This document shows positions 1 to 64,000 of a stretch of 64,000 nt of DNA, in pieces. A program made the translations under genes and the position numbers. How positions within the stretch are numbered: the stretch's first letter is position 1; the number at the start of each line of letters is the position of its first letter. The DNA comes from Candidatus Melainabacteria bacterium (GTDB lineage Bacteria > Cyanobacteriota > Vampirovibrionia > Obscuribacterales > Obscuribacteraceae), in contig RXJR01000015.1 in NCBI GenBank assembly GCA_003963305.1, positions 62,001-126,000 on the forward strand, given 5' to 3'. The notes under the pieces were generated by a model. It saw only the letters and a list, made by a program, of their open reading frames with translations. It made no database searches and was not told where the DNA came from.

Positions 1-142
1 TGAGCTCGCGCAGATCTATGGCAATAAGGAACAATATCCGATCGCGCAGAGCCCGGCAGTTCAACTCGTCTCATTGCAATATCCATCAGTTGAAGATGCA
101 GTGACAGCCGTTTCAGTGGGCTCGAACTCCCACACTAATTAA
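1..142 (+). CDS. C-terminal end of an unidentified protein (truncated by window edge)
   Basis: An open frame beginning at base 2 runs without a stop to TAA at 140-142, giving 46 residues that end in VGSNSHTN. The piece QLVSLQYPSVEDAV has normal coding character. No start is visible, so this is the tail of a gene that begins outside the window. It is too short to assign a family. It lies 76 bases before the next gene on the same strand. Confidence 0.55.
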   Translation, partial: ELAQIYGNKEQYPIAQSPAVQLVSLQYPSVEDAVTAVSVGSNSHTN

Positions 143-193
143 GCTGCGATACCGGTAGCGCTTAACCCGAGAGCCTTATGGGTATAACCATCT

Positions 194-208
194 CAGACAA
201 TCTGTCTG
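194..208 (+). promoter_or_regulatory. Perfect 6-bp stem hairpin just upstream of a start codon
   Basis: CAGACA (194-199), loop ATC and TGTCTG (203-208) form a perfect inverted repeat. The right arm runs directly into the G-run (about 208-211) that is the only plausible ribosome-binding sequence for the ATG at 219. It could be a protein operator or an RNA hairpin that limits translation of the 219-905 gene. Function is inferred from position only. Confidence 0.35.
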
Positions 209-218
209 GGGTAAATCT

Positions 219-905
219 ATGGCTAGCTTAGAACGTAGACGCAAACTAACGCTTGACGAAGTTAACATCTACTGGCACAAACTCAAGGAAGGCACTGAGC
301 GTGCCAACTTGCATAAGTTGTGCAACGCCATACGCACAATCGACCTGGCGCTGGCAGAAGACAGTCCAGCCCTCTGTCGAAGACTGACCGCAAAAGGATG
401 GTCACGCATTCGAGATGATTGCTTCGACTACTTAATTTCATCATTTCCAGGCCACTTCATCATTTACGACGACGAAAGCAAAACGCCGGTCGAACCGGGC
501 GTAGACTGGCCGGAGAGCGGCACGCTGGAGTTCTATCCTGAGGGCGTGAAACGTCGCGAAGATGCCTACCAGTCACAACTCGAACGCATACACAAAGACG
601 TCGTAGTGCGCTACAGATGGTGCTTCGCCGAAGGCAGACAAAACACCACTCCACAGGATTTTGCTGCATTCAGAGATGGGCTTGAACAGCCGAACACCGA
701 AGAAGCCGAGAATGCGCGCAATCTCATGGAGCAGCTCTACGAAGCATGCGCTGAGGAAGCAGTTAAACTGAAAAAAATTGCACACCGCCAATGGTGGCAG
801 CTTCACTACGAGGCAGATGCCTGCGCTGATAGACGGCACAAAAATGCCCTCAGGCAACAGATGATAAATCTGGAGCTGCTCTGGGGCAAGAGCACTGCAC
901 AGTAG
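219..905 (+). CDS. Hypothetical protein, 228 aa, soluble
   Basis: Starts at ATG 219 (MASLERRRKLTLDEV) behind a weak GGGG-type ribosome site. The product has no signal peptide or membrane segment. It is charged, rich in Trp, Glu and Arg, and looks largely helical (for example EEAENARNLMEQLYEACAEE). I recognise no domain. A cytoplasmic protein is the only supported statement. It converges with the SGNH-type gene on the other strand, with the stop codons directly adjacent at 905/906. Confidence 0.6.
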   Translation: MASLERRRKLTLDEVNIYWHKLKEGTERANLHKLCNAIRTIDLALAEDSPALCRRLTAKGWSRIRDDCFDYLISSFPGHFIIYDDESKTPVEPGVDWPESGTLEFYPEGVKRREDAYQSQLERIHKDVVVRYRWCFAEGRQNTTPQDFAAFRDGLEQPNTEEAENARNLMEQLYEACAEEAVKLKKIAHRQWWQLHYEADACADRRHKNALRQQMINLELLWGKSTAQ

Positions 906-2093
906 CTACATGTTTCCGTTCTGTCCTACAGATGCATAATGGGGAGCCTGACCGCTGCCTGCATTCAAGGCTTGTGCGACAGCAGAAGTTCCTACTGTTT
1001 TAGCCAGCGCATCGAAGAACATCGTGCTGCCATGCGGGTTGAGATGCACCGTCTCAAGGAAATTGGAAGCATCGTTCAACGGCGCCTTGTTCAAATCTTG
1101 GAACTCGACGGAATTCTCGCGACACAGGCGTTGTGATTCTTTCATGTAGTAATCGTAGAGTTGCGGCGGCATGATGGCGACATTATCTTGAGAGATAGGC
1201 ATGTTAACTACCAAAACGGGCACATGCCGACTGCGACAGAGCTTGAGCAGGCGATCGAAATAAGCAAATTGAGTTTTGATTTGACTGGGAGCAAGAGGGT
1301 TATACCGATTCAGATAAGCTTCCTTCATATGCTCAGCGCTGGGATGACCGACAGACTCTCCAGGCGCGAGGGGTCCATCAATCTGCATAGCCGGAGCGGC
1401 TGAAGGTTTCGCCGCGACTGCGGGAAGTAACGAGCCAACAGGCTTGAATGCAACCTTGCCCACCTGATTGCTCAAGGCGCTGCGATCATCCCAAAGAGGA
1501 CAGACAGATGCCAGAGTCAGGGCCAACTTTGTGTCGGCTGTCATCTTCGGAAGACGCCAGATATCCGGCAAATCTTCAGGCTGGTAGAACAATTTGAATG
1601 CTTCGCTAGTCTCGACACCAAACATCAAATTATCTTGAAAGTCTCTGACGCTGATACCATATATGATGGCGCGTGGGGCTTTGTTGCCGTTCAAAACATG
1701 TTTAGCCAGCAAATAAGCATCAGAAGCCATTGCCCCTCCAAGAGCGAGGCAAGCAGTATTGGTCTGTACGCCAAGATTCCGAGACAGAGCCTGGTCGAAA
1801 TATTCGCTGTTTCGATGGGTCAACCGGTCCACCGGTTTCTTTTCAGCAATTGCTGCCGCCTGAACAGACGAGACAGCCACCAGCGACGAACCTAAAAGTC
1901 CAATGTCAGGCGACAATTTCTGCTCACGCATGAAACTGGAAACAGCCAACGCATCACTGGCGTGGGGGTCTAAACGGCTCTCACGGGAGAGGCTGTCTTG
2001 CCCCGAAAGCCAGAGATTAACCACGAACACAATTACCAACGCGACTATGGCAGCGCTGACGGGCACATTTTGTCTTGATTTCAAATCGGTCAA
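906..2093 (-). CDS. Membrane-anchored SGNH/DUF1574-like esterase or acyl-transfer partner
   Basis: This 395-aa protein has one N-terminal hydrophobic helix (about residues 11-30) followed by an extracytoplasmic domain. Two SGNH-hydrolase marks are visible: GLLGSS near residues 65-70 (candidate nucleophile Ser69) and HLNPHG near residue 350, which fits the C-terminal histidine block. A proline/alanine-rich linker sits around residues 215-245. Known relatives (DltD, AlgX/AlgJ, DUF1574) help O-acylate cell-surface polymers together with an MBOAT protein; no MBOAT gene is visible here. The envelope role is therefore inference. The assignment rests on motifs, not on overall similarity. Confidence 0.6.
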   Translation of the reverse strand: MTDLKSRQNVPVSAAIVALVIVFVVNLWLSGQDSLSRESRLDPHASDALAVSSFMREQKLSPDIGLLGSSLVAVSSVQAAAIAEKKPVDRLTHRNSEYFDQALSRNLGVQTNTACLALGGAMASDAYLLAKHVLNGNKAPRAIIYGISVRDFQDNLMFGVETSEAFKLFYQPEDLPDIWRLPKMTADTKLALTLASVCPLWDDRSALSNQVGKVAFKPVGSLLPAVAAKPSAAPAMQIDGPLAPGESVGHPSAEHMKEAYLNRYNPLAPSQIKTQFAYFDRLLKLCRSRHVPVLVVNMPISQDNVAIMPPQLYDYYMKESQRLCRENSVEFQDLNKAPLNDASNFLETVHLNPHGSTMFFDALAKTVGTSAVAQALNAGSGQAPHYASVGQNGNM

Positions 2094-2307
2094 AGCGATA
2101 CCGCAGCCGTTCTTTTCGGACCAACCAGGCTTTCCACTTGGCTAGCGTCGAACAATTTTACCGTGTCTCTTGTCTACACGTCCACGAATAAAAAGCCCGA
2201 AAAGCCGCCAGCAGCTAGCAGTTGCATTAGACCTGACTTATAAACGTCCAGTAAAACATACAGCCACGCTGACCACGTCCATGAGCCAGGCGCACTATGG
2301 CTAGTTT

Positions 2308-2442
2308 TTAGATCGAAAGCCCGGTACTTAACTGCGGAGCATGACCTTCTGCCGAATTCGCATCCTTCGCATAGGCTTCGGCACCATAAAGCAGCAGAGC
2401 GAGCAAGCTAGCTATCAAAAAACGTACTTTTGCTGATTTCAT
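2308..2442 (-). CDS. Small secreted peptide, 44 aa
   Basis: A short frame reads from ATG at 2442 to TAA at 2308-2310. The first 24 residues form a textbook signal peptide: MKSAKVR, then a Leu/Ala-rich core, then an AEAYA-type cleavage site. Only about 20 mature residues remain (KDANSAEGHAPQLSTGLSI). A strong GGAGG lies 4-8 bases before the ATG, which is the main reason to accept so short a gene. It has no recognised family. It could be a tiny exported peptide or an export-leader remnant. Confidence 0.55.
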   Translation of the reverse strand: MKSAKVRFLIASLLALLLYGAEAYAKDANSAEGHAPQLSTGLSI

Positions 2443-2599
2443 GGTTCCTCCACTGACGCCTCGCGTTGACTCCTGCGTTGATTGTTGTCACTGACGGATT
2501 CAACGACAAAAAGCTCCTAATTTAGGCGGAAAGTTATGAATTTCAAGTCGACTATATCCAAATTGGGAATAAAGATTAGGGCTATTACGAGGCACTGGT

Positions 2600-4261
2600 T
2601 TGAGTTTCAAAGAAAAATCAAAGTTTGAATTGAAAACTTGCTGTTCAACTTGCGGAAAGCCGATTTCAACAAAGGCAGAAAGTGACGTGACCCGTTTTCT
2701 TTCCTTCGAGAGTCGTTGCACATGCGGCGCTCCGCCATCAGGAGATACCGCAGATAGTGCCGACTCGCCAGCGAATACGCACGACGCAGAACCTGGCGAA
2801 ACAGCGCCCGTAGACGAAGAGGCATTAAGAAACAACGTTAGCGAAAATCTTGGTGAGCGCTATGAGGTGCAAACGCTGCTTGGTCAGGGCGGAATGGGCG
2901 CCGTCTACAAAGTTAGAGATAAAGAACTGCAAAAGACATTCGCCATCAAAGTTCTAAATTCAAATCTGGTTGAAGACAAAAACTCGCTCAAACGTTTCGA
3001 GCAAGAAGCCCAAGCAGCGCGCGGTCTGACCAGCCCAAATCTGGTTGCTGTTTACGATTATGGCATGGGCAAAAAAGGCTCACCATATATCGTTATGGAC
3101 TATCTGGACGGCACCAGTCTTGATGCAGTACTGGCAGACGGCGGCTATATGGACGTTCCGCGCGCCCAGGATATCTTTATACAAGTCTGCGAAGCGATGG
3201 TGCATGCTCACGGCAAATCAGTAGTCCATAGAGACATCAAGCCAAGCAACATTATGCTCACGAAAGGCATCAACGGCGGTGACTTCGTCAAACTGGTCGA
3301 TTTTGGTATCGCCAAAGTCCTGCCCAGTCAGCAGAAAGCAACGCAGAATCTTACCCAGACCGGAGATATCTTCGGAAGCCCGCTGTACATGTCACCTGAG
3401 CAGTGCCTGGGCAACAAGCTCGACAATCGCAGCGACATTTATGCCTTTGGCTGTGTCATGTATGAAACATTGACCGGGCAAGCACCTTTTGCGGCGGAGA
3501 ATCCAATCAAAATAATTCTCAAGCACTTAAACGAGCAAGCCAAGCCGTTTTCCAGCCTTGTCAATGATTACAAAATTCCCGCTCAACTGGAAGCGGTGAT
3601 CAGGCGATGCCTGGAAAAGGACCCAAACGACAGATATCAAAGTGCCGACGAACTGTTGAAAGACTTGCAAGATCTCAGAGACGGAAAGACACTCAAAGTT
3701 AAGAACTCTCAACGCAAGAAGTCCTACGGTTTGGACAACAAGGCTTATGTAGGCGCTGTTAGCGCCGTTGCACTGCTAGTGAATTTCATGTTTATCGCAG
3801 GAGCATTTTTAGTGATCAAAAATGTCCCCGCTCCTGCCCCGGTTCAGCACAGCCAGCCAGGCCCTTACGATCCACTCAAAGACGCCAACGATTTCGACAA
3901 TAAATCCTATCAATACTTCGTCAACAAAGACTATGAAAAGGCAATTCCGCTTCTGCAGTTTGGATTGAGCGCCTACAAAGACCGAGGTCCTTACTATCTC
4001 GCCGACAATTATCAACATATCGGCAAATGCTACCTCGGCTTGCACAAGTACGCACTTGCCCTGCCTTACTATGAAATGGCTCTGAAGATTTACGGCGAGC
4101 AGAAAAAAATTCATGGACCGGGCTTCGGAATGGAAGGCGAGGCGCGCAGTGACTACGCTGAAGTACTTCGTCAACTCGGGAACCCGGACAAAGCGGAGCA
4201 GGTCGCAAGCGGGCAATACACCCCGACCACGGCCGTCGAACCATCGCCAAACATGCGATAA
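2600..4261 (+). CDS. Ser/Thr protein kinase with N-terminal zinc ribbon, one TM helix and C-terminal TPRs
   Basis: 553 aa from a TTG start at 2600. No ATG occurs before the glycine loop, and an in-frame stop lies at 2570-2572. Residues 14-42 carry a zinc-ribbon-like CCSTC ... CTC pattern. The Hanks-type kinase spans about 88-360, with glycine loop GQGGMGAVYK, Lys117, HRDIKPSN (210-217), DFG (234-236), GSPLYMSPE (259-267) and a complete catalytic set, so it should be active. A single TM helix (about 383-407) leads to an outer region with two or three TPRs (about 436-540). This resembles PknB-type sensor kinases with TPRs replacing PASTA domains. Its substrates are not evident from neighbours. 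Confidence 0.9.
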   Translation: MSFKEKSKFELKTCCSTCGKPISTKAESDVTRFLSFESRCTCGAPPSGDTADSADSPANTHDAEPGETAPVDEEALRNNVSENLGERYEVQTLLGQGGMGAVYKVRDKELQKTFAIKVLNSNLVEDKNSLKRFEQEAQAARGLTSPNLVAVYDYGMGKKGSPYIVMDYLDGTSLDAVLADGGYMDVPRAQDIFIQVCEAMVHAHGKSVVHRDIKPSNIMLTKGINGGDFVKLVDFGIAKVLPSQQKATQNLTQTGDIFGSPLYMSPEQCLGNKLDNRSDIYAFGCVMYETLTGQAPFAAENPIKIILKHLNEQAKPFSSLVNDYKIPAQLEAVIRRCLEKDPNDRYQSADELLKDLQDLRDGKTLKVKNSQRKKSYGLDNKAYVGAVSAVALLVNFMFIAGAFLVIKNVPAPAPVQHSQPGPYDPLKDANDFDNKSYQYFVNKDYEKAIPLLQFGLSAYKDRGPYYLADNYQHIGKCYLGLHKYALALPYYEMALKIYGEQKKIHGPGFGMEGEARSDYAEVLRQLGNPDKAEQVASGQYTPTTAVEPSPNMR

Positions 4262-4289
4262 GTCCGAAAATGCCGAAACTGTTTGAAAT

Positions 4290-4327
4290 GTCACAAGCGC
4301 GTCACGCGGCTGTCATAAGCAGGTCAC
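4290..4327 (+). promoter_or_regulatory. Four GTCAY units at exact 11-bp spacing: Pho-box-like operator
   Basis: GTCAC occurs at 4290, 4301 and 4323, and GTCAT at 4312, so every unit starts 11 bases after the last. The right half reads CTGTCATAAGCAGGTCAC, close to the enterobacterial PhoB box (two 11-bp repeats of CTGTCAY plus four A/T-rich bases). A -10-like CATTAT at 4338-4343 begins 11 bases after the last unit, the arrangement of Pho-activated promoters that lack a -35. Regulation of the secreted protein at 4393 by a PhoB/OmpR-type activator is inferred. Confidence 0.5.
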
Positions 4328-4337
4328 GACCGTAGCT

Positions 4338-4343
4338 CATTAT
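4338..4343 (+). promoter_or_regulatory. Candidate -10 element (CATTAT) of the 4393 gene
   Basis: CATTAT matches four of six TATAAT positions and lies at Pho-regulon spacing from the GTCAY array. Transcription would start near 4350. This excludes the upstream ATG at 4342 and favours ATG 4393 as the translation start. Confidence 0.35.
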
Positions 4344-4392
4344 GGGTGTACAAACCGAAACCTGGGTTTGCTCATTAAAGAGGAACGACGCG

Positions 4393-4983
4393 ATGTTTGC
4401 GACTGCGGCTAGATTTGCTTTGCTGAGCCTCCTGATCGGTCTGTTTACAGCCGGTCCCGCCGGTGCACAAAATGTCCGCCAGGCAGTAAATCGCATAGCC
4501 ACCAGGGCGGTCGGCAACGTGCTCAGACAAGCCACCGGAAATTCCAATCGTGCAGTTACTCAAAATTCGCCTCAAGGTGGTGTCATCCCTGGTGTCATCA
4601 TGCTGCCGAACGTATCGACTGCATCGGTCGACCTCAACACTTGCGACATGGATTTCATCGGCGGCAGATCGCGTCCATCGGCTGGACCGGGCGGCGGCAG
4701 CGGTGGCAGCGGCGGCTCAAGCGGCGGCGTCGATACGACAGGATATCCACCCAAACCAGGTCCTGACTACCAGCCCATGACGCAGCACGGACAATTTGTG
4801 GGATGGTACAGCCCGGAGGAAGTCGCTCTTTCCCAAACAGACTTTCCTGCCGCCCTGGTAAGCATTCTGAGAAGCGATCGTTATTATGGTGGCATAAGCG
4901 GAGCGGCATCAATTTTGTACGAAATTGGAGCAATTTCCAGTCCATTTAACTTCGACGAAGCAGCAGCATTTCTTGGCAAGTAA
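4393..4983 (+). CDS. Secreted hypothetical protein, 196 aa, Gly/Ser-rich middle
   Basis: I place the start at ATG 4393, preceded by AGAGGA, rather than 17 codons upstream. The upstream choice would put a hydrophilic stretch ahead of the signal peptide and would begin inside the promoter. The signal peptide (MFATAARFALLSLLIGLF, cleavage near PAGA-QN) is clear. The middle holds a GGGSGGSGGSSGG linker, and the C-terminal part (about 100 aa, with QHGQFVGWYSPEEV) looks folded. No family is recognised. The Pho-box-like array upstream suggests expression under phosphate limitation, which is inference. Confidence 0.6.
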   Translation: MFATAARFALLSLLIGLFTAGPAGAQNVRQAVNRIATRAVGNVLRQATGNSNRAVTQNSPQGGVIPGVIMLPNVSTASVDLNTCDMDFIGGRSRPSAGPGGGSGGSGGSSGGVDTTGYPPKPGPDYQPMTQHGQFVGWYSPEEVALSQTDFPAALVSILRSDRYYGGISGAASILYEIGAISSPFNFDEAAAFLGK

Positions 4984-5065
4984 GACTGCTGAAACGCCAG
5001 CGGCTCACAAAGATTTATTCGTCATTAACAGTCTGCCCATACCGCACGAGTATATCCATGATACA

Positions 5066-5081
5066 AATCCATAATTGGATT
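5066..5081 (+). promoter_or_regulatory. Perfect 16-bp palindrome upstream of the phosphofructokinase
   Basis: AATCCA-TAAT-TGGATT is perfectly symmetrical, and two more pairs (AC at 5063-5064, GT at 5083-5084) extend it past one mismatch. It ends 9 bases before the ribosome site at 5091-5098. Its size and symmetry suit a dimeric repressor, and its position would allow it to block transcription of the gene. Confidence 0.4.
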
Positions 5082-5100
5082 CGTACGAGTGGAGAAAGTC

Positions 5101-6306
5101 GTGAAAAACATAGGAATCATTACATCCGGCGGCGATTGCGGTGGGTTGAATGGAGTCATCAAGGGCGCTGCATTGATGGCGTTGAGCAAAGGCATTACGG
5201 CCTGGATCATTCCCAACGGCTACGCTGGGCTTTACAACCTGAAAGATCTTAAGAGCTTGACTAAACTGACCAAAGAACGCGTCGAGGAAATCGATGTAAT
5301 CATCGCAGGCAGCGAAGCGGGAAATTCGCGCGTCAAAGTCTCGAAAATTAAAGATGACAACAAATATGAACGGATCAAAGAAGGATTGAAAAAATTCAAC
5401 CTCGATGCGCTGGTCATCGCAGGTGGTGACGATACAGGAAGCGTTGTAGTCGACCTGGCGAGCCGCGGAATTCCTTGTGTTCATGCACCGAAAACGATGG
5501 ACCTGGACTTGATGCCATACAGCGTCGGCGGCGATTCAACAATCAATCGCATCGCGGAATTTGTTCGCGACTTAAAAACAACAGGAAGAACACACAACAG
5601 AATTGTCGTCATGGAAGTTTTCGGTCGTTACGCCGGACACACAGCATTCCGCGGTGGTGTAGCAGCAGACGCCGACGCAGTTTTAATTCCGGAAATACCG
5701 GTTGATTTTGACGTCTTGTACAAGAGCGTCAAAGCAGCCTTCTGCAAACGCATCGAATCAAGCGATGTGCACGCAGGCACTGCAGTCGTAGTGGTAGCTG
5801 AAGGTCTTCGCGATGCATCCGGAAACGAATTGGTCGACATGAGTTCAGAACCTGACTCGTTCGGTCACAGAAAGCTGATGGGCGCAGGACGATACGTCGT
5901 AAAACAAATCGAAGATCGAATCAAGAAAGATCCCGAAATCAAAGAGTTCATGAAACGCACCGGACAGTTTGTTGAAGGACTTTATGAAATTCCCGAAGTG
6001 CGCGAAATTCGCCCGAGCCATCTTGTGCGATGCGGCTTCAGCTCAGCTGTCGATTCAAATTTTGGATTGGAAGTCGGCTCTGCTGCAGTTGAATTGATGA
6101 CTCAGAATATATTTGGAGTCACCGTTGTTTCCTACCGCGGCGGCAAAATCGAGTACATGGACGTGAAAGATGCGATCGTGCAACGTCACGTCACTGAAGC
6201 AGATGTCGCGCTGTTCGAGACGCTGGGCGTTTGCTTCGGACGAGAGCCGAAGAAGCCTTCCGCTGAAGCTGTAAAAGTTTCCGGAACGCCTGTTCGGGTC
6301 TACTAA
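5101..6306 (+). CDS. pfp: 6-phosphofructokinase, probably pyrophosphate-dependent
   Basis: 401 aa from GTG 5101, which is preceded by GGAGAAAG at ideal spacing; an earlier GTG at 5089 has no such site. The fold is PfkA-like: ITSGGDCGGLNG at the N-terminus, then GGDDT at 108-112, PKTMD at 130-134 and a later MEVFGRYAGHTA. In this family, Asp after GGD (instead of Gly) together with Lys in PKT marks pyrophosphate users, whereas ATP enzymes have GGDGS and PGTIDND. The catalytic Asp of TMD is kept. It would catalyse fructose-6-phosphate to fructose-1,6-bisphosphate, reversibly if PPi-dependent. A palindrome lies upstream and a terminator downstream, so it is likely monocistronic. Confidence 0.88.
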   Translation: MKNIGIITSGGDCGGLNGVIKGAALMALSKGITAWIIPNGYAGLYNLKDLKSLTKLTKERVEEIDVIIAGSEAGNSRVKVSKIKDDNKYERIKEGLKKFNLDALVIAGGDDTGSVVVDLASRGIPCVHAPKTMDLDLMPYSVGGDSTINRIAEFVRDLKTTGRTHNRIVVMEVFGRYAGHTAFRGGVAADADAVLIPEIPVDFDVLYKSVKAAFCKRIESSDVHAGTAVVVVAEGLRDASGNELVDMSSEPDSFGHRKLMGAGRYVVKQIEDRIKKDPEIKEFMKRTGQFVEGLYEIPEVREIRPSHLVRCGFSSAVDSNFGLEVGSAAVELMTQNIFGVTVVSYRGGKIEYMDVKDAIVQRHVTEADVALFETLGVCFGREPKKPSAEAVKVSGTPVRVY

Positions 6307-6384
6307 AAGCGCGCAGGTAACTGAAATTGCAGTTTTGCTGAAACTGTTTAGCGAGATTGCATTGGCTGAAATATAAGCGTTGAG

Positions 6385-6415
6385 AAAGACTGCTCCCAAA
6401 AGAGAGCAGTCTTTT
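6385..6415 (+). terminator. Intrinsic terminator, probably bidirectional
   Basis: GACTGCTC (6388-6395) pairs with GAGCAGTC (6404-6411), extended by AAA/TTT on the outside and followed by TTTT. It ends the phosphofructokinase transcript. The A-rich left flank would also serve the opposing receiver-LRV gene. Confidence 0.8.
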
Positions 6416-6441
6416 ATGCACCCGCCGAGTGCTCCATCCGT

Positions 6442-7257
6442 TTATTTCGCGTGTGACGAGAGCTCAGCTAGAGTTTTCTTTGCGTTCGACTGGACGAACA
6501 TATTTTCGTCATCGAGCAACAACGCAAGAATTTCAGGCGGAATCTTAGGGTTGTTTGCCAGCCCAAGGCGAACATCTTCGCTTGAGTCTTTCGCTAATCG
6601 CTCTAGCACCAATGGCGGTGCCTTAGGATTTTCTGATACGGCAAGTCTAACATCAGGATGATCGTCACTTGCCAGGCGCAAAAGCACTTCAGCTGGAGTT
6701 TCTGGATTCTCCGCCACTCGAGCACGCACTTTTACAGTCGTATCGTCAGCCAACTTTGTCAGCACCATAGGAGATGTGTGAGGATTGCCGGCAAGCACAT
6801 AATGCACATGAGCCTGAGCTGTTGGATCAGCCTTGGCGTCCTTAGCTTCGCCGTCTGTGTTCAATTCATAAATGGACTTGACCAGCGCCGTCAAATTCTG
6901 TGCAGTCACAGGCTTCGCCAGATAGTAGTTCATTTTCAATTTCAACGCTTCAAGCACATCCTCATCGCGCTGTGATACGGTCAAGAGCACAACCGGAATT
7001 TTAGACAAGTCTTTGTCTGATTGAACATCAGCGAGCACTTCATGACCATTCTTTCTTGGCATATTGAGGTCCAAGAGAATCAAATCAGGCAGTTTCTGCC
7101 CGCCATTCTTACGCTCATTGAGGTAGTCCATAGCCTCGACGCCGTCGTTAACAACGGACATCGTGTACTTCAATCCGGATCTCTTGAGAGCCTCCTGGGT
7201 CAAACGGACATCACTAGGTGTGTCCTCGACCAGAAGTAATTCGATGTTATTTTCCAT
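6442..7257 (-). CDS. Receiver domain fused to LRV (leucine-rich variant) repeats
   Basis: 271 aa. Residues 1-135 form an Rcp1-like receiver (LLLVEDTPSD; phospho-acceptor Asp63 in LLDLNMP; conserved Lys in YLAKPV). Residues of about 150-265 are about five 24-residue repeats of the form VAENPxTPxxVLxxLAxDxxxxVR, typical of LRV repeats. LRV arrays form curved all-helical scaffolds, so the output is probably protein binding rather than DNA binding. The start overlaps the end of the hybrid kinase upstream by 11 bases. The two are surely co-expressed, and the kinase is the likely phosphodonor. Receivers of this class usually pair with phytochrome-type kinases of the SHDLQEPLR kind found next door. 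Confidence 0.85.
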   Translation of the reverse strand: MENNIELLLVEDTPSDVRLTQEALKRSGLKYTMSVVNDGVEAMDYLNERKNGGQKLPDLILLDLNMPRKNGHEVLADVQSDKDLSKIPVVLLTVSQRDEDVLEALKLKMNYYLAKPVTAQNLTALVKSIYELNTDGEAKDAKADPTAQAHVHYVLAGNPHTSPMVLTKLADDTTVKVRARVAENPETPAEVLLRLASDDHPDVRLAVSENPKAPPLVLERLAKDSSEDVRLGLANNPKIPPEILALLLDDENMFVQSNAKKTLAELSSHAK

Positions 7258-8752
7258 TACCGCTCTCCTTCATTTTTCCTGCCGGCAAAGTGAAAAGAAA
7301 TATGCACCCCTGCCCGACTTCTGATTCCACCCAAATTTTTCCGCCATGCGAATTGACAATTTTTTTGCAAATCGCTAAACCCATTCCCGTTCCTGAATAT
7401 TTCGTTTTGCCATGAAGACGGGCAAACATGTCAAAAATTTTGTCAGCGTATTTAGGATCGATGCCGATACCATTGTCACGTATGGAAAACAGCCACTCAT
7501 TAACACTCTTCTCTGCAGTGATGAAAATCTGAGGCGCCGCTTTGTCCCTGTATTTCAGGGCGTTACTGATGATATTTTGAAACAGCTGAATCAACTGCGC
7601 GCGCTCAACAGCTACAGTTGGAAGATTGTCCACCTCTAATTTAGCGTGACACTCTTTTATCGTCGCGTCAAGATTATCGAGAACCTCTTCAATAATTGCA
7701 TTGCAGTCAGTTTCAATATCTTCTACCGTTTCATCTCTGGTAGCGATGTTCGAATGCACCAAAACGGACTGAATCAACTGCTGCATTCGTTGCGTGCCAT
7801 CGAGAATATAGTCGATGAATTCAATCGAATCCTGATCCAATTTACCTTTCGTGCTCTCCTGCAATAGATTAGCGAAGCCTTGCACCGCTCTTAGTGGCTC
7901 CTGCAAATCATGAGAGGCAATCTTGGCGAATTGTCTCAGCTCTTCGTTCGAATGCGTTAATTCAGCAGTTCGCTCTTGCACACGGCGTTCAAGCTCTTCA
8001 GCAACGTGCTTTCTTTCAGTAATGTCGCGGGCGAATGCACAATACATATAGCTGTCATCTTCGTAGATTCGGAAAACAACGATTTCGATTGGAAATTCAT
8101 GACCATCTCTGTGCTGAGCGATCAACTCGGTCGTGTAGCGCTGGATTTTGCCCTCACTGGCCTTGAAGAATTCGTCGACTTCGCGAGCATACTGCTTCCT
8201 CAGATGATGAGGCGCGATAATTGCCAGACTCCTGCCCAGCGCTTCAGTTCTCTTGATGCCGAAAGTCTTTTCCGCTTGATTATTCCAATCAGTAATGTTG
8301 AATTGATTGTCCATAGACGCGAACGCATCATATGAATGTTCCAGAATAATGCGCAAACGGCGTTCGCTTTTGCGTAGCGCCACTTCCACCTTATTTCGCT
8401 CGATGGCGTACTGCAAACAGCGATAGACCGAATCATCACCGGCAAGACCTTTGATTAGATAGTCCTGAGCGCCGTTCTTCAGCGCCTCAATGGCGATATC
8501 CTGATCATCTAAACCTGTAAAAACCACAGTTGGCACGCCTGAGGCAATTTGCCTGATTTTATAGAATGTCTCAATGCCGTTGCTGTCGGGCAACGACAGA
8601 TCGAGTAAGACGACGTCGATGGCATCCCGTCTCAAATAGCTCATCGCCTCATCCAGGGTGGAGGCACAATTAACGTCCAACCCCCGCCGCTGCAAGCTGA
8701 TGCGAGCAAAGGTCGACTGCGTCGGATTATCTTCGACGACCAGCACACGCAT
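7247..8752 (-). CDS. Receiver-PAS-histidine kinase (phytochrome-type HisKA)
   Basis: 501 aa with the order receiver (1-118, Asp51), PAS (about 130-250, ending in ARDITERK), coiled coil, HisKA (SHDLQEPLR, His281) and HATPase (NIISNALKY, DNGIGID, GTGMGLAI). No membrane segment is present, so it is a cytoplasmic sensor whose input is a phosphorylated receiver plus PAS. The phospho-acceptor helix is of the Cph1/bacteriophytochrome sort, which agrees with the Rcp1-like receiver encoded immediately downstream. The start ATG has AGGAG at good spacing, and that site lies partly inside an inverted repeat. Confidence 0.88.
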   Translation of the reverse strand: MRVLVVEDNPTQSTFARISLQRRGLDVNCASTLDEAMSYLRRDAIDVVLLDLSLPDSNGIETFYKIRQIASGVPTVVFTGLDDQDIAIEALKNGAQDYLIKGLAGDDSVYRCLQYAIERNKVEVALRKSERRLRIILEHSYDAFASMDNQFNITDWNNQAEKTFGIKRTEALGRSLAIIAPHHLRKQYAREVDEFFKASEGKIQRYTTELIAQHRDGHEFPIEIVVFRIYEDDSYMYCAFARDITERKHVAEELERRVQERTAELTHSNEELRQFAKIASHDLQEPLRAVQGFANLLQESTKGKLDQDSIEFIDYILDGTQRMQQLIQSVLVHSNIATRDETVEDIETDCNAIIEEVLDNLDATIKECHAKLEVDNLPTVAVERAQLIQLFQNIISNALKYRDKAAPQIFITAEKSVNEWLFSIRDNGIGIDPKYADKIFDMFARLHGKTKYSGTGMGLAICKKIVNSHGGKIWVESEVGQGCIFLFTLPAGKMKESGNGK

Positions 8753-8763
8753 CAGTGCCCACT

Positions 8764-8845
8764 CCTGATTTCAGTCACAACGTAGCTCTGCATTTGGTTT
8801 TATGTCGTGAACTAAACAAAGAAGTTCCCGAAACCTGAAATCAGG
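8764..8845 (-). promoter_or_regulatory. 11-bp inverted repeat spanning the leader of the hybrid kinase
   Basis: CCTGATTTCAG at 8764-8774 is the exact reverse complement of CTGAAATCAGG at 8835-8845. On the minus strand the proximal arm includes the AGG of the AGGAG ribosome site 12-20 bases before the start codon. Pairing in the mRNA would bury that site. Each arm also has CTGA/TCAG ends, so two separate operator sites are equally possible. Confidence 0.4.
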
Positions 8846-8976
8846 GTAGCAGAGGGTTTGGCCCCGAATATTAAACGCACAGGTTAACGAGTAGTTTCAA
8901 TAGCTTAGAAGCAACGAGGTCGGTTAACTCTTCCGTGGTATGAAAACGGTAGACGAACCCCGAAGGGAGGTGTGAC

Positions 8977-10404
8977 ATGGCGCCACAGGATGAGCAGGGC
9001 AAGCCGGCAAAGAAGGATGCATCAGCCGTTCTTCACGACAATACGATTTCGCCCCGCGATAATCGAAAAGAGAGAGGAAAGGCACTGAGAGCTGCATTTC
9101 CGCACAAACTCCATGCGCCGTGGAATCCATCACCGACTCGCCGAGATCCAATCACAGTGCTGGAGGAATCGAATGTCGGGCGCATCCAGGAACTGGCGCC
9201 AGTGCGCTACGGACGCATGATGCAGTCGCCATTCACCTTCTACCGTGGCGCTTCAGCAATCATGGCTGAAGACCTTTCGATTACGCCCAATACAGGTATT
9301 CGAGTCCAGGCTTGCGGTGACTGTCATCTTCTCAACTTTGGTGCGTTTGCAACGCCGGAACGAAACATTGTTTTTGACATCAACGACTTCGACGAGACAC
9401 TTCCAGCGCCATGGGAGTGGGATTTGAAGCGGCTCGCCGTCAGTTTTGTGCTCACCGCTCAAGATAACAATCTCAGTCCCAAATATGGGGAGCAAGCCGC
9501 CCAAACAGTTGCCAGAGCGTATCGCGAGCGAATGGGCGAATTCGCGAAAATGAGCATCCTGGACATCTGGTATGCCGCAGTCGATTGGAACAGCGTTATC
9601 GAGCGCACCACAGACGTTGAGTTGCAGAAGCAGCACAAGAAGCAGCTGAAGAAAGCGATGAAGCGAACGATACAAGATTATTACTTTCCGAAAATGACGC
9701 AGCAGATAAATGGTGCGTACAAGCTGAAAGACACGCCGCCCATCGTCTATCACTTTCCTGAAGATGAGCAAGAAGCATGGCACGAACGCATTACAAAGGC
9801 ATTCGAAAAATATCAAACCACACTGCAAGAAGACCGGGCGCGCCTTTTCAATAGATACAGACTCTCAGACTTTGCTATTAAGGTAGTTGGTATCGGCAGC
9901 GTGGGCACGATGTGCGCCGTTGCAGTCATGCTCGCGCCTGATGATGAGCCGCTCTTGCTGCAACTCAAAGAAGCGCGTGCTTCGGTACTCGAGCCGTATG
10001 CAGGCAAAAGCGAGTTTGAAAATCACGGTCAACGTGTCGTAGCGGGGCAGAGAATTGTTCAATCGGCAAGTGATATCTTCCTTGGATGGACTTCAATTGA
10101 CGACGGCAGACACTTCTATATCAGGCAACTGCGAGACACGAAGGTCAAGCCGGAGCCGGAACTCTGGCAGGGACCACAGCTTCTCGAAATCGCAGAAACG
10201 CTCGGTTCCGTGCTGGCTCGCGCTCATGCCCGTTCAGGAGACGCCGCCTACATTCGCGGCTATCTAGGCAGCAGTCCCAGTTTTGACGAGGCTATCGCTG
10301 AGTTTTCACTGGCTTATGCAGACCAATGCGTAAAAGATCATGCGTTGCTGCTTGCGGCAATCGAGTCGGGTCGGATAAAGGCCGATCCCGATGCTGCGAA
10401 CTAG
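8977..10404 (+). CDS. DUF2252 family protein
   Basis: 475 aa from ATG 8977, preceded by GGGAGG. The family signatures are clear: SPFTFYRGASAIMAEDL, CGDCHLLNFGAF, then FDINDFDETLPAPWEWDLKR, plus a late FYIRQLRDTK. The DCHLxN and DINDFDE blocks resemble the catalytic loop and metal-binding region of aminoglycoside-phosphotransferase-like kinases, so a small-molecule kinase role is often suggested. The substrate is unknown. It is cytoplasmic with no signal peptide. It stands alone between a divergent sensor kinase and a convergent fabH. Confidence 0.9.
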   Translation: MAPQDEQGKPAKKDASAVLHDNTISPRDNRKERGKALRAAFPHKLHAPWNPSPTRRDPITVLEESNVGRIQELAPVRYGRMMQSPFTFYRGASAIMAEDLSITPNTGIRVQACGDCHLLNFGAFATPERNIVFDINDFDETLPAPWEWDLKRLAVSFVLTAQDNNLSPKYGEQAAQTVARAYRERMGEFAKMSILDIWYAAVDWNSVIERTTDVELQKQHKKQLKKAMKRTIQDYYFPKMTQQINGAYKLKDTPPIVYHFPEDEQEAWHERITKAFEKYQTTLQEDRARLFNRYRLSDFAIKVVGIGSVGTMCAVAVMLAPDDEPLLLQLKEARASVLEPYAGKSEFENHGQRVVAGQRIVQSASDIFLGWTSIDDGRHFYIRQLRDTKVKPEPELWQGPQLLEIAETLGSVLARAHARSGDAAYIRGYLGSSPSFDEAIAEFSLAYADQCVKDHALLLAAIESGRIKADPDAAN

Positions 10405-10419
10405 TGAGCGTTCGTTATT

Positions 10420-11412
10420 CTAGTAAGCCCAACGCAAAAGCGTCGCACCGGCGCTGAAACCAGCGCCCATAGATGCAAGTAGAACCAGGTCGCCTTTCTT
10501 GAGCATACCTTTCTCGAGGGCTGTGTGCATCGCCAGTGGTATCGTACCGGCTGTGGTATTTCCGTACTCGCCGATATTTACAACAACTTTATCCATGGTC
10601 ATGCCGAGGCGTTCCATGGCTGAAGTGATGATACGAAGATTGGCTTGATGCGGGATGAATACATCAACGTCTTTACCAGTCAAGCCATTGCGATCGAGTA
10701 CTCGAGTGCAAACCTCTGCCATCTTGCGCGTAGCGAATTTGAAAACAGCTGGTCCGTCTTGATGCACATAGTGCATGCGCTTATCGACAGTTTCATGTGA
10801 GGCAGGATAACGGCTACCGCCCGCGGGTAAGCAGAGCGAAACACCACCTGAACCATCAACTTCATGCACGAAGTCGATTAATCCAAACTCTTCCCCGGCT
10901 TCGCACGGCTGTATCAACGCCGCGCCACCACCGTCACCAAATATGATGCAAGTTTGCCTGTCTGTGTAGTCGATGATTGAAGACATCACATCAACGCCAA
11001 TCACCACAACATTTTTGTGAGCACCCGTCTGTACAAATTGAGCGCCAACTTGCAACGCATAGAGGAAGCCTGAGCAGGCTATCGAGACATCGAAGCCCCA
11101 GGCGTTCGTCGCACCGATGTTGTTCTGAACTAGACAGGCTGTGGCTGGCAACTGCATGTCCGGCGTTATCGTGGCGAGAATAATCAGGTCGATTTCCGTT
11201 GCCTTGATTCCGGTTTTAGCCATGAGTTCTCTCACAGCTTCGGTGGCCAGGTCTGACGATGCCACTCCCTTGGCGGCTATGTGACGCTGATGAATACCTG
11301 TTCGCTCGACAATCCACTGGTCGGATGTCTCAACCATGCCTTCCAGGTCTTTATTGGAAAGAATGCCGGGCGGAACGCAGGCTCCAACCGCACTAATCTT
11401 AGGTATTGGCAC
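10420..11412 (-). CDS. fabH: 3-oxoacyl-ACP synthase III (FabH)
   Basis: 330 aa from GTG at 11412, with AGGAG eight bases upstream. A TTG/ATG-type extension of 11 residues upstream lacks a ribosome site and family support. The catalytic triad is visible: Cys113 in SIACSGF, His255 in IPHQANLR, Asn285 in GEYGNTTAG. FabH condenses acetyl-CoA (or a branched or short acyl-CoA) with malonyl-ACP to begin fatty-acid synthesis. No other fab genes flank it, so it may be one of several paralogues or be devoted to a special primer. Substrate preference cannot be read from the sequence. Confidence 0.93.
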   Translation of the reverse strand: MPIPKISAVGACVPPGILSNKDLEGMVETSDQWIVERTGIHQRHIAAKGVASSDLATEAVRELMAKTGIKATEIDLIILATITPDMQLPATACLVQNNIGATNAWGFDVSIACSGFLYALQVGAQFVQTGAHKNVVVIGVDVMSSIIDYTDRQTCIIFGDGGGAALIQPCEAGEEFGLIDFVHEVDGSGGVSLCLPAGGSRYPASHETVDKRMHYVHQDGPAVFKFATRKMAEVCTRVLDRNGLTGKDVDVFIPHQANLRIITSAMERLGMTMDKVVVNIGEYGNTTAGTIPLAMHTALEKGMLKKGDLVLLASMGAGFSAGATLLRWAY

Positions 11413-11604
11413 TAATAAGCTCCTGAGCGCTGCCAGCAGAGGCATGACAGCTTCTTTGCATTCCGGACATCATACGATACACGATCTATCGCGTCACTCT
11501 CAACATACGTGACGTTTCTTAGTCACCAGGATCACCACAGAAACGGCGCTTTCCGCGTCTAGTCAAGCGACGATTCGATAAAATCGTTGTCATGCCAGAT
11601 TCTG

Positions 11605-12606
11605 CTAATCCCACCAGAAGTGCCAGACTCGACCATTGAGCAGCTCGGCAGCCAGGCTGGACACATTTCCAGCCCCTTGATCGACGGAGTCCGGGCAATA
11701 GACAAAGTGTTCACGAGCTATTTCGAGCGCCTCCTCGCGCGTTGATGGAGGTCTTTCTACGACCATCTCGATTGTTGCTCGCCCGATCGAAACAATCTCG
11801 GCGTCGTGCATTTTGAACCATCTTTTGAAAAATCCAACGTGCACCTGAGGCACGGGGCAATCGTTCCAGCCCCCGTACAAAAGCTTTGCCGGCACTTCCC
11901 ATGCATAATCAGCTCGAACAAGCAAAATGTAGACTGAGTCCAATTCACGGCTGCCCAATTCAGGGTCCCAAATCTGAAGCGACTGCAGGTTGTTATCAGG
12001 CATGACATCAAACGGCCATTCGCCCTCATCCTCATCAACGCCATCTCTTAATGCAGATTTGAGGTGCAACCATTTATCCATATTCATCTTTTCGCCGGCC
12101 GCGACCAGATCATCAAGAGAAGGCTTAACGGCACCGCTGCCGTCTAAATCAACAGGATCAGCCGAGCCTTCCAGCTCCTTCAAATCTCGAAAAAGAAGCG
12201 CGGCTCGGTCTCCTTCATCCAGCACCAGGTCGTTGCTGTTGTATGACTTCTTGCGCGGCGTCCAGACGTTCTTGCTCTGAGAAAATTCAAGATGACAAGA
12301 CAAATTTTCTACAATTCCATCCAGTTCGTCCTCATCCGCAGCAATGACCGGCCAGTAGCCGGTTTGTATTGAAATTCTGCGCAGCGTGCCCCAGATATTT
12401 TCAGCTTCGGAGCCCTTGACTGAAAGCGAATAAATCATGTCGACAAGTGGCCAATTCAGCCGACCAAGCGTGCTGACGTTGATGTTGGCAGCCTCGAGTT
12501 TGCCGCAAAGATCTTTGACGTGATTGTCCTTATCACTGGAAATAGCTTCAGGAGCGGGATTAAGCGTGCCTTCGCGCTCGCCGCAAACCCATTTACTGAC
12601 TTCCAT
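11605..12606 (-). CDS. DUF4253 domain protein
   Basis: 333 aa, with TAGGAG before the ATG. The C-terminal third shows the DUF4253 pattern: YGGWNDCPVPQVHVGFFKRW, AEIVSIGRATIEM, REEALEIAREHFVYCPD and WHFWWD at the very end. An earlier TGYWPVIAA also belongs to the domain, which is here spread over about 250 residues. No biochemical role is known for the family; it often appears near toxin/immunity or nucleic-acid genes. It follows the DUF5685 gene by 53 bases on the same strand and may share its transcript. Confidence 0.75.
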   Translation of the reverse strand: MEVSKWVCGEREGTLNPAPEAISSDKDNHVKDLCGKLEAANINVSTLGRLNWPLVDMIYSLSVKGSEAENIWGTLRRISIQTGYWPVIAADEDELDGIVENLSCHLEFSQSKNVWTPRKKSYNSNDLVLDEGDRAALLFRDLKELEGSADPVDLDGSGAVKPSLDDLVAAGEKMNMDKWLHLKSALRDGVDEDEGEWPFDVMPDNNLQSLQIWDPELGSRELDSVYILLVRADYAWEVPAKLLYGGWNDCPVPQVHVGFFKRWFKMHDAEIVSIGRATIEMVVERPPSTREEALEIAREHFVYCPDSVDQGAGNVSSLAAELLNGRVWHFWWD

Positions 12607-12659
12607 ATCCGACTCCTAAAAAATGGAAACTCAGATACTACGGGTTATGAACTTTGTTT

Positions 12660-14771
12660 TCAACAACTGCAGTCGCCACAGCCTGAGCAAGCGTCGAGCC
12701 CACCGGCGCAATCGCCGCAGCCACCGGCACAATCACCGCAGCCCGACGCACAATCACCGCATCCAGAGCAGACGTCGAGCCCCGCACCGCAATCGGCACA
12801 ACCTGAGCAACAATCTGCACCAGCGCAGGCGTCTCCACCAGTGGCACAGCAATCCAAGCCTGTGCAGCAACCGTTAGTACCCATACCGAGGCAGTCGCAA
12901 CAATCACCGGCACATTCTCCGGACTCGCAGGCATCAAAACAGCAATTGGCGCACATATTGAAGCTGCAATTCATCAGACATTGATTGCAGAAGAAGTCAT
13001 TCGGCGTCTGGCTGGCGCGATAATTCTCCGCTCTTCTGAATCTTCTTCTGGAATTGTTTTGTAGTGGTGGTGGCTCAGAATTTTCAACATGTGGATCTGG
13101 CGATGCTCCAGAGTCCGCCGATGCAGCTGGTTCCGAGTGGAGCGGTTCCGAGTGAAGCGGTTCCGAAGAATTGTGATACGACAAGGAAGAAATGAAGGGG
13201 GAGACAACGCCGTCTTGCGACGAACTAATCTCAGGAGATGATTTTTGTTCATCGACATCTAAGGGTTTAGTGTCAGAAACCTCAACCAACTCAGGAAGCG
13301 GCTCAGATATACGCTCGTCAGAGAATTTTCGAGGACGCCTGCCGCCCCATTTTTGTGGCTCGGCCTTCGCATGCTGATCAGATGGGACATCGCCACCGCC
13401 AGTACTACCACCTTCAGCACTGCCACCTTCGGCACTTCCATCATCGGCACTGCCACCAGATGAACTACTACCTTCGGCACTACCACCGCCGGAACTGCCG
13501 CTGCCCGAACCACTACCACTGCCGCTGCTCATTGCAAAAGCAAACTGAAGTTTTTGATTCGGAAAAGCCAAAAGTTCATTGACCAGAGCGCCCCAGGCAA
13601 TCAAATTGAAAGGAAGTCCGAAGATCTGGTCTCGATTCTTAACCAGCCGTGCATGATAAGGAAAAGCAAAAGCAATCAAGAAAACAAAAGGCTTGATGAT
13701 GAAATCGAACCAGGAGCTTTGGTTGGAACAGGCATGTTCACAAATTGACACAGCAGCGCTATATCTCTGCGTCATGCTCAACCGCGCATTGGAGCATGAC
13801 CGAGCAGAATCTCGAACTGATGAAGAGCAAGAATGCACATGCGATGCGCAAGCCGATCTGACAAACTCGAGCCAGTCTGTTCCTAGTTTGTCAGAAATAT
13901 TCTGGCGCAATCTGGAGCGGAACTGCTGCAGCTGCTCAGGATCCAGAATCAACGCGGAAAGAGCATTCTCAATGGTCTTCGCCAATGACTGCACGTAAGG
14001 ATAAATATCCTGCTTACAGTGTTCGGGCAACACAGTTGCTTCAATGCTGTAGGCGACTGCGAATGGATTGAACTCACCGCGTCTTACGTCTCTGGCAAAA
14101 TCATCAAATGCATCAAGCACATAAACGAGTTTTCCAAAAGCATTGCCCAACTGATGCATCCGGCTGAGCACCATATTGTCGGAACAGCCAACAGCACGCG
14201 CACCACTTTCAAATACAATAGCGGTCATATGAGCAGTAGGATTTGCGCAATAATCGATCAACTGTCGAGGAAAGTGCGTTTCCATAAACTCTTCAGCGGA
14301 GAGTTCATGCTTTCCCTGCTCGTCAAACCACTTCCAGAGTTGATCGACAGGGAAACAGAGTTCTTCTAAAGCGTTCGAAGCTTGCTGAAATTTTTTCGAA
14401 AACAACTTCTGCGCAGTTTTCCAATGATTCTTTTCCGTATCAATCAGATGGTCAGCGATTTTAAGTTCGGTCAGCACCATCGTCACGTTAGCCGCAATCG
14501 AGAGAGGAAGCGGAATTGTGTTTTCATTGGCAGGCACAGCCAGGCAATTAAATGATTGGTATGCGCCGGCCCAGGATGAGATGTTTGCGGGTTGCGGAGA
14601 TATAGCAGACAACACTTCCGCAAGAAAAACGGCATCATTATTCAAAAGAAAGCGGGACGCTTGACCGAACAACGTACCCATCGTTTTGCACGTTCCGCAG
14701 TAATGCATCCGATATTCAAGTTTCTGTTCATCACTCTGCGAGCAAGAGCGATTTTTCATCACTCCGAACAT
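12660..14771 (-). CDS. DUF5685-like protein with a 31-cysteine C-terminal tail
   Basis: 703 aa. Residues 1 to about 290 look like DUF5685: an N-terminal MFGVMKN and CGTCKTMGTLFG, and later YVLDAFDDFARDVRRGEFNP, an acidic helix. A helical stretch near 345-385 precedes a low-complexity run (SGSGSGSGSS, then GGSAEGGSAEGG), then an acidic/proline linker with three SEP repeats. The last 111 residues hold 31 cysteines in CC, GCGDC and ADCC patterns. Such density suits metal binding or a disulfide-locked surface tail; which one is unknown. It is the third gene of an apparent operon with two membrane-anchored proteins. The ribosome site AAGGA is good. Confidence 0.65.
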   Translation of the reverse strand: MFGVMKNRSCSQSDEQKLEYRMHYCGTCKTMGTLFGQASRFLLNNDAVFLAEVLSAISPQPANISSWAGAYQSFNCLAVPANENTIPLPLSIAANVTMVLTELKIADHLIDTEKNHWKTAQKLFSKKFQQASNALEELCFPVDQLWKWFDEQGKHELSAEEFMETHFPRQLIDYCANPTAHMTAIVFESGARAVGCSDNMVLSRMHQLGNAFGKLVYVLDAFDDFARDVRRGEFNPFAVAYSIEATVLPEHCKQDIYPYVQSLAKTIENALSALILDPEQLQQFRSRLRQNISDKLGTDWLEFVRSACASHVHSCSSSVRDSARSCSNARLSMTQRYSAAVSICEHACSNQSSWFDFIIKPFVFLIAFAFPYHARLVKNRDQIFGLPFNLIAWGALVNELLAFPNQKLQFAFAMSSGSGSGSGSGSSGGGSAEGSSSSGGSADDGSAEGGSAEGGSTGGGDVPSDQHAKAEPQKWGGRRPRKFSDERISEPLPELVEVSDTKPLDVDEQKSSPEISSSQDGVVSPFISSLSYHNSSEPLHSEPLHSEPAASADSGASPDPHVENSEPPPLQNNSRRRFRRAENYRASQTPNDFFCNQCLMNCSFNMCANCCFDACESGECAGDCCDCLGMGTNGCCTGLDCCATGGDACAGADCCSGCADCGAGLDVCSGCGDCASGCGDCAGGCGDCAGGLDACSGCGDCSC

Positions 14772-14795
14772 AGGAATCCTTCCCGCTCACCGGTG

Positions 14796-15278
14796 CTATG
14801 TTTTTTCATGCGACGAAACGGATTTCCCGGTTGGTTTGTCCTTTGTACCAGCAGCACCGTGGTTCTGGTTTCCAGACTCGTGTGCAGGCGCAGCTTTACC
14901 CTTTGAGTTAGTCTTATTCTTTGTTCCAGCAGCCTTTGAGTCAGAGTTCGGCTTGCCGCTTCCTGCTTCCCCGCTCTTACTCTTCACTCCAGAATCCTTT
15001 GTACCTTTATTCACACCCGACTCAGACTTATCCTTCGATCCAGCCTCGCTTTTGTCCTTAGAGCCTTTGCCGGCACTGCTCTTAGTTTTATCCGTTGTTT
15101 CACTCTTGCCCTTCGAAATGACATCCGCTTTGACTTCCGGTTTGACATACTTGGGCAAACTCGGGTCGACAACCAGCACATGACGGCTATTCAAACCGAC
15201 CGCGTAGCCAATGAACAGTCCGTTCAAAGTAACGAGACAACAAATGAAATAGAACTTGATTCTTTTAACTGCGTCCAC
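14796..15278 (-). CDS. Single-TM protein with lysine/serine/glycine-rich tail
   Basis: 160 aa from GTG 15278, whose first base overlaps the stop of the preceding gene (TAGTG), so translation is coupled. One N-terminal TM helix (about residues 8-28, FYFICCLVTLNGLFIGYAVG) is followed by about 110 residues of repetitive low complexity with units like KDKSEAGSKDKSES. The tail is presumably disordered and extracytoplasmic, as in wall-penetrating or surface-tethering linkers. No catalytic motif is seen. It lies between a larger membrane-anchored protein and the cysteine-rich DUF5685 gene. Confidence 0.6.
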   Translation of the reverse strand: MDAVKRIKFYFICCLVTLNGLFIGYAVGLNSRHVLVVDPSLPKYVKPEVKADVISKGKSETTDKTKSSAGKGSKDKSEAGSKDKSESGVNKGTKDSGVKSKSGEAGSGKPNSDSKAAGTKNKTNSKGKAAPAHESGNQNHGAAGTKDKPTGKSVSSHEKT

Positions 15279-15928
15279 TAGTTACTCTTCGTGAATTTCA
15301 TTGTCTGGGTGTCGTTTTCAGTCTGAGCAGCATTGCGCTGATAACTCAGCACAACATCACCAGGTTTGTAATTCTCTTGAATAACAGGGCCAGAAACCAA
15401 ATTCAAAATCAACTTCTTCGAGTCATCACCCTTGTGTGCGTTGAACTTCTCTTCCAGTTCCTGCGCATTGAAAGTAATCGAGTTGTCGCCCTTCTTCAGC
15501 AAACGCGTGATATCAACAGCCTTGCCTGGAGCGAAAAAATTATCGACGTCTTGATCGTTGACTGTGACCTTGATCGAATAGCCGATGTAGTCTGAGCCGC
15601 TGGATGCAATCCAGAATTTTTTACCGTGCTTCTTCGTCGAAGATGATGCCGGTGTCGGAGTTACAGTCACAGTCTCTTCTGGTTGCTCATCAGTCTCTTC
15701 GGGTTTACCACCTCCAGATTTTGGAGCCACTGTATTTGGTGTTGCAGGAACTGCACCAGGCGTACCTGCACCTACTAATTGAACAGGCGCCATGCGCTGT
15801 ATCGTGCCGAACCAGTAACCGGCGCCGCCGCTGGCTCCCAACATCAACAGCAACAAGAGAAGATCGCCGATTGCTCTCATGATTCCGCTTCCAGCACTAG
15901 CAATCGCACTCTTCGGCTTCTGAGTCAT
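15278..15928 (-). CDS. Membrane-anchored hypothetical protein, 216 aa
   Basis: One TM helix (about residues 19-44, with LLLLLLMLGASGGAGYWFG) is followed by a Pro/Thr/Glu-rich linker (EETDEQPEETVTVTPTP) and a C-terminal domain of about 115 residues with beta-strand character (SGSDYIGYSIKVTVNDQDV, DNSITFNAQELEEKFN). The domain resembles carbohydrate- or matrix-binding beta folds in general style only. It is the first gene of the 15928-to-12660 group and its stop overlaps the next start. Confidence 0.6.
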   Translation of the reverse strand: MTQKPKSAIASAGSGIMRAIGDLLLLLLMLGASGGAGYWFGTIQRMAPVQLVGAGTPGAVPATPNTVAPKSGGGKPEETDEQPEETVTVTPTPASSSTKKHGKKFWIASSGSDYIGYSIKVTVNDQDVDNFFAPGKAVDITRLLKKGDNSITFNAQELEEKFNAHKGDDSKKLILNLVSGPVIQENYKPGDVVLSYQRNAAQTENDTQTMKFTKSN

Positions 15929-16003
15929 TTCAAATTTGCTCCGATATCTGGCATAGTCAGCATTATAGGTTTACCACCAGCCTTCCAATTCTAAGCTATG
16001 GCG

Positions 16004-16057
16004 CAGCGCCGTAAACCGTTGAAAACCCTGACGTAAAACTGCCGACCTACGGCGCTG
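16004..16057. repeat. 10-bp inverted repeat at the 3' end of the MFS gene
   Basis: CAGCGCCGTA (16004-16013) and TACGGCGCTG (16048-16057) are perfect complements separated by 34 bases. The right arm covers the last codons and stop of the MFS gene. There is no T-run, so it is not a standard terminator; it could protect the mRNA 3' end. Confidence 0.4.
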
Positions 16058-17285
16058 AACGCACAAAACGAGCCAGAAAAATCATGCTTATTAAGAGAAT
16101 ACAAAGAAGTGCTAATGCTACCCTTAAGGTCAAAATTTCAGCGGCAAAACCGATGATAGGAGGTCCGGCAAGTAAGCCGAAGTAGCCGACCAGCGCAACG
16201 GTTGCAATGGTCGGTCCAGGCTCCATATTTGGTGCATTTCCGGCTGATGTAAAACAAATCGGCACGATATTTGCCACACCCAAACCGATCAATGAAAATC
16301 CACACAAAGCCAAGACCGGGTTTGCGGGAAATATTATGAGACACAATCCGACTAACGCCACTAAACAGCCGTAGCGAACCATTGCAGCTGCACCGAACCT
16401 GGTATTCAACTTATCGCCAAGCAACCGCCCCGCAGTCATTGCCACCGAAAACCCAGCATAGCCGAGAGCGGCAAATCCAGCGTCGGTTTTCAGTGACTGC
16501 TGCAAAAACACTCCGCTCCAGTCGCCCATTGCACCTTCCACGAGAAAACAACAGAACATCATCACACTGAGAGCCAGCAAGAAACTGGAGCTGGATAGAA
16601 GTTTCAGTGTGTCAAGATGCATAGAGCCGCTTACCTTCGCACCAGTCTTGTCTGCAGATGCGGGCAGCAACCAGCCCTTACAAAGAAGTCCGGAAAGCAA
16701 CAAAACCGCTGCTACAGCGGGGAAATGCAGTTCAGGCGAGATTTTCAAAGACGCCATAACCGCCCCCAAACAAGCCCCGGCAATACCGCCGATACTGAAC
16801 AAAGCATGAAATGCCGACATAATAGGTCTCTGGTAAGCACGTTCGACGGCTACAGCATGCGCATTCATAGCTACATCCATCGACCCGGCAAACAAACCAA
16901 GAGCGGCGACTGAAGCTGAAAGACTAGTCAGGTCTGGGGCGTAAGCCGGAAATATCAGGGTGAGGCAGGTAAAAACAAGGGTCCAGACGATTACAGGACG
17001 ACTGCCGAAACGAGCGGAAAGCGCTCCAGCGAACGACATTGCTGCAAGCGCACCGAATGCCATGCTTAACAACGCGATGCCAAGGTTACCGGTGCCGAGA
17101 GCCAACTTGACTTGAATCGCCGGAATGCGCGAGGCCCAGGTGGCAACAACAGCGCCATTGACGAAAAAGACAAAACCTACTGCGGCTCGAGCCCGTGACA
17201 GCTCCGGAGCTTCGCGTGTCGGTGACGACTCAGAAGCGGCGTTACTTGCAGGTAGTGGTTCCGATGACAAAGGTTCCGATGACAA
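16047..17285 (-). CDS. MFS transporter (YbjJ-like)
   Basis: About 412 aa with about 12 membrane helices. The stretch FFVNGAVVATWASRIPAIQ followed by GIALLSMAFGALAAM is typical of the YbjJ/FucP-like MFS group, sugar- or drug-type permeases whose substrate is unassigned. The first about 30 residues are hydrophilic and contain a 15-bp duplication (two copies of LSSEP). The TTG start at 17285 is therefore uncertain, and a start further in is possible. It has no obvious operon partner: the upstream membrane-protein gene ends 46 bases away. Confidence 0.8.
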   Translation of the reverse strand: MSSEPLSSEPLPASNAASESSPTREAPELSRARAAVGFVFFVNGAVVATWASRIPAIQVKLALGTGNLGIALLSMAFGALAAMSFAGALSARFGSRPVIVWTLVFTCLTLIFPAYAPDLTSLSASVAALGLFAGSMDVAMNAHAVAVERAYQRPIMSAFHALFSIGGIAGACLGAVMASLKISPELHFPAVAAVLLLSGLLCKGWLLPASADKTGAKVSGSMHLDTLKLLSSSSFLLALSVMMFCCFLVEGAMGDWSGVFLQQSLKTDAGFAALGYAGFSVAMTAGRLLGDKLNTRFGAAAMVRYGCLVALVGLCLIIFPANPVLALCGFSLIGLGVANIVPICFTSAGNAPNMEPGPTIATVALVGYFGLLAGPPIIGFAAEILTLRVALALLCILLISMIFLARFVRSAP

Positions 17286-17331
17286 AAGATAAGTTCCAGA
17301 AAGAAGCCTATCTTAGCAGATCAATCAGTAA

Positions 17332-17997
17332 TTACTCGTCAAATTTTAGCACCATATCTGGTGCATAAATCGTGGCGATGGCATTGCCAAAGTAATTGGT
17401 AGCAGAGAAAATACTGGCATCGATAACGTTGGCTGCAATCAAATTGACGACAACGGCTACAGCGACGCCTCCGAATGCACTAACCGAGCCTGCCAACACG
17501 TGCCGCTTGCCAAAACTAGAATCTTCGGAGATTTTTATCAGTCCATAAAGTAAGAACGGCACTCCGCAAGCGATTCCCACCACTTCAATAGCATTTGAGA
17601 CTGCCAGCATCAGGGTCTGAACGTTCATCATCGAAAACAGAAACACAACCGGAATGGCGGAGAAAGCAGGATTAACGCTGCGCAGAGAAAACTGAGGAGC
17701 AGCCGACACTAATTTGGATGCTCTGGTGGCGGAGAGATGCTGCTCGAAAAGTTCATTTATCGCAAATGCCAACGCTATAGAGGCGATTAAACAGACAACA
17801 AATTGATTGTGACTACAGATCGAGTAACCGCTTATCATCAACATCGCGGTCGCGGCCATAAGCCCTTTAACAAACGATGAGGCGATGCGCGCCGGTTTCG
17901 ATTTAACAAAACAGTAGTCGAAGTAAAGCCAGTCTGGAGGAGCCTCGGAAAGCTTATAACTGACTGCGGGTACATCGCGCGTTTCGATGATAATCAT
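17332..17997 (-). CDS. Multi-spanning membrane protein, family unknown
   Basis: 221 aa from ATG 17997 (AGGA nine bases upstream); a TTG 12 codons earlier is less likely. Five to six hydrophobic segments are visible: ASSFVKGLMAATAMLMISGY, then QFVVCLIASIALAFAI, AIPVVFLFSMMNV, VVGIACGVPFLLYGL and VSAFGGVAVAVVVNLIA. I recognise no family. The last ten residues (APDMVLKFDE) are encoded by one of the CACCA-N4-YGGTG palindromes, so the repeat forms part of the reading frame. Confidence 0.6.
   Translation of the reverse strand: MIIIETRDVPAVSYKLSEAPPDWLYFDYCFVKSKPARIASSFVKGLMAATAMLMISGYSICSHNQFVVCLIASIALAFAINELFEQHLSATRASKLVSAAPQFSLRSVNPAFSAIPVVFLFSMMNVQTLMLAVSNAIEVVGIACGVPFLLYGLIKISEDSSFGKRHVLAGSVSAFGGVAVAVVVNLIAANVIDASIFSATNYFGNAIATIYAPDMVLKFDE
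17350..17363. repeat. CACCA-N4-YGGTG palindrome, copy 1
   Basis: CACCATATCTGGTG, extended to GCACC...GGTGC. It lies inside the last codons of the membrane-protein gene, about 15 bases before its stop. It is a perfect five-base-arm copy. Confidence 0.6.
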
Positions 17998-18273
17998 TGA
18001 TAATAGTCCTGCAGGACAAGAGACAGCCCGCAACCAACCGACCAGTTCGCTTAATTGAACTGGACAAGCGAAAAAGACCTTGCGGCCACGCTCAGTTTTT
18101 TGAATTTAGTAAGTGCTTCCAAACCCAGGAAAAGCCCTGAGAATGATAACTCTAGCGGAATGACCACCCGCTGTCAAGTTGAAACAATACATCCAGCAGA
18201 TGCAAAATCATTGCTGGGCGTCCATAATGTATGAATCTGATGAAATGGTTCCTGAAAGCACGCTTGAGTACCA

Positions 18274-18831
18274 ATGCAGACGCCCCTGGATAAACAGTCC
18301 CGCCCAATGAAACTGCTTGCCGCAGTTGATCTGCACGATTTGGCGCTGCGAAATTCAAGCTTGCCAGGGTCGAGTGGATACTTGCCTCAACACGGCATCA
18401 TTAATGTCTTTGTCAGTCATTACATCGAGCAATGTCAATCGAAGGACAGGACGTGTTTCAAGATAATCTGGACACATGGGAATGCGCTCGCACCACATGT
18501 GACACCAACAGGCGAGGAGACAACAGCCGCTTCATCACAGCCGACTCCTCGGATTATGACTGGAATCTCCAATCTCTCAATCACCACAGATACTCACCCC
18601 CGCATCGAAGAGGCGAAGGCAATCTGCGCGTTTTCCTCGAACGGCATAACATATAACGAAGCAAGAGCAAATGATGACTGTTATTCGCATCTTATCGCCC
18701 AGGCACACAAATGGCGTCTACTCCTGCGCATCAGTGATGAGCAAACCGATTATCTAATCTTGATTCACGAGGATGACCCGGCTCAAGAGCAGTTAGAAAA
18801 AGCATGGCTCGTGCGTTTTAAAAGGGAATAG
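18274..18831 (+). CDS. YwqG/DUF1963-like protein, probably 5'-truncated or frameshifted
   Basis: 185 aa. The segment RPMKLLAAVDLHDLAL, then LPQHGIINVFVS, resembles the DUF1963 core, and the end (HKWRLLLRISDE ... LILIHEDD) its C-terminal half. The usual family start is missing, no ribosome site precedes ATG 18274, and an in-frame TGA sits at 18265. In another frame the bases just upstream read VPESTLEYQCRRP, which would continue sensibly into PLDKQ with a small shift at the CCCC run near 18282. I read it as a decayed gene, though a short functional version cannot be excluded. Confidence 0.45.
   Translation: MQTPLDKQSRPMKLLAAVDLHDLALRNSSLPGSSGYLPQHGIINVFVSHYIEQCQSKDRTCFKIIWTHGNALAPHVTPTGEETTAASSQPTPRIMTGISNLSITTDTHPRIEEAKAICAFSSNGITYNEARANDDCYSHLIAQAHKWRLLLRISDEQTDYLILIHEDDPAQEQLEKAWLVRFKRE
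18491..18504. repeat. CACCA-N4 palindrome, degenerate copy 2
   Basis: CACCACATGTGACA, with perfect inner palindrome CACATGTG. It is very like the copy at 31501 (GCACCACATG then Y, then GACACC). It lies inside the damaged YwqG-like gene. Confidence 0.5.
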
Positions 18832-18871
18832 CTAAATTGGAAACGGCGACCGAACCCGCGGAACACTCATA

Positions 18872-20116
18872 ATGCATAACACCCGTCAAATTCTCTCTGC
18901 CACTCTTCTAGCGTGTCTGCTCGGCTTTGCGCCTGCCGCACACGCAGACGCAGCGCTGAATGAGGGCATCGCTTGCTACAACAAACACGACTACAAGAAA
19001 GCAATTGAATTGCTCACCAGGTCTGCAAATGCCAATCCTGGGCTTCCCACGCCGCTCTATTACCAGGCTCTAGCCTACTCGCAGCTTGGTGATGCGCAGA
19101 AAGCGAAATATTTGTACTCAGTCATCGCCCGCAAATTCCCGGAGTCTGAGGAAGCTAAAAATGCAAACATCTATCTAGCTAGAGTCAACAATGTTGGTGC
19201 GGCTACGACAGCCGGAGCGGCGACCTCCAGCCAGGCGGCGCAGCGCTCCAGAGCCTCCACAGCTGCAACTGCGCCCATGGGCGACATGACCACTTTCGCC
19301 GCTGCCAACGCAACCAGCGAAGATCTGAGCAAGTTGCCTGATACAGGCAGTGTGCCGTTTACACGAGGTTCAGGCGGACACTTGTTCGTTGACACACAAA
19401 TAAACGGGCGCACTGTAAAAATGATGTTTGATACCGGTGCCTCTACCTGCTTGATCGGCAAAAATCAGTTAGAAGCAGCCGGAGTGATGGACAATGTGAT
19501 CAAAGGACAGCACACCCAGATGGGCGGTGTCGGGAGTGCTACCAACTCTGCCGCTCCGATGATCGTTGACTTGCGAGTCGCCGGTATCCAACGACGCATG
19601 CCTATCATGGTGCAAGACAGGTTCGATCTGCCACCACTGCTGGGGCAGACTTTCTATAACGGCTATCAGTACGACATCGATAACCAGGCGGGCGTCATTC
19701 GCTTCACAAAGAAAAGCGCCGCTCGCAACAACATGGGTTACGACGCTATCGAAATTCCTTTCCAAACAGTAGGCAACAATCTCGTCGTTACAGCCCAGAT
19801 AAATGGTCACCAGTGCCCCATGTATTTCGACACTGGCGCAGCAATGAATTGCTTCGCTATGCAGACGTTCCTGGCGATGGGGCTATCTATTCCTTCTGAT
19901 GCTTCGATGGCTATGGTAGGTGGCGTGGGCGGTTCTGCACCAGCGTACAGTTTCAATGTCAGATCGATGAAACTGGGTTCCATGGAAAAGAACAACATTC
20001 CAGTCTACGTTATGCTCTCAGGCGGACCACCGCTGCCGCTTCTTGGCCAGCCCTTCCTGCATGATCGACGCTTCGTCATCGACAACGACAAAAAAGTGAT
20101 TCGATTTTCTAGATAG
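18872..20116 (+). CDS. Secreted TPR protein with two retropepsin-like aspartyl protease domains
   Basis: 414 aa. Signal peptide 1-25 (ending AHADA) is followed by TPRs (about 27-105, EGIACYNKHDYKKAIELL), an Ala/Thr-rich linker, and two clan-AA domains. Domain A (about 160-280) has MMFDTGAST with Asp187 and LLGQTF at 256-261. Domain B (about 290-412) has MYFDTGAAM with Asp320 and LLGQPF at 390-395. Retropepsins act as dimers with one Asp each, so two complete half-sites in one chain suggest an intramolecular, pepsin-like active site. It should work in the periplasm or outside the cell. The substrate is unknown. Confidence 0.85.
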   Translation: MHNTRQILSATLLACLLGFAPAAHADAALNEGIACYNKHDYKKAIELLTRSANANPGLPTPLYYQALAYSQLGDAQKAKYLYSVIARKFPESEEAKNANIYLARVNNVGAATTAGAATSSQAAQRSRASTAATAPMGDMTTFAAANATSEDLSKLPDTGSVPFTRGSGGHLFVDTQINGRTVKMMFDTGASTCLIGKNQLEAAGVMDNVIKGQHTQMGGVGSATNSAAPMIVDLRVAGIQRRMPIMVQDRFDLPPLLGQTFYNGYQYDIDNQAGVIRFTKKSAARNNMGYDAIEIPFQTVGNNLVVTAQINGHQCPMYFDTGAAMNCFAMQTFLAMGLSIPSDASMAMVGGVGGSAPAYSFNVRSMKLGSMEKNNIPVYVMLSGGPPLPLLGQPFLHDRRFVIDNDKKVIRFSR

Positions 20117-20122
20117 TTCTAC

Positions 20123-20770
20123 TTACCGTCCGGCTCCACTCGAAACTGGTCCGGTCGGAATTTGTCCCTTTTGATAGTCAGGGTTGGTCATCAGCTCTTG
20201 TCCCACGTCTCTCCACTGGGGCAAAATATGACCAGATTGGCCCGAGAAGAACTGCTGATAGGTTTCGCCGGGCGCCATGTAACCCATTACTTGCGCGGTA
20301 TTAGGATTTCTGACCTGCACCCAGTCGGGACCGATGGGATATTGCGGATTGCCTTCGGGCGCATTAGCCGGGTTTTGCGGATTGCCTGCCGCATCCATCT
20401 GAGCGCCGGGACCACCCAGTCTCGGGTTGCCGCCGTTGTGCCCAGCTTGACTCCACTCTGCTCCGAGGAACTCATCATTGCCCCAGGCAGATGGCAAATA
20501 GCTGCCGTGCCCTGTCGTCAAACCTGCATCACGTCTATCGAAAATGCCGCTGTTGATGCGGTTCTCATACACAAACTCGGAAAACGGAGGCGGTCCTTCA
20601 TGACCTTCATCTCCATAGATATTTTCAGCTTGACCTGCAGCCTGCCTGACAAAACTGTCGGTGCTGGTAGGAGGCAATCCCTTGCTATTTAGTTGTGCCA
20701 TGGCCGGCGTCACAAGCGCCACAGTCAGACAGAGGCAGAAGAGAAGCTTGGCAGGCAATGTCTTATTCAT
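20123..20770 (-). CDS. Secreted Gly/Pro/Asn-rich hypothetical protein, 215 aa
   Basis: Starts at ATG 20770 with GAAGG upstream. A signal peptide (MNKTLPAKLLFCLCLTVALV, cleavage near AMA-QL) precedes a mature part with little predicted regular structure, rich in Gly, Pro, Asn and aromatic residues (GNPRLGGPGAQM, GNPQNPANAPEGNPQYP). No family is recognised. It ends six bases from the convergent protease gene. The extended composition suggests an exported, flexible surface or matrix protein. Confidence 0.6.
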   Translation of the reverse strand: MNKTLPAKLLFCLCLTVALVTPAMAQLNSKGLPPTSTDSFVRQAAGQAENIYGDEGHEGPPPFSEFVYENRINSGIFDRRDAGLTTGHGSYLPSAWGNDEFLGAEWSQAGHNGGNPRLGGPGAQMDAAGNPQNPANAPEGNPQYPIGPDWVQVRNPNTAQVMGYMAPGETYQQFFSGQSGHILPQWRDVGQELMTNPDYQKGQIPTGPVSSGAGR

Positions 20771-20797
20771 TTGCACCTTCGCAGGAAATTAGAATGA

Positions 20798-20811
20798 CAC
20801 CATGTCTGGTG
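20798..20811. repeat. CACCA-N4-YGGTG palindrome, copy 3
   Basis: CACCATGTCTGGTG, a perfect copy 28 bases upstream of the 20770 start. It is the clearest copy located at a gene 5' side. Confidence 0.6.
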
Positions 20812-20822
20812 ATTCGTACCGC

Positions 20823-20842
20823 CAACCTGAAAAGCCAGGTTG
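20823..20842. repeat. Hairpin in the divergent 20770/21017 intergenic region
   Basis: CAACCTG and CAGGTTG pair around a six-base loop. A second, longer-range pair, GCTCAAC (20851-20857) with GTTGAGC (20890-20896), follows, next to a TATATATA stretch at about 20899-20906. Together they occupy the promoter region shared by the secreted-protein gene and ackA. No clean -35/-10 pair was found. Confidence 0.35.
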
Positions 20843-21016
20843 CAGATACAGCTCAACGGTCAACTAATAAACTGAAAAGGCTGGTAATTGTTGAGCGTAT
20901 ATATATTGAAGGAAAAACCATTAAATGTCAAGTGAGAATGCCATTTTACGGGCACTACGCCGCCCAGGCGTCACATGATACCCTGAGGTTGCCGCACCAG
21001 GGAATCAGGAATTTCA

Positions 21017-22162
21017 ATGAACATCGTCGTGGTCAATTCTGGCTCCAGCAGCCTAAAAATGTCCATGTTTCAGACAAATGACGGTTCTGTGCCTCAACAG
21101 ACAGCCTGGGACCACGAACAAGACCTCGACTGGCAAACAGAGAGCGCCAGCGAAATCGATCATAAAATTGAATCGACGCTGTCTGAGATCTGGAGCGGCA
21201 CAAACCAAGTTTTACGAGGTCCGGAGGAAGTCGGCTTCGTCGGGCACCGCATTGTTCACGGTGGTTCACTTTATTCATCGCCCGTAGAGTTAAAGCCCGC
21301 GGTCGTACAAAACCTCGAGCAGTTGAACGAATTTGCGCCTTTGCACAATCCAATCAACCTCAAAGCGCTGCACTCCGTGCAGAGAATTCTGCCGAAAGCA
21401 AGGCACATAGCAGTTTTTGACACTGCCTTTCACGCCACCTTACCAGAGGAAGCGGCTGTCTATCCAGGTCCCTATTCCTGGTACAAAGACCTGAAGATCA
21501 AAAAATACGGATTCCACGGGATCAGCCACAAGTATTGCAGTGAAAAGGCTGCCGCTATCCTGGGACGCAAAGATCTGCGCCTCGTCTCCTGTCACCTCGG
21601 TGGTGGATGTTCACTGGCCGCAGTACTGAACGGAATCAGCGTCGAGACCACTATGGGCTTCACGCCTCTGGACGGCTTGATGATGCGCTCGCGCAGCGGC
21701 GCCGTGGACCCAGGCATACTGATCTATCTATTGAAAAACCACAAGTATTCAGTCGAGGACCTCGATCATGTCCTCAACAAAGAGTCGGGAATGAAAGGCA
21801 TCTTCGAAAAGTCAGCCGACTTGAGAGACATCGTCAAAGCGCTAGGTGAGGGCGATATCCGCGCGCAATTGACTTTTGATATGTTCACGCACCGGCTGGC
21901 TGCCAGTGTAGCCGCCATGGTGCCGGCATTGGGCGGAATTGACACGCTCCTTTTCACAGGCGGAATTGGCGAACACAGTGCTCAGGTGCGCGCCGCCGTC
22001 TGTGAGAAACTCTCATTTTTCAACCTGCACCTGAACGCCGTGCTCAACGAAAAACATCCTGCCGATGTCGACATATCTTCAGCAAATTCGGCGGTGCGAA
22101 TTCTAGTTGTGAAAGCCAGAGAAGATTGGCAAATTGCCAGCGAATGTGCGGCATTCTCATAA
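21017..22162 (+). CDS. ackA: Acetate kinase
   Basis: 381 aa. Diagnostic segments are VVNSGSSSLKMSMF at the start, GHRIVHGG, FDTAFHATLPEEA, KKYGFHGISHKYCS, CHLGGGCSLAAV, TTMGFTPLDGLMMRSRSG and FTGGIGEHS. These include the phosphate-binding and catalytic Asn, Arg, Asp and Glu positions of the ASKHA-fold enzyme. It interconverts acetate + ATP and acetyl phosphate + ADP. Phosphotransacetylase is not adjacent. It is slightly shorter than the usual 395-400 aa but appears complete. With a PPi-type phosphofructokinase nearby, it fits a partly fermentative metabolism (inference). Confidence 0.95.
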   Translation: MNIVVVNSGSSSLKMSMFQTNDGSVPQQTAWDHEQDLDWQTESASEIDHKIESTLSEIWSGTNQVLRGPEEVGFVGHRIVHGGSLYSSPVELKPAVVQNLEQLNEFAPLHNPINLKALHSVQRILPKARHIAVFDTAFHATLPEEAAVYPGPYSWYKDLKIKKYGFHGISHKYCSEKAAAILGRKDLRLVSCHLGGGCSLAAVLNGISVETTMGFTPLDGLMMRSRSGAVDPGILIYLLKNHKYSVEDLDHVLNKESGMKGIFEKSADLRDIVKALGEGDIRAQLTFDMFTHRLAASVAAMVPALGGIDTLLFTGGIGEHSAQVRAAVCEKLSFFNLHLNAVLNEKHPADVDISSANSAVRILVVKAREDWQIASECAAFS

Positions 22163-22295
22163 ATCGTCTTTTCAAAACTAAAAAAGTGCACGATCTTTTT
22201 CGGTAATCAATTTCTGAGAAATTAAAGCCACCCTTTGGTCACAACTTCCTCCTAAATTAAAGTCATGGACTGGCGAACGAACGAGGAGAAATCGC

Positions 22296-22553
22296 ATGAG
22301 CGTGATGCTTCCAGCATTTTTTGGACAACAAGCAGCAGTTACCAAATATGAGCTTTCCGACTTCGCTGGAGAAAACTCGACTCGTCTGGTCGATGGCACT
22401 CAGATGAAGCTGAATGATGATGGTCGTGTCAGTCAAATTCAGTATGCCAGTGGTGCGACAGTGCGCCGTCATCAGAGTTATGTGCTCGTGCGCTCAAGCA
22501 ATTCCAGTTACTGGTTCGGCGATGCCAACGGTCGCTGGTACCCGATCGACTAA
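22296..22553 (+). CDS. Small soluble hypothetical protein, 85 aa
   Basis: ATG 22296 follows GAGGAGAAA at ideal spacing, so expression is credible. The product has beta-strand character (TRLVDGTQMKLNDDGRVSQI, SYVLVRSSNSSYWFGDANG, WYPID at the end), reminiscent of a small beta-sheet repeat such as a YD/WG-like module. It has no signal peptide and no recognised family. It converges on the proline-rich MshEN-like gene, with a palindrome between the stops. Confidence 0.6.
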   Translation: MSVMLPAFFGQQAAVTKYELSDFAGENSTRLVDGTQMKLNDDGRVSQIQYASGATVRRHQSYVLVRSSNSSYWFGDANGRWYPID

Positions 22554-22582
22554 TACAGCACAGATACGAATAAAGGTTTAAG

Positions 22583-22596
22583 CACCGAATGTGGTG
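22583..22596. repeat. CACCA-N4-YGGTG palindrome, copy 4
   Basis: CACCGAATGTGGTG, with outer G/C making GCACC...GGTGC. It lies between convergent genes, ending three bases before the stop of the proline-rich gene at 22600. Confidence 0.6.
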
Positions 22597-22599
22597 CGA

Positions 22600-23949
22600 C
22601 TACTGGAACAGATCCTTGCGCAGCTTGCGTGGATTTTGCCAGCCCATTTCGTCAAGGGCAGTGTCGAAATCGACGCGACTGCGACTGCAGTAGTTCAAAG
22701 CGATGATGCATTGTTCCAACTTCAAGAAGCCTTCTCGAATCATGGGCAGACAAATCACGGCCGCATCAAAGGTCTGTTTATCGAGCTTTCCAGCCGCCTG
22801 CAAAAGTTGAGCGATATCACCGCCGACTTTTGACCGTGTGGCAGCAGCAGCGTTCAAATCGCTTTGCGTTAACAAACCGGCTTTCACCAGCAAATCGAAC
22901 GCGGCCTTCGCCTGCGCTCCACTATGTGGTCGTACTTCGTTCGGCTTTTTCTTTTGCACTTCAGGCAATACGACCGAATCAAAATCAGTCAGATACTCAC
23001 CGATTGCCTGTCCCTTCGAGTGAAACTTGAAAAGCCCCTTAGCTGCTTGTTCAGGCGTACAAAGTCCCTCTTCGACCAGAGTTTGAAGTTTCAAAGCCGC
23101 ATCGAGTGTCAGTTCAGAGATCAATGTTGATTCCAGAAGCAGCTTCCCAAGCTGAATTTTGGCTCGTTTGGAGACAAGATTGTAGTCAACCGGCAGCTTA
23201 GCAGTAGGAGCGCTACCGCCAGCTAAAGACGAAGATTCCTGGGGAGCCTGAGGCGGAGGAGCCTGTGGGGGAGCGCCGGCAGGAGGATAAATTTGCCCCG
23301 GAGGATACGAGGTGCCCGGTGGTTGCTGCTGCGGGTAGTTGGCAGGTGGCTGACCTTGAGGCGGGTATGGCCAACCAGGTGGTGGCATCGCCGGATAGGG
23401 CTGACCCGGGTAGTAAGGCGGATAGCCATATTGAGCAGCCATATTCGGGTCCATAGGCGGATAAGCCATGTTCGGGTCCATCGGAGGATAGCCCGGCATC
23501 GGATACATCGGAGGATAGTAGCCAGGTGGAGGCATCTGCGGCGCGACCGGCTCCGGAGGTGGCGGCGGCGGTGGCGGCGGTGGTGGAGGGGGTGGCGGCG
23601 GCTCAGCAGCTGCCTTGGGAATAGGGTCACCCATCGTCGACATACAGACAACGTCATACATTATCGGAATATCGCCCGGAGCATACGGATTAGCCCAGTG
23701 CAACTTGGATTCTTGACCATACTGCTCATAAAGCGACCAGATCGGACCGTCGCCGTTAGACTGCCATTCGACGCCCAATATCCACAACTGCATGGGCTTA
23801 TTGCCCTGCCACGGCAATTCGACCAGGCATCCGCGACGCCCTTTAGCTTCATTGAGCTGGGCTTCTACGGTATAGAGGGAAGGCAGCTTAGACTCGATAT
23901 CGAGTCTCAAACGGTTAGTATTTCTTTGCTCAGGCTTCGGTTTGTACAT
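22600..23949 (-). CDS. Proline-rich protein with N-terminal conserved domain and MshEN-like repeats (paralogue A)
   Basis: 449 aa from ATG 23949. The order is a conserved beta-rich domain (about 10-110, with GCLVELPW, GPIWSLYE, YDVVC), a polyproline run of 16 prolines near 120, a Tyr/Pro/Gly/Met-rich linker (repeats like YPPMDPNM), and a C-terminal 190 residues with two helical units such as IQLGKLLLES and LDAALKLQTLVEEG. Those units resemble MshEN domains, which bind c-di-GMP in some type II secretion and pilus ATPases. The same architecture recurs at 53335-54945. No ATPase domain is present. Function is unknown, with surface or scaffold signalling as inference. Confidence 0.65.
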   Translation of the reverse strand: MYKPKPEQRNTNRLRLDIESKLPSLYTVEAQLNEAKGRRGCLVELPWQGNKPMQLWILGVEWQSNGDGPIWSLYEQYGQESKLHWANPYAPGDIPIMYDVVCMSTMGDPIPKAAAEPPPPPPPPPPPPPPPPEPVAPQMPPPGYYPPMYPMPGYPPMDPNMAYPPMDPNMAAQYGYPPYYPGQPYPAMPPPGWPYPPQGQPPANYPQQQPPGTSYPPGQIYPPAGAPPQAPPPQAPQESSSLAGGSAPTAKLPVDYNLVSKRAKIQLGKLLLESTLISELTLDAALKLQTLVEEGLCTPEQAAKGLFKFHSKGQAIGEYLTDFDSVVLPEVQKKKPNEVRPHSGAQAKAAFDLLVKAGLLTQSDLNAAAATRSKVGGDIAQLLQAAGKLDKQTFDAAVICLPMIREGFLKLEQCIIALNYCSRSRVDFDTALDEMGWQNPRKLRKDLFQ

Positions 23950-24146
23950 GGGCGGCTCGTTTGACTCCGGTTATTTTATTCCCGGAGAACTGACACAGTA
24001 GCATCATCGCATATTAACGTTGACACAGTTTCGCTCAACATTGCCAAGATGATCGTAAAATATGGCTGTCCAATAATATCTTGCCCGCAACTGGTATGTG
24101 CAAACGCAGCCCGGTTGGCGCACAACTGCCACATCATGAGGGAATT

Positions 24147-25031
24147 ATGACCAGTCATCTGCTCGTTTGCAGTCAGCTACCAGACGACGAGAACGGCGTT
24201 ATCACAAGAGTAACCGCCGAAAGTGCAGGCTGGGAATTTCTCAACATGGAGGCGCGTCGCCTCGGTAAAGGCCAGACATGGAAACATCAGACCGACAGCA
24301 ACGAACTTGTGCTGGTCATACTAGGAGGACGTATAAATGTACGTTCGAATCGCGGTGACTGGCTAAACATCGGGCGAAGAGCAAACGTATTCGACGGTAT
24401 GCCAAACGCTCTTTATCTGCCGCGGGAGACTGAATTTGAGGTGCAGTCTCTGACTGAACATACTGAAATTGCGGCAGCCTGGACGGCGACCGACCAGGAG
24501 CATCCGGCACGACTGATTACTGCAGACCAGTCCAAAATCGAAATTCGAGGCGGTGGCAACGCCACCAGGCAGATAAACAGCATCATTGAGCCCGGGTTCG
24601 ATTGTCATCGTCTTGTCTGCGTCGAAGTGTATACGCCAGGCGGCAACTGGAGCAGTTATCCGCCTCACAAACATGACGTTCATAAGGAAGAGCAAGGAAA
24701 GCTACTGGAAGCAGATCTCGAAGAGATTTACTTCTACAAGTTCAATCGTCCAGAAGCTTTTGCTTATCAAAGAGTCTATACAGACGACCGTTCACTCGAT
24801 GAATCGATTGCGGCATCGAACAATGACATTGTGTTGATACCAGAAGGTTATCATCCAGTTTCTGCGGCTTATGGCTACGATTGCTACTACCTGAACTTTC
24901 TAGCGGGCTCAGCACAGTCGCTTGCTGCTACTGATGATCCGGCGCATGCCTGGACACGAGAGACCTGGCACGCAAGAGATCCACGTCTGCCCCTCGTCAC
25001 ACATGCGATGGAAGAGATGGTCCTCTCATGA
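24147..25031 (+). CDS. iolB: 5-deoxy-glucuronate isomerase
   Basis: 294 aa from ATG 24147 with GAGGGA upstream; the open frame reaches further back but without a ribosome site. IolB features include the cupin core with SYPPHKHDVHKEE (metal-binding His and Glu), EEIYFYKFNRPE and VLIPEGYHPVSAAYGYDCYYLNFLAG. It converts 5-deoxy-glucuronate to 2-deoxy-5-keto-gluconate in myo-inositol breakdown. It is the first gene of a six-gene iol operon and overlaps iolC by four bases (ATGA). Confidence 0.93.
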   Translation: MTSHLLVCSQLPDDENGVITRVTAESAGWEFLNMEARRLGKGQTWKHQTDSNELVLVILGGRINVRSNRGDWLNIGRRANVFDGMPNALYLPRETEFEVQSLTEHTEIAAAWTATDQEHPARLITADQSKIEIRGGGNATRQINSIIEPGFDCHRLVCVEVYTPGGNWSSYPPHKHDVHKEEQGKLLEADLEEIYFYKFNRPEAFAYQRVYTDDRSLDESIAASNNDIVLIPEGYHPVSAAYGYDCYYLNFLAGSAQSLAATDDPAHAWTRETWHARDPRLPLVTHAMEEMVLS

Positions 25032-26083
25032 GCGATAGAAAATACGATTTGATCTGCATGGGTCGCAGTTCCATCGACCTTTACTCAAACGACAGTGGTG
25101 CCGAGTTCAAGCACATCACAAGCTTTTCAAGCTTCGTGGGAGGCTGCCCGACTAACATTGCCGTGGGCACCCGCAGGTTGGGATTGAAAACACTTCTGCT
25201 CACGGCTGTAGGCGAAGATCCGGTCGGCGACTTCATACTCAACTTTTTGCAAAACGAAGATGTGGAAAGCAAGTTCATTCCACGCAAAAGCGGCTTCAGA
25301 AGCAGCGCCGTTCTACTTGGAATAGAACCCCCAGACAAATTTCCGCTCGTTTTCTACCGGGAAAACTGTGCTGATTTCCAATTGACTATGGACGACGTTG
25401 ACGCGGTGCCAATAGAGGAAGCGAGAGCAATCCTTGTTTCAGGCACAGGTTTGAGCCGAGAACCGAGCCGCAGCGCCACAATCTACGCTGTGGAAAAAGC
25501 ACGCGCGGCTAAAGTCACTGTTTTCCTCGATCTGGATTTTCGTGCAGACCAGTGGACAAACGGTCCATCCGCCGACATCCGCGCCTACGGAGTGACTGTG
25601 CGCAGTATCTTGAACCATGTCGATTTTGTAATTGGCACCCAGGAAGAAATTAAAGCCTCGATGCTGAAAGACAAATCATTCGTGCAAGTCAAAGATTCAA
25701 AGATCTCGGCACCAGAAGTGTCAGGTAATGTCGAAGACGGCATCGAGGCGCTTTTGAAAACCGGACTTAAAGCGGTAATCGAAAAGAGAGGCGCCGCAGG
25801 TGCAATCGTTCACTTGCCGGGCGGAAAGAGCGAGACTGCTCAACCGTTCAAAGTTGACATATGCAACGTTCTCGGTGCAGGCGATGCCTTCGCCAGTGGT
25901 TTCATATATGGTTACTTGAAAGGTTGGAATTGGGCAAAATGCGTGCGCATGGGCAACGCCGTCGGTGCCATCGTGGTAACACGACAGGGTTGCGCAAACT
26001 TCATGCCGAGCGAAACTGAAGCTCTCGACTTTGTCAGTTTGCATGGTGGCTTTACAAAGGAATCAGCTGGGGTCCCACGATGA
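25028..26083 (+). CDS. iolC: 5-dehydro-2-deoxygluconokinase
   Basis: 351 aa PfkB/ribokinase-family sugar kinase. Visible are CMGRSSIDLYS, FVGGCPTNIAVGTRRLGLK, and the C-terminal signature CNVLGAGDAFASGFIYGYL with the catalytic Asp of GAGDAF. It phosphorylates 2-deoxy-5-keto-gluconate at C6. It overlaps iolB upstream and the aldolase-like gene downstream by four bases each, a strong sign of coupled translation. It is single-domain, unlike the IolC fusions that carry a DUF2090 aldolase part; the next gene supplies that step. Confidence 0.94.
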   Translation: MSDRKYDLICMGRSSIDLYSNDSGAEFKHITSFSSFVGGCPTNIAVGTRRLGLKTLLLTAVGEDPVGDFILNFLQNEDVESKFIPRKSGFRSSAVLLGIEPPDKFPLVFYRENCADFQLTMDDVDAVPIEEARAILVSGTGLSREPSRSATIYAVEKARAAKVTVFLDLDFRADQWTNGPSADIRAYGVTVRSILNHVDFVIGTQEEIKASMLKDKSFVQVKDSKISAPEVSGNVEDGIEALLKTGLKAVIEKRGAAGAIVHLPGGKSETAQPFKVDICNVLGAGDAFASGFIYGYLKGWNWAKCVRMGNAVGAIVVTRQGCANFMPSETEALDFVSLHGGFTKESAGVPR

Positions 26084-27018
26084 AAAAAACATTGAGTGAA
26101 CATATCAAGGAAATTACAAGACAACGTATCGAAACACCTGATCTGGGTCGAGTGTTAGCCGAGAAGCGCTTGCGGCGAGAATCGCTGACAACGGATGGAC
26201 GCCTCAACATCGTGGCAGCAGACCACCCGGCCAGGCGTGTAGTGCAAGCTGGAAGCAATCCGCTGGCTATGGCTGATCGAGCCGATTACTTGCGCCGAAT
26301 CAGTGAAATCCTCATCGCCGATGCCGCTGACGGTGTCATGGCGACAATGGATGTGCTGGAAGAACTGCTGATACTTTCACATCTGATCGAACAGAGCGGC
26401 GGAAAGTCTTTCATCGACAATAAAGTTCTGATCGCCAGCCTCAACCGCGGAGGACTGGCACGAAGCGCATGGGAACTCGACGACCCTGTCACTGGAGCAA
26501 ATCCACGCACCTGCGCAGATTGGAACCTGGATGGTGCCAAGATGCTACTGCGCATCGACGACGAAGATCCAAACTCTTTAAAGACAATCACTTATTGCAC
26601 CGAAGCAATTAACCATCTTCTCTATCTCAACCTGCCGATGTTCCTGGAGCCACTGCCTGTAGTGCGCGAAAAGAGCGGACTCCTCAAAGTCAAGAAAGAT
26701 GCAGAGTCACTGGCAACCATTGTTGGAGTCGCATCTGCACTGGGTGAATCAAGCAGCCGCTTGTGGCTCAAACTGCCATACTGCGACAATTTCCAAATAG
26801 TAGCCCAGAGCACCACACTGCCGATTCTGTTATTGGGCGGCGAATCGCAAGACGAGAAGGTTGTGCTGAAAGGAATTAAAGCAGCTCTGGCAGACCATCC
26901 TAATGTCTGCGGCACCATGATCGGGCGCAACATTCTCTACTCCAACCAGCGCTCACACGTCAGCATGGCGGAAGAAATCAATGGGCTCGTACACGATCAG
27001 ATCATCATCATAACTTGA
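26080..27018 (+). CDS. Cgl0159-type (beta/alpha)8 aldolase, likely cleaving the inositol-derived ketose phosphate
   Basis: 312 aa. It shares no obvious motif with the IolJ class II aldolase. It resembles the Cgl0159 family, found in actinobacterial iol clusters: NIVAADHPARRVVQAG at the N-terminus, DGVMATMDVLEELL, LIASLNRGGL, DGAKMLLRID, FLEPLPV and a late CGTMIGRNILYS. The lysine within DGAKMLL-type strands fits a Schiff-base class I/DeoC-like fold, though I cannot assign the lysine with certainty. Its place between iolC and iolD, overlapping iolC by four bases, implies it splits 2-deoxy-5-keto-gluconate 6-phosphate into malonate semialdehyde and dihydroxyacetone phosphate. Confidence 0.8.
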   Translation: MKKTLSEHIKEITRQRIETPDLGRVLAEKRLRRESLTTDGRLNIVAADHPARRVVQAGSNPLAMADRADYLRRISEILIADAADGVMATMDVLEELLILSHLIEQSGGKSFIDNKVLIASLNRGGLARSAWELDDPVTGANPRTCADWNLDGAKMLLRIDDEDPNSLKTITYCTEAINHLLYLNLPMFLEPLPVVREKSGLLKVKKDAESLATIVGVASALGESSSRLWLKLPYCDNFQIVAQSTTLPILLLGGESQDEKVVLKGIKAALADHPNVCGTMIGRNILYSNQRSHVSMAEEINGLVHDQIIIIT

Positions 27019-27030
27019 GAGGGAATTGCC

Positions 27031-28953
27031 GTGAAAACAGTGAAGTTGACCATGGCTCAGGCGCTGGTAAAGTTCATCAAGAACCAATATGTGTGCCGCG
27101 ACGGCTCTTCACAGCCATTCTTTGCCGGCTGCTTCGGAATTTTCGGACATGGCAATCTGGCCGGAATAGGGCAGGCGCTGCAAGAGCATGAAGACTTCAC
27201 CTACTACCAGAGTCGCAATGAGCAAGCGATGGTTCACGCGGCAGTAGCCTATGCTCGCACAAAAAACCGGCTACAAACTATCGCCTGCACAACATCAATA
27301 GGTCCCGGTGCGACAAATATGGTAACAGGTGCAGCACTTGCCACCATCAACAGGTTGCCCGTTCTTTTGTTACCCGGTGATATATTTGCCCGTCGCGACG
27401 TGGCGCCGGTACTGCAGCAGCTTGAATCTGAACACTCTCAAGATATTTCAGTAAATGACTGTTTCAAACCAGTCTCCAGATACTGGGACAGAATCAACCG
27501 CCCCGAACAGCTGCTTACAGCTTTGCCGGAAGCGATGCGCGTCCTCACCTCGCCTGCCGAGACGGGTGCTGTCACGCTCTGCTTGCCGCAAGATGTTCAA
27601 GCCGAAGCATATGACTATCCGGAAAGTTTTTTTGAGAAACGCACCTGGCATGTAACAAGACTGAGGGCAGACACTGATTCGATTCAGACAGCAGCCGATC
27701 TTATCAACTCGAGCAAGCAACCCTTGATCATTGCCGGTGGTGGCACCATCTACAGCGGCGCGTCTGACGTGCTGGCAGAGCTGTCCAAAGTCGCCGGCAT
27801 TCCTGTAGTTGAAACTCAAGCGGGCAAAGGCTCGCTCCACTATGAACATCCGATGGCACTTGGCGCAATCGGTGTCACAGGAACTAAGGGAGCTAATATT
27901 CTCGCCAGAGAAGCCGACTTGATTATCGGCGTTGGCACCAGATATAGTGACTTCACTACAGCCTCCAAGTCGGCGTTTCAAAATGACGATGTAAAATTCA
28001 TCAACATCAACGTCACCGATTTCGACTCGCACAAGCACAACGCGCTGGCTCTGGTGGGAGACGCGCGCGTCACTCTGGAAGAACTATTACCGCTCGTTCA
28101 AAAGGGACAACGAGAAAAATACATTCAAAGTGTGCATGAATATCGCAACGAATGGAACAACATCGTCGAATCCATTTACAATCCCCCTGACCAGCCCGCC
28201 GACTCACCAATCAGTCAGGGTGAGGTAATTGGAGTACTGAACGAACTTTCCGCACCGGAAGATGTTGTCGTCTGTGCCGCCGGTAGTTTGCCTGGCGACC
28301 TGCACAAGCTGTGGCGCTGCCGAGACGTAAAAGGCTATCACGTCGAGTATGGCTATTCTTGCATGGGTTATGAAATTGCAGGCGGACTCGGCATCAAAAT
28401 GGCCGCGCCGGAGCGTCAGGTATTCGTCATGGTCGGCGACGGGTCATACCTTATGATGGCGCAAGAGATCACGACGGCTGTGCAAGAAGGCGTAAAACTG
28501 ACGATCGTGCTGCTGGACAATCACGGGTTCGGAAGCATCGGCAGTCTTTCGAAATCGTTGGGTAGCGGTGGATTTGGCACAGCATACAGATATAGAGACG
28601 AGCATGGACAGCTCAATGGGGAGTTCCTGCCTATAGATTTTGCCGCTAACGCAGCCAGTCTCGGCGCCTCCATCTGGAAAGCTAATAACAGAAAAGAACT
28701 TATTCTGGCTATCAATCAAACAAAACATCATCCCGGTGTATCAATGATCGTCGTATCTATAACGAGCGACAAGAAAGTGCCAGGCTATGAGACGTGGTGG
28801 GACGTACCGGTGGCGGAGACGTCGACTATGGCGGCTGTTCAAGACGCACGCACAAGTTATGAGCGGCAGCGAAAAAAACAGGTGGCATACTACCAGCCAA
28901 GCAAAAAAACAAAAGTCGAGCCAGGCAAATTGAAAGAGGCAGCAGTCAAATGA
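27031..28953 (+). CDS. iolD: 3D-(3,5/4)-trihydroxycyclohexane-1,2-dione hydrolase
   Basis: 640 aa thiamine-diphosphate enzyme from GTG 27031 (GAGGGAATT upstream). Early motifs are QSRNEQAMVHAAVAYA with the cofactor-activating Glu, and CTTSIGPGATNM. The ThDP site near the C-terminus reads MVGDGSYLMMAQEI ... LLDNHGFGSIGSL. It hydrolyses the ring of the inositol-derived trione to 5-deoxy-glucuronate. It sits 12 bases after the aldolase gene and overlaps iolE by four. Confidence 0.95.
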   Translation: MKTVKLTMAQALVKFIKNQYVCRDGSSQPFFAGCFGIFGHGNLAGIGQALQEHEDFTYYQSRNEQAMVHAAVAYARTKNRLQTIACTTSIGPGATNMVTGAALATINRLPVLLLPGDIFARRDVAPVLQQLESEHSQDISVNDCFKPVSRYWDRINRPEQLLTALPEAMRVLTSPAETGAVTLCLPQDVQAEAYDYPESFFEKRTWHVTRLRADTDSIQTAADLINSSKQPLIIAGGGTIYSGASDVLAELSKVAGIPVVETQAGKGSLHYEHPMALGAIGVTGTKGANILAREADLIIGVGTRYSDFTTASKSAFQNDDVKFININVTDFDSHKHNALALVGDARVTLEELLPLVQKGQREKYIQSVHEYRNEWNNIVESIYNPPDQPADSPISQGEVIGVLNELSAPEDVVVCAAGSLPGDLHKLWRCRDVKGYHVEYGYSCMGYEIAGGLGIKMAAPERQVFVMVGDGSYLMMAQEITTAVQEGVKLTIVLLDNHGFGSIGSLSKSLGSGGFGTAYRYRDEHGQLNGEFLPIDFAANAASLGASIWKANNRKELILAINQTKHHPGVSMIVVSITSDKKVPGYETWWDVPVAETSTMAAVQDARTSYERQRKKQVAYYQPSKKTKVEPGKLKEAAVK

Positions 28954-29852
28954 AAAAGATAAAAGTGGCAAATGCACCTTGTTCCTGGGGTGTTTTAGAA
29001 TTCGAACTCGACCAGAAGCCCCACACGTTCGATCGGGTTCTGGACGAAATGGCGCAAGCAGGTTACGCAGGCACCGAACTTGGTGACTGGGGCTTCATGC
29101 CTACCGATGCTCTAGAATTGCAAAATGAGCTCTCCAGGCGTAATCTCAGCATGCTTGCCGCCTTCGTGCCGGTTGCGCTTGCTCAACAATCGGCTCACCA
29201 GGAAGGCATAGAGACAGCTGTCAAAACAGCCCGTCTGTTAGCGCGTGTCAGTCCTCATCCCTTCATCGTGCTCTCCGATAATAACGGCACGAACGATACG
29301 AGAACCAGGATGGCTGGACGCATTACTGAACAGCAACAGTTGACTGAGTCACAATGGAAAACATTCACGTCAGGAGCTGAAGCGGTGGCACGTGCGGTGC
29401 TCGAGGAAACCGGCGTCAAGACGGTGTTCCATCATCACTGCGCCGGGTTTATTGAAACACCGGCTGAAATCGAAAGATTTTTGCAGAGCACAAATCCCTT
29501 GCTGATCGGGCTGTGCCTTGACACCGGTCACTATACTTTTGGTGGTGGCGATGCTCTTGCCGGTTATAGAAAGCACGCAGATCGCGTCTGGCATGTCCAC
29601 TTCAAAGATTGCCAGAGCGAGCTGGCGAAAGAATCGAGAGAGGACGGCTGGGATTATTTCGAGTCTGTCCGCAGAGGCATTTTCTGCGAATTAGGCAAAG
29701 GAACGGTTGATTTTGCCGGGCTAACGAGAGAGCTGGTCGACCGAGGATACGGCGGCTGGATCGTCGTCGAGCAAGATGTGCTTCCAGGCATGGGAACACC
29801 GCTCGAAAGCGCCATCCGTAACCGATCATTTTTGGAGAGCATCGGCATTTAA
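28950..29852 (+). CDS. iolE: Inosose dehydratase
   Basis: 300 aa TIM-barrel of the AP-endonuclease-2/xylose-isomerase-like superfamily. Marks include NAPCSWGVLEFE at the N-terminus, GYAGTELGDWGFMP, FHHHCAGFIETPAE, LCLDTGHYTFGGGD and VWHVHFKDC, which hold the metal-binding His, Glu and Asp residues. It dehydrates 2-keto-myo-inositol. The ATG overlaps the iolD stop by four bases. Confidence 0.94.
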   Translation: MKKIKVANAPCSWGVLEFELDQKPHTFDRVLDEMAQAGYAGTELGDWGFMPTDALELQNELSRRNLSMLAAFVPVALAQQSAHQEGIETAVKTARLLARVSPHPFIVLSDNNGTNDTRTRMAGRITEQQQLTESQWKTFTSGAEAVARAVLEETGVKTVFHHHCAGFIETPAEIERFLQSTNPLLIGLCLDTGHYTFGGGDALAGYRKHADRVWHVHFKDCQSELAKESREDGWDYFESVRRGIFCELGKGTVDFAGLTRELVDRGYGGWIVVEQDVLPGMGTPLESAIRNRSFLESIGI

Positions 29853-29913
29853 ATTCAAGCCTCGGATCAAACGAACGCATCGAAGACACGCACCCGCATT
29901 TGAGGAAAAAATT

Positions 29914-30951
29914 GTGAATAGAAACAAGCAACTCAGAGTCGCTGTCATCGGCGCCGGTCGCATCGGACGAGTACATGCACAGCACTTAACAAACCGCATT
30001 GCCCGGGCCAGACTGATTGCCATTGCAGACACCCATGAACCAAGCGCGAGGAAGCTTGCAGACGAGCTGAATATTGACGCAGTTTATTCCGACCACAAGA
30101 AAATGTTCGAGAAAGAAGAACTTGATGCGGTTCTAATTTGCTCCTCGACAGATACACATTCTCAAATCATCCAGGACGCTGCCGCTGCAGGGCTTCACAT
30201 CTTTTGCGAAAAGCCCATTGACCATGAGGTGAGCAAAATAGATAGAGCCCTCAAAGCTGTGCAACAAGCTGGAGTCAAGCTGCAAATCGGATTCAACCGC
30301 CGCTTCGACCCTAACTTTCGACAAGTTCATGCGGTCGTAAAAGCAGGACAGATAGGAATACCTCACATCATTCGGATCACAAGCCGCGACCCCGCACCAC
30401 CGCCGATTGAGTACATCAAAGTCTCGGGCGGCATGTTCATGGATATGACCATCCATGATTTCGATATGGCTCGCTTTCTTGCCGGGTCCGAAGTAACCAA
30501 AGTGTTCGCCACAGGTGGCGTCAGAGTCGACCCACGCATCGGTGAGGCAGGCGACATAGATACAGCCGTCGTCACCCTCGAGTTCGAAAACGGCGCCATA
30601 GCGACAATCGACAACAGCCGTCAGGCCGCGTATGGCTATGACCAGCGAGTTGAGGTTTTCGGTTCGGAGGGTGCAGTCGCTGCCGACAACAATACGCCCC
30701 ATCGAACCGTTAAGTCCGACAAAACGGGAGTTCACACACCGCTGCCGCTTAATTTTTTCATGGACCGGTACATTGACTCCTATCTCTGTGAAATTAATGA
30801 ATTCGTGCAAGCCGTTTTAGACGACGCCGACGTGCCTGTATCCGGCGCCGATGGAAGGATGCCGGTGTTGATCGCACAGGCGGCAAAGCAGTCTCTGAGG
30901 GAGGAAAGGGCTATTGCGCTTTCTGAAATTGCCGCTAAGATTTCCAAGTAG
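29914..30951 (+). CDS. iolG: Inositol 2-dehydrogenase
   Basis: 345 aa from GTG 29914, preceded by TGAGGAAAA; a 46-codon upstream extension overlaps iolE and has no ribosome site. The order is a Rossmann fold with GAGRIGRVHAQHL, the GFO/IDH/MocA hallmark CEKPI, then a C-terminal domain with GGMFMDMTIHDFDMARFL carrying the catalytic Asp-His pair. It oxidises myo-inositol to 2-keto-myo-inositol using NAD, the first pathway step. It is the last recognised iol gene. iolA (malonate-semialdehyde dehydrogenase), a transporter and a regulator are absent from this window. Confidence 0.92.
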   Translation: MNRNKQLRVAVIGAGRIGRVHAQHLTNRIARARLIAIADTHEPSARKLADELNIDAVYSDHKKMFEKEELDAVLICSSTDTHSQIIQDAAAAGLHIFCEKPIDHEVSKIDRALKAVQQAGVKLQIGFNRRFDPNFRQVHAVVKAGQIGIPHIIRITSRDPAPPPIEYIKVSGGMFMDMTIHDFDMARFLAGSEVTKVFATGGVRVDPRIGEAGDIDTAVVTLEFENGAIATIDNSRQAAYGYDQRVEVFGSEGAVAADNNTPHRTVKSDKTGVHTPLPLNFFMDRYIDSYLCEINEFVQAVLDDADVPVSGADGRMPVLIAQAAKQSLREERAIALSEIAAKISK

Positions 30952-30994
30952 AGGGTATAAAGCCTGAGTAGCCACGCATTCGAGGTCAGCGAAT

Positions 30995-31474
30995 TTGACC
31001 GCCGGAAAAAATCGCAATCCTCGTAATGCTCAGGGGCACGGCTCTTTGGACGATTTACTGTGGTTGCACAAGGCCAGTGCGCCCACCACAGTCGAGCACG
31101 TCGAGTCTCTCGAGCAGGAAACGCTCGACTCAGAAGCTTTCGCACGTATCTTCATTCAGACTTATCCCCGCCTGGACCCGAAAAACCAGGGGCTGACCAA
31201 AGAGCACCTGAGCAAACTGATTATGCGTCCAGACGCCTTCAGCCATGATGAGTACGTCATGCTCGTCATGTTAGCCAAGTATTTCGACACAATTGCCAAC
31301 CTGGTCGATGATGAACCAGGCCCGCAGACCATGATCACGCCCATGGACAGGGAAGTGCTGTGTCAGTTTATCGTCCATGGCAAGTTGAGCCTGGCTGAAC
31401 TGCACCGCTGGCGACTTCTTTGCCAGGCTCCAAAGGAAGAGCCATTCGAAGGTCCACCGCTAAGCGGCGCTTGA
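30995..31474 (+). CDS. Hypothetical protein, 159 aa
   Basis: TTG start at 30995 with GAGG about ten bases upstream. The product is soluble and mostly helical; TYPRLDPKNQGLTKEHLSKL has a faint EF-hand look, but a full DxDxDG loop is missing, so calcium binding is not claimed. It lies 43 bases behind iolG without an intervening terminator and may be transcribed with the iol operon, though no inositol role is evident. Confidence 0.55.
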   Translation: MTAGKNRNPRNAQGHGSLDDLLWLHKASAPTTVEHVESLEQETLDSEAFARIFIQTYPRLDPKNQGLTKEHLSKLIMRPDAFSHDEYVMLVMLAKYFDTIANLVDDEPGPQTMITPMDREVLCQFIVHGKLSLAELHRWRLLCQAPKEEPFEGPPLSGA

Positions 31475-31500
31475 GCGGCAGTTCGCGCAGCCCAATTTTG

Positions 31501-31514
31501 CACCACATGCGACA
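31501..31514. repeat. CACCA-N4 palindrome, degenerate copy 5
   Basis: CACCACATGCGACA. Its left nine bases pair with CATGTGGTG at 31565-31573, making a 9-bp inverted repeat across the convergent gap. Confidence 0.5.
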
Positions 31515-31528
31515 CCACAAACAGGACA

Positions 31529-31714
31529 CTAGACCTGATGATGTTTCTGACAATCTGGTGAGCACATGTGGTGTCCATCAGCTTCAGCAATAGATTTTTC
31601 GACGCTTTTCTCCTTCAATGCGTTCTCTTCATCATGTGCTTTGCCGACAGGCGTTGATGGCTTACCATCGGGATGCAAGTAGTCGATATCCTTTTCTTCT
31701 TTAGTGGTTGACAT
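31529..31714 (-). CDS. Small charged hypothetical protein, 61 aa
   Basis: ATG 31714 has GGAGAA at good spacing; an ATG two codons earlier is too close to it. The product is acidic and lysine-rich (STTKEEKDIDYLHPDGKPS), with a C-terminal HHMCSPDCQKHH that could bind metal through two Cys and several His. That His/Cys end is encoded by a CACCA-type palindrome at 31560-31573. No family is known. It is divergent from the receiver gene at 31855. Confidence 0.55.
   Translation of the reverse strand: MSTTKEEKDIDYLHPDGKPSTPVGKAHDEENALKEKSVEKSIAEADGHHMCSPDCQKHHQV
31560..31573. repeat. CACCA-N4 palindrome, degenerate copy 6 (minus orientation)
   Basis: On the minus strand it reads CACCACATGTGCTC. It lies inside the 3' part of the 61-aa gene and specifies part of its HHMC segment. 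Confidence 0.45.
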
Positions 31715-31854
31715 AGTCATTTCTCCGTGAGACGAATCTGGGACGCAACAAGCGCTACCAGAGTTCCCGCTCAGTCAGGAAATGCGCCGGATTTGTACTT
31801 TACGCTTATACTTAAGATTGACCATACGGCGCAGTCCGAGATCCGAGGCCACAT

Positions 31855-32241
31855 ATGGACGAGACAAGAGTTCTGGTCGTTGAAGATGACAAAAGCAATC
31901 AAATAGTTTTTTCCACACTATTGAAGAACATGGGTCTCGACTTCGACCTGGCTGAGACAGGCCGACAAGCAGTGCAGGCGGTAAGAGAGCGTACTTATTC
32001 GATTATCCTGATGGATATTCGAATGCCGGAGTTAGATGGGCTGGAAGCCACAAAAACAATACGTTCGTTGGGTTCGGTCAACGGCAAACAAATCCCCATC
32101 GTTGCCGTCACCGCGCAGGCTATGGATGGCGACAAAGAACGCTGTATCTGGGCCGGGATGAGCGATTATCTCTCCAAGCCGTTCACGCGCGAAGAGCTTG
32201 AAAAAACAATTCGACATTGGCTTGGACCCAGCGAGCCATAG
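31855..32241 (+). CDS. Stand-alone receiver domain (hybrid-kinase type)
   Basis: 128 aa. A complete receiver: VLVVEDDKSNQ, phospho-acceptor Asp54 in ILMDIRMPELDG, Thr/Ala switch in VAVTAQAMDGD, and Lys in YLSKPF. The segment AMDGDKERCIWAGMSDYLSKPF matches receivers at the ends of hybrid histidine kinases more than CheY proper. It has no output domain, so it should act as a phosphorelay intermediate. A partner kinase is not adjacent. A similar lone receiver lies at 33019. Confidence 0.85.
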   Translation: MDETRVLVVEDDKSNQIVFSTLLKNMGLDFDLAETGRQAVQAVRERTYSIILMDIRMPELDGLEATKTIRSLGSVNGKQIPIVAVTAQAMDGDKERCIWAGMSDYLSKPFTREELEKTIRHWLGPSEP

Positions 32242-32282
32242 ATGATTGAAAGACAGGTGAGATGGAAAGACAGGCGAGATGG

Positions 32283-32579
32283 CTAACTCTCAGGATGACG
32301 GGCGGCGACAGCAGCCTCTGAGAGCAGGCGATATTCCTCCGCTGATGAAAGCTCCAGCGGTGCGCTCTTGACGCGCTTGTAAACGTTCGAACAATTATCA
32401 CAACGATAAAAAGTAATGTACGAATAAGTCTGGGGACCGCCGTCAGCATGCACTTTGAGCGTTTCGAGTGAATTCAGCTTGCGTCGTTTACAGCTGGGAC
32501 ACTTGTCACGCAATATATTCGGGAGCAGTGGAGTGATCAAGATCACTGCAAAAACAATGAACCAATGCCAATCTTTCAT
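32283..32579 (-). CDS. Small membrane-anchored zinc-ribbon protein
   Basis: 98 aa. One N-terminal TM helix (WHWFIVFAVILITPLLPNIL) is followed by a two-knuckle zinc ribbon, CPSCKRRK ... CDNCSNVYKR, separated by about 30 residues. The ribbon presumably faces the cytoplasm or binds zinc structurally. No catalytic part is present. The ribosome site AAAGGGA is reasonable. Confidence 0.65.
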   Translation of the reverse strand: MKDWHWFIVFAVILITPLLPNILRDKCPSCKRRKLNSLETLKVHADGGPQTYSYITFYRCDNCSNVYKRVKSAPLELSSAEEYRLLSEAAVAARHPES

Positions 32580-33018
32580 GTGCTTGTTGTCATCCCTTTA
32601 GACCGCAACTCTGCTGCAGTAATTTTTCGCTTGCAGATATGATATCAGGAGAACTCTGCAGTTCCGCGCCTGGTAACAAAATGAAGACACGAACAAATCA
32701 AACTTTTCCCTCAACACTTAAAGGGCTCTGGTAAAAACCGTCTGACAATGATGAGATGCCAGAGTCAGCCATGCAATAACAACTGTGCAAATCGACTCAC
32801 TGTTGAGCCAGCGCTGCTGCACTTCAACACCACATGCGGTGCATGACTTCAACTCAAATCTTCATGCCAACCGGTTACTCAACTGTTCCAGGTTCAAAAC
32901 ACCATGGGAGGTTCCAACATCGTAACAGGCACACTTTTTAACTCTTTGGTAGCAAAATGTTGTTCTTCTCGAAATATTAGACGTAGAATATATCTTGGAG
33001 CTTAATCGCGGAACGAGA
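32580..33018. other. 439-bp intergenic region without a gene
   Basis: It holds the leader of the 32579 zinc-ribbon gene, a small hairpin (GAACT-CTGC-AGTTC at 32651-32664) and a perfect CACCA-type palindrome at 32828-32841. The remaining sequence carries stops in all frames and no credible small gene. Promoters for both flanking genes must lie here, but no convincing -35/-10 pair was seen. Confidence 0.5.
32828..32841. repeat. CACCA-N4-YGGTG palindrome, copy 7
   Basis: CACCACATGCGGTG, the best match to the CATG-centred subtype. It lies mid-intergenic, 191 bases before the receiver gene. Confidence 0.6.
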
Positions 33019-33423
33019 ATGGAAAAACCAGCAATCCTAGTAGTCGAAGATCACGTCATCGAACAAAAACTGCTCTTCCTCCTGGCCAAGAAGTACGGGT
33101 ACGATGTACAAATCGTTTCAAGCTCAGAAGAAGCACTGAGCGAGATAGAGAAAGGTCGTCCGTTCGCTTTGATTTTGATGGACTGGAAACTGCCCGGCAG
33201 CGATGGGCTGACGTGCACCCAGCGAATACGCGAGCTGGAGCGCGACAAAGGTTACCATACGCCCATTGTCGCCATTACCGGTCGGGCCATGGACGGCGAC
33301 AAGAAAAAGTGCCTCGGTGCTGGTATGGATGACTACATGAGCAAACCATTTACTGCTGAAGAGTTCAGAGAAATGATCTGCAGATGGATTCCCGATGGTG
33401 GCGGCAAGCACGCCTCGCACTGA
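33019..33423 (+). CDS. Stand-alone receiver domain, second copy
   Basis: 134 aa from ATG 33019; an upstream TTG at 32995 adds eight residues without support. Receiver marks: ILVVEDHVIEQ, Asp55 in ILMDWKLPGSDG, VAITGRAMDGDKKKC, YMSKPF with the conserved Lys. It is paralogous to 31855-32241, with the same AMDGDK and GM(D/S)DYxSKPF surface, suggesting both serve the same kinase type. No output domain. Confidence 0.83.
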   Translation: MEKPAILVVEDHVIEQKLLFLLAKKYGYDVQIVSSSEEALSEIEKGRPFALILMDWKLPGSDGLTCTQRIRELERDKGYHTPIVAITGRAMDGDKKKCLGAGMDDYMSKPFTAEEFREMICRWIPDGGGKHASH

Positions 33424-33476
33424 GCAAGCGCACCGAGAAGGCGAACTGTTCCACTGAGCTATCCGCCATGCCCTTG

Positions 33477-33923
33477 CTATGCGCTCTTAGCCAGCGAAAC
33501 CATAGCGGACTTGAGCGTATAGACGACATTGTGGGTCACATCCTGCTCCGGCAGCAAATCTGTCTGCACCAGAGACAGTGACAAGTTATCCAGGTCGCTT
33601 AAGCTCGACTCGTACAGAGCAAGAACGCCGTTTTCGATATTTTCGAAGAACATCAAAATTCGCGATGAAATATCATCAGCTGCACCGTTGAAAATGAAGT
33701 CCAGTGGTGGACGGCGCGAAAGTCTCTCGACTGGCTTGCCGGCAAGCTCACGCAGACGCTTCTTCAGCTTCTGAGCGCGCTTGGAATGAGCGATGTGGAG
33801 TTCCTCTAGTTCCGCCTTGATGTCCAGGTTCGGTTGCCTCTGAACAACCTGTCTGTAAGCTTCTGCCGCTGTCATTTCTTCCATTAATAGTGAATTCAAA
33901 ACGCTTATCACGGCTTCAGTCAT
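33477..33923 (-). CDS. Ferritin-like four-helix protein (DUF2383-like)
   Basis: 148 aa from ATG 33923, preceded by GAGGTG; the longer frame from 34049 lacks a ribosome site and starts with an unlikely Cys-rich stretch. Four amphipathic helices are apparent: AVISVLNSLLMEEMTAAEAYRQV, a segment with ELEELHIAHSKRAQKLKKRL, ISSRILMFFENIENGVLALYE, and a last one after LLPEQDV. The pattern fits DUF2383/PA2169-type proteins. A metal site is not certain. It lies just upstream of, and divergent from, Ku. Confidence 0.6.
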   Translation of the reverse strand: MTEAVISVLNSLLMEEMTAAEAYRQVVQRQPNLDIKAELEELHIAHSKRAQKLKKRLRELAGKPVERLSRRPPLDFIFNGAADDISSRILMFFENIENGVLALYESSLSDLDNLSLSLVQTDLLPEQDVTHNVVYTLKSAMVSLAKSA

Positions 33924-34091
33924 CAAAAGCACCTCGTAGGAACTGGTGTTGAAGACTATTGAGCCTGAGCAAAGTTCCCAAATTCGAGTCGAGTCAGCCG
34001 TTCTGCACTTCCACATCGAAGCGATCAGACGGCAGGAACAGATCGTCACAGCCCCCGTCTAGAGAACGTTCCCCGATCAAGTGGTGCCATT

Positions 34092-35039
34092 ATGCCTAGA
34101 GCGATTTGGAGCGGAGTAATTAGCTTTGGACTTGTAAGCATTCCGGTTAAGCTGTACACGGCGACGGAAAGCAAGAGTCTGTCATTTCACCAGCTTCACG
34201 AAAAATGCAAGACCCGCATAAAGGAACAACGCTGGTGCCCTCACTGCGACAAGCAAGTAGACTACGATGAAATCGTCAAGGGCTTCGAGTACAGCAAGGG
34301 TGATTACGTTGTGGTGACCAGGGACGATCTGGAAGAGTTGCCACTGCCAAGCAAGAACATCATCAACATTAGTGCATTTATTAAGGCAGAAGAGATTGAT
34401 CCTCTTTATTTCAACGGCAGTTACTATCTCGAACCGGAAAAACTTGCCCAAAAGCCCTGCGCCCTGTTCATGCACGCCATGGAGGAGAAGGGAATGGTGG
34501 CGATAGGTACTCTGGCACTTCGCAACAAAGAACGGCTGTGCTCGCTCAGGGTGTTGGGCGGCAACCTCCTTGTAGAGATGTTGCTCTATCCCGACGAAAT
34601 AAGAGTAGACATGGACAAAAAATTGCCGGCAGCAAAATTGAGCAAACAAGAACTCTCTATGGCTTCTAGCTTGATTGATATGATGACACAAGATTTCCAG
34701 CCGGACGATTACGAGGACCACTACAGAGAGGCGCTACAGGCGCTAATCAAAGCCAAAATCGATGGCGATGAGACAATCGAGCAGCCGGAAGAAACCAAAC
34801 CAACGCGCGTTGTGGATTTGATGGAAGCGTTACGCGCCAGCGTCGAGAATGCAAAATCAAGTCGGTCGAAGAAATCGCCTCAAGCCGAAGAAGAAAAAGT
34901 GCTCAAATCAATTAAGCGCCAAACAGCAAGCAAGAAATCAGCAGATAAACAAGCACCTGCGAGAAAAGGCAGGCGCTCGACAGGATCTAAGCCTTCAGTA
35001 AAGAAGAAAGCTCCGGAGAAGAAAAGAGGAGCTGCATAA
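34092..35039 (+). CDS. ku: Ku protein for non-homologous end joining
   Basis: 315 aa. The bacterial Ku start is classic (MPRAIWSGVISFGLVSIPVK), followed by a CPHC zinc knuckle-like pair, GFEYSKGDYVVV, and the core to about residue 235. The last about 75 residues are Lys/Arg/Ser-rich (KSSRSKKSPQAEEEK, KKKAPEKKRGAA), the extended C-terminal DNA-binding tail seen in some Ku proteins. Ku dimers bind double-strand ends and recruit LigD. No LigD-type ligase is encoded in the window. Confidence 0.95.
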   Translation: MPRAIWSGVISFGLVSIPVKLYTATESKSLSFHQLHEKCKTRIKEQRWCPHCDKQVDYDEIVKGFEYSKGDYVVVTRDDLEELPLPSKNIINISAFIKAEEIDPLYFNGSYYLEPEKLAQKPCALFMHAMEEKGMVAIGTLALRNKERLCSLRVLGGNLLVEMLLYPDEIRVDMDKKLPAAKLSKQELSMASSLIDMMTQDFQPDDYEDHYREALQALIKAKIDGDETIEQPEETKPTRVVDLMEALRASVENAKSSRSKKSPQAEEEKVLKSIKRQTASKKSADKQAPARKGRRSTGSKPSVKKKAPEKKRGAA

Positions 35040-35045
35040 ATCGAC

Positions 35046-35059
35046 CACCACATACGGTG
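35046..35059. repeat. CACCA-N4-YGGTG palindrome, copy 8
   Basis: CACCACATACGGTG. It begins six bases after the Ku stop codon, between Ku and the convergent LRV-repeat gene. Confidence 0.6.
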
Positions 35060-35089
35060 ATAAGCAGCTCCCTTGAAGACGCTATCCTT

Positions 35090-35812
35090 TTAGCTCATCG
35101 CTACTTTTCTGAGTGATACCCTGGCACGTTGATTGAACGACATAGGCATTTTCACAAGTGCCGGTGGGGCGATTCTATTGAGTGTACGCCTGGCTCTGTG
35201 TGCGACATAACAGTTCTCATCGGCGGCCAGCAACTGCAGTAATTCTTCACTCAAGTTGTGGTTTTCGGCCATTGAAAAGCGAACATCTGCATGCTCATCG
35301 TTGACCAGTATATTCAAAATCTCAACTGGTGTATTGATGTTTTCTGCCACAGCGATGCGAACGGCTGGTGATGCGTGTCCGGCTAGCCGCGCCAGTGTAG
35401 AAGGTGCGGCGTTAGGATTCTCGGCGATACGCTCAGCAAAAACCGAGCTATCGACACTGGCCAACACGTCCAAAACAGCAGGACTTGTCTGCGGATTTTT
35501 GGCAATCATCCAACAAACTTTTGCGGCCAAATGATCTGACTCAGACACTTTAGATTGATCTGCATTATCGTCTGTCAACTCAACCAGACGCGCCCAAATC
35601 AACCTTCTCAGCAACAACTCTATATGTTCGGGCCAATCCCACTCCAGAAGATAGCTGTACGGAAAAGTGTCAGAGTCTGTTTCGGAATGTAGTATAACTG
35701 AATGCATTGTTTTAGCTCCCTCCCGCTCAACGCGGGTTCGTACGCCTGTTCCCGTTATATCACGAATTATTGACGCGAATCGGCTGCTGGTGCTGGATTC
35801 GGTCATATTCAT
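35090..35812 (-). CDS. LRV-repeat protein, 240 aa
   Basis: Residues of about 95-215 are LRV/HEAT-like repeats of 24 aa (AKNPQTSPAVLDVLASVDSSV, then AENPNAAPSTLARLAGHASPAVR, and so on), about five in number. They are closely similar to those fused to the receiver at 6442. The N-terminal 90 residues are unrelated and contain LLEWDWPEHIELLLRRLIW. No signal peptide. A protein-interaction scaffold is likely. The azotobacter LRV protein has an N-terminal iron-sulfur cysteine cluster; none is present here. Confidence 0.7.
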   Translation of the reverse strand: MNMTESSTSSRFASIIRDITGTGVRTRVEREGAKTMHSVILHSETDSDTFPYSYLLEWDWPEHIELLLRRLIWARLVELTDDNADQSKVSESDHLAAKVCWMIAKNPQTSPAVLDVLASVDSSVFAERIAENPNAAPSTLARLAGHASPAVRIAVAENINTPVEILNILVNDEHADVRFSMAENHNLSEELLQLLAADENCYVAHRARRTLNRIAPPALVKMPMSFNQRARVSLRKVAMS

Positions 35813-36165
35813 CTATGGAAAACCCCATGTACAGACGCACGTCTACCAGCCTGTAGTACGGAAACAATGACGGGATGAGGCACTGCAAGTTCCCGAGTCT
35901 AATTTCCGCTTGCTTCGAAACTATGGATTCCCAAGCGAAGGCAAAGCGGAGATCAATGTTCAGTACAACGTTTCGGTCCTACAACTCTACGCGCATACTC
36001 AGGCAATCATTCCACACTCGGATCTGAGTGAACTTAATATCCGAAAAGATATTTCTACAAAAGTTGCAACGAATTTTTAGATCTTGCGTCACTAGGTCAC
36101 CGACTAAAAGTCGAAGTGATCAGTTAATTACAACGGCCCTTCAACTGAAGGATACTGGAGGATAA
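35813..36165. other. 353-bp intergenic region with a leader hairpin
   Basis: This gap separates the divergent LRV and stress-protein genes. At 36097-36119 lies TCAC-CGACT-AAA-AGTCG-AA-GTGA, a five-base perfect stem extended by four more pairs across a small bulge, 47 bases before the stress gene. GTCAC at 36088 and 36096 also repeats. No gene is seen. Confidence 0.45.
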
Positions 36166-36690
36166 ATGGCGCAAACAGTTATCGGTTTAACAACCACCAT
36201 CGACCAAGCTGAATTATTGGTAGACAGACTGAAAACAGCCGGCTTTAGCAGCAACGACATATCAGTGCTATTGCCAGACAGAGAAGGTGCGCAAGATTTT
36301 GCTCACAAGAACACGACCAAGGCTCCTGAAGGCGCCACCACTGGTGCATCTACCGGCGGCGTGATTGGTGGAGCACTGGGTTGGTTGGCTGGTATTGGCG
36401 CGCTGGCGATACCCGGACTGGGCGCTTTCGTGGCGGCCGGACCAATCATGGCAGCGCTCAGCGGAGCCGCAGTCGGAGCCACCGTCGGCGGCGCAGCTGG
36501 TGCTCTCATCGGCTTGGGTATCCCCGAATATGAGGCAAAAATGTACGAAGGCAAAATTCGCGAAGGAAATATCCTCATAGCGGCACACAGCGACAGTAAA
36601 GATTTGCTGAAAGCAGCCGAGGAGATCTTTAAAGACCTGGGTGCAAAAGATGTTCATCGCACATCAGAAGCCAAAGTCGAAAAGAGATAG
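36166..36690 (+). CDS. General-stress glycine-zipper protein (YflT/DUF3341-like)
   Basis: 174 aa. An N-terminal ACT-like segment (TTTIDQAELLVDRLKTAGF, DISVLLPD) leads to a long Gly/Ala zipper region (about 60-125, GGVIGGALGWLAGIGALAIPG ... GAAVGATVGGAAGAL) able to insert in or coat membranes. It ends with GIPEYEAKMYEGKIREGNIL and a second small alpha/beta piece. Such proteins are widespread low-temperature or general-stress proteins of unknown mechanism. The ribosome site GGAGGATAA is strong, and a terminator follows. Confidence 0.75.
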   Translation: MAQTVIGLTTTIDQAELLVDRLKTAGFSSNDISVLLPDREGAQDFAHKNTTKAPEGATTGASTGGVIGGALGWLAGIGALAIPGLGAFVAAGPIMAALSGAAVGATVGGAAGALIGLGIPEYEAKMYEGKIREGNILIAAHSDSKDLLKAAEEIFKDLGAKDVHRTSEAKVEKR

Positions 36691-36762
36691 TCGCAGGTCA
36701 GCGATTCGAACTTCGAACAAGCTGGGACTGCGATTCAATTCAGGCTGTAATTTCGAAAAAGA

Positions 36763-36786
36763 AGAGGGCTGCTTACGCAGCCCTCT
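36763..36786. terminator. Strong bidirectional terminator hairpin
   Basis: AGAGGGCTGC (36763-36772) and GCAGCCCTCT (36777-36786) pair perfectly around TTAC. An A-rich left flank and a pyrimidine-rich right flank suit termination from both sides, between the stress gene and the convergent nuclease-like gene. Confidence 0.75.
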
Positions 36787-36807
36787 CCTTCTTACACTCG
36801 ATTGATG

Positions 36808-38298
36808 TCAACGTGCCGCTGTGCTTGGAGCAGCTACCGTATTTTCAGGTTCGGTAGCGACCGACTGCACTGATGTCACCACATGCGGTATCTCAAATCG
36901 GTCATTCTTCAATTTTGGCATAAGAATTGCCGGCATAGAGAATGAGATGAAGGATTGAAAGCAATTCATCCAGGTCTTGGCTCGCATCATGCGCATCCCT
37001 TCCACAACCTTACGAACAGTTGATTCGAGTTGCAGAAGATTGGCTACATATACAATTTGAGCTTCCGGTTTCACACGCTTGAAGTGATCTTTTACTTCTT
37101 GCGATACGCCGGCAGTAGAGACCACAAATGCCAACTTCGGTCTCTGCAAAGCTATTCTCGTGCCGAGAGAATAGGCATCACTCAAACCATATTCACTATC
37201 TTTGAGTTCGAAGAGAACAAGCGTGCCGTCTATATCTACAATAAATTCGACGTGATCAGAACCTTCCTCGGTGTGCAAAATTATCCGATCTGACGTTACG
37301 CCCAGACTATTGAGTAGCCTGACAACAGTAGCGGTCATCCAATAGTTGCTGTCCAGCATACTCTGTAAGGACTCATCGGCAGCCAGCAGACCTTCGATGG
37401 GCTCAGAAGCGATATTTTTTCCGCACGAGCACAAAACACCGAGCGCGCCCATTTGCTCAATAGTTTCGCGGCTTTCCACCCTGTTTACGTGTGCACCGGT
37501 TTTGGAGCACATGACTACATATTCTTGATGAACCAGATCGGCTTGCAATAGCTGATCGACATATTTGATCAACTCGCTTGCGTTCTCGGCCTTCTGCTTG
37601 AGCAACTCCTTAGCCAGGATTACACCCGAGCGGCGCACCAGCTGAGCGGTATCGCGGATGGCAGCATTTTCGAGAGCCTTGGCTGCTTTCAGGTCTTTCT
37701 CGCCAATCTTGGAAGCTAAATGATACGACTCATCGTGAGCCCCAACAATATCGTTGAACTGCTTGCTCTGCACAACATCGTTCGTCCAGACAATATCTAC
37801 ATTTTTCTCTTCGAAAGCTTTTGCCACCGCATCAGAGAATTCAAGTAAACTTCCTGTCTCATCGGGGTCGCCGATGAATCCGATGCGCAGCCTGCTGACG
37901 GTGTCTGGAGTAGGCTTCTGTTCTGTGCCTTTAGTGTAGTAGTCAACCATGGTAACGAACAGCAGTCCGGCTCCATCTTCACTGAAAAACACTTCGCCTC
38001 GAATCTCGGGCGTTTTTGTGGTGCCTTTGTGGCTCTCGAGACCGAAATCATATCCCAACTTTTCGAGGCTCATGAGTTTGCGCCGACCGAACTCACATTC
38101 CTTCTCCAGATCTTCGAGTTCGTCATCCTCTCCTGAGAGCGCTTCGTCACCGTTGCCACCAAAAGCCTGCGAAAAATTTTGCGCTGCTTTCCGCATCAGT
38201 GGTTCATAGCCGAGCCGCTCAAGACGGTCGATCAGGTTTTCAAAACTATCCGGAGAGTAGCTGAATGTCGCCGATCGGCTGTCAATAAAAAGATTCAT
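36808..38298 (-). CDS. Large protein with PD-(D/E)XK nuclease-like core and zinc-knuckle-like segment
   Basis: 496 aa, no family recognised. Residues 318-432 look like a restriction-endonuclease fold: a helix with NYWMTATVVRLLNSLGV, then strands VEFIVDIDG (Asp355 or 357) and TLVLFELKD (Glu364-Leu-Lys366), followed by LAFVVSTAGVSQEVKDHF. That is the D...ExK pattern. Before it, Cys264 and CSC at 290-292 may bind zinc. The N-terminal 250 residues include a basic/acidic helical part and a beta segment. It could be a Mrr-like nuclease, a repair factor, or an inactive relative. No methylase or other defence gene is adjacent. The C-terminal tail crosses a CACCA-type repeat. Confidence 0.6.
   Translation of the reverse strand: MNLFIDSRSATFSYSPDSFENLIDRLERLGYEPLMRKAAQNFSQAFGGNGDEALSGEDDELEDLEKECEFGRRKLMSLEKLGYDFGLESHKGTTKTPEIRGEVFFSEDGAGLLFVTMVDYYTKGTEQKPTPDTVSRLRIGFIGDPDETGSLLEFSDAVAKAFEEKNVDIVWTNDVVQSKQFNDIVGAHDESYHLASKIGEKDLKAAKALENAAIRDTAQLVRRSGVILAKELLKQKAENASELIKYVDQLLQADLVHQEYVVMCSKTGAHVNRVESRETIEQMGALGVLCSCGKNIASEPIEGLLAADESLQSMLDSNYWMTATVVRLLNSLGVTSDRIILHTEEGSDHVEFIVDIDGTLVLFELKDSEYGLSDAYSLGTRIALQRPKLAFVVSTAGVSQEVKDHFKRVKPEAQIVYVANLLQLESTVRKVVEGMRMMRAKTWMNCFQSFISFSMPAILMPKLKNDRFEIPHVVTSVQSVATEPENTVAAPSTAAR
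36877..36890. repeat. CACCA-N4 palindrome, copy 9
   Basis: CACCACATGCGGTA, one mismatch. It lies inside the C-terminal codons of the nuclease-like gene (IPHVVTS). Confidence 0.5.
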
Positions 38299-38484
38299 GA
38301 CCTATTCCCTCTTAAATCGTCGCTGATAGATTTGTTCCCCAACTGCACACTTACTATGCCGAAATCTGCGAGATTAATAGAAAGTTTCCGGCGACCGATA
38401 ACGATTATTCCCATTGACAACCACCCGTTTGGAACCGAGTAGCAGTGGTTTCCGTCGCAGCAAAGGTGAATGGAGGAATGGGAA

Positions 38485-39024
38485 ATGAACGCCAATAGTT
38501 TGAAAGGATGCCTGGCCATAGCTTTGACTGTCGCACTGCAACCTCTTTGTTTTGCCGACGACGCCGTCAGCACAACAACAGTCAAGACCGAAGGACCGCC
38601 AGTAGTGCTGGACAGTTACATGAAGCCCACGGTTGTGCAGACAAAAGAGACTACCGATGCCAACGGCAATGTAGAGAAATCGGTCGCGCCGATTATTCAA
38701 GAACGACATGAGCACGTCATGTTGCCTTCGAGCGAAACAACTACCACTATGACTGAGCACACGGGCACGAGCCAGACAGTCAAAACCGAGGCTACCGCAG
38801 TTGCGAGAAGCACCTTCCGCAGTGCCCCGCGGCGCAAGGTCGCGCACCGTGTACGACACCACCGCCGTGCTTGCGTAGCAGCTAAGCCGAAAAGTGTTGC
38901 CGTTGCTCAAAAGACGGTCGTAGAAAAAAAGGTTATCGAACCGACTGTGATTCAACGCCAGGATACGACTGTTGAAAAAGCAACTGTCATCGAACGCAAA
39001 GATCCAGCCTTGAACAACCAGTAA
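38485..39024 (+). CDS. Secreted Thr/Val-rich hypothetical protein, 179 aa
   Basis: ATG 38485 has GGAGG eight bases upstream, so the ATG five codons earlier is rejected. Signal peptide 1-24 ends in CFA-DD. The mature protein is Thr, Val and Lys rich, with repeated ETTTTMTEHT, KTVVEKKVIEPTVI and TTVEKATVIERKD segments, and a basic patch (RSAPRRKVAHRVRHHRR) in the middle. It looks disordered and extracellular. No family is recognised. Confidence 0.6.
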   Translation: MNANSLKGCLAIALTVALQPLCFADDAVSTTTVKTEGPPVVLDSYMKPTVVQTKETTDANGNVEKSVAPIIQERHEHVMLPSSETTTTMTEHTGTSQTVKTEATAVARSTFRSAPRRKVAHRVRHHRRACVAAKPKSVAVAQKTVVEKKVIEPTVIQRQDTTVEKATVIERKDPALNNQ

Positions 39025-39143
39025 ATTCACCGTTTAATAAAGCGCGAAACTGCCTCCCTGACTACAGTTGGGGAGGATCGCCGCGCCTTGCGGAACATGA
39101 GCTCCTGCCAACCGTCAATACTCTTGTAAGTGAGGATGGGAAG

Positions 39144-39383
39144 ATGAGCGAACTGGATTCGGTCAATTTTTGCGTGGGCGCTTCTGCCGGTATCAAATAT
39201 GGTGCCGAATATGCAGACGTGGGGAACACTTCTGAGCTTCTGGACAACGAATTGGTGGATAATTCGAGCCTGATGCACGACTTTGAGTCTGTGCCCCGGG
39301 AGCAAGACGAATTGCTGGCGGACGTATGTGCCGACGGGGTCTGTCCGACTAATTGGAAGCCCGAACGTCCGCAGGCTGCGTGA
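39144..39383 (+). CDS. Small acidic hypothetical protein, 79 aa
   Basis: GTGAGGATGGGAAG precedes ATG 39144, a plausible ribosome site. The protein is acidic (SELLDNELVDNSSL, EQDELLADVCADGVCPTNW) with three Cys. Longer frames on the opposite strand (39027-39473, 39062-39397) lack ribosome sites, so I prefer this strand. No homology recognised. Confidence 0.45.
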   Translation: MSELDSVNFCVGASAGIKYGAEYADVGNTSELLDNELVDNSSLMHDFESVPREQDELLADVCADGVCPTNWKPERPQAA

Positions 39384-39684
39384 ACAAGTAAGGGCATAGC
39401 AGTAGAAACTTAGAACAGAAGAACAACTCCAGAACAACGAGTCTCTGGAAGACAACGAGTCTCTGATTGCCACAGGTGCAAACCTTCACCAGGCTTTCAG
39501 GGGCTCTTTAATATTTATAAGCCATAGCCCAGACGGATAAGAAATGCCGTGCCACGCAGTACTTGGAGTATTTTGCGCATAAATTGCCAGGCTCCTCGCC
39601 AACCTCCAACCTCTTGATAATTGTTGAAAATGACACGCTGTTGCCACGGAGATGAGTTATATTCAGATCATAGGGAAGAGAATA
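39384..39684. other. 301-bp intergenic region with an 18-bp tandem duplication
   Basis: ACAACGAGTCTCTG occurs at 39434-39447 and again at 39452-39465, an 18-base period. The rest has no gene I can support. It should hold the promoter of the triple-PAS pair. Confidence 0.4.
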
Positions 39685-40959
39685 ATGTTGCAACACGAGC
39701 GGCCAGACCTGAAAGAGCAGCTTGAACAGCGTATTGCGGAACTCGAAAACGAGCTCCGTATGCTGGAAAGCGACATCGAATATGCACCTGCATCCACTGA
39801 AAGCAACATAGGCACAGAGTATCGCAGCAGTCTGGAACGTTTCCTCGCCGCCGACTCCATCGCTATAATCCGCGCCAGCCTGGCCGGCGCCATACTGGAT
39901 GTGAACCAGGCCTTCACTGACATGCTCGGATACACCAGAGAGGAAGCCCTGTCGGGTGCCTTGCAGTGGACAGAAATCACTCCACCGGAGTGGATACCAC
40001 ACGACGAACTGGCTAAAGAGCAGATTTTGCAAACAGGCAATGCCGCACCTTATGAAAAAGAACTTGTCCATAAAGACGGGCACAAAGTGCCGGTGATGCT
40101 GGCTGTTGGCGGCGCTGACCCAAACGGAGAAGACTGCTTCTGTCTGTTTGTCGACATGTCGGAGCAGAAGCGCAAAGAAGCCGAGCTCAAGTTGACCGAA
40201 GCGCAATTCAGGTTACTGGCGGAATCTATCCCGCAAATGGTGTTCACAGTCGGTGCAGACGGCACAACAGACTATTTCAACAAGCGTTGGGGCGAACTGA
40301 CCGGTTTTCAACCAACACGAGGATTTGAGAAAACGTGGCACGAACTATGCCACCCAGACGACGTTCAGCGCGTGCAAGAGCACTGGGACGTTGCCCAGGC
40401 CAACAAAAGCGTCGTCGAAATTGAATCGAGATACAAACGAAAAGACGGCACTTTCGCATGGGCGATGCAACGAGCTTATCCTCTCATTGCTGAAGACGGC
40501 AGCATTGCGAAGTGGTTCGGCACTCTCACCGACATAGACGATCAGAAACGAGCCGAAGAAGAGATAAGAGCCAGCGAAGTCCGCTTTCGCACACTGGCTG
40601 ACGCCATTCCACAAATTGTCTGGACGGCCGACGCGAGCGGGCAAATCGACTTCTTCAATAACCGCTGGTTTGAATATACCGGTCTGACCATTGAGCAAAG
40701 CCTGGATGACGGTTGGAAGCTTTTGATCCACCCGGACGACCTGCCGCTGTATGTCAAAGAATGGGAGAACGCCATCGAAACAGGCGACACCTACGAGGTA
40801 AATTTCAGACTGCGTCGAGCCGTTGGGGTAAAGAACGGCTCAAAGAATCAATACAGACGGCATTTGGGCCGCGCTGTTGCCTTAAGGGGCAAAAATGGGC
40901 AAGTAACTAAATGGTTCGCCACGTGGACTGAGATCGAACATCAAGGGACGAACGAATAG
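39685..40959 (+). CDS. Triple-PAS protein without output domain (A)
   Basis: 424 aa from ATG 39685 (GGGAAGAG upstream; the ATG at 39652 has a site too close). A short coiled coil (DLKEQLEQRIAELENELRML) is followed by three PAS domains at about 45-170, 175-300 and 305-420. Two carry PAC ends (DMSEQKRKEAE, LTDIDDQKRAEEE). No HisKA, HATPase, GGDEF or DNA-binding domain follows; the chain stops two residues after the third PAC. It is cytoplasmic. It is presumably a ligand-sensing partner of some kinase. The paralogous gene B starts three bases after its stop. Confidence 0.85.
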   Translation: MLQHERPDLKEQLEQRIAELENELRMLESDIEYAPASTESNIGTEYRSSLERFLAADSIAIIRASLAGAILDVNQAFTDMLGYTREEALSGALQWTEITPPEWIPHDELAKEQILQTGNAAPYEKELVHKDGHKVPVMLAVGGADPNGEDCFCLFVDMSEQKRKEAELKLTEAQFRLLAESIPQMVFTVGADGTTDYFNKRWGELTGFQPTRGFEKTWHELCHPDDVQRVQEHWDVAQANKSVVEIESRYKRKDGTFAWAMQRAYPLIAEDGSIAKWFGTLTDIDDQKRAEEEIRASEVRFRTLADAIPQIVWTADASGQIDFFNNRWFEYTGLTIEQSLDDGWKLLIHPDDLPLYVKEWENAIETGDTYEVNFRLRRAVGVKNGSKNQYRRHLGRAVALRGKNGQVTKWFATWTEIEHQGTNE

Positions 40960-40961
40960 CC

Positions 40962-42224
40962 ATGACGGCCAGCGACACATCGGCAAGATCCTCCGAACTG
41001 CTTTTGCTGCGGGCGAAGATTTTTGAATTGGAAACGCGGGTTGAGCGCGCCAAGCTGCAAAGAAAACTGAAAAGCACCGGCTTTAAAGATTTTACCGATC
41101 TGGATCGGCTGCGGCGCTTCGTTGACTCCAACATCGTGGCAATCCATCGGGCAGATATATACGGAAATATAACTGAAGCAAACGACGCAACCGTGAAGTT
41201 GCTGGGCTACAGCAAAGATGAACTGTATTCGGGCCGAGTGAAGTGGACTGATTTCACCCCTCCCGAATATCTGCACATGGATGATAAAGCGATAGTCCAG
41301 CTGCGCACCACAGGACGAACACCGTTCTACCGAAAAGAATACATTCGCAGCGACGGCACCAGAATTCCAGCGCTGGTGCAAGTGACCGCCATCAACAGCG
41401 AAGCAACAGACTGCTTCACAGTCGTCTTCGACCTGACTGAAATGGAAAAATTGGAGCGACAGCTAAGGGAGAGCGAGAACCAATTTCGTTTATTGGCTGA
41501 AGCGATACCGCACATCGTCTGGATGTGCGATCCATCCGGAAAAATCGCCTACGCAAATCAAAGATGGTTTGACTTCACTGGACTCTCAACTGAAGATCAC
41601 GAACGGAAATGGCTTTCCGTGCTTCATCCTGACGATAGACGACTTTGCCTGGAAGAAGCGGAACGAGCATTTCGCACCGACACAACTTTCAACATGGAAA
41701 TCAGATATCGTGCTGCAAATGGTTCATACGTGTGGCACCTGGTGCGAGCTCAGACAATAACTGATCCGCGAACCGGAGAAAAAATCTGGTTCGGCACAAG
41801 CACAGATATTGACGATAAAAAACGAGCCGCAGAAGAAATCAAAGAGAGCGAAATGAGATATCGCATGCTCGCCGATGCGATACCACAGATAGTGTTCACA
41901 GCAGATGCAGCCGGCGAGATCGATTTTTTCAATGACAGATGGTTTGAATACACCGGATTGTCGCTGGCACAGAGCCAGAACAATGGCTGGCAATTACTGA
42001 TTCACCCTGACGATCTTGATAAGTACATGGCTGAATGGAACCGCTCTCTTGCAACCGGAGACAGCCACGAAATCGAATTCAGATTGCGCCGCGCAGTAGG
42101 TGTGAAGACGATGAAAAACCACGCCTATCGCTCCCACCTCGCCCGGGCAGTAGCCTTACGAGGTACGGACGGTGAAGTGATTAAGTGGTTCGCCACCTGG
42201 ACAGAAATTGAAGGTACTAAGTAA
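40962..42224 (+). CDS. Triple-PAS protein without output domain (B)
   Basis: 420 aa with the same plan as protein A: N-terminal coiled coil (SSELLLLRAKIFELETRVE), then three PAS domains, with WFDFTGLSTEDHERKW and WFEYTGLSLAQSQNNGW as the cores of the second and third. It ends in FATWTEIEGTK, nearly the same as A (FATWTEIEHQG), so the pair arose by tandem duplication. No output domain follows. Co-transcription with A is certain from the spacing. Hetero-oligomers through PAS and coiled-coil contacts are a reasonable inference. Confidence 0.85.
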   Translation: MTASDTSARSSELLLLRAKIFELETRVERAKLQRKLKSTGFKDFTDLDRLRRFVDSNIVAIHRADIYGNITEANDATVKLLGYSKDELYSGRVKWTDFTPPEYLHMDDKAIVQLRTTGRTPFYRKEYIRSDGTRIPALVQVTAINSEATDCFTVVFDLTEMEKLERQLRESENQFRLLAEAIPHIVWMCDPSGKIAYANQRWFDFTGLSTEDHERKWLSVLHPDDRRLCLEEAERAFRTDTTFNMEIRYRAANGSYVWHLVRAQTITDPRTGEKIWFGTSTDIDDKKRAAEEIKESEMRYRMLADAIPQIVFTADAAGEIDFFNDRWFEYTGLSLAQSQNNGWQLLIHPDDLDKYMAEWNRSLATGDSHEIEFRLRRAVGVKTMKNHAYRSHLARAVALRGTDGEVIKWFATWTEIEGTK

Positions 42225-42251
42225 GACCGGGTCTACCAGGCACGACTGTGT

Positions 42252-42452
42252 TTAGACATGCGTGTGCAATTGCTTTGAAGACATTGTTTGCACATTGGCG
42301 GGCGGCGCAGATGGACTGACTTCAGACCCGCCTTCACTGGCGACAGTCTTTCCAAACATGAAGTACATCAAGCCGAAACCTATGGCCGCGACCACACTGA
42401 GAGCCATAAATATTGCTCCGAAATTCGATTTTTCCTTGGCGAGATAAGTCAT
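42252..42452 (-). CDS. Small single-TM protein, 66 aa
   Basis: ATG 42452 follows AGAAGGGA. One TM helix (GAIFMALSVVAAIGFGLMYFMFG) lies between a short positive N-terminus and a Ser/Pro-rich tail (GGSEVSPSAPPANVQ), giving an N-in topology. No family recognised. It is convergent with the triple-PAS pair. Confidence 0.6.
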   Translation of the reverse strand: MTYLAKEKSNFGAIFMALSVVAAIGFGLMYFMFGKTVASEGGSEVSPSAPPANVQTMSSKQLHTHV

Positions 42453-42657
42453 TCCCTTCTACCTCTAGAGTCGATGCGCGCAGATTTAGCGCGGTTCCCC
42501 AACGACGGAAAGTATTTCAACGGCAGTCGATCGATTGACGCCGCGACTACTAAGTTCAATTCAACGAGTAACAACTGCGTTGAATCTAATTAAATAGACT
42601 ATCGAAAAGTCCAGATGTTTCCAGATGCCAATCAAGATTTTTTTCGAAATTTTAGAA

Positions 42658-43167
42658 TTATTTGCAGCACTGAGGAATTCTTGAGATGCTGCCCTGGGCA
42701 TGGTCTAGAGGCTGGGGAGGGATTAGATGCTCGGTCTCGTTTCCAGGTGAAAAGCAGCCGGGCGAATCAAGACGGATAACTCGGCCGGACTCTGAGAAAC
42801 TGGGGCAATGCTCAGCAAAGTCGGCGCAGGTACCATGACACAGAACCATATTGCAGATATATGGACAGCAGTAGTTCTGCCGCCATCTCTCAAAGGAACT
42901 GCGAAACGTCGGCGTGCGCATACCGGCATATATCAGATCTCCAAGGAGACGGTCGTTTGTCTGTCGATCGGATAGATTTTGCGTTCCATGCGCGTCTGGT
43001 CTGGGAATGCGAAAGCAATCCGCACTCTCTTCAGCAAAGGCCAATGGCACCCACAGCAGAGAAAAAACAATAGCTATCAGCGCACCACAAGAGCTCTTTA
43101 TGGTGGCGCCGGGAAAAGCCCTCCGGTATATCAACAAGCGGATAAGCTGCCAGTCTTTCATGCTCAT
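42658..43167 (-). CDS. Secreted cysteine-rich hypothetical protein, 169 aa
   Basis: A basic N-terminus precedes a hydrophobic segment (about 29-45, ALIAIVFSLLWVPLAFA) that acts as signal peptide or anchor. The mature part contains ten cysteines: CF early, then YCCPYIC, LCHGTC, HCPSF, GCF and a terminal CC. This would allow several disulfides. No family recognised. It starts nine bases after the stop of the TPR gene at 43177, so the two are probably co-transcribed. Confidence 0.55.
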   Translation of the reverse strand: MSMKDWQLIRLLIYRRAFPGATIKSSCGALIAIVFSLLWVPLAFAEESADCFRIPRPDAHGTQNLSDRQTNDRLLGDLIYAGMRTPTFRSSFERWRQNYCCPYICNMVLCHGTCADFAEHCPSFSESGRVIRLDSPGCFSPGNETEHLIPPQPLDHAQGSISRIPQCCK

Positions 43168-43176
43168 CCCAATACT

Positions 43177-44301
43177 CTAAAAATGAAAGCCGCCGCCCAT
43201 CATCCGACAAATCGGGCAGTGCAATCCTGACGAGTAAAGCGCTGCGCGCATTCCGACATTGAGGACCTTGCCAAACCCGCTGCCATTTTTGGGCGGCTGC
43301 TGTGCTACACCCATGGTTGGCGGCGGACCTTGCTGATTCACTGACATCCTTCCGGCAAACGGCTGGCTGACCGACATTGTCGGGGCGTAGTTATTAGTGA
43401 ACTGCGTTGTATTCATGATCAAATCGTTTTTGGTACCACTCAGTTGAAAAGGCTGACCGTTCACTCCGCCGCTGATTGGTGAGCCCACGTCTACCAGAGG
43501 AGCGCCGGCAGTTGCAGCATCTACAGGCACCCTGAAATGACCAACAGTAGCAGTTTTCGTCGCATGAAGGGGCGCCGCAGATGAAGCCGGTGAAGCTGAT
43601 AACTGGTGCTCCATGGCGTCGACAGCAGTGATGTAATCTTTGTCGGTGGGATTGAAATTCAGCGCAGCGCGATAGTTCGTCAAAGCAACGACATAATCGC
43701 GTCGGCGTTCAGCCAGCGATCCCAGATTGTAGAAAGCATCAGCATTGCGAGGATCGACGGTGAGGACCCGGCGAAACGTCTCCTCAGCGTCGTTATACCG
43801 ACCGTTTGAAAACTGCCGCATACCTTCGCGCAGCAAATCCCGAGCTTGCGAACTTTTCGATGGTGCTTCTGTTTTGGACGCGGTTTTCAAATAGCTGTCG
43901 TTCGATGAGCCAGCGACACCTTTCGGCGCAGATTCTGTCGCCTCACGTTTCGGCTCTACAGCCTTACTTACTTCATTCATCGAAGCATCATGCGGCGCAA
44001 CATCTTTGCTCACTGACTCCTTCGAATCTTCAGGCGCCGCAGAATCATCAGACTTTACGCCAAGAAAGTCCGAGATAGCATCAAGACGCTTAGAAACCGA
44101 TCCATGCTTCGTCTTTCCGTAAAGGCTCATCTCGATCGTATCGAGGCGAGTTTCAAGGGACTGGTCTGCTGAAATCTTGCCGAGCAACAGCTGCTCAGCT
44201 TTGCTGATTCTGGGATCAGCAGCATCATCGGCCCTGGCTGTTCCTGCACTCAGGGTTGCAAGCAGAAAGAAAGAAAGCGCTAGATACATTCGATAGTTCA
44301 T
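43177..44301 (-). CDS. Secreted TPR protein, 374 aa
   Basis: Signal peptide 1-24 (ending ARADD). Residues of about 30-75 hold paired leucine-rich segments (QSLETRLDTIEMSLYGKTKHG, then SVSKRLDAISDFLGVK), like the short RLxxIE-LfGK repeats of secreted cyanobacterial-type proteins. A Ser/Lys/Glu-rich linker leads to two TPRs (about 155-235, SNGRYNDAEETFRRVLTVDP). A Gln/Pro/Gly-rich C-terminus follows. It is likely a periplasmic or surface scaffold. It is followed by a cysteine-rich secreted protein. Confidence 0.65.
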   Translation of the reverse strand: MNYRMYLALSFFLLATLSAGTARADDAADPRISKAEQLLLGKISADQSLETRLDTIEMSLYGKTKHGSVSKRLDAISDFLGVKSDDSAAPEDSKESVSKDVAPHDASMNEVSKAVEPKREATESAPKGVAGSSNDSYLKTASKTEAPSKSSQARDLLREGMRQFSNGRYNDAEETFRRVLTVDPRNADAFYNLGSLAERRRDYVVALTNYRAALNFNPTDKDYITAVDAMEHQLSASPASSAAPLHATKTATVGHFRVPVDAATAGAPLVDVGSPISGGVNGQPFQLSGTKNDLIMNTTQFTNNYAPTMSVSQPFAGRMSVNQQGPPPTMGVAQQPPKNGSGFGKVLNVGMRAALYSSGLHCPICRMMGGGFHF

Positions 44302-44547
44302 TAATCTAACACTCGCGGCTCTAAAAAATTAGGATGAGTTGCAAAAGATCCTGGCGCCTGATCTTGAGAGTTGCTGCCTAGTATGTACCCTGCCGGAGGG
44401 CTAAATTCCTGAACAGTACAGACCATTTTACAAAAATCGAACTTGCTTGAACCGGGCAGTTAGCTTTGTCATACTGCAACAGTTACCGCCCGCTTTCCGT
44501 CGAGAAAACGCAACTGTTCGGCACTTCTAAAGGTGAAGGGAAATTCA

Positions 44548-44880
44548 ATGAAACGTACATCAATTTTTGCAGCAGTCCTCGGGCTGTTGGTAAGTATTTC
44601 AGCACTTCAGCAGCCTGCGCAGGCTGGTTGGACAATCTATGAAAGACAAGTCCGCCTGAGAAAAGAAGTCAGTCAGGGCATGAAAGCCAACGAATTGACT
44701 AAAAAAGAATATGACGGGTTGAACGATTCATTGACGAAAATCGATGAACGAATCAAGAAAATGAAAGCAAAGAACTTAGGCAAATTGAGCATCAAAGACC
44801 AGGGCAAGATCGAGAAGAGCTTGAACGATGTTTCACTTAAAATACAGAAATATCGCCTGGAGAAGCGAGTAGCAAAATAA
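44548..44880 (+). CDS. Secreted basic helical protein, 110 aa
   Basis: ATG 44548 with GAAGGGA upstream. A signal peptide (SIFAAVLGLLVSISAL, cleavage near QAG-W) is followed by a lysine-rich helical protein (LRKEVSQGMKANELTKKEYD, LTKIDERIKKMKAKN). This has the look of a small periplasmic helical-hairpin protein. No family recognised. Confidence 0.6.
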   Translation: MKRTSIFAAVLGLLVSISALQQPAQAGWTIYERQVRLRKEVSQGMKANELTKKEYDGLNDSLTKIDERIKKMKAKNLGKLSIKDQGKIEKSLNDVSLKIQKYRLEKRVAK

Positions 44881-44964
44881 TCGTATCACCGGCTCTTAGA
44901 ACAGTTCAATGATCACAGGGCCGAAAATCCGATACTACATTTAGTGGCGGTGGCAGTTGTGGTT

Positions 44965-46824
44965 CTACCAGGAATCAACTCCACCGCCTCCGAATCCACC
45001 GCCAGAAAAGCCGCCTCCATCGAAGCCGCTGAAGCCGCCGCCGGCAGAGTCGCCACCGCCCCATCCGTCCGACTGTCCACTCGAGTAACTGGGCACAGAC
45101 GGAGCCGGCTCAGATGTCAAAGCACGCGACATCGTAAACAATGAATTATCAAGCTCCTGCAGAAACGAGTAAGTAGTCCACTCTACGTCACCAGTGCCAA
45201 CGTACCAGTCAGGTGGAGTCGTAGCCAGATCCTTAAAGGCTTTCGACCATTGTTCGGCGCAGCCCAGCACCATTGCATAAGGCAACAGTCTGCCGAAGAT
45301 TGTAGGATCTTCCTTCGCTAAAACTTCGAGTCGCTTCTTTTCAGCCTTCTGAACAAAACGTTGAAAAGCCTGACACTGATTTAGAGCCTTGACTCCAGCA
45401 GCAGTGCGAGAGGGCATGGCTCGGGCAGAAGCAGCCAGGACGATACCGGAAAGCAGAAAGCCAACGGAAGATGCGCGCAGATCATTGCCGCCGAGGATAA
45501 CGAAGAATACGCCCACGACAACTACCGTGATGCCGAAGGTAACGAAGGTGCTGCGATCGGTATTTGGATCTCGTGCGAAGTATTTCTTGGCCAGTAGCGA
45601 GTCGTATACAGCACTGCGAATTTCCGGAATGTTGGCGTAAAACTTGCCCACCAGTCGAGATAAAGAACTCTCTCGAGAGACATAACCAAAGACTGCGTTC
45701 AGCATCAATGACTCATGCAGCTTCAATGGAATGGCATCAGGGGGCGGTTTCAGTTCAGTGAAACGATAATCTGATTTGGACATCATCATGATTCCGTCGT
45801 ACGGAATGCGCTCGATCTTCATGAAACCTCGAGCCGCCAGATCGATGAGAGTCGAGGTAATGTCGGACATATCGCACTGTTCATCAATCAAAGTTCCAAC
45901 TTCAGCCGGAGTCAGATCTTTAGGAGGCTCCCACTCGACGCCAATTGCTTTCGAGCCGCCTCTATCTCTTCCGAAGAACAACCAGTAAATCCAGAGCATT
46001 ACTGCCGTTGCCAACGGCAAAACAAAGGCTTCCCACCAATCCTGCGCAAACCAAATAATCTCTTGCGACACCTTCGGTGGTGTCACAGTACCGGCGGGCA
46101 TACGAATGGCAAAAGTCAAGCCCTGACCTGGTGGCAACTTAGCCGGAGACCTGACTGTTACGACATTGTTCGACTCGCTCACGGGAACAGTCTTAGTGGA
46201 ACCTGGCGGTCCGACGAAAGCTTCCGTTCGAATTCCCGACAGACTGGTCATAGGCAAATGTATCGTCGCCGAGGCTGAATCGATGGCATATTGCGACTGA
46301 TCGCCAGTGACGTTCCAATAGAGTTCGGGCTCATTGCCGAAAAAATTGACAGCCCTGGCTACTTGATAATGAACTTTATAGACATGACGCCCGCTTATTA
46401 GCGTGCCGGCATCACCGATTTTGATAGTAACGTCGCTTCCCGCATCGGTTTTTTGAAAATGATAAGGCACTCCTTTTTCATCTGCCACAGACAAGACGCG
46501 AATGAACGTAGTGTAAGTACCTAAGGCGCGATGAAATTTCACGGGAATAAATCGGAAAATGCCGTGTCTTGGTTGGTTGGCATAGTCCATATCGATCGTC
46601 TCAGTGATGTCGAGTACCCCATGCTTCGACAAGGCAATATCTGCATCAAAGCTGATCATTTTCGCTGTTGGCACCTTCGTAGCAGGCGCCTTAACCGACT
46701 GATGACGCAAATCAGACGTCGCAACTTTTGCATCTGCAAAAGCGCATGTGATACCAAAAATGGCACCGGCAAGTACCAGAGTCTGGCAAAAAGATCTAGA
46801 AAAGAATTTTCGCATTGGGTTCAT
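44965..46824 (-). CDS. DUF2207 membrane protein with Gly-rich C-terminus
   Basis: 619 aa. Signal peptide, then the DUF2207 extracytoplasmic domain (about 45-260: DIALSKHGVLDITETIDMDY, HGIFRFIPV, YKVHYQ), then TM helices (about 275-290, with ATAVMLWIYWLFFG, and a pair near 420-465). A cytoplasmic part has a winged-helix-like segment (DLTPAEVGTLIDEQ, TSTLIDLAARGFMKIE). The C-terminus is the typical GGGFSGFDGGGFSGGGFG tail. DUF2207 genes often neighbour lemA, as here with divergent lemA at 46905. Function in the envelope is unknown. Confidence 0.85.
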   Translation of the reverse strand: MNPMRKFFSRSFCQTLVLAGAIFGITCAFADAKVATSDLRHQSVKAPATKVPTAKMISFDADIALSKHGVLDITETIDMDYANQPRHGIFRFIPVKFHRALGTYTTFIRVLSVADEKGVPYHFQKTDAGSDVTIKIGDAGTLISGRHVYKVHYQVARAVNFFGNEPELYWNVTGDQSQYAIDSASATIHLPMTSLSGIRTEAFVGPPGSTKTVPVSESNNVVTVRSPAKLPPGQGLTFAIRMPAGTVTPPKVSQEIIWFAQDWWEAFVLPLATAVMLWIYWLFFGRDRGGSKAIGVEWEPPKDLTPAEVGTLIDEQCDMSDITSTLIDLAARGFMKIERIPYDGIMMMSKSDYRFTELKPPPDAIPLKLHESLMLNAVFGYVSRESSLSRLVGKFYANIPEIRSAVYDSLLAKKYFARDPNTDRSTFVTFGITVVVVGVFFVILGGNDLRASSVGFLLSGIVLAASARAMPSRTAAGVKALNQCQAFQRFVQKAEKKRLEVLAKEDPTIFGRLLPYAMVLGCAEQWSKAFKDLATTPPDWYVGTGDVEWTTYSFLQELDNSLFTMSRALTSEPAPSVPSYSSGQSDGWGGGDSAGGGFSGFDGGGFSGGGFGGGGVDSW

Positions 46825-46851
46825 GACAATCCAATCGAGCCCGTGACGGCT

Positions 46852-46875
46852 ATTATAGCTACATTCGGGTATAAT
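46852..46875. promoter_or_regulatory. Back-to-back -10 elements between DUF2207 and lemA
   Basis: TATAAT at 46870-46875 reads toward lemA. ATTATA at 46852-46857 is TATAAT on the other strand, toward DUF2207. Both are perfect -10 hexamers at suitable distance from the starts (30 and 28 bases). No good -35 box is seen for either, so activator dependence is possible. Confidence 0.45.
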
Positions 46876-46904
46876 CGGAACGCACCTCTAAGGCGGTCTG
46901 GCAT

Positions 46905-47528
46905 ATGTGGCTGTGGATAGTACTCGGAATCATTGTTCTTCTTGCATTCTGGATGATTGGCAATTACAACCATATGGTCATGCTGCGCCAAAATGTTCGA
47001 GAAAGCTGGTCAGCAATTGAGACCGAACTGAGACGTCGATATGACCTGATACCAAATCTGGTTGAAACAGTAAAAGGTTACGCGACTCACGAGAAAAGCA
47101 CTCTAGAAGAAGTTATACGCGCACGCAATTCGGCCGTATCTACAGTCGGCATGCCTGACGCACAGAATGCTGCCAACATGGCACTGACTGGAGCGTTGAC
47201 CAAGCTCGTCGCCCTGAGCGAAGCCTATCCTGAACTAAAAGCAAACGATAATTTCAATCAGCTGCAAAGAGAATTGACCGAGACCGAAACAAGAATTTCA
47301 CAGGCACGTCGCTTCTACAACGCCAATGTGAGAGAGCTGAATGCCGCGGTCGAATCTTTTCCTACCGTACTGGTTGCAACTAGCTTCGGATTCCGCGCCC
47401 AACCGTACTTCGGCATAGAAGACCCAGCAGCCTTCGATGCTCCGGCTATCAATTTCGGCGGCAACAAACAAGCCGAAAATTCACATACAATTACCTTGAA
47501 ACAAACCGAAGAGGAAAAGAGCACCTGA
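46905..47528 (+). CDS. lemA: LemA family protein
   Basis: 207 aa. An N-terminal TM helix (MWLWIVLGIIVLLAFWMIGN) precedes the LemA signature NVRESWSAIETELRRRYDLIPNLVETVKGY, then a helical bundle (LVALSEAYPELKAND). LemA proteins are membrane-anchored helical proteins, often paired with DUF2207 or TPM proteins; their mechanism is unknown. It lies 15 bases before the OmpR-type regulator, so these may share a transcript. Confidence 0.9.
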   Translation: MWLWIVLGIIVLLAFWMIGNYNHMVMLRQNVRESWSAIETELRRRYDLIPNLVETVKGYATHEKSTLEEVIRARNSAVSTVGMPDAQNAANMALTGALTKLVALSEAYPELKANDNFNQLQRELTETETRISQARRFYNANVRELNAAVESFPTVLVATSFGFRAQPYFGIEDPAAFDAPAINFGGNKQAENSHTITLKQTEEEKST

Positions 47529-47543
47529 CGGCGCGGCACTGGA

Positions 47544-48215
47544 ATGGCAAAAATTCTCTTAGTTGAAGACGATCGCGATCTGGCCGGAATGGTCATTGAC
47601 TGGCTCAAGTTCGAGCACCACCTGGTGGAAGTCGTGCATGACGGTGAAGACGCAGTCAGTATGCTCAAGTCTTATCAATTCGACGTAATCATTCTCGACT
47701 GGCAATTGCCGAAGATGGAAGGCGTAGATGTGCTCCGTAACTACCGCGCCGGTGGAGGTCAAACACCCGTCTTGATGCTCACGGGCAAAGGTGCAATCTC
47801 GGAAAAAGAAATCGGACTGGATGCAGGCGCAGACGACTATTTAACCAAACCATTCCACATGAAAGAACTCTCGGCCAGGTTGCGAGCGCTGCTGCGCCGT
47901 CCCGGCAGTGTCACGGGAAACATCCTGACGGCCCGAGATATCTGCCTGGAACCAGCCACTTTCCGCGTCACCAAAGGTGGTGCTGATATTTCACTGCTGC
48001 CCAAAGAGTTTGCTTTGTTGGAATTCCTGATGCGACATCCGAACCAGGTTTTTAGCGCTGATGCGTTGCTCGACCGAGTCTGGAAATCAGAGTCGAACGT
48101 CTCTCCGGAGACCGTGCGCACCTGCCTGAAGCGCTTGCGTCGGAAGATAGACAATGAAGACCAGGAATCGCTCATCCAGACGCTGCATGGCGTTGGCTAC
48201 AAGCTCGTTTCTTGA
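47544..48215 (+). CDS. OmpR/PhoB-family response regulator
   Basis: 223 aa. The receiver (1-118) has ILLVEDDRDL, phospho-acceptor Asp52 in ILDWQLPKMEG, and YLTKPFHMKEL. The winged helix (about 125-222) shows DISLLPKEFALLEFLMRHPNQVF and SPETVRTCLKRLRRKI with a terminal GVGYKLVS. It binds DNA direct repeats when phosphorylated. It is followed after 142 bases by a sensor kinase on the same strand, its probable partner. Whether it recognises the GTCAY array at 4290 is unknown, but it belongs to the right family. Confidence 0.92.
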   Translation: MAKILLVEDDRDLAGMVIDWLKFEHHLVEVVHDGEDAVSMLKSYQFDVIILDWQLPKMEGVDVLRNYRAGGGQTPVLMLTGKGAISEKEIGLDAGADDYLTKPFHMKELSARLRALLRRPGSVTGNILTARDICLEPATFRVTKGGADISLLPKEFALLEFLMRHPNQVFSADALLDRVWKSESNVSPETVRTCLKRLRRKIDNEDQESLIQTLHGVGYKLVS

Positions 48216-48357
48216 TCGGCAGCGGCTGATAATAAGAACGACCCAGGGCGGAAGCGTAAAGGTTACCGGTCAGTGCGCACAAGGCAACGCCTCTGCCGCG
48301 AATGACGCCGCCGTAAACAGGGAAAGAGAAACATAACTAGCGTTGTGTTTGCACCCG

Positions 48358-50523
48358 ATGTTCTCCAACTTGAACTTATCGCAAAAGGGCCTCATCCTGG
48401 TAGTGATTCCACTACTGTTTCAGCTCGGGTTCATCTACGTCCTCAACGGTCAACTGGACCAGGCGGAAAAAGAACGCGTACAAGAGTCGATTTACAAAGA
48501 GAAAAAGCGACACCTGGCCAAAATTTCCCGCATTATTCTGGCTGACGCCGGCGGGTTAGCCATTTATGGCATCAGACGGGGAAGCGACGTGAGCGGCCCG
48601 GAGGTTCGTTACAAGCACGTTTCAGATGCCGTACCAGCAGAATTCGAAGCACTGGAGAGACTATCGCAAGACGACCCTCAAGAGTTGAAAAACATTCAAC
48701 AGATGAGAGACCTGGCGACAAAAATCGTCCAGGACTTTCGTCGTGTGCGCAAAGACATCAGTACCGATAATTATCTGGTTGCAGTCAGGCAATTCAATTT
48801 GCTGCGTCCTCAAATTGCAGAATTGGAAAATCAGCTACAGACAATAAATGACCTGGAAGACCAGCTCGAGGACGCCGGCACTGAAAACTGGTCGGCACGG
48901 CGAACGACAGTAAAAATGGTGTTGATGCTGGCCACATTTGTCAACATCTTAATCGCCTCGCTGCTATCGCTCTTCTTCTACAGGGGCACCACACATAGGC
49001 TCTCTATACTCGTAGACAATTCGATCAGGTTAGCTACAGGGCAGCCGCTGCATCCCCCGCTCTCAGGCACCGACGAAATCGCCAAACTGGACGAGATGTT
49101 CAACGCCATGGCAAAAATATTGGAAGAGTCAGCGCGTAAAGAACGGGCCGTTGTAGAAAACGCGGTTGATGTAATTTTCTCGGTTGACGAAAGAGGTTCG
49201 CTGGAAAAAGTCAGTCCGGCCTCACTGCAGGTTTTTGGATATGAATCAGAAGATTTGCGCGGGCATAACGTTCGCTTCCTGCTACCGCCTGACGAAGCAG
49301 ATGCGATACTGGATAAATTAACGGCTACACAACACGGTGATGCTCAATTTGAAAGTCATGTCACTAAATATGGTGGCACCATTATCGACGTACTCTGGAG
49401 TGTTCACTGGTCTAAAGAAGAAAAGCTCTACTTCTGCGTTGCTCACGACATCACAGAGCGGAAACGAGCGGAGAATTTGTTGCGCTTAGCGGAAGCGCGT
49501 ATCAGGCTGATTGTCGAGAGTATGCCGATAGGCTTGATTATTATCGATAACAACGGGCGCATGGAGTTGAATAACCCGAGCGTAGAGCGCATGTTCGGAC
49601 TGACCCAGGATAAACTGCAAGGCAAGTACATTGGCTCACTATTCGGCAAACCAGACACGGTGACAGAGGCAGAGTTTACAGCCGATTTAATTCAAAAAAC
49701 CAGAAATCATGCCTATGAAATGACCGTGCCTTCAGTCTACAAAGAATCACTGCCAATCGAACTTTCAATGAACGAATTCGAAACACTGGAAGGGAAAAGA
49801 TATCTTGTACTGGTTATGGATGTGACCGAGCGCCACGTAGTAGAACAATTGAAACAAGAGTTCATTTCCATGGTCAGTCACGAGCTGCGCAGTCCACTTA
49901 ATTCGGTGCTCGGCTTTCTGGAGATGCTGCCCGAGGGAATCTATGGCGAGTTGAACGCGACCGGTCAGGAGAAGGTGACCGTGGCCGAACGCAACGTCAA
50001 TCGCCTGATCAGACTGATCAACGATCTGCTGGAAATCGACAGAACCGAGGCAGGACGTTTGAGTATGGAGATAGAAGAAATCCCTATTAAGCCACTCATC
50101 GATCGTTCGGTCGATGCCGTAAAGGCGCTAGCCGACAAGGAGAATATCACAATAAGCGTATCCGACAGCGATGCCATTGTCACCGCTGACGGTGACAGAA
50201 TTGTGCAAGTGATCGTCAACTTACTTTCCAACGCCATCAAATATTCACCCAGTGGGGGCACAATCGAAGTGAGCACAGTTACCCAGGAAGAGTGGCTCGA
50301 GGTGCGCGTCAAAGATCATGGCAAAGGAATTCCGGAACAGTACAAGGCATTGATCTTCGAGAAGTTCCAGCAAGTCAACTCGTCTGACTGGCGGCAAAAG
50401 GGCGGCACCGGTCTGGGATTAGCCATCTCAAAAGCAATTGTCGAGCAACTAAACGGTTCAATCGGCGTCGAAAGCGAAGAAGGCAAAGGCAGCACGTTCT
50501 GGTTCCGACTGCCCCTGAAGTAA
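48358..50523 (+). CDS. Membrane sensor histidine kinase with HAMP and two PAS domains
   Basis: 721 aa from ATG 48358; a TTG five codons earlier is less likely. The order is TM1 (LILVVIPLLFQLGFIYVL), an extracytoplasmic helical sensor (about 30-180), TM2 (MVLMLATFVNILIASLLSLFF), HAMP, two PAS domains (ending AHDITERK and VMDVTERH), HisKA (MVSHELRSPLNSVLGF), and HATPase (NLLSNAIKY, DHGKGIPE, GTGLGLAI). It shares an N-terminal NLxLSQKGLxLV start and overall plan with the kinase at 60054. The upstream OmpR-type regulator is its likely partner. Confidence 0.9.
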   Translation: MFSNLNLSQKGLILVVIPLLFQLGFIYVLNGQLDQAEKERVQESIYKEKKRHLAKISRIILADAGGLAIYGIRRGSDVSGPEVRYKHVSDAVPAEFEALERLSQDDPQELKNIQQMRDLATKIVQDFRRVRKDISTDNYLVAVRQFNLLRPQIAELENQLQTINDLEDQLEDAGTENWSARRTTVKMVLMLATFVNILIASLLSLFFYRGTTHRLSILVDNSIRLATGQPLHPPLSGTDEIAKLDEMFNAMAKILEESARKERAVVENAVDVIFSVDERGSLEKVSPASLQVFGYESEDLRGHNVRFLLPPDEADAILDKLTATQHGDAQFESHVTKYGGTIIDVLWSVHWSKEEKLYFCVAHDITERKRAENLLRLAEARIRLIVESMPIGLIIIDNNGRMELNNPSVERMFGLTQDKLQGKYIGSLFGKPDTVTEAEFTADLIQKTRNHAYEMTVPSVYKESLPIELSMNEFETLEGKRYLVLVMDVTERHVVEQLKQEFISMVSHELRSPLNSVLGFLEMLPEGIYGELNATGQEKVTVAERNVNRLIRLINDLLEIDRTEAGRLSMEIEEIPIKPLIDRSVDAVKALADKENITISVSDSDAIVTADGDRIVQVIVNLLSNAIKYSPSGGTIEVSTVTQEEWLEVRVKDHGKGIPEQYKALIFEKFQQVNSSDWRQKGGTGLGLAISKAIVEQLNGSIGVESEEGKGSTFWFRLPLK

Positions 50524-50558
50524 GCACAACCTCGCAAATTTGAGCCTCTTAGGCTAAA

Positions 50559-52100
50559 ATGACGTATCGTCTCAGATGCTCGTTCATGTTATTCAAAGCC
50601 AGGCAATCGCTAATTCTGGTCGGATGCTTATCAGGACTGCTCTTACAGGCAGCTTCTGCAGAAAGTGGCGACGTAGCGGCGATTGGACCACCCTCCGAGA
50701 GAATCGAGCCGGAAAAGAAATTCAGCGAGAACGTCGAACTGCCTGTTACTGACACGTGGACGAGGGAGTACAACTCCGGTTTAAAAGCGGTTCAGAATCG
50801 CATGTACGCAGAAGCAGAGCAAAAGCTTTTGGCTGCAGTAAAAGACGCTAAAAAGGGCTCATCAGGCTCAACCGGTGACCAGCGATTAATTCTCGCCCGC
50901 ACAGCTCTGGCTGATGTCTACTGCGCGCTGGAAAAATACGACGAAGCCGAAAAGCTTTACAGCTGGGCATATCAGGCAGCTCGCAAAGGCGGGGAGGAAA
51001 GCGAAAGCTTTGGAAAGGCGGCTCACGGTCTGGCTCTGGTCAACTATATGCACGGCAATTATGAGAAAGCAGCGACAATCTGCAAGCAAGCAATTGTCGC
51101 CCGGCGCAAAGCGCTCGGCGCCACACACCACGATGTCGGTCAGAGTTATGTGCTCATGGCAGTCATTCTCGGAAAACAAAATTATCCCGATGAGGCTGAA
51201 CCCTATCTCACCAGAGGGCTTCGCTTCCTGGAAAAGGCTCCCGGTCCCAGGCAGCTCGACTATGCCGACGCGCTCAGAACAGCAGCGCAGTACCGCCAGA
51301 GCCGTGGACAGAAGAAAGAAGCAGAACAATTGTTCGAAAAATCCTATGCCATTACAGATGGTGCAGTAGCGTTCGACCAGCCGGCCAGCTTGAAAGGGGC
51401 AGTACTCTACAAATGGGAGGCTGGCTCACCGCGAGCGCTGGAGATACCCGACTACGACTTTCCCCTGCGCTACATAAACATAAATGGCGTCAGAGTGGCG
51501 GCTACGATCATCGACTTATGGGAATTAATGGGTGTGCTTATTTCCATCACCAACACCAATGACGAGCGAGTCGTGCTCGGTCTCGACAAAGTCAACCTCG
51601 AGCAACTCAGTCTCAATCAAAATGACACCATGCGTCATCCTCTCACTTTCGTCGACCCGAACAGCATCGACAGAATTCGCAGAGAACGCGTGATGTGGGA
51701 CTTAACCATGAACCGCCCCTGGCTCGCCAACATTCAAAAAACGAGAAGCGTCAGGGGTCTGGTGCCGCAGCAGGGACACGATCTTTTCAGGGGTCCGAAC
51801 ATTTTCGGCGTCTACGGCGACTGGGGAGCGATACCGCGCGTGATGCCAGGGCGACTGGAATCACAAGCATCGCCTGAACGAGTTCAGTATCAAATGGAAA
51901 GCAAGCTAGACAGCGGACTGGTCAATTCCAACACAGTCAAAATGACAGGGCTGGTGCCTGTTTCACTGGAACCGTTCGAGTCTAGAACCGGCGAACTCTT
52001 CTATATTCACCCACGTTGCGAAAGTGTTCTTCTCACTGTGCGAGTAGGAAACACGACAGTGCAGCTGCCTTTTCAACTAAGAAAACGTCGAATCAACTGA
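50559..52100 (+). CDS. Secreted TPR protein, 513 aa
   Basis: A signal peptide (SLILVGCLSGLLLQAASAES) follows a short basic start; either ATG 50559 or ATG 50586 may be used. TPR-like units run from about 65 to 255 (YNSGLKAVQNRMYAEAEQKLL, YDEAEKLYSWAYQAARKGG, EAEPYLTRGLRFLEKAPG). The C-terminal 240 residues form a beta-rich domain not recognised (INGVRVAATIIDLWELMGVL ... LTVRVGNTTVQLPF). It lies 35 bases after the sensor kinase and may be co-expressed. Its stop overlaps the convergent SDR gene by 8 bases. Confidence 0.65.
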   Translation: MTYRLRCSFMLFKARQSLILVGCLSGLLLQAASAESGDVAAIGPPSERIEPEKKFSENVELPVTDTWTREYNSGLKAVQNRMYAEAEQKLLAAVKDAKKGSSGSTGDQRLILARTALADVYCALEKYDEAEKLYSWAYQAARKGGEESESFGKAAHGLALVNYMHGNYEKAATICKQAIVARRKALGATHHDVGQSYVLMAVILGKQNYPDEAEPYLTRGLRFLEKAPGPRQLDYADALRTAAQYRQSRGQKKEAEQLFEKSYAITDGAVAFDQPASLKGAVLYKWEAGSPRALEIPDYDFPLRYININGVRVAATIIDLWELMGVLISITNTNDERVVLGLDKVNLEQLSLNQNDTMRHPLTFVDPNSIDRIRRERVMWDLTMNRPWLANIQKTRSVRGLVPQQGHDLFRGPNIFGVYGDWGAIPRVMPGRLESQASPERVQYQMESKLDSGLVNSNTVKMTGLVPVSLEPFESRTGELFYIHPRCESVLLTVRVGNTTVQLPFQLRKRRIN

Positions 52101-52899
52101 GTCTGGCAGAATGCGAAAGTATTTCTCTGTAGCCTTCCTTGTAGGTTGGATATTGCAACGTAATTGAAAGCTCTTTCAGCAATCGAGAAGAATCGACTTG
52201 CCGATTACCACGCAGAGTCGGCGTCACCTGGTCGATTGGAGCAAAATCAGGCAATTCAGCGCCCATTGCCTGGCAGAGCCAGGTGATCGTCTCCAGGTGA
52301 GTGGACGGCTGCAAATCGCCAACTACATAAGTAGACAGCTCGAGACTTTCTCTTGCAAAACACGCCTCGATAATGCGCGCCAGATCGTCGAGATGAATGC
52401 GCGATACATACCGCGAACCGTCACCAGGAATCTTGACTTGATTGATTCTCAAATGCATACCAGATTCTGCGGCATAAAGTCCGGGGCAACGAAGAATGAT
52501 GGCGCCCTTGTTGCGCCACACCTCTTCAGCCTTAAGACGCCGCGCTGCCGACGGTTCGCTTGCATCGACAGGCGAACTTTCGTCGATCACACCAGACGTT
52601 TTTCCATATACGCCTGTGGAAGATATGTAGATAATTCTTCGAGCCTTAAGGCAACGTTCAGACCAGGACAGATCAGTTGCGCCATCGGGCGGAAACGAAA
52701 CCAGAACGTTGGCATTCTCGAAAAGGCTTGCCGCAGGAGGTTTACTGTCAACGACGACTGGCTCAATGCCTGCCGATTCGAGCACAGAAACGCGCTCGAC
52801 GGAACGAGTAGTACCATATATAGTGCAACGCCGGGAAAGCAGCCTTGCCAGATGCAGCGCCACATTGCCGACGCCTAGAAATACAAAAGACTCAGTCAT
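52093..52899 (-). CDS. NAD(P)-dependent epimerase-like SDR (YeeZ type)
   Basis: 268 aa. The Rossmann start is FVFLGVGNVALHLARLLSRR, where GxGxxxxH replaces the common GxxGxxG, as in YeeZ-like proteins. Next come VLVSFPPDG, then IIYISSTGVYGKTSG with the catalytic Ser/Tyr pair (YGK instead of YxxxK), and HLDDLARIIEACF. Substrate unknown. It is tail-to-tail with the TPR gene and head-to-head with the 111-aa gene at 52971. Confidence 0.8.
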   Translation of the reverse strand: MTESFVFLGVGNVALHLARLLSRRCTIYGTTRSVERVSVLESAGIEPVVVDSKPPAASLFENANVLVSFPPDGATDLSWSERCLKARRIIYISSTGVYGKTSGVIDESSPVDASEPSAARRLKAEEVWRNKGAIILRCPGLYAAESGMHLRINQVKIPGDGSRYVSRIHLDDLARIIEACFARESLELSTYVVGDLQPSTHLETITWLCQAMGAELPDFAPIDQVTPTLRGNRQVDSSRLLKELSITLQYPTYKEGYREILSHSARLS

Positions 52900-52970
52900 T
52901 TACACACTCACGGAACAGCTTTAGAGTAGCCCAAAATCTGCTAGAATGCTGCAAAAATAATGAGAATATT

Positions 52971-53306
52971 GTGCTCAACGAAATAAATATCAACGGTACG
53001 AAGTACGGACCAGACAACGATGCTCTCACGTTGCTGGGGCTCTTGCGTCGCCATCTGGATCAGACTCTCTCAGACTCGATCTATTTGCAGCAAGATGAGT
53101 TATTCGCCCTTAAAGCCTGGCTTCTTGGGCATGCTGAGGCGATGAAACGAGGCAAGGCAATCTGGCTGGAAGAGTCTGACGACGGCAAATTATACAAACT
53201 GGTCGCTGCTGTCGGCAAAACCGAAGAGGGTCAAACCATTCTCTGGCACGAACCGCTGCCCTGGCCTTTCGCATTCATGAACCAGAGCTATCGCATGGAA
53301 GAATAA
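52971..53306 (+). CDS. Small hypothetical protein, 111 aa
   Basis: GTG 52971 is preferred, because the longer frame would run into the divergent SDR gene. The protein is soluble with alpha/beta character (NEININGTKYGPDNDALTLL, helix SIYLQQDELFALKAWLLGHA, strand YKLVAAVGKTEEGQTILWHE). No family recognised. It converges on the second proline-rich MshEN-like gene, with a palindrome between the stops. Confidence 0.55.
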   Translation: MLNEININGTKYGPDNDALTLLGLLRRHLDQTLSDSIYLQQDELFALKAWLLGHAEAMKRGKAIWLEESDDGKLYKLVAAVGKTEEGQTILWHEPLPWPFAFMNQSYRMEE

Positions 53307-53312
53307 CGCTGA

Positions 53313-53326
53313 CACCATTTTTGGTG
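53313..53326. repeat. CACCA-N4-YGGTG palindrome, copy 10
   Basis: CACCATTTTTGGTG. It lies in the 28-base gap between convergent genes, eight bases before the stop of the proline-rich gene, the same placement as copy 4. Confidence 0.6.
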
Positions 53327-53334
53327 CCGCGGCG

Positions 53335-54945
53335 CTAAGGCTTCTCCCAACCAAGCTCTTCCACTGCATCATCAAAACTGGCTCTGCTGCGCTGGCAATA
53401 GTGCAGCGCAATCATCGCCTGTTCCATCTTAAGACGCTCTTGAGCCATCAACTCATTACATTTGAGGGCGGCTTCGAATGTATTAGTATCAAGCTTTCCT
53501 GCGGCTGCCAGAATTTTCGAGACTTCCCCGCCGTGTTTGAGCTTCACCGTCACTGCCGCCTGAAAGTCTTGCTCCTGCAGGAGTCCAGCTTTTTTGACCA
53601 GATCGATAGCTTTGACAGCCTCAGGAGGTTCACTGGTGCCGTGTTTGCCGGTTTTGCCAAAGTGCTCTCGAATAAAGCCCTGCACAGCATCGTCTTTAGT
53701 CATGGCGCCATTGCGAACCACTTCTTGCAAATTCAAGGCAGCTTTGAGAACAGCGATGCTGATCAAGCCGGCCTCGACTAAGATCTGTCCAAGCGGCGGA
53801 GCCACTGCCCGCGCATCGCGCATATCATCTCTGGGCGGGCTGGCAGAAAAAACATTAGGGTCAAGCGCACCGCCGCGATTGTGAGCACGCCGCACCGCTT
53901 CGGCTGCTTTTGCCGTTGTCAGAGCGCCAGTGCGCACCATCTCTTGCAATTGCAAGGCGGAATTAAGTGTCGAATCCGGTATCAGGCCGGCTTCAACCAG
54001 AAAGTTGCCCAGCAGTACGTTGGGGCGTTTCTTAATCAGGTCATTATCAATCGGCACGGGCGGGGGCAAATTACTCGGCGGCGACTGCTGGGGAAGCACA
54101 CCGGGTTGCACGGGTACAGTCTGCGCAGGCTGCGGATAAGGTGGATACGGGTATGGTGCCGGGTAAGGCTGCTGAGTGCGCGGATCTATATAGACCGGCG
54201 GCACGTAGCCAGGCGGATAGGCAGGGTATCCGTAGCCCTGAGGCGGATAAGGGTAAGGCGGTGGAGCGTAGCCGGGAGGATAACCATAGCCGGGTGGGTA
54301 CCCCTGAGGCGGATAGCCCGGGTAAGGCGCCTGAGGATAGGGTGCGGGTGCGCCCGGTTGCGGCGGTGTGGCAGGTGTGGGCTGCGGAGCCGGTGCAGCT
54401 TCCGGAGCAGCTGCGGGGGCAGCCGGAGTAGCTTCCGGCGCCGGCTGAGCCTGTGCAGCCGGGCGTGATGCTGGTGCCGACTCGGCTGGCTTTTTGGTCG
54501 CGTACTCAAATTCATCAGAAGGCTTGAAAAAGAACGGCTCCTCTTCTGCGCCCGGTCTTGGGGGCATAGGAAAACCGTCGTCAAAGTCCATACTCGGCTT
54601 CTTATGTTCGATAATGAACTCTTCACTGCCTATTTGAGTGTTCACGTCGGCAGGCAAAGACAGGCAAACAACGTCGTAAAGCAAGTCCAGGTCTTCAAAA
54701 GGCGAACTCCACATGACCCGCGAGTTATTGCCATCACCTTCATAGAGGGTCCAGATTGGCTCACCACCGCCGAATTCGACGCGCACTGTCATGCTGTAGT
54801 GAAATTCGGTTTTAAGCGACTTCCAGGGCAGCTCAACGGTACAGCCCTTTTGCTTTCGAGCTTCCGTCAAAAGCGCGCGCATACTGCTTATCTTCGGCAA
54901 CCCGCGCACGGCGTCAAGACGGATGTGTTTTTTAGGTTTGTACAT
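53335..54945 (-). CDS. Proline-rich protein with N-terminal conserved domain and MshEN-like repeats (paralogue B)
   Basis: 536 aa from ATG 54945, chosen because paralogue A also starts MYKPK. The order is a conserved N-terminal domain (GCTVELPW, EPIWTLYEGDG, YDVVCLSL), an Ala/Pro linker (about 170-200), a Tyr/Pro/Gly-rich region (YPGYPPQGYPPGYGYPPGY), then three MshEN-like units: VLLGNFLVEAGLIPDSTL, PLGQILVEAGLISIAVL, and a last one around AIDLVKKAGLL, each followed by LQxxVRxGA-type helices. It has one more repeat than A. No signal peptide or ATPase. Function unknown. Confidence 0.65.
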   Translation of the reverse strand: MYKPKKHIRLDAVRGLPKISSMRALLTEARKQKGCTVELPWKSLKTEFHYSMTVRVEFGGGEPIWTLYEGDGNNSRVMWSSPFEDLDLLYDVVCLSLPADVNTQIGSEEFIIEHKKPSMDFDDGFPMPPRPGAEEEPFFFKPSDEFEYATKKPAESAPASRPAAQAQPAPEATPAAPAAAPEAAPAPQPTPATPPQPGAPAPYPQAPYPGYPPQGYPPGYGYPPGYAPPPYPYPPQGYGYPAYPPGYVPPVYIDPRTQQPYPAPYPYPPYPQPAQTVPVQPGVLPQQSPPSNLPPPVPIDNDLIKKRPNVLLGNFLVEAGLIPDSTLNSALQLQEMVRTGALTTAKAAEAVRRAHNRGGALDPNVFSASPPRDDMRDARAVAPPLGQILVEAGLISIAVLKAALNLQEVVRNGAMTKDDAVQGFIREHFGKTGKHGTSEPPEAVKAIDLVKKAGLLQEQDFQAAVTVKLKHGGEVSKILAAAGKLDTNTFEAALKCNELMAQERLKMEQAMIALHYCQRSRASFDDAVEELGWEKP

Positions 54946-55044
54946 TTGCAATCACTTGAAAAGCTCGAAACTTCACTGCTAAATATCTACCCAGCCAACA
55001 ATCATAATCGACCACATGGGATTATGCGAAAATCCCCGAAAAGC

Positions 55045-55839
55045 TCAGCCACGCATCTCCATCAAATTTCCAGACTCGTAACGACGCAGCCCGTAGTAAA
55101 AAACAAAGACCGCCACGGCCAGCACCGCCGCCGCACCTGCAACGGCAATCAGCGCATTTGACATCGACATCTGACGCAGGGCGATAATCGGGTAATAGCT
55201 GACAAAAACCGCGGGAATCAATGTATAAAGCAAAATCTTGACGGCGCCTTCAAAGAGCGTGGCCGGATAAGTACTGAACGTGATCATGGCGTAACGCCAC
55301 TGCTCTGCCAGAGACTCTGAATTGCCAAGAAAAAAGGTCAAGCTGCCAGTGAAGATACTGAAGCCGATAAACAGAAATGCAATTGAAACAGTCAATGCAG
55401 AAAAGAGAATGAAGTGCGGCAGATCTGGTTTGACGAAAATCAGATAGACGACATAGCCGAAAATGGCGTCACCCCAGGCGGTGGCACTCATACGACCGAG
55501 CAAAATATGAGGCAGCAAGGCTCGAGGATAAAGCATCCAGACATCGAGCTGGCCTCTGGCGATGAGCACCGGCAAATGCAAGGCGTTCCCACAGATAGTA
55601 TGCGCCAGCCCGAAACCGGATGCAGCTATGCACCACAATGTGACGACGTCGTTGATGTCCCAGCCTCGCAAAACTTTGAATCGACCGAAGAACAAAACCC
55701 AGAACCAAACCCAGATTATGTTGTTGACGAACATGGCTACAACTTGAGAGAAAAATGCACCGCGATACTCAAGCTGCGCATCGAGATTCAATCGCGTGTA
55801 GGCGACAGCCAGTTTCAGATAGTTCAAAAGGGCGCGCAT
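55045..55839 (-). CDS. ABC-2 type permease (DUF990-like), second subunit
   Basis: 264 aa with six hydrophobic segments, starting with an amphipathic AYTRLNLDAQLEYRGAFFSQ and including WVWFWVLFFGRF. The SESLAEQWRYAMITFSTYP stretch is typical of DUF990 permeases. It begins directly after the stop of the first permease. With the ATPase at 56642 these form a three-gene exporter. The substrate is unknown; related systems are often annotated for lipids, antibiotics or polysaccharides. Confidence 0.85.
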   Translation of the reverse strand: MRALLNYLKLAVAYTRLNLDAQLEYRGAFFSQVVAMFVNNIIWVWFWVLFFGRFKVLRGWDINDVVTLWCIAASGFGLAHTICGNALHLPVLIARGQLDVWMLYPRALLPHILLGRMSATAWGDAIFGYVVYLIFVKPDLPHFILFSALTVSIAFLFIGFSIFTGSLTFFLGNSESLAEQWRYAMITFSTYPATLFEGAVKILLYTLIPAVFVSYYPIIALRQMSMSNALIAVAGAAAVLAVAVFVFYYGLRRYESGNLMEMRG

Positions 55840-56649
55840 TCAGCCTCCATTAGCAAAGACACGGCGAGAGGCAATACGAAACACGAGAGCCACGGCGCAG
55901 GCAAATACGAAACAAGCGATCACCTGACGCAGTAAAACATCCTGATAGAAACTCCAATCTGGTGCAACAAAAAGGCGAGCCGGTCCATAGACGATGGTAG
56001 AAAATGGCAAAAGCTTGAGAGTGGCTTGCCAGCTGTCGGGAAACAGTTCAAGCGGTATGAGCATGCCACCAAGTATCATGGTCAGACGGGAGTAGATCAA
56101 AACCAGTCCGTTCGTGTCTTCAAGCCAGAACGCAGCCAGACCAATGAGAAAATTGCCAAGGAAATCGACGATGAATGCCAGAGGCAACACCGTCAGAAAA
56201 CAAAAGAATCCGAGCGGATTGATTGGCACGAAGCCGACAAAGATAATTGATATCAGCGCCCCCACGAACATATTGACGCAAAAGCGCACAGCCCGCTCAC
56301 CTAAAGTATTGAAGAGACAGTAGAGAGGATAGGACAGCGGTCGAATAAAGTGAATTGAGATGGCGCCAGTGCGCACATCTTGATCGACACTTTGCGCTAC
56401 GCGAGGTCCGGAAAGAATTATCGATTCAGTGACGGCAAGATACCAGAGCATCTGAGGCAGAGTAAGCCCGCCCAGGGTCTGAGAGCCAGTCTCACCGTAG
56501 GTTACTTGCCATAAGCGCAAAAAGATATAGAGAATTACGCCAAGGAAAAAAACACGGCTGCCTATTTCTGCTAAATAAGCGAGATTCGATTTTGCTGATG
56601 TGCGCGCAATCCACCAATATTTTGCCGGAGCTGCAAAACTGTCAGTCAT
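55840..56649 (-). CDS. ABC-2 type permease (DUF990-like), first subunit
   Basis: 269 aa from ATG 56649, which overlaps the ATPase stop by eight bases; the 17-codon longer frame is rejected because it runs further into the ATPase gene. Six TM segments. YWWIARTSAKSNLAYLAEIG at the start and IHFIRPLSYPLYCLFNTLGE are characteristic of the family. It is a heterodimer partner of the 55045 permease. Confidence 0.85.
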   Translation of the reverse strand: MTDSFAAPAKYWWIARTSAKSNLAYLAEIGSRVFFLGVILYIFLRLWQVTYGETGSQTLGGLTLPQMLWYLAVTESIILSGPRVAQSVDQDVRTGAISIHFIRPLSYPLYCLFNTLGERAVRFCVNMFVGALISIIFVGFVPINPLGFFCFLTVLPLAFIVDFLGNFLIGLAAFWLEDTNGLVLIYSRLTMILGGMLIPLELFPDSWQATLKLLPFSTIVYGPARLFVAPDWSFYQDVLLRQVIACFVFACAVALVFRIASRRVFANGG

Positions 56650-57631
56650 TGTCTTCTTCACCAGTAGAAGCCTGGGGCGGCTGACTGTAGATATGGGCAA
56701 TCACTTCTTCAAGGGGCGGATCTTCGATGGTGATATCAGCGACTGCACCAGCTTTGAGAATGTGTTCGATCACAGCCTCAATAGCAGTGACCTGCGTGTC
56801 CACTTCCAGTCGAACCGCATACTGACTGGATTTAACGATGGTAGCGCCGGGAAATTCCAATGAGCCTGGGTGGTCGTGATATTTGACCGACAGCACTTTA
56901 GCCCCCAAATACTGACGGCGCATCGAAGAAACCTTATCGTCGAGCACCACCCTGCCATGGTTGACGACAATGACGCGTCTGGCTACATATTCAATGTCTC
57001 CAGCATCATGGCTGGTTAGAAAGACGGTTATCCCCTCTTGCTTATTCCATTCACGGATCAAGTCTCGCAACTCCTGACGAGCCATCACATCTAAGCCAAT
57101 AGTCGGTTCATCCAGGAACAAAACGCGCGGATGATGCAATAAACTGGCGGCGATTTCGGCGCGCATCCTCTGACCTAGAGACAATTTACGCACTTGAGTA
57201 TCAAGGAAAGCGCCAATGCCGAATCGCTCTATCAACATGTCACGACGACTTTTAAAGTCGTTATAAGGCAACTCGTAAATCTTCCCCAAAAGCTCAAAAG
57301 TATCTCTGGGAGGCAGGTGATACCACAACTGCGAGCGCTGTCCGAAAACCGCGCCAATTTGCCTTACCAGCTTTTTGCGCTCAGTCCAGGGTACCAGTCC
57401 CAACACGCTGGCACTACCTGTGGTGGGTCGCAAAATACCGGTGAGAATTTTGATGGTAGTCGATTTACCGGCGCCATTTGGACCGATGAAAGCAACAGAC
57501 TGCCCGGCAGGAATGGAAAGCGATATATCATCGACTGCTACAACTTCTGTTGTAGTGCGCTTCAGACCCTTGCCTGTATGCAAGTCAAAGGTCTTGCGCA
57601 AGTTTTCAATGATCACTGCTGCGTCTGACAA
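56642..57631 (-). CDS. ABC transporter ATP-binding protein
   Basis: 329 aa from TTG 57631. Walker A is GPNGAGKSTTIK, Q-loop GQRSQLWY, signature LSLGQRMRAEIAASLL, Walker B VLFLDEPTIGLD, switch His in TSHD. The Leu-Ser-Leu-Gly-Gln signature is a normal variant. The C-terminal about 80 residues extend beyond the nucleotide domain, as in ABC-2 exporters of the NatA/DrrA kind. It powers the two DUF990-like permeases. Confidence 0.92.
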   Translation of the reverse strand: MSDAAVIIENLRKTFDLHTGKGLKRTTTEVVAVDDISLSIPAGQSVAFIGPNGAGKSTTIKILTGILRPTTGSASVLGLVPWTERKKLVRQIGAVFGQRSQLWYHLPPRDTFELLGKIYELPYNDFKSRRDMLIERFGIGAFLDTQVRKLSLGQRMRAEIAASLLHHPRVLFLDEPTIGLDVMARQELRDLIREWNKQEGITVFLTSHDAGDIEYVARRVIVVNHGRVVLDDKVSSMRRQYLGAKVLSVKYHDHPGSLEFPGATIVKSSQYAVRLEVDTQVTAIEAVIEHILKAGAVADITIEDPPLEEVIAHIYSQPPQASTGEEDND

Positions 57632-57658
57632 AACTAATAAAACTTCGTCGCTTGAATA

Positions 57659-58639
57659 TTACTTTTCGGTTCCGCTTGGAACCGGAGATGTCTTTCCTGA
57701 AGATTTTACTTGAGATTGTGCCGGAGGTTGCGTGGGAGTCGTCTCATAGGTGCGCACGTAAAGATTGGTGCCATTTGGTGACAAATGTACCTTTCCAGCG
57801 CGCTGCTGCTCATTCATCTGCTCTCTTAGTGAATTCGCCGTATTTTTGATTTCGATGCTCTGCCTGGCTCCGTTCTCGATGTAGGAAGATTTCTGCGATT
57901 CGTATAATTTCTTCAAATTGTCGATGCTCTTGCTATCGTCCCCACTCAAACGGGGTTGAACAATACGCCCCCAACGGGTCGTATAGCGGTTGGCATCCAG
58001 CAAATCATTGGTTCTTTTGCGAACCAGTTCATCGCCGTGCCTGGCGGCCTCTTCACCAGCCAGGCGACTCTGCTCGCCGCGCAATATTGCCAGTTCCTCT
58101 GCTTGCTTTTCCAGAAGTGATTTCATTTTAGGCGCATCAGTCACCATATTTGGTTGCCCGGCTGGCAGCTGCGGTCCTCCGACAGAGATCGCAGGCGTTC
58201 CGCCGGCAACGCCAGGTAATGGGCCAACGCCAGACACTCCCTGACCGAGCGGACCGGGACCTGAACCGGCAAGAGGGTCGGTCCTCTTCTCCATCGGTCC
58301 ACCTGAGTCGTATCCGTACAGCTCAAGTGCCTGTTTGGCAAATCGCCCGACCAATTTCTCTGGTTCAAGCGCATAGGCGATTCTAAATTCTCTTACGGCG
58401 GTTTCTTTTTGCTTCATATGCGCATAGCAACTGCCCAGATAGTAGTGCAAAGTGGCATTGTTGAATTCAGTGGAAAGAGCACCAGCAAAATGCCCGGAGG
58501 CTTCAGCATAGTTGCCGGCCGCGTACTCGGCCATACCATCTTTAATGAAGTCGGAGGCAAATGCTGATGGAGAGAAGGCTAGCAGCAGTACTGTTAGCAG
58601 TAAAAATTCAATTGATTTTCGGGGTCTCAATTTGAGCAT
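57659..58639 (-). CDS. Secreted TPR protein with coiled-coil region, 326 aa
   Basis: Signal peptide 1-28 (ending AFA-SD). Two TPRs follow (about 30-105, MAEYAAGNYAEASGHFAGAL, YYLGSCYAHMKQKETAVREF). A Gly/Pro-rich linker (about 115-165) leads to a helical region (KSLLEKQAEELAILRGEQSR) and a C-terminus with conserved-looking VHLSPNGTNLYVRTYE. No enzyme motif. It lies directly upstream of the ABC exporter on the same strand (27-base gap) and may share its transcript. Confidence 0.65.
   Translation of the reverse strand: MLKLRPRKSIEFLLLTVLLLAFSPSAFASDFIKDGMAEYAAGNYAEASGHFAGALSTEFNNATLHYYLGSCYAHMKQKETAVREFRIAYALEPEKLVGRFAKQALELYGYDSGGPMEKRTDPLAGSGPGPLGQGVSGVGPLPGVAGGTPAISVGGPQLPAGQPNMVTDAPKMKSLLEKQAEELAILRGEQSRLAGEEAARHGDELVRKRTNDLLDANRYTTRWGRIVQPRLSGDDSKSIDNLKKLYESQKSSYIENGARQSIEIKNTANSLREQMNEQQRAGKVHLSPNGTNLYVRTYETTPTQPPAQSQVKSSGKTSPVPSGTEK
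58142..58155. repeat. CACCA-N4 palindrome, degenerate copy 11
   Basis: CACCATATTTGGTT, one mismatch. It lies within the linker codons (PNMVTD) of the TPR gene at 57659, so it may be a chance coding match. Confidence 0.3.
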
Positions 58640-58769
58640 AGACTGGTCACAAATTTAAGCCCAGGCGCTTCCTAAAGCCAGAAAGTTTTAGCACCGATTC
58701 CTCAACTCACGGTCTTTATTATGATATGCCCGTGTGCAGGTTTTGTAGACCGGATCAGCGAGATACAGA

Positions 58770-59978
58770 TCACTCTTCTGCTAGCGCCTTTGACCTGCCC
58801 AAATCGGTTTTGGCAAGGTCAGGCTTTCCGAGTTTCTCATAGACCTTAGCGCGTTCGACAAACCACTGAGCGTTGGTAGGATCAGATGAAATCAGCATTG
58901 TATAGTCGCGCAGGGCCGAATTGTAGTCATTCAGTTCAAAAGCGATTCTGGCGCGCTTCGCTACTGCCTCCGTACTTCTTGAATCAATGCGACAAACCCA
59001 GTCGACATAAGTTTTGGCAGATTTGTAATCATGCACCTTCTCGCAATCTTCAATCAAAGAAAAAAGAGCCAGATGATCAGAACCGGAAAGACGACGAGCA
59101 TGCTCGCAATCAGCCAGGTATGGCTTCCAGACTTCGATAGCCTTTTGAGTTTGCCCTGTCTTTTCATAAGCGAGCGCCAACAGTCGCATTGATTTTTTCC
59201 CAAAATCAGCAATCTTCTCCAGTTCGGCGCCTTTGATTGCGTCTGGAATGGCTTGAGCGTACAACTTCTTTTCAGAGAGAAGACGAGCCCGGCGAAAATG
59301 TGCATACTGGCTTCTGGGACTGAGCTTGATCGCATGATCGTAATCAGCTTTCGAAGCAGGAAATTTGCCGGCTTCATCTAAAAAATCGGCACGCATAATA
59401 AAAACTCGAGCCGAATTCGGATTTTTTGCCACCACTTTGTTGTAAAAAACTTCCGCTTTTTTAGACTCACCCGCACCAACATAACCAACTGCAGTCCACA
59501 GATCATAAGCATCAGGAGTCGGATCGATCTTTTTTGCCGTCTCGATTTCGGCCATCCCCTTGTCGAGTTCATCCATGTAACAGTAACAACAGCCAAGAAA
59601 TGCATGAGCGAGCGCGTTTTTGGGATTCAAACGAATTGCCGTCTCCAGCTCGGTTTGTGCTGGAATATACTTCCTCGATACAAAAAGAGCATAGCCACGC
59701 CACATTGCCGCCGTGGACTTGTCGGGAGCTAGAGCTGCGGTCCGATTAAACAGCACTGAAGAATAGCAATCGGTAACCTCGCGAGTTTTAGCCTCAAGCA
59801 AAGAGGCTTCGTAGTTCTTATCGGAGATTTTCTGAACCAGCTTGAGGGTGGTGCCGTAAAGTGCCTGATCGTAGGCTTTGTTGGCCTCATCGAGGTTGAC
59901 ATTGGACGCATCTGCAGCTAATCCAAGCAGCGCCAGTGCTTGAGTGAAAAGAGTAATAAACAGCCAATTTTTCGTCAT
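58770..59978 (-). CDS. Secreted TPR protein, 402 aa
   Basis: From ATG 59978; a longer TTG/ATG-type frame reaches 60011. Signal peptide (NWLFITLFTQALALLGLAA) ends near ADA-SN. Nearly the whole mature protein consists of about eight TPRs (AMWRGYALFVSRKYIPAQTEL, LAHAFLGCCYCYMDELDKGM, ALRDYTMLISSDPTNAQWF). An extracytoplasmic protein-interaction scaffold is implied. It is divergent from the sensor kinase at 60054. Confidence 0.7.
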   Translation of the reverse strand: MTKNWLFITLFTQALALLGLAADASNVNLDEANKAYDQALYGTTLKLVQKISDKNYEASLLEAKTREVTDCYSSVLFNRTAALAPDKSTAAMWRGYALFVSRKYIPAQTELETAIRLNPKNALAHAFLGCCYCYMDELDKGMAEIETAKKIDPTPDAYDLWTAVGYVGAGESKKAEVFYNKVVAKNPNSARVFIMRADFLDEAGKFPASKADYDHAIKLSPRSQYAHFRRARLLSEKKLYAQAIPDAIKGAELEKIADFGKKSMRLLALAYEKTGQTQKAIEVWKPYLADCEHARRLSGSDHLALFSLIEDCEKVHDYKSAKTYVDWVCRIDSRSTEAVAKRARIAFELNDYNSALRDYTMLISSDPTNAQWFVERAKVYEKLGKPDLAKTDLGRSKALAEE

Positions 59979-60053
59979 TCTGTGCCCGTCCCCCTGGTCA
60001 TACGTTAACATAGCAGGGGATAAGACGCCCGCTCGTCATTCGGAAACTCGAAG

Positions 60054-61835
60054 TTGAATCTTACGTTGTCTCAAAAAGGACTGATGCTGGTGGCGGTGCC
60101 GCTTATCTTCGAACTGGCATTTGTGGCGACACTTTTCTTTCAGCTGCGTGGATTTGGCAGAGAACTAGCCGCAGAGCGCCTTGACCGCGACGTTTTGACG
60201 ACCGTAAATTTAGAGCTGACGTGTTTGCTGCAAGCAGCAGGAGCGATGGCCATGTTTCAGGTGCATCGCGAAGACAGGTACAAACAGCAGTACCAGAGAG
60301 CTCTCGACGATCTGAAACATTATCGCGCCGAACTGGAAGATAAAATCAAGTTCGATCAAAGTGAAGATCTTAAGGTATTCGCTCAGGCCACTGATGCAGT
60401 AGTGGCAGCACTCGATGAGACTGATGACCTGGTCAATTCAGGTGATCGGATCGATCGCATGCGCAGCATGATCAAAGCGGACAAACTGCTGCGCCGCATG
60501 GACCGAGCCGGAAACATTGTCATTAAAAGATGTCTCGCTAACAACGAGTTGCAGCGCAAACGAGAGCAGAAAAGCCGGGATGCAATGGAATGGCTGATTC
60601 TGATAAGTGCGCTACTGAGTTCCATTCTCGCCTTAGTACTGGCACGCTATTTCAACCACGGCACTTCACGGCGCTTGAATGTGCTTCTCGATAACACCTA
60701 CAAATTGGCTATGGAAAAACCCTTGCAGCCACCACTTCAAGGCAAAGATGAAATTGCCATCATAGATGGTGGCTTCCACAGAATGGCAGAATCGCTGATA
60801 GAGGCCCGTGTTAAGGAGCAAGCACTGACTCAAAATGCCCGCGACGTGATCTGCTCTCTCGATGAGCGCGGCAAATTCACCAAGATGAATCAAGCGGTGA
60901 AAGAAGTCTGGGGCTACGATGATGATGAATTGATGGGAAGAACAATAATTTCTCTCGTCGAGCCTGCCCAAGTAGAGCAAGCAAGAACCGCACTGGAAGA
61001 CGCGATCTCGGGCAAATCAACAGCTCCTTTCGAGCTGCGCATGCGACGCAAAGATCAAACTACATGCGACATGTCCTGGTCAGCTCAATGGTCAAAATCT
61101 GACAGATCACTTTTCTGCGTTGCCCATGATATTTCCGAACGAAAGAAATTGGAACGCATGAAGCAGGAAGTAGTGGCAATGGTCAGTCACGATCTGCGCT
61201 CCCCCCTGACATCAATTCAAGCCATGTTCGATTTGCTGGAAGCAGGCGTTCTTGGTGAACTCAACGAAAAGGGCGAAGACAAAATTCGCCGTTCCAGCGC
61301 TTCCCTGAATCGGTTGATCTCCATGATCAACGATCTGCTGGACATGGAGAAACTGGAATCAGGAATGTTCGAACTGCAACTCTCGGACGTCCCATTTTCT
61401 ACACTGGCTTCTCACGCGCGTGAGGCCATACAAACCTCGGCAGAACAGAAAAAAATCGATGTGCAAATCACTGACTCGAACACAAACATTTACTGTGACG
61501 GTGACAGAATCGTGCGTGTACTGATTAATTTTTTATCGAATGCAATCAAGTTTTCGCCCGAAAACTCCACAATTAAAATGCAAATTTCGCCGCTGGAAGA
61601 TTCGACCAAAATCGAGGTAATCGACCAGGGCAAAGGCATTCCAGCTGATCAGCTGGAAACTGTTTTTGAAAGGTTCAAGCAAGTTGAACGTGCTGATGAG
61701 ACAACAAAAGGTGGCTCGGGTCTGGGTCTGGCAATCTGCAAAGCGATAGTGGACGCCCACCACGGCAGCATTGGAGCATCAAGCCAGATCGGGCAAGGCA
61801 GCACGTTCTGGATCAGCTTGCCTAACAAAAAGTAG
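60054..61835 (+). CDS. Membrane sensor histidine kinase with HAMP and one PAS domain
   Basis: 593 aa from TTG 60054, supported by alignment with the start of the 48358 kinase (NLTLSQKGLMLVAVPLIF). The order is TM1, helical sensor region, TM2 (about 180-200, WLILISALLSSILALVLA), HAMP, PAS (about 258-370), HisKA (MVSHDLRSPLTSIQAMFD) and HATPase (NFLSNAIKF, DQGKGIPAD, GSGLGLAI). It has one PAS fewer than its paralogue. No regulator is adjacent, so it is an orphan kinase or shares a partner. Confidence 0.9.
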   Translation: MNLTLSQKGLMLVAVPLIFELAFVATLFFQLRGFGRELAAERLDRDVLTTVNLELTCLLQAAGAMAMFQVHREDRYKQQYQRALDDLKHYRAELEDKIKFDQSEDLKVFAQATDAVVAALDETDDLVNSGDRIDRMRSMIKADKLLRRMDRAGNIVIKRCLANNELQRKREQKSRDAMEWLILISALLSSILALVLARYFNHGTSRRLNVLLDNTYKLAMEKPLQPPLQGKDEIAIIDGGFHRMAESLIEARVKEQALTQNARDVICSLDERGKFTKMNQAVKEVWGYDDDELMGRTIISLVEPAQVEQARTALEDAISGKSTAPFELRMRRKDQTTCDMSWSAQWSKSDRSLFCVAHDISERKKLERMKQEVVAMVSHDLRSPLTSIQAMFDLLEAGVLGELNEKGEDKIRRSSASLNRLISMINDLLDMEKLESGMFELQLSDVPFSTLASHAREAIQTSAEQKKIDVQITDSNTNIYCDGDRIVRVLINFLSNAIKFSPENSTIKMQISPLEDSTKIEVIDQGKGIPADQLETVFERFKQVERADETTKGGSGLGLAICKAIVDAHHGSIGASSQIGQGSTFWISLPNKK

Positions 61836-61926
61836 CCCTCAACGTCCGAGACCGCCTGCAACTTGAAAAGGTTGGCATTTGAGGTCATATATCGGACAAT
61901 GCTTGATGTATTTGGGAGAAGACACA

Positions 61927-62907
61927 GTGACCAACGAAGCACCAGTAGCCAAAACAGCCCTGGACACAGGAAAGCACCCGATCCCCTCAGCATTTCGAAT
62001 CTGGCTGTTTCCATTCACCAGAATCCATCGCATTCCAGTCTTCAAACGAGTCTGGTTATACCTTGCAGTCATGGCAATGTACGGTGCCGGCGTTGACTGG
62101 ATAACCGACCACGAGTTGCGAGCCGCACAGGTCTTTAAGGAGATAGGAGCTGCCGCTTACACAAGCGTGATCCTTGGTCTACTCCTCGTTTTCCGTACCA
62201 ATTCCGCCTATGAACGATGGTGGGAAGGTCGGAAACTTTGGGGACAACTCGTCAATGAATCACGCAATATGTGTCTTAAGGTGAAGATATTGGTCGGGGC
62301 AAGCAAAGCCGATCGAAATCGATTTGGCGAGCTTTTGATTTCGTTCGCCTACGGCTTGAAGCACCATCTTCGCGACAGCCGTCCGACAAAAAATGTGCAT
62401 GGTGTGGATCTCGACCCGACAGCGAACATTCCTGTAGCAATGGCCGGCGAGCTCTACAAAATGATGATGAAGTGGCAGAACGAAGGGATCATAGACGGTT
62501 TCACACGCCTGCAGCTTGATGCCCACATCAAAACATTGATGGATATCACGGGCAGTTGCGAACGCATTAGAAGCGCACCACTAGCAGTATCTTATCGAGC
62601 CTTCCTGCGGCAGGGTATAGCTCTGCAACTCCTGGCTCTGCCATGGTTTGTTCCACCAGACGTGCCATATATTTTCAGCATGCCTATTCTACTTATTGGT
62701 TCCTACTTCTTGATCGGACTGGAGCTAATCGCAGAAGACATCGAAGATCCGTTCGGTGAAGATGGCGACGATCTTCCGCTCGACTACATCTGCGATAAGA
62801 TTCAAGCCACCATAACCGAGATTTTGGAACTGCCGAAACAGCGCTTTACAGCGGCTTTCAAGGCGCCAAAACTGGACCCGCTCAAAGCCACAGAAAGCCC
62901 CAAGTGA
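61927..62907 (+). CDS. Bestrophin-like anion channel (UPF0187/YneE)
   Basis: 326 aa from GTG 61927, with GGGAGAAG six bases upstream; earlier in-frame starts lack such a site. The family core is clear: GLLLVFRTNSAYERWWEGRK, then LWGQLVNESRNM, plus FLRQGIALQLLALPWF and ELIAEDIEDPFGEDGDDLPLD near the end. Four TM segments. Bacterial bestrophins are pentameric channels, some of them cation- rather than anion-selective. It shares no operon with the sensor kinase, though it lies 91 bases behind it. Confidence 0.9.
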   Translation: MTNEAPVAKTALDTGKHPIPSAFRIWLFPFTRIHRIPVFKRVWLYLAVMAMYGAGVDWITDHELRAAQVFKEIGAAAYTSVILGLLLVFRTNSAYERWWEGRKLWGQLVNESRNMCLKVKILVGASKADRNRFGELLISFAYGLKHHLRDSRPTKNVHGVDLDPTANIPVAMAGELYKMMMKWQNEGIIDGFTRLQLDAHIKTLMDITGSCERIRSAPLAVSYRAFLRQGIALQLLALPWFVPPDVPYIFSMPILLIGSYFLIGLELIAEDIEDPFGEDGDDLPLDYICDKIQATITEILELPKQRFTAAFKAPKLDPLKATESPK

Positions 62908-62963
62908 AGCCACCGCAGGCAATGCCGTAGCAACATAGACGACCAGGAAAAACATCCACGTCA

Positions 62964-62991
62964 AAAGCCATCGCCGCAGGGCGATGGCTTT
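62964..62991. terminator. Bidirectional terminator
   Basis: AAAGCCATCGCC (62964-62975) and GGCGATGGCTTT (62980-62991) pair perfectly around GCAG. It lies between the bestrophin-like gene and the convergent secreted-protein gene. Confidence 0.78.
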
Positions 62992-63010
62992 CAGATTTTC
63001 AAACCGGTTG

Positions 63011-63658
63011 TTACCAGCGTCTGCCGCCACCGAATGAGTAGCCGTAGCCGCCACCCATGCCGTAACCGCCCACACTGTTGTATGTACCGTCAGTCGGTGG
63101 TCTACCCCACGATGCAGCCCCCATTTCACTTTGCAGTTCATTGAATTGATTGATGCGCATCATTTTATTGAAGTCGTCATCACTCTGGGCTGCAATCTGG
63201 CTTTCGCGCATGCCTTGAATTGCACTGTTCATATTACTGACGTTTGCATTTTCAGACTCGCGCAAATTAGCAATGGCTTGATTGAGCTGCTTGATTCGCG
63301 CCTGTTCAGTCGCACGAGTTTTATCGTCTGCTTGCAGCCAATTTTCGAGAGCATGCAAATCGCCAGTGCGATTGGCATAGCTGCGAGAAGGAGACCCCCC
63401 CGCCGCTTTCAGCTTAATCAGCTCGGCAATCCTTTTCTCCGCATACAAGCGATATGGCTCGTTCTTAGCGTCGTTTGCCGCCGCAGCTGCAGCATACTGC
63501 TGCTCCTGATTCGTCAAACCATTGAGTTTGGCCTGGTTGTCCAACTCCATCTGTCTTTCATCTTGAAAAATCGCCTGATTGCTGCCCTGGCTGTACGCCG
63601 GCATGGCGCTGAGCCCCATAGTACAGACAGCTATGGTCAGTATTGTTTTAAATCGCAT
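63011..63658 (-). CDS. Secreted helical protein with Gly/Tyr-rich tail, 215 aa
   Basis: A signal peptide (RFKTILTIAVCTMGLSAM, cleavage near AYS-QG) is followed by a long helical, Gln/Ala/Asn-rich region with coiled-coil character (ATEQARIKQLNQAIANLRES). The tail is GGYGMGGGYGYSFGGGRRW. The architecture (helix plus glycine/tyrosine tail) suggests an envelope or matrix protein. No family recognised. Confidence 0.65.
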   Translation of the reverse strand: MRFKTILTIAVCTMGLSAMPAYSQGSNQAIFQDERQMELDNQAKLNGLTNQEQQYAAAAAANDAKNEPYRLYAEKRIAELIKLKAAGGSPSRSYANRTGDLHALENWLQADDKTRATEQARIKQLNQAIANLRESENANVSNMNSAIQGMRESQIAAQSDDDFNKMMRINQFNELQSEMGAASWGRPPTDGTYNSVGGYGMGGGYGYSFGGGRRW

Positions 63659-63899
63659 CCTTACATCTCCAACACAGGTCTCGGAATCCTGCCTACCAAC
63701 AGTTAAAACATACCCAGGCGTTTTATGAGATAACCGAACCTCTCAGTAACGCTTGTTGAAGGCTGAAACGCCCAAATATGCCAGTTCCCGTTAGGTTACC
63801 ATGCCCCGAGCATGCTAAGTTTGGCACTCAATTGGGGCTGACGCAAACACATATTAAGGTTTGGACAAGTAGTCGTATCGACAAAAGGAAGAGAAATCG

Positions 63900-64000
63900 A
63901 TGAAAGGCATTGTTATTGAAAGAAACGGCGGTCCAGACGTTATGGAATTGACCGAGCTATCGCTGCAGAAACCCGGTCCTGGGCAGGCAAGAGTTAAGGT
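63900..64000 (+). CDS. MDR-family (zinc-type/quinone) oxidoreductase, N-terminal part only
   Basis: ATG 63900 follows GGAAGAG. The 33 visible residues, MKGIVIERNGGPDVMELTEL then KPGPGQARVKV, match the start of medium-chain dehydrogenases such as NADPH:quinone reductase. The gene runs off the window. Confidence 0.7.
   Translation, partial: MKGIVIERNGGPDVMELTELSLQKPGPGQARVK

Follow-up and report, generated by a model that had tools for sequence, protein, structure and literature searches.

Direct repeats with an 11-bp period are common to several regulators of the OmpR/PhoB family that respond to different signals, and naming a regulator from the repeat alone is therefore unsafe. In E. coli phoA, the PhoB box GTCATAAAGTTGTCAC (GTCAT-N6-GTCAC) is followed after 10 bp by TATAGT, the distance that generally holds for PhoB promoters in E. 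coli (PMC1906773). The array described here lies in a window of 64,000 nucleotides (the whole stretch of DNA that was analysed) and resembles the PhoB box in its 11-bp GTCAY repeats, the last of which is separated by 10 bp from a TAnnnT −10 box. It differs in its number of units, four, most of which lack the CT of CTGTCAT; the targets of such arrays are not phosphate genes, and in sister genera the arrays are linked to a regulator other than PhoB. The Streptomyces AfsQ1 site, GTnAC-n6-GTnAC (PMC6988585), likewise consists of five-base units six bases apart, and units 1 and 2 of the window fit it, but unit 3 ends in T, and the AfsQ1 site is limited to two units, against three or four in these arrays, and controls sigQ and antibiotic genes in actinobacteria. 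The cre/blr-tag of E. coli CreB, TTCACnnnnnnTTCAC (TTCAC-n6-TTCAC; PMC3660660), has the same period of five plus six bases, but it has two units that begin with T, whereas every unit in the window begins with G. The Pho box of cyanobacterial SphR is also built on an 11-bp period, in three tandem repeats, but its unit is CTTAACCT (PMC1906773) and not GTCAY, in agreement with the remark in the original prediction that SphR boxes differ from this array.

The array is beyond chance. A tandem operator of this family has at least two direct repeats at an 11-bp period; the window has four (Table 1), and the GTCAY units and the exact 11-bp spacing originally reported are found to the letter. A four-unit pattern searched with up to three mismatches gave three matches in the window against 0.05 expected, each a register of this single array, and none of 100 dinucleotide shuffles of the window reached three; even the two-unit pattern was confined to positions 4290-4327. 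Across the whole 7.48-Mb genome, the exact three-unit pattern occurred six times, corresponding to four separate arrays, and its backwards version did not occur, while across 50 family genomes the three-unit pattern was found 97 times against five for the reversed control. Three-unit arrays are present in 23 of these 50 genomes and in 10 of 24 genera.

Table 1. Features of the array-bearing promoter and of the gene behind it
Feature	Position in window	Strand	Basis or conservation
Operator unit 1, GTCAC	4290..4294	+	Sequence; invariant in 3 genus orthologues
Operator unit 2, GTCAC	4301..4305	+	Sequence; invariant in 3 genus orthologues
Operator unit 3, GTCAT	4312..4316	+	Sequence; invariant in 3 genus orthologues
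Operator unit 4, GTCAC, promoter-proximal	4323..4327	+	Sequence; invariant in 3 genus orthologues
Unit 4 counterpart in sister genera, degenerate GTY			GT in 44/44 arrays of two sister genera
−10 element, CATTAT	4338..4343	+	Invariant in 3 orthologues
Predicted 5′ UTR hairpin, CAAACC...GGTTTG	4351..4370	+	In all three genus orthologues; weak, z −1.1 to −2.2
Ribosome binding site, AAGAGG	4378..4383	+	Sequence
Controlled gene, 196-aa protein	4393..4983	+	ORF

The other two genomes of the genus have the same four-unit array and CATTAT ahead of the orthologous gene; all 20 unit bases and CATTAT are invariant there, and the six-base spacers vary. The gap from unit 4 to CATTAT is exactly 10 bp, as in E. 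coli phoA, which bears out the earlier statement that the −10-like element lies at the right spacing. This phasing recurs in the family: among the 83 arrays whose flanks were read, TATNNT begins 48 bases from the first G of unit 1 in 32 arrays and 49 bases from it in eight, with any further offset represented by at most two arrays each. In the sister genera g5 and g19 (44 arrays), a fourth unit is present with its GT kept in every array, and the −10 box reads TAnnnT, with T at offset 48 in 100%, A at 49 in 90% and T at 53 in 90%, giving a layout of three GTCAY units, a fourth GTY unit, 10 bp and TAtnnT. A pattern that required TATNNT exactly 10 bp past the fourth unit had 30 matches in the 50 genomes and none when reversed; with one mismatch allowed, it added nothing in this genome beyond the site in the window. 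The window array thus has both a constant distance to the −10 box and an operator lying over the −35 region. These features support its assignment as a class II promoter under the positive control of an OmpR/PhoB-family regulator that would bind head to tail, the mechanism originally suggested.

The promoter drives a gene whose start we reassigned, because the ATG at 4342, the mechanical start of the ORF, overlaps the −10 box. The ATG at 4393 aligns with the starts of both orthologues, is preceded by AAGAGG and is likely the true start codon. Read from there, the 196-aa product begins with a Sec-type signal peptide, MFATAARFALLSLLIGLFTAGPAGAQ, and has a Gly-rich linker and a C-terminal PGPDYQPMTQHG-FVGWYSPEEVALSQTDFPAA domain; no Pfam family matched it, consistent with the earlier description of an unknown secreted protein. 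The orthologues in the genus are 74% (G034) and 72% (G033) identical, and relatives occur in 25 of the 50 family genomes, mostly through the C-terminal part. Arrays precede three more genes in this genome, among them the gene for a second secreted protein whose C-terminal part is related to that of the window's product, and its array is also kept in both relatives of the genus (L110, L114). Across this non-photosynthetic cyanobacterial group, the arrays precede mostly unannotated proteins, and none was found before a phosphate gene; the few Pfam matches among the 75 first genes after arrays, a set in which gene starts were chosen by a simple rule and the one-mismatch sites of this genome were annotated in part, include EF-hand, calpain and matrixin proteases, GH125, LysM and others.

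A candidate for the type of regulator involved comes from the sister genera. In g5, in g19 and in one genome of g22, an array gene faces a convergent gene for an OmpR-type response regulator, which we call RR-X. Its orthologues, found in 10 genomes and 69 to 100% identical to the query, lie beside an array gene at all 10 loci, so that in three sister genera an OmpR-type regulator is linked to the operators. Arrays occurred within about 1.5 kb (measured from the regulator or from its edge of the fetched stretch) at 10 of 10 RR-X loci, compared with none of 32 other family regulator loci scanned (Fisher p 7e-10), and arrays with a −10 box occurred in nine of the 10 RR-X genomes compared with four of the 40 others (p 3e-6), both tests counting related genomes as independent. 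The recognition helix of RR-X, PEGLRTAIKRIRKKID, is nearly invariant. Array-bearing genomes without RR-X (g1, g4, g8, g11, g17 and G045) indicate that other regulators read such boxes or that some matches are due to chance.

The window's genus is itself one in which RR-X is absent, and RR-X was dropped as the regulator there because no match in the genus exceeds 62% identity; this genome's best match, at 57% identity, is one of many paralogues. No regulator gene adjoins the window's array. The OmpR-type DNA-binding domain Trans_reg_C has 69 matches in this genome, many of which belong to a single expanded group of paralogues, and 37 paralogues reach E 1e-60 or better against a related regulator. 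In G033, one such paralogue is convergent to an array gene (L112), and its best match in this genome is 60% identical. Given the absence of RR-X and of a close orthologue of the G033 paralogue, the paralogue group can be named here but the individual regulator cannot, and an RR-X-like paralogue is the most likely regulator of the window's array. Within 1.5 kb of 28 paralogue loci of the genus we found no three-unit arrays, a range too short for long-gene targets, of which L112 in G033 is an example. A regulator at C16:70448 lies 2.3 kb from the second secreted protein's array and is 88% identical to a G034 regulator that lies 4.3 kb from the corresponding array, a proximity that can be due to chance in a genome with 69 such regulators. 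Our search of the literature on two-component control in Melainabacteria returned nothing on such arrays or regulators.

The reading originally proposed was that of a true Pho box, which would have the PhoU-linked PhoB encoded on contig C5 bind the array and induce the secreted protein under phosphate limitation. The 11-bp spacing, the GTCAY core and the 10-bp gap to the −10 box do match E. coli phoA, the genome carries a PhoR-PhoB-PhoU operon (C5:142.6-144.9 kb, L167), and such boxes can precede genes that lack an obvious phosphate role (PMC4415409). The match to the PhoB box is nevertheless partial, holding for period and core but not for the full CTGTCAT heptamer, which is complete only in unit 3. 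The original prediction had proposed looking for arrays before phosphate genes, and those examined have none: two-unit arrays are absent at PhoU loci, at 14 larger PhoU/PhoB loci of the family and at this genome's two genes for Pit-type transporters, and the array search, run over the whole genome, with PstB, PhoU and Pit as the phosphate genes searched for, placed no box before pst, phoU, phosphatase or phosphate transport genes. None of the 75 genes that come first after arrays matches a phosphate family in Pfam. No PstB above the family cut-off was found in this genome, which is 95% complete; matches below the cut-off were read as generic ABC ATPases. A Pit transporter has also been described in the relative Obscuribacter phosphatis (PMC4040986). 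In the C5 operon the kinase reads short, at 292 aa, and pst genes do not lie alongside. PhoU is present in 41 of the 50 genomes and arrays in 23; PhoB accompanies PhoU in every larger PhoU locus examined, but many genomes with PhoU have no arrays, so that arrays do not accompany PhoU-linked PhoB across genomes. Moreover, a different regulator co-locates with the arrays: the recognition helix of PhoU-linked PhoB, KTVAVHVRWLRQKLE, differs from that of RR-X, and the PhoB helix, KTVAVH(V/I/M)RWLRQKLE, is alike in genomes with and without arrays. The phosphate reading of the window promoter is thus not supported, and we regard a true Pho box as unlikely.

Some members of the OmpR/PhoB family act as repressors, and the overlap of the array with the −35 region would also suit a regulator that represses the gene, for example by blocking polymerase. 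The fixed 10-bp spacing is that of an activated promoter, however, with the promoter-proximal unit in phase with the −10 box, and we consider repression quite improbable. That the array is a meaningless tandem duplication would be in keeping with the few family matches that are plain tandem repeats, such as L124, in which GTCATATAGCA is copied exactly. The repeats in the window, by contrast, have GTCAY alone in common and differ in their six spacer bases, the units are kept between species and the spacers are not, and arrays are enriched genome-wide, leaving duplication a negligible prospect; conservation of the units across the genus genomes led us to discard chance along with it.

We consider it probable that the array is part of a promoter of the gene at 4393-4983 that is activated by an RR-X-like regulator, in a regulon of mainly secreted or otherwise unannotated proteins and not of phosphate uptake genes; the inferred parts of this explanation are the binding, activation as opposed to repression, the identity of the regulator in the genus, and the signal. 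Most likely, subunits of a phosphorylated response regulator of the OmpR/PhoB family would line up head to tail on the four 11-bp units, and the last of them would occupy the place of the −35 box and bring RNA polymerase to the −10 box, the way PhoB works at E. coli phoA. This protein would most likely belong to the large RR-X-like paralogue group and would not be the PhoU-linked PhoB. More broadly, an expanded group of OmpR-type regulators may have taken over promoters of PhoB geometry in this family of non-photosynthetic cyanobacteria for a phosphate-independent regulon of mostly uncharacterised exported proteins, with orthologous RR-X beside one target in three genera and a short N-terminal motif common to many targets, a reading to which we give even chances. 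For a lineage known mostly through metagenomes, the arrays supply a regulon that can be tested and a candidate regulator, and since a single gene behind a clean promoter is the target at the level of the genus, the prediction could be tested at little cost in E. coli or in vitro. They also caution against taking GTCAY repeats at an 11-bp period, even with a −10 box placed as in PhoB promoters, as sufficient evidence of phosphate control.

Several smaller observations concern the targets and their surroundings. In the window, the predicted hairpin sits between the promoter and the ribosome binding site. At another locus of this genome (L129, C18:145393), three exact units are followed by GTCCC and a further, out-of-phase GTCAG, and the array precedes a 196-aa protein without assigned function. 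Among the first genes after arrays (L060-L107, L119), many encode Sec-less products with a common short motif, approximately (S/D/A)(R/K)L(F/L/M)(D/E)E, about 20 to 35 residues in. A motif sampler scored this motif at 14.1 bits per sequence, compared with 12.2 to 12.6 in shuffles, and it may serve as an export or targeting signal.

Follow-up and report, generated by a model that had tools for sequence, protein, structure and literature searches.

Introduction

The described proteins that come closest to the protein discussed here, in terms of the fold of its C-terminal domain, are mostly nucleases. According to PMC7343888, catalysis in EndoMS depends on D165, E179 and K181, and in NucS on D160, E174 and K176. 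In the CARF nucleases VC1899, Can2 and Card1 (DUF1887), the nuclease domain is located C-terminal to a large N-terminal part. On the other hand, in RPB5 a PD-(D/E)XK-like fold serves without catalysis, within RNA polymerase.

The window analyzed here is a stretch of 64,000 nucleotides from a Candidatus Melainabacteria bacterium of the family Obscuribacteraceae (contig RXJR01000015.1). It contains a gene for a 496-aa protein, which a first-pass annotation of the DNA had described as an unrecognized protein with a nuclease-like core and a possible role in defense or repair. This protein belongs to a new small family of known fold that is without library annotation, and, as judged from the modeled domain, it most likely acts on nucleic acid. 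Three parts are proposed: an acidic N-terminal region, a probable zinc-binding Cys/His module and, at the C-terminus, a domain predicted to have the PD-(D/E)XK fold. The coordinates of these features are given in Table 1.

Table 1. Features of the 496-codon gene, with positions in the window and the evidence for each.
Feature	Position	Strand	Evidence
Complete gene, 496 codons and stop	36808..38298	minus	ORF, orthologues, codon statistics
N-terminal part, residues 1-250	37549..38298	minus	Sequence and low-confidence full-length model
Residues 251-305, most conserved stretch, with Cys264/His270/Cys290/Cys292 as putative metal ligands	37384..37548	minus	Orthologue comparison
Predicted PD-(D/E)XK-fold domain, residues 302-440	36979..37395	minus	AlphaFold model and structural matches
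Glu351 in strand 2, candidate for the first catalytic acid	37246..37248	minus	Hairpin register, EndoMS/NucS ranges; kept in 4/4
Asp355-Ile356-Asp357, from the end of strand 2 into the tight turn	37228..37236	minus	Model; Asp357 is Gly in G015
Glu364, proposed second catalytic acid, strand 3	37207..37209	minus	Model; Gly in G015
Lys366, putative catalytic lysine position	37201..37203	minus	Model; Gln in G015
Variable C-terminal tail, residues 446-496	36811..36963	minus	Orthologue comparison

The Gene, Its Orthologues and Their Distribution

The open reading frame starts with an ATG at 38298 and runs on the minus strand to 36808, with 496 codons and a GC content of 0.575, 0.371 and 0.520 at the first, second and third codon positions, respectively. 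Locally, the gene is alone on its strand, as the flanking genes at 36166-36690 and 38470-39024 are both on the plus strand. No operon partner was found for it, and the number of promoter-like sites in the region (two) equals the 2.0 expected from shuffled sequences. Three full-length orthologues are available, G001 (88% identity), G002 (83%) and G015 (43%), and the gene is carried by four of the 50 genomes of the taxonomic family, three of them in this genus and one (G015) in another genus. Between the same-genus copies, non-synonymous change amounts to 0.08-0.13 per site, and synonymous sites are close to saturation or beyond it. The orthologues, the GC content by codon position and the low non-synonymous relative to synonymous change together indicate, at the level of sequence, that the gene is real rather than a chance reading frame and that it is under strong purifying selection.

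A fifth match in the family (G035, 10.2 bits, E 0.87) was attributed to chance. In a search of 386 genomes of the phylum, six matches were obtained at E ≤ 0.1 including the window's own genome, and the other five were fragmentary and scored 11-13 bits. In 382 genomes of the class, nine matches were obtained at the same threshold, of which four were already known and five scored 13-16 bits. One of these five lies, by eye, inside an ATPase-like ORF, and another has no same-strand ORF of at least 80 aa across the match. The phylum and class sets overlap the 50 family genomes and gave no convincing further member. In plasmids and phages, no homologue was found at E 1, and when the cut-off was relaxed to E 10, four weak plasmid matches appeared (best E 0.2), in unrelated proteins; the viral contigs searched also gave no homologue. 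Other phyla were covered by one contig scan with short exact peptides, which would miss distant relatives. As far as searched, the family is therefore restricted to this lineage on the basis of sequence similarity. At listing level, the literature searched on this lineage showed nothing on the 496-aa protein. A comparison using acetate kinase as a marker gave no answer as to whether the genus of G015 is the closest relative.

In terms of known sequence families, the sole Pfam match of the protein was to DUF2529 and did not reach the cut-off (E 0.0058), and the NCBIfam, PHROGs and PDB-sequence searches gave no meaningful match. The core had initially been compared to Mrr-type endonucleases, an assignment that is not supported: the Pfam Mrr family (PF04471) has no match in the full protein at E ≤ 10 and none in any of the four domain sequences, and the only PF04471 (Mrr_cat) match in the window genome, a clear one, is located elsewhere, on contig 2.

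The orthologues also differ in length. In G015, the reading frame continues for about 450 low-complexity residues, whereas the window copy stops after a tail of 50 residues. In this extension (L006:1082-1431), an 18-base unit is repeated about 19 times with 90% matches, encoding a Gln-Gln-Ala-Ala-Pro-Val/Met repeat.

Fold of the C-Terminal Domain

Residues 302-440 were modeled alone with AlphaFold using the four sequences, resulting in a pLDDT of 79.9 and a pTM of 0.74. The predicted elements are a helix (320-331), three strands (339-343, 349-356 and 359-366), a helix (372-385), a strand (389-394), a helix (400-409), a strand (414-418) and then another helix. This order matches the definition of the PD-(D/E)XK core in PMC9635880 and PMC4103454. 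The best Foldseek match of the domain model in the PDB is the restriction enzyme EcoT38I (7e8r), with an E of 3e-4. In VIA-align, where matches up to 1 Z apart were taken as tied, the Z scores are 10.3 for VC1899 (rmsd 3.6, 117 residues aligned), 9.6 for EndoMS (3.4, 99), 9.5 for Can2 (3.5, 111), 9.4 for EcoT38I (3.1, 112) and 8.4 for NucS (3.2, 93), and many RPB5 chains are among the matches with a Z of about 9. With a confident domain model and these structural neighbors, the C-terminal domain very probably has the PD-(D/E)XK fold. This agrees with the fold call of the first-pass annotation, including the helix (320-331) that was said to precede the strands.

Putative Active Site

In the model, strands 349-356 and 359-366 are joined by Asp357-Gly358, which places residue 351 opposite residue 364. 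Asp355, Asp357, Glu364 and Lys366 sit at the positions reported for them in the first-pass annotation. They had all been placed in strands, which applies to Glu364 and Lys366 in strand 3, but Asp357 is in the turn and Asp355 close to where its strand ends. The two aspartates had also been taken as catalytic acids, probably wrongly, as Glu351 is the residue that faces Glu364 in the model; Asp355 and Asp357 probably have a structural role. The likely triad in the model is Glu351/Glu364/Lys366.

Glu351 is proposed as the first acid because it faces Glu364 in the hairpin and because a comparison of aligned ranges with EndoMS and NucS agrees with this choice. The range ends of the EndoMS alignment (model 16-122 on 131-238) give an offset of 115-116, by which Glu351, Glu364 and Lys366 correspond to 165-166, 178-179 and 180-181, respectively. 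For NucS (model 17-122 on 126-233), the equivalents are 159-161, 172-174 and 174-176, both mappings being read from the ends of aligned ranges and not from a residue-level alignment. The chance of an acid lying opposite an acid-x-Lys motif at one fixed register is 0.0015, a rough value from the protein's own composition. The helix-1 glutamate of the NucS type (E127) and the helix-2 Gln/Tyr pair (Q187/Y191 in NucS) were not found at the positions predicted by the offset.

The triad is complete in three of the four sequences, and the fourth, G015, has Glu/Gly/Gln. In this orthologue, Glu364 is replaced by Gly, Lys366 by Gln and Asp357 by Gly, and Glu351 and Asp355 are retained. The Glu/Lys pair, on whose conservation the nuclease assignment had been made to depend, is thus kept within the genus and lost in the sole divergent homologue. 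Judged by these residues, the G015 protein can hardly cut by the PD-(D/E)XK mechanism. The conservation within the genus says little about any single residue, since in this domain the two orthologues share 94 and 88% identity with the window copy. Between the window copy and G015, 66 of the 139 domain residues are identical. At this level of identity, losing two particular residues would not be improbable by itself; a working enzyme, however, should keep its catalytic residues.

Cys/His Module and N-Terminal Region

Ahead of the nuclease-like core, a Cys-rich knuckle had been noted, and this is well supported by the orthologues: Cys264, Cys290 and Cys292, together with His270, are retained in all four, and the other cysteines, 68 and 446, are lost in G015. 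Over residues 254-303, 34 of 50 positions are identical to the G015 orthologue. Within the genus, non-synonymous change is lowest in residues 251-305 (0.008-0.032 per site), compared to 0.056-0.092 in residues 306-445. In the aligned orthologues, the putative Cys/His module is the part common to all family members.

Less can be said about the N-terminal region. Residues 1-200 are acidic (pI 4.5), and the full-length AlphaFold model has a pLDDT of 43.8, a best Foldseek E of 0.12 and meaningless PDB matches. For the N-terminal part of this low-confidence model, the best VIA-align Z is 7.0 (residues 2-177), a weak hint of a ferredoxin-like fold for residues 1-178.

In this genus, Glu351 and Glu364 would face each other on the central hairpin with Lys366 two residues further on, giving a complete-looking metal site. 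The domain would most likely bind nucleic acid and cut it with Mg2+ or Mn2+, as EndoMS/NucS and Can2 do, and the Cys/His module and the N-terminal region would provide recognition of a substrate or a partner. In G015, the overall sequence of the domain would have been kept while Glu364 and Lys366 of the triad were lost, and this loss suggests that cutting is not needed for the function common to all members. The gene, the predicted fold and the residue pattern with its loss in G015 are observations, and metal binding, DNA binding, cleavage and any cellular role are inferences. The probability of an active nuclease domain in this genus falls slightly short of an even chance.

The same observations may also describe a non-catalytic member of the fold, in which the domain is a nucleic-acid- or protein-binding scaffold, the work is done by the Cys/His module and the Glu-x-Lys motif is a relic or a coincidence. 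This is a serious possibility, if still a minority one. It is consistent with the loss of Glu364 and Lys366 in G015 while Cys264, His270, Cys290 and Cys292 are kept in four of four sequences, with the low rate of change of residues 251-305 within the genus and with the frequent RPB5 chains among the structural matches. In addition, with a pI of 5.35-6.1 the domain is slightly acidic and not basic, unlike the usual DNA-gripping surface. However, it would be a remarkable coincidence for all three residues to be correctly placed in the fold in each sequence of the genus (three of three), and G015 is a single divergent sequence, for which a loss in its lineage alone is equally possible.

Genomic Neighborhood

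The Ku gene at 34092-35039, 1.8 kb from the 496-codon gene, brings in the possibility of a nuclease of Ku-dependent end joining. The first-pass annotation had pointed to this neighborhood. Ku is indeed present in the window, but it adjoins the gene in only two of the four loci (window and G001) and is absent from the 20-kb stretches of G002 and G015. Moreover, Ku is found in 31 of the 50 family genomes, 27 of which are without the gene, and the window genome has more than one Ku match, which makes a role in end joining very improbable. The Ku matches of this genome (G000) are three in number, on contigs 15, 16 and 28, and one of them is partial. A stress-protein neighbor had been mentioned as well; a YflT-like protein is encoded at 36166-36690, and it indicates nothing specific for function.

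Neighbors are kept in all four genomes, with a CheY-like regulator to one side of the gene and two PAS-domain proteins to the other. Identity of the regulator (32995-33423) reaches 94-96% between the copies of this genus and 80% for the G015 copy, so that it has changed much less than the gene. In the 50 family genomes, no other match to it exceeds about 52% identity, and regulators of this close form occur in the four gene-carrying genomes alone. The PAS-domain proteins (39652-42224) are adjacent, similar to each other and paired in all four genomes. In the first of the two, the one scanned with Pfam, PAS domains were the sole matches, without a kinase or another output domain. No methyltransferase partner was present among the neighbors scanned.

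A defense nuclease against phages, either Mrr/type IV-like or a messenger-activated effector like Card1/Can2, would fit the close structural match of the domain to VC1899 and Can2 and the sparse distribution over four of 50 family genomes. It is nevertheless an improbable explanation: PADLOC has no match for the 496-aa protein at E up to 10 and only one weak match, ZorF-like (E 1.6e-4), among 10 neighboring proteins. Csm1-type Cas10 (TIGR02578, E 0.01) was matched in none of the four carrier genomes, in the parts present. Also, the gene lies among the same neighbors in four of four genomes and does not move around, and none was seen in the phages, plasmids and viral contigs searched. The suggested role in defense or repair is thus not supported, with no PADLOC match, no convincing defense neighbor and no conserved Ku neighbor. 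The protein behind the ZorF-like match is a leucine-rich-variant/HEAT-like repeat protein (35090-35812), whose orthologues also match a second ORF of the window (6442-7257).

Comparison with Known Systems

A wider reading is that of a protein family limited to one taxonomic family of non-photosynthetic Cyanobacteriota, with a zinc-type Cys/His module as its constant functional part and a nuclease domain that passes between active enzyme and dead scaffold. This is a speculative and rather unlikely reading; if true, one gene at a shared locus exists in its active state in one genus and in its dead state in another. A natural pair of this kind, with the site intact in one and lost in the other, would be informative on what such domains do after cutting ends. 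The impact is modest, given a common fold, a very small family and no evidence of a tie to defense or repair.

Compared to the described systems, EcoT38I (7e8r) is the best Foldseek match of the domain, yet with 11-12% identity. The N-terminal domain of RPB5 shares its fold with the window domain, with no sequence similarity found, and RPB5 is not known from bacteria. The window protein has the same arrangement as VC1899, Can2 and Card1, with the nuclease domain C-terminal to a large N-terminal part, but there is no sequence match to them and a CARF domain could not be made out in the low-confidence N-terminal model. No N-terminal domain of the NucS type is recognized in the window protein, and NucS is not known to have a Cys/His module. 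The C-terminal domain does share its fold with EndoMS (5gkj) and NucS (2vld), and Glu351/Glu364/Lys366 fall at D165/E179/K181 and D160/E174/K176, respectively, with a Glu in the window protein in place of the first Asp and a hairpin that is about one residue shorter.
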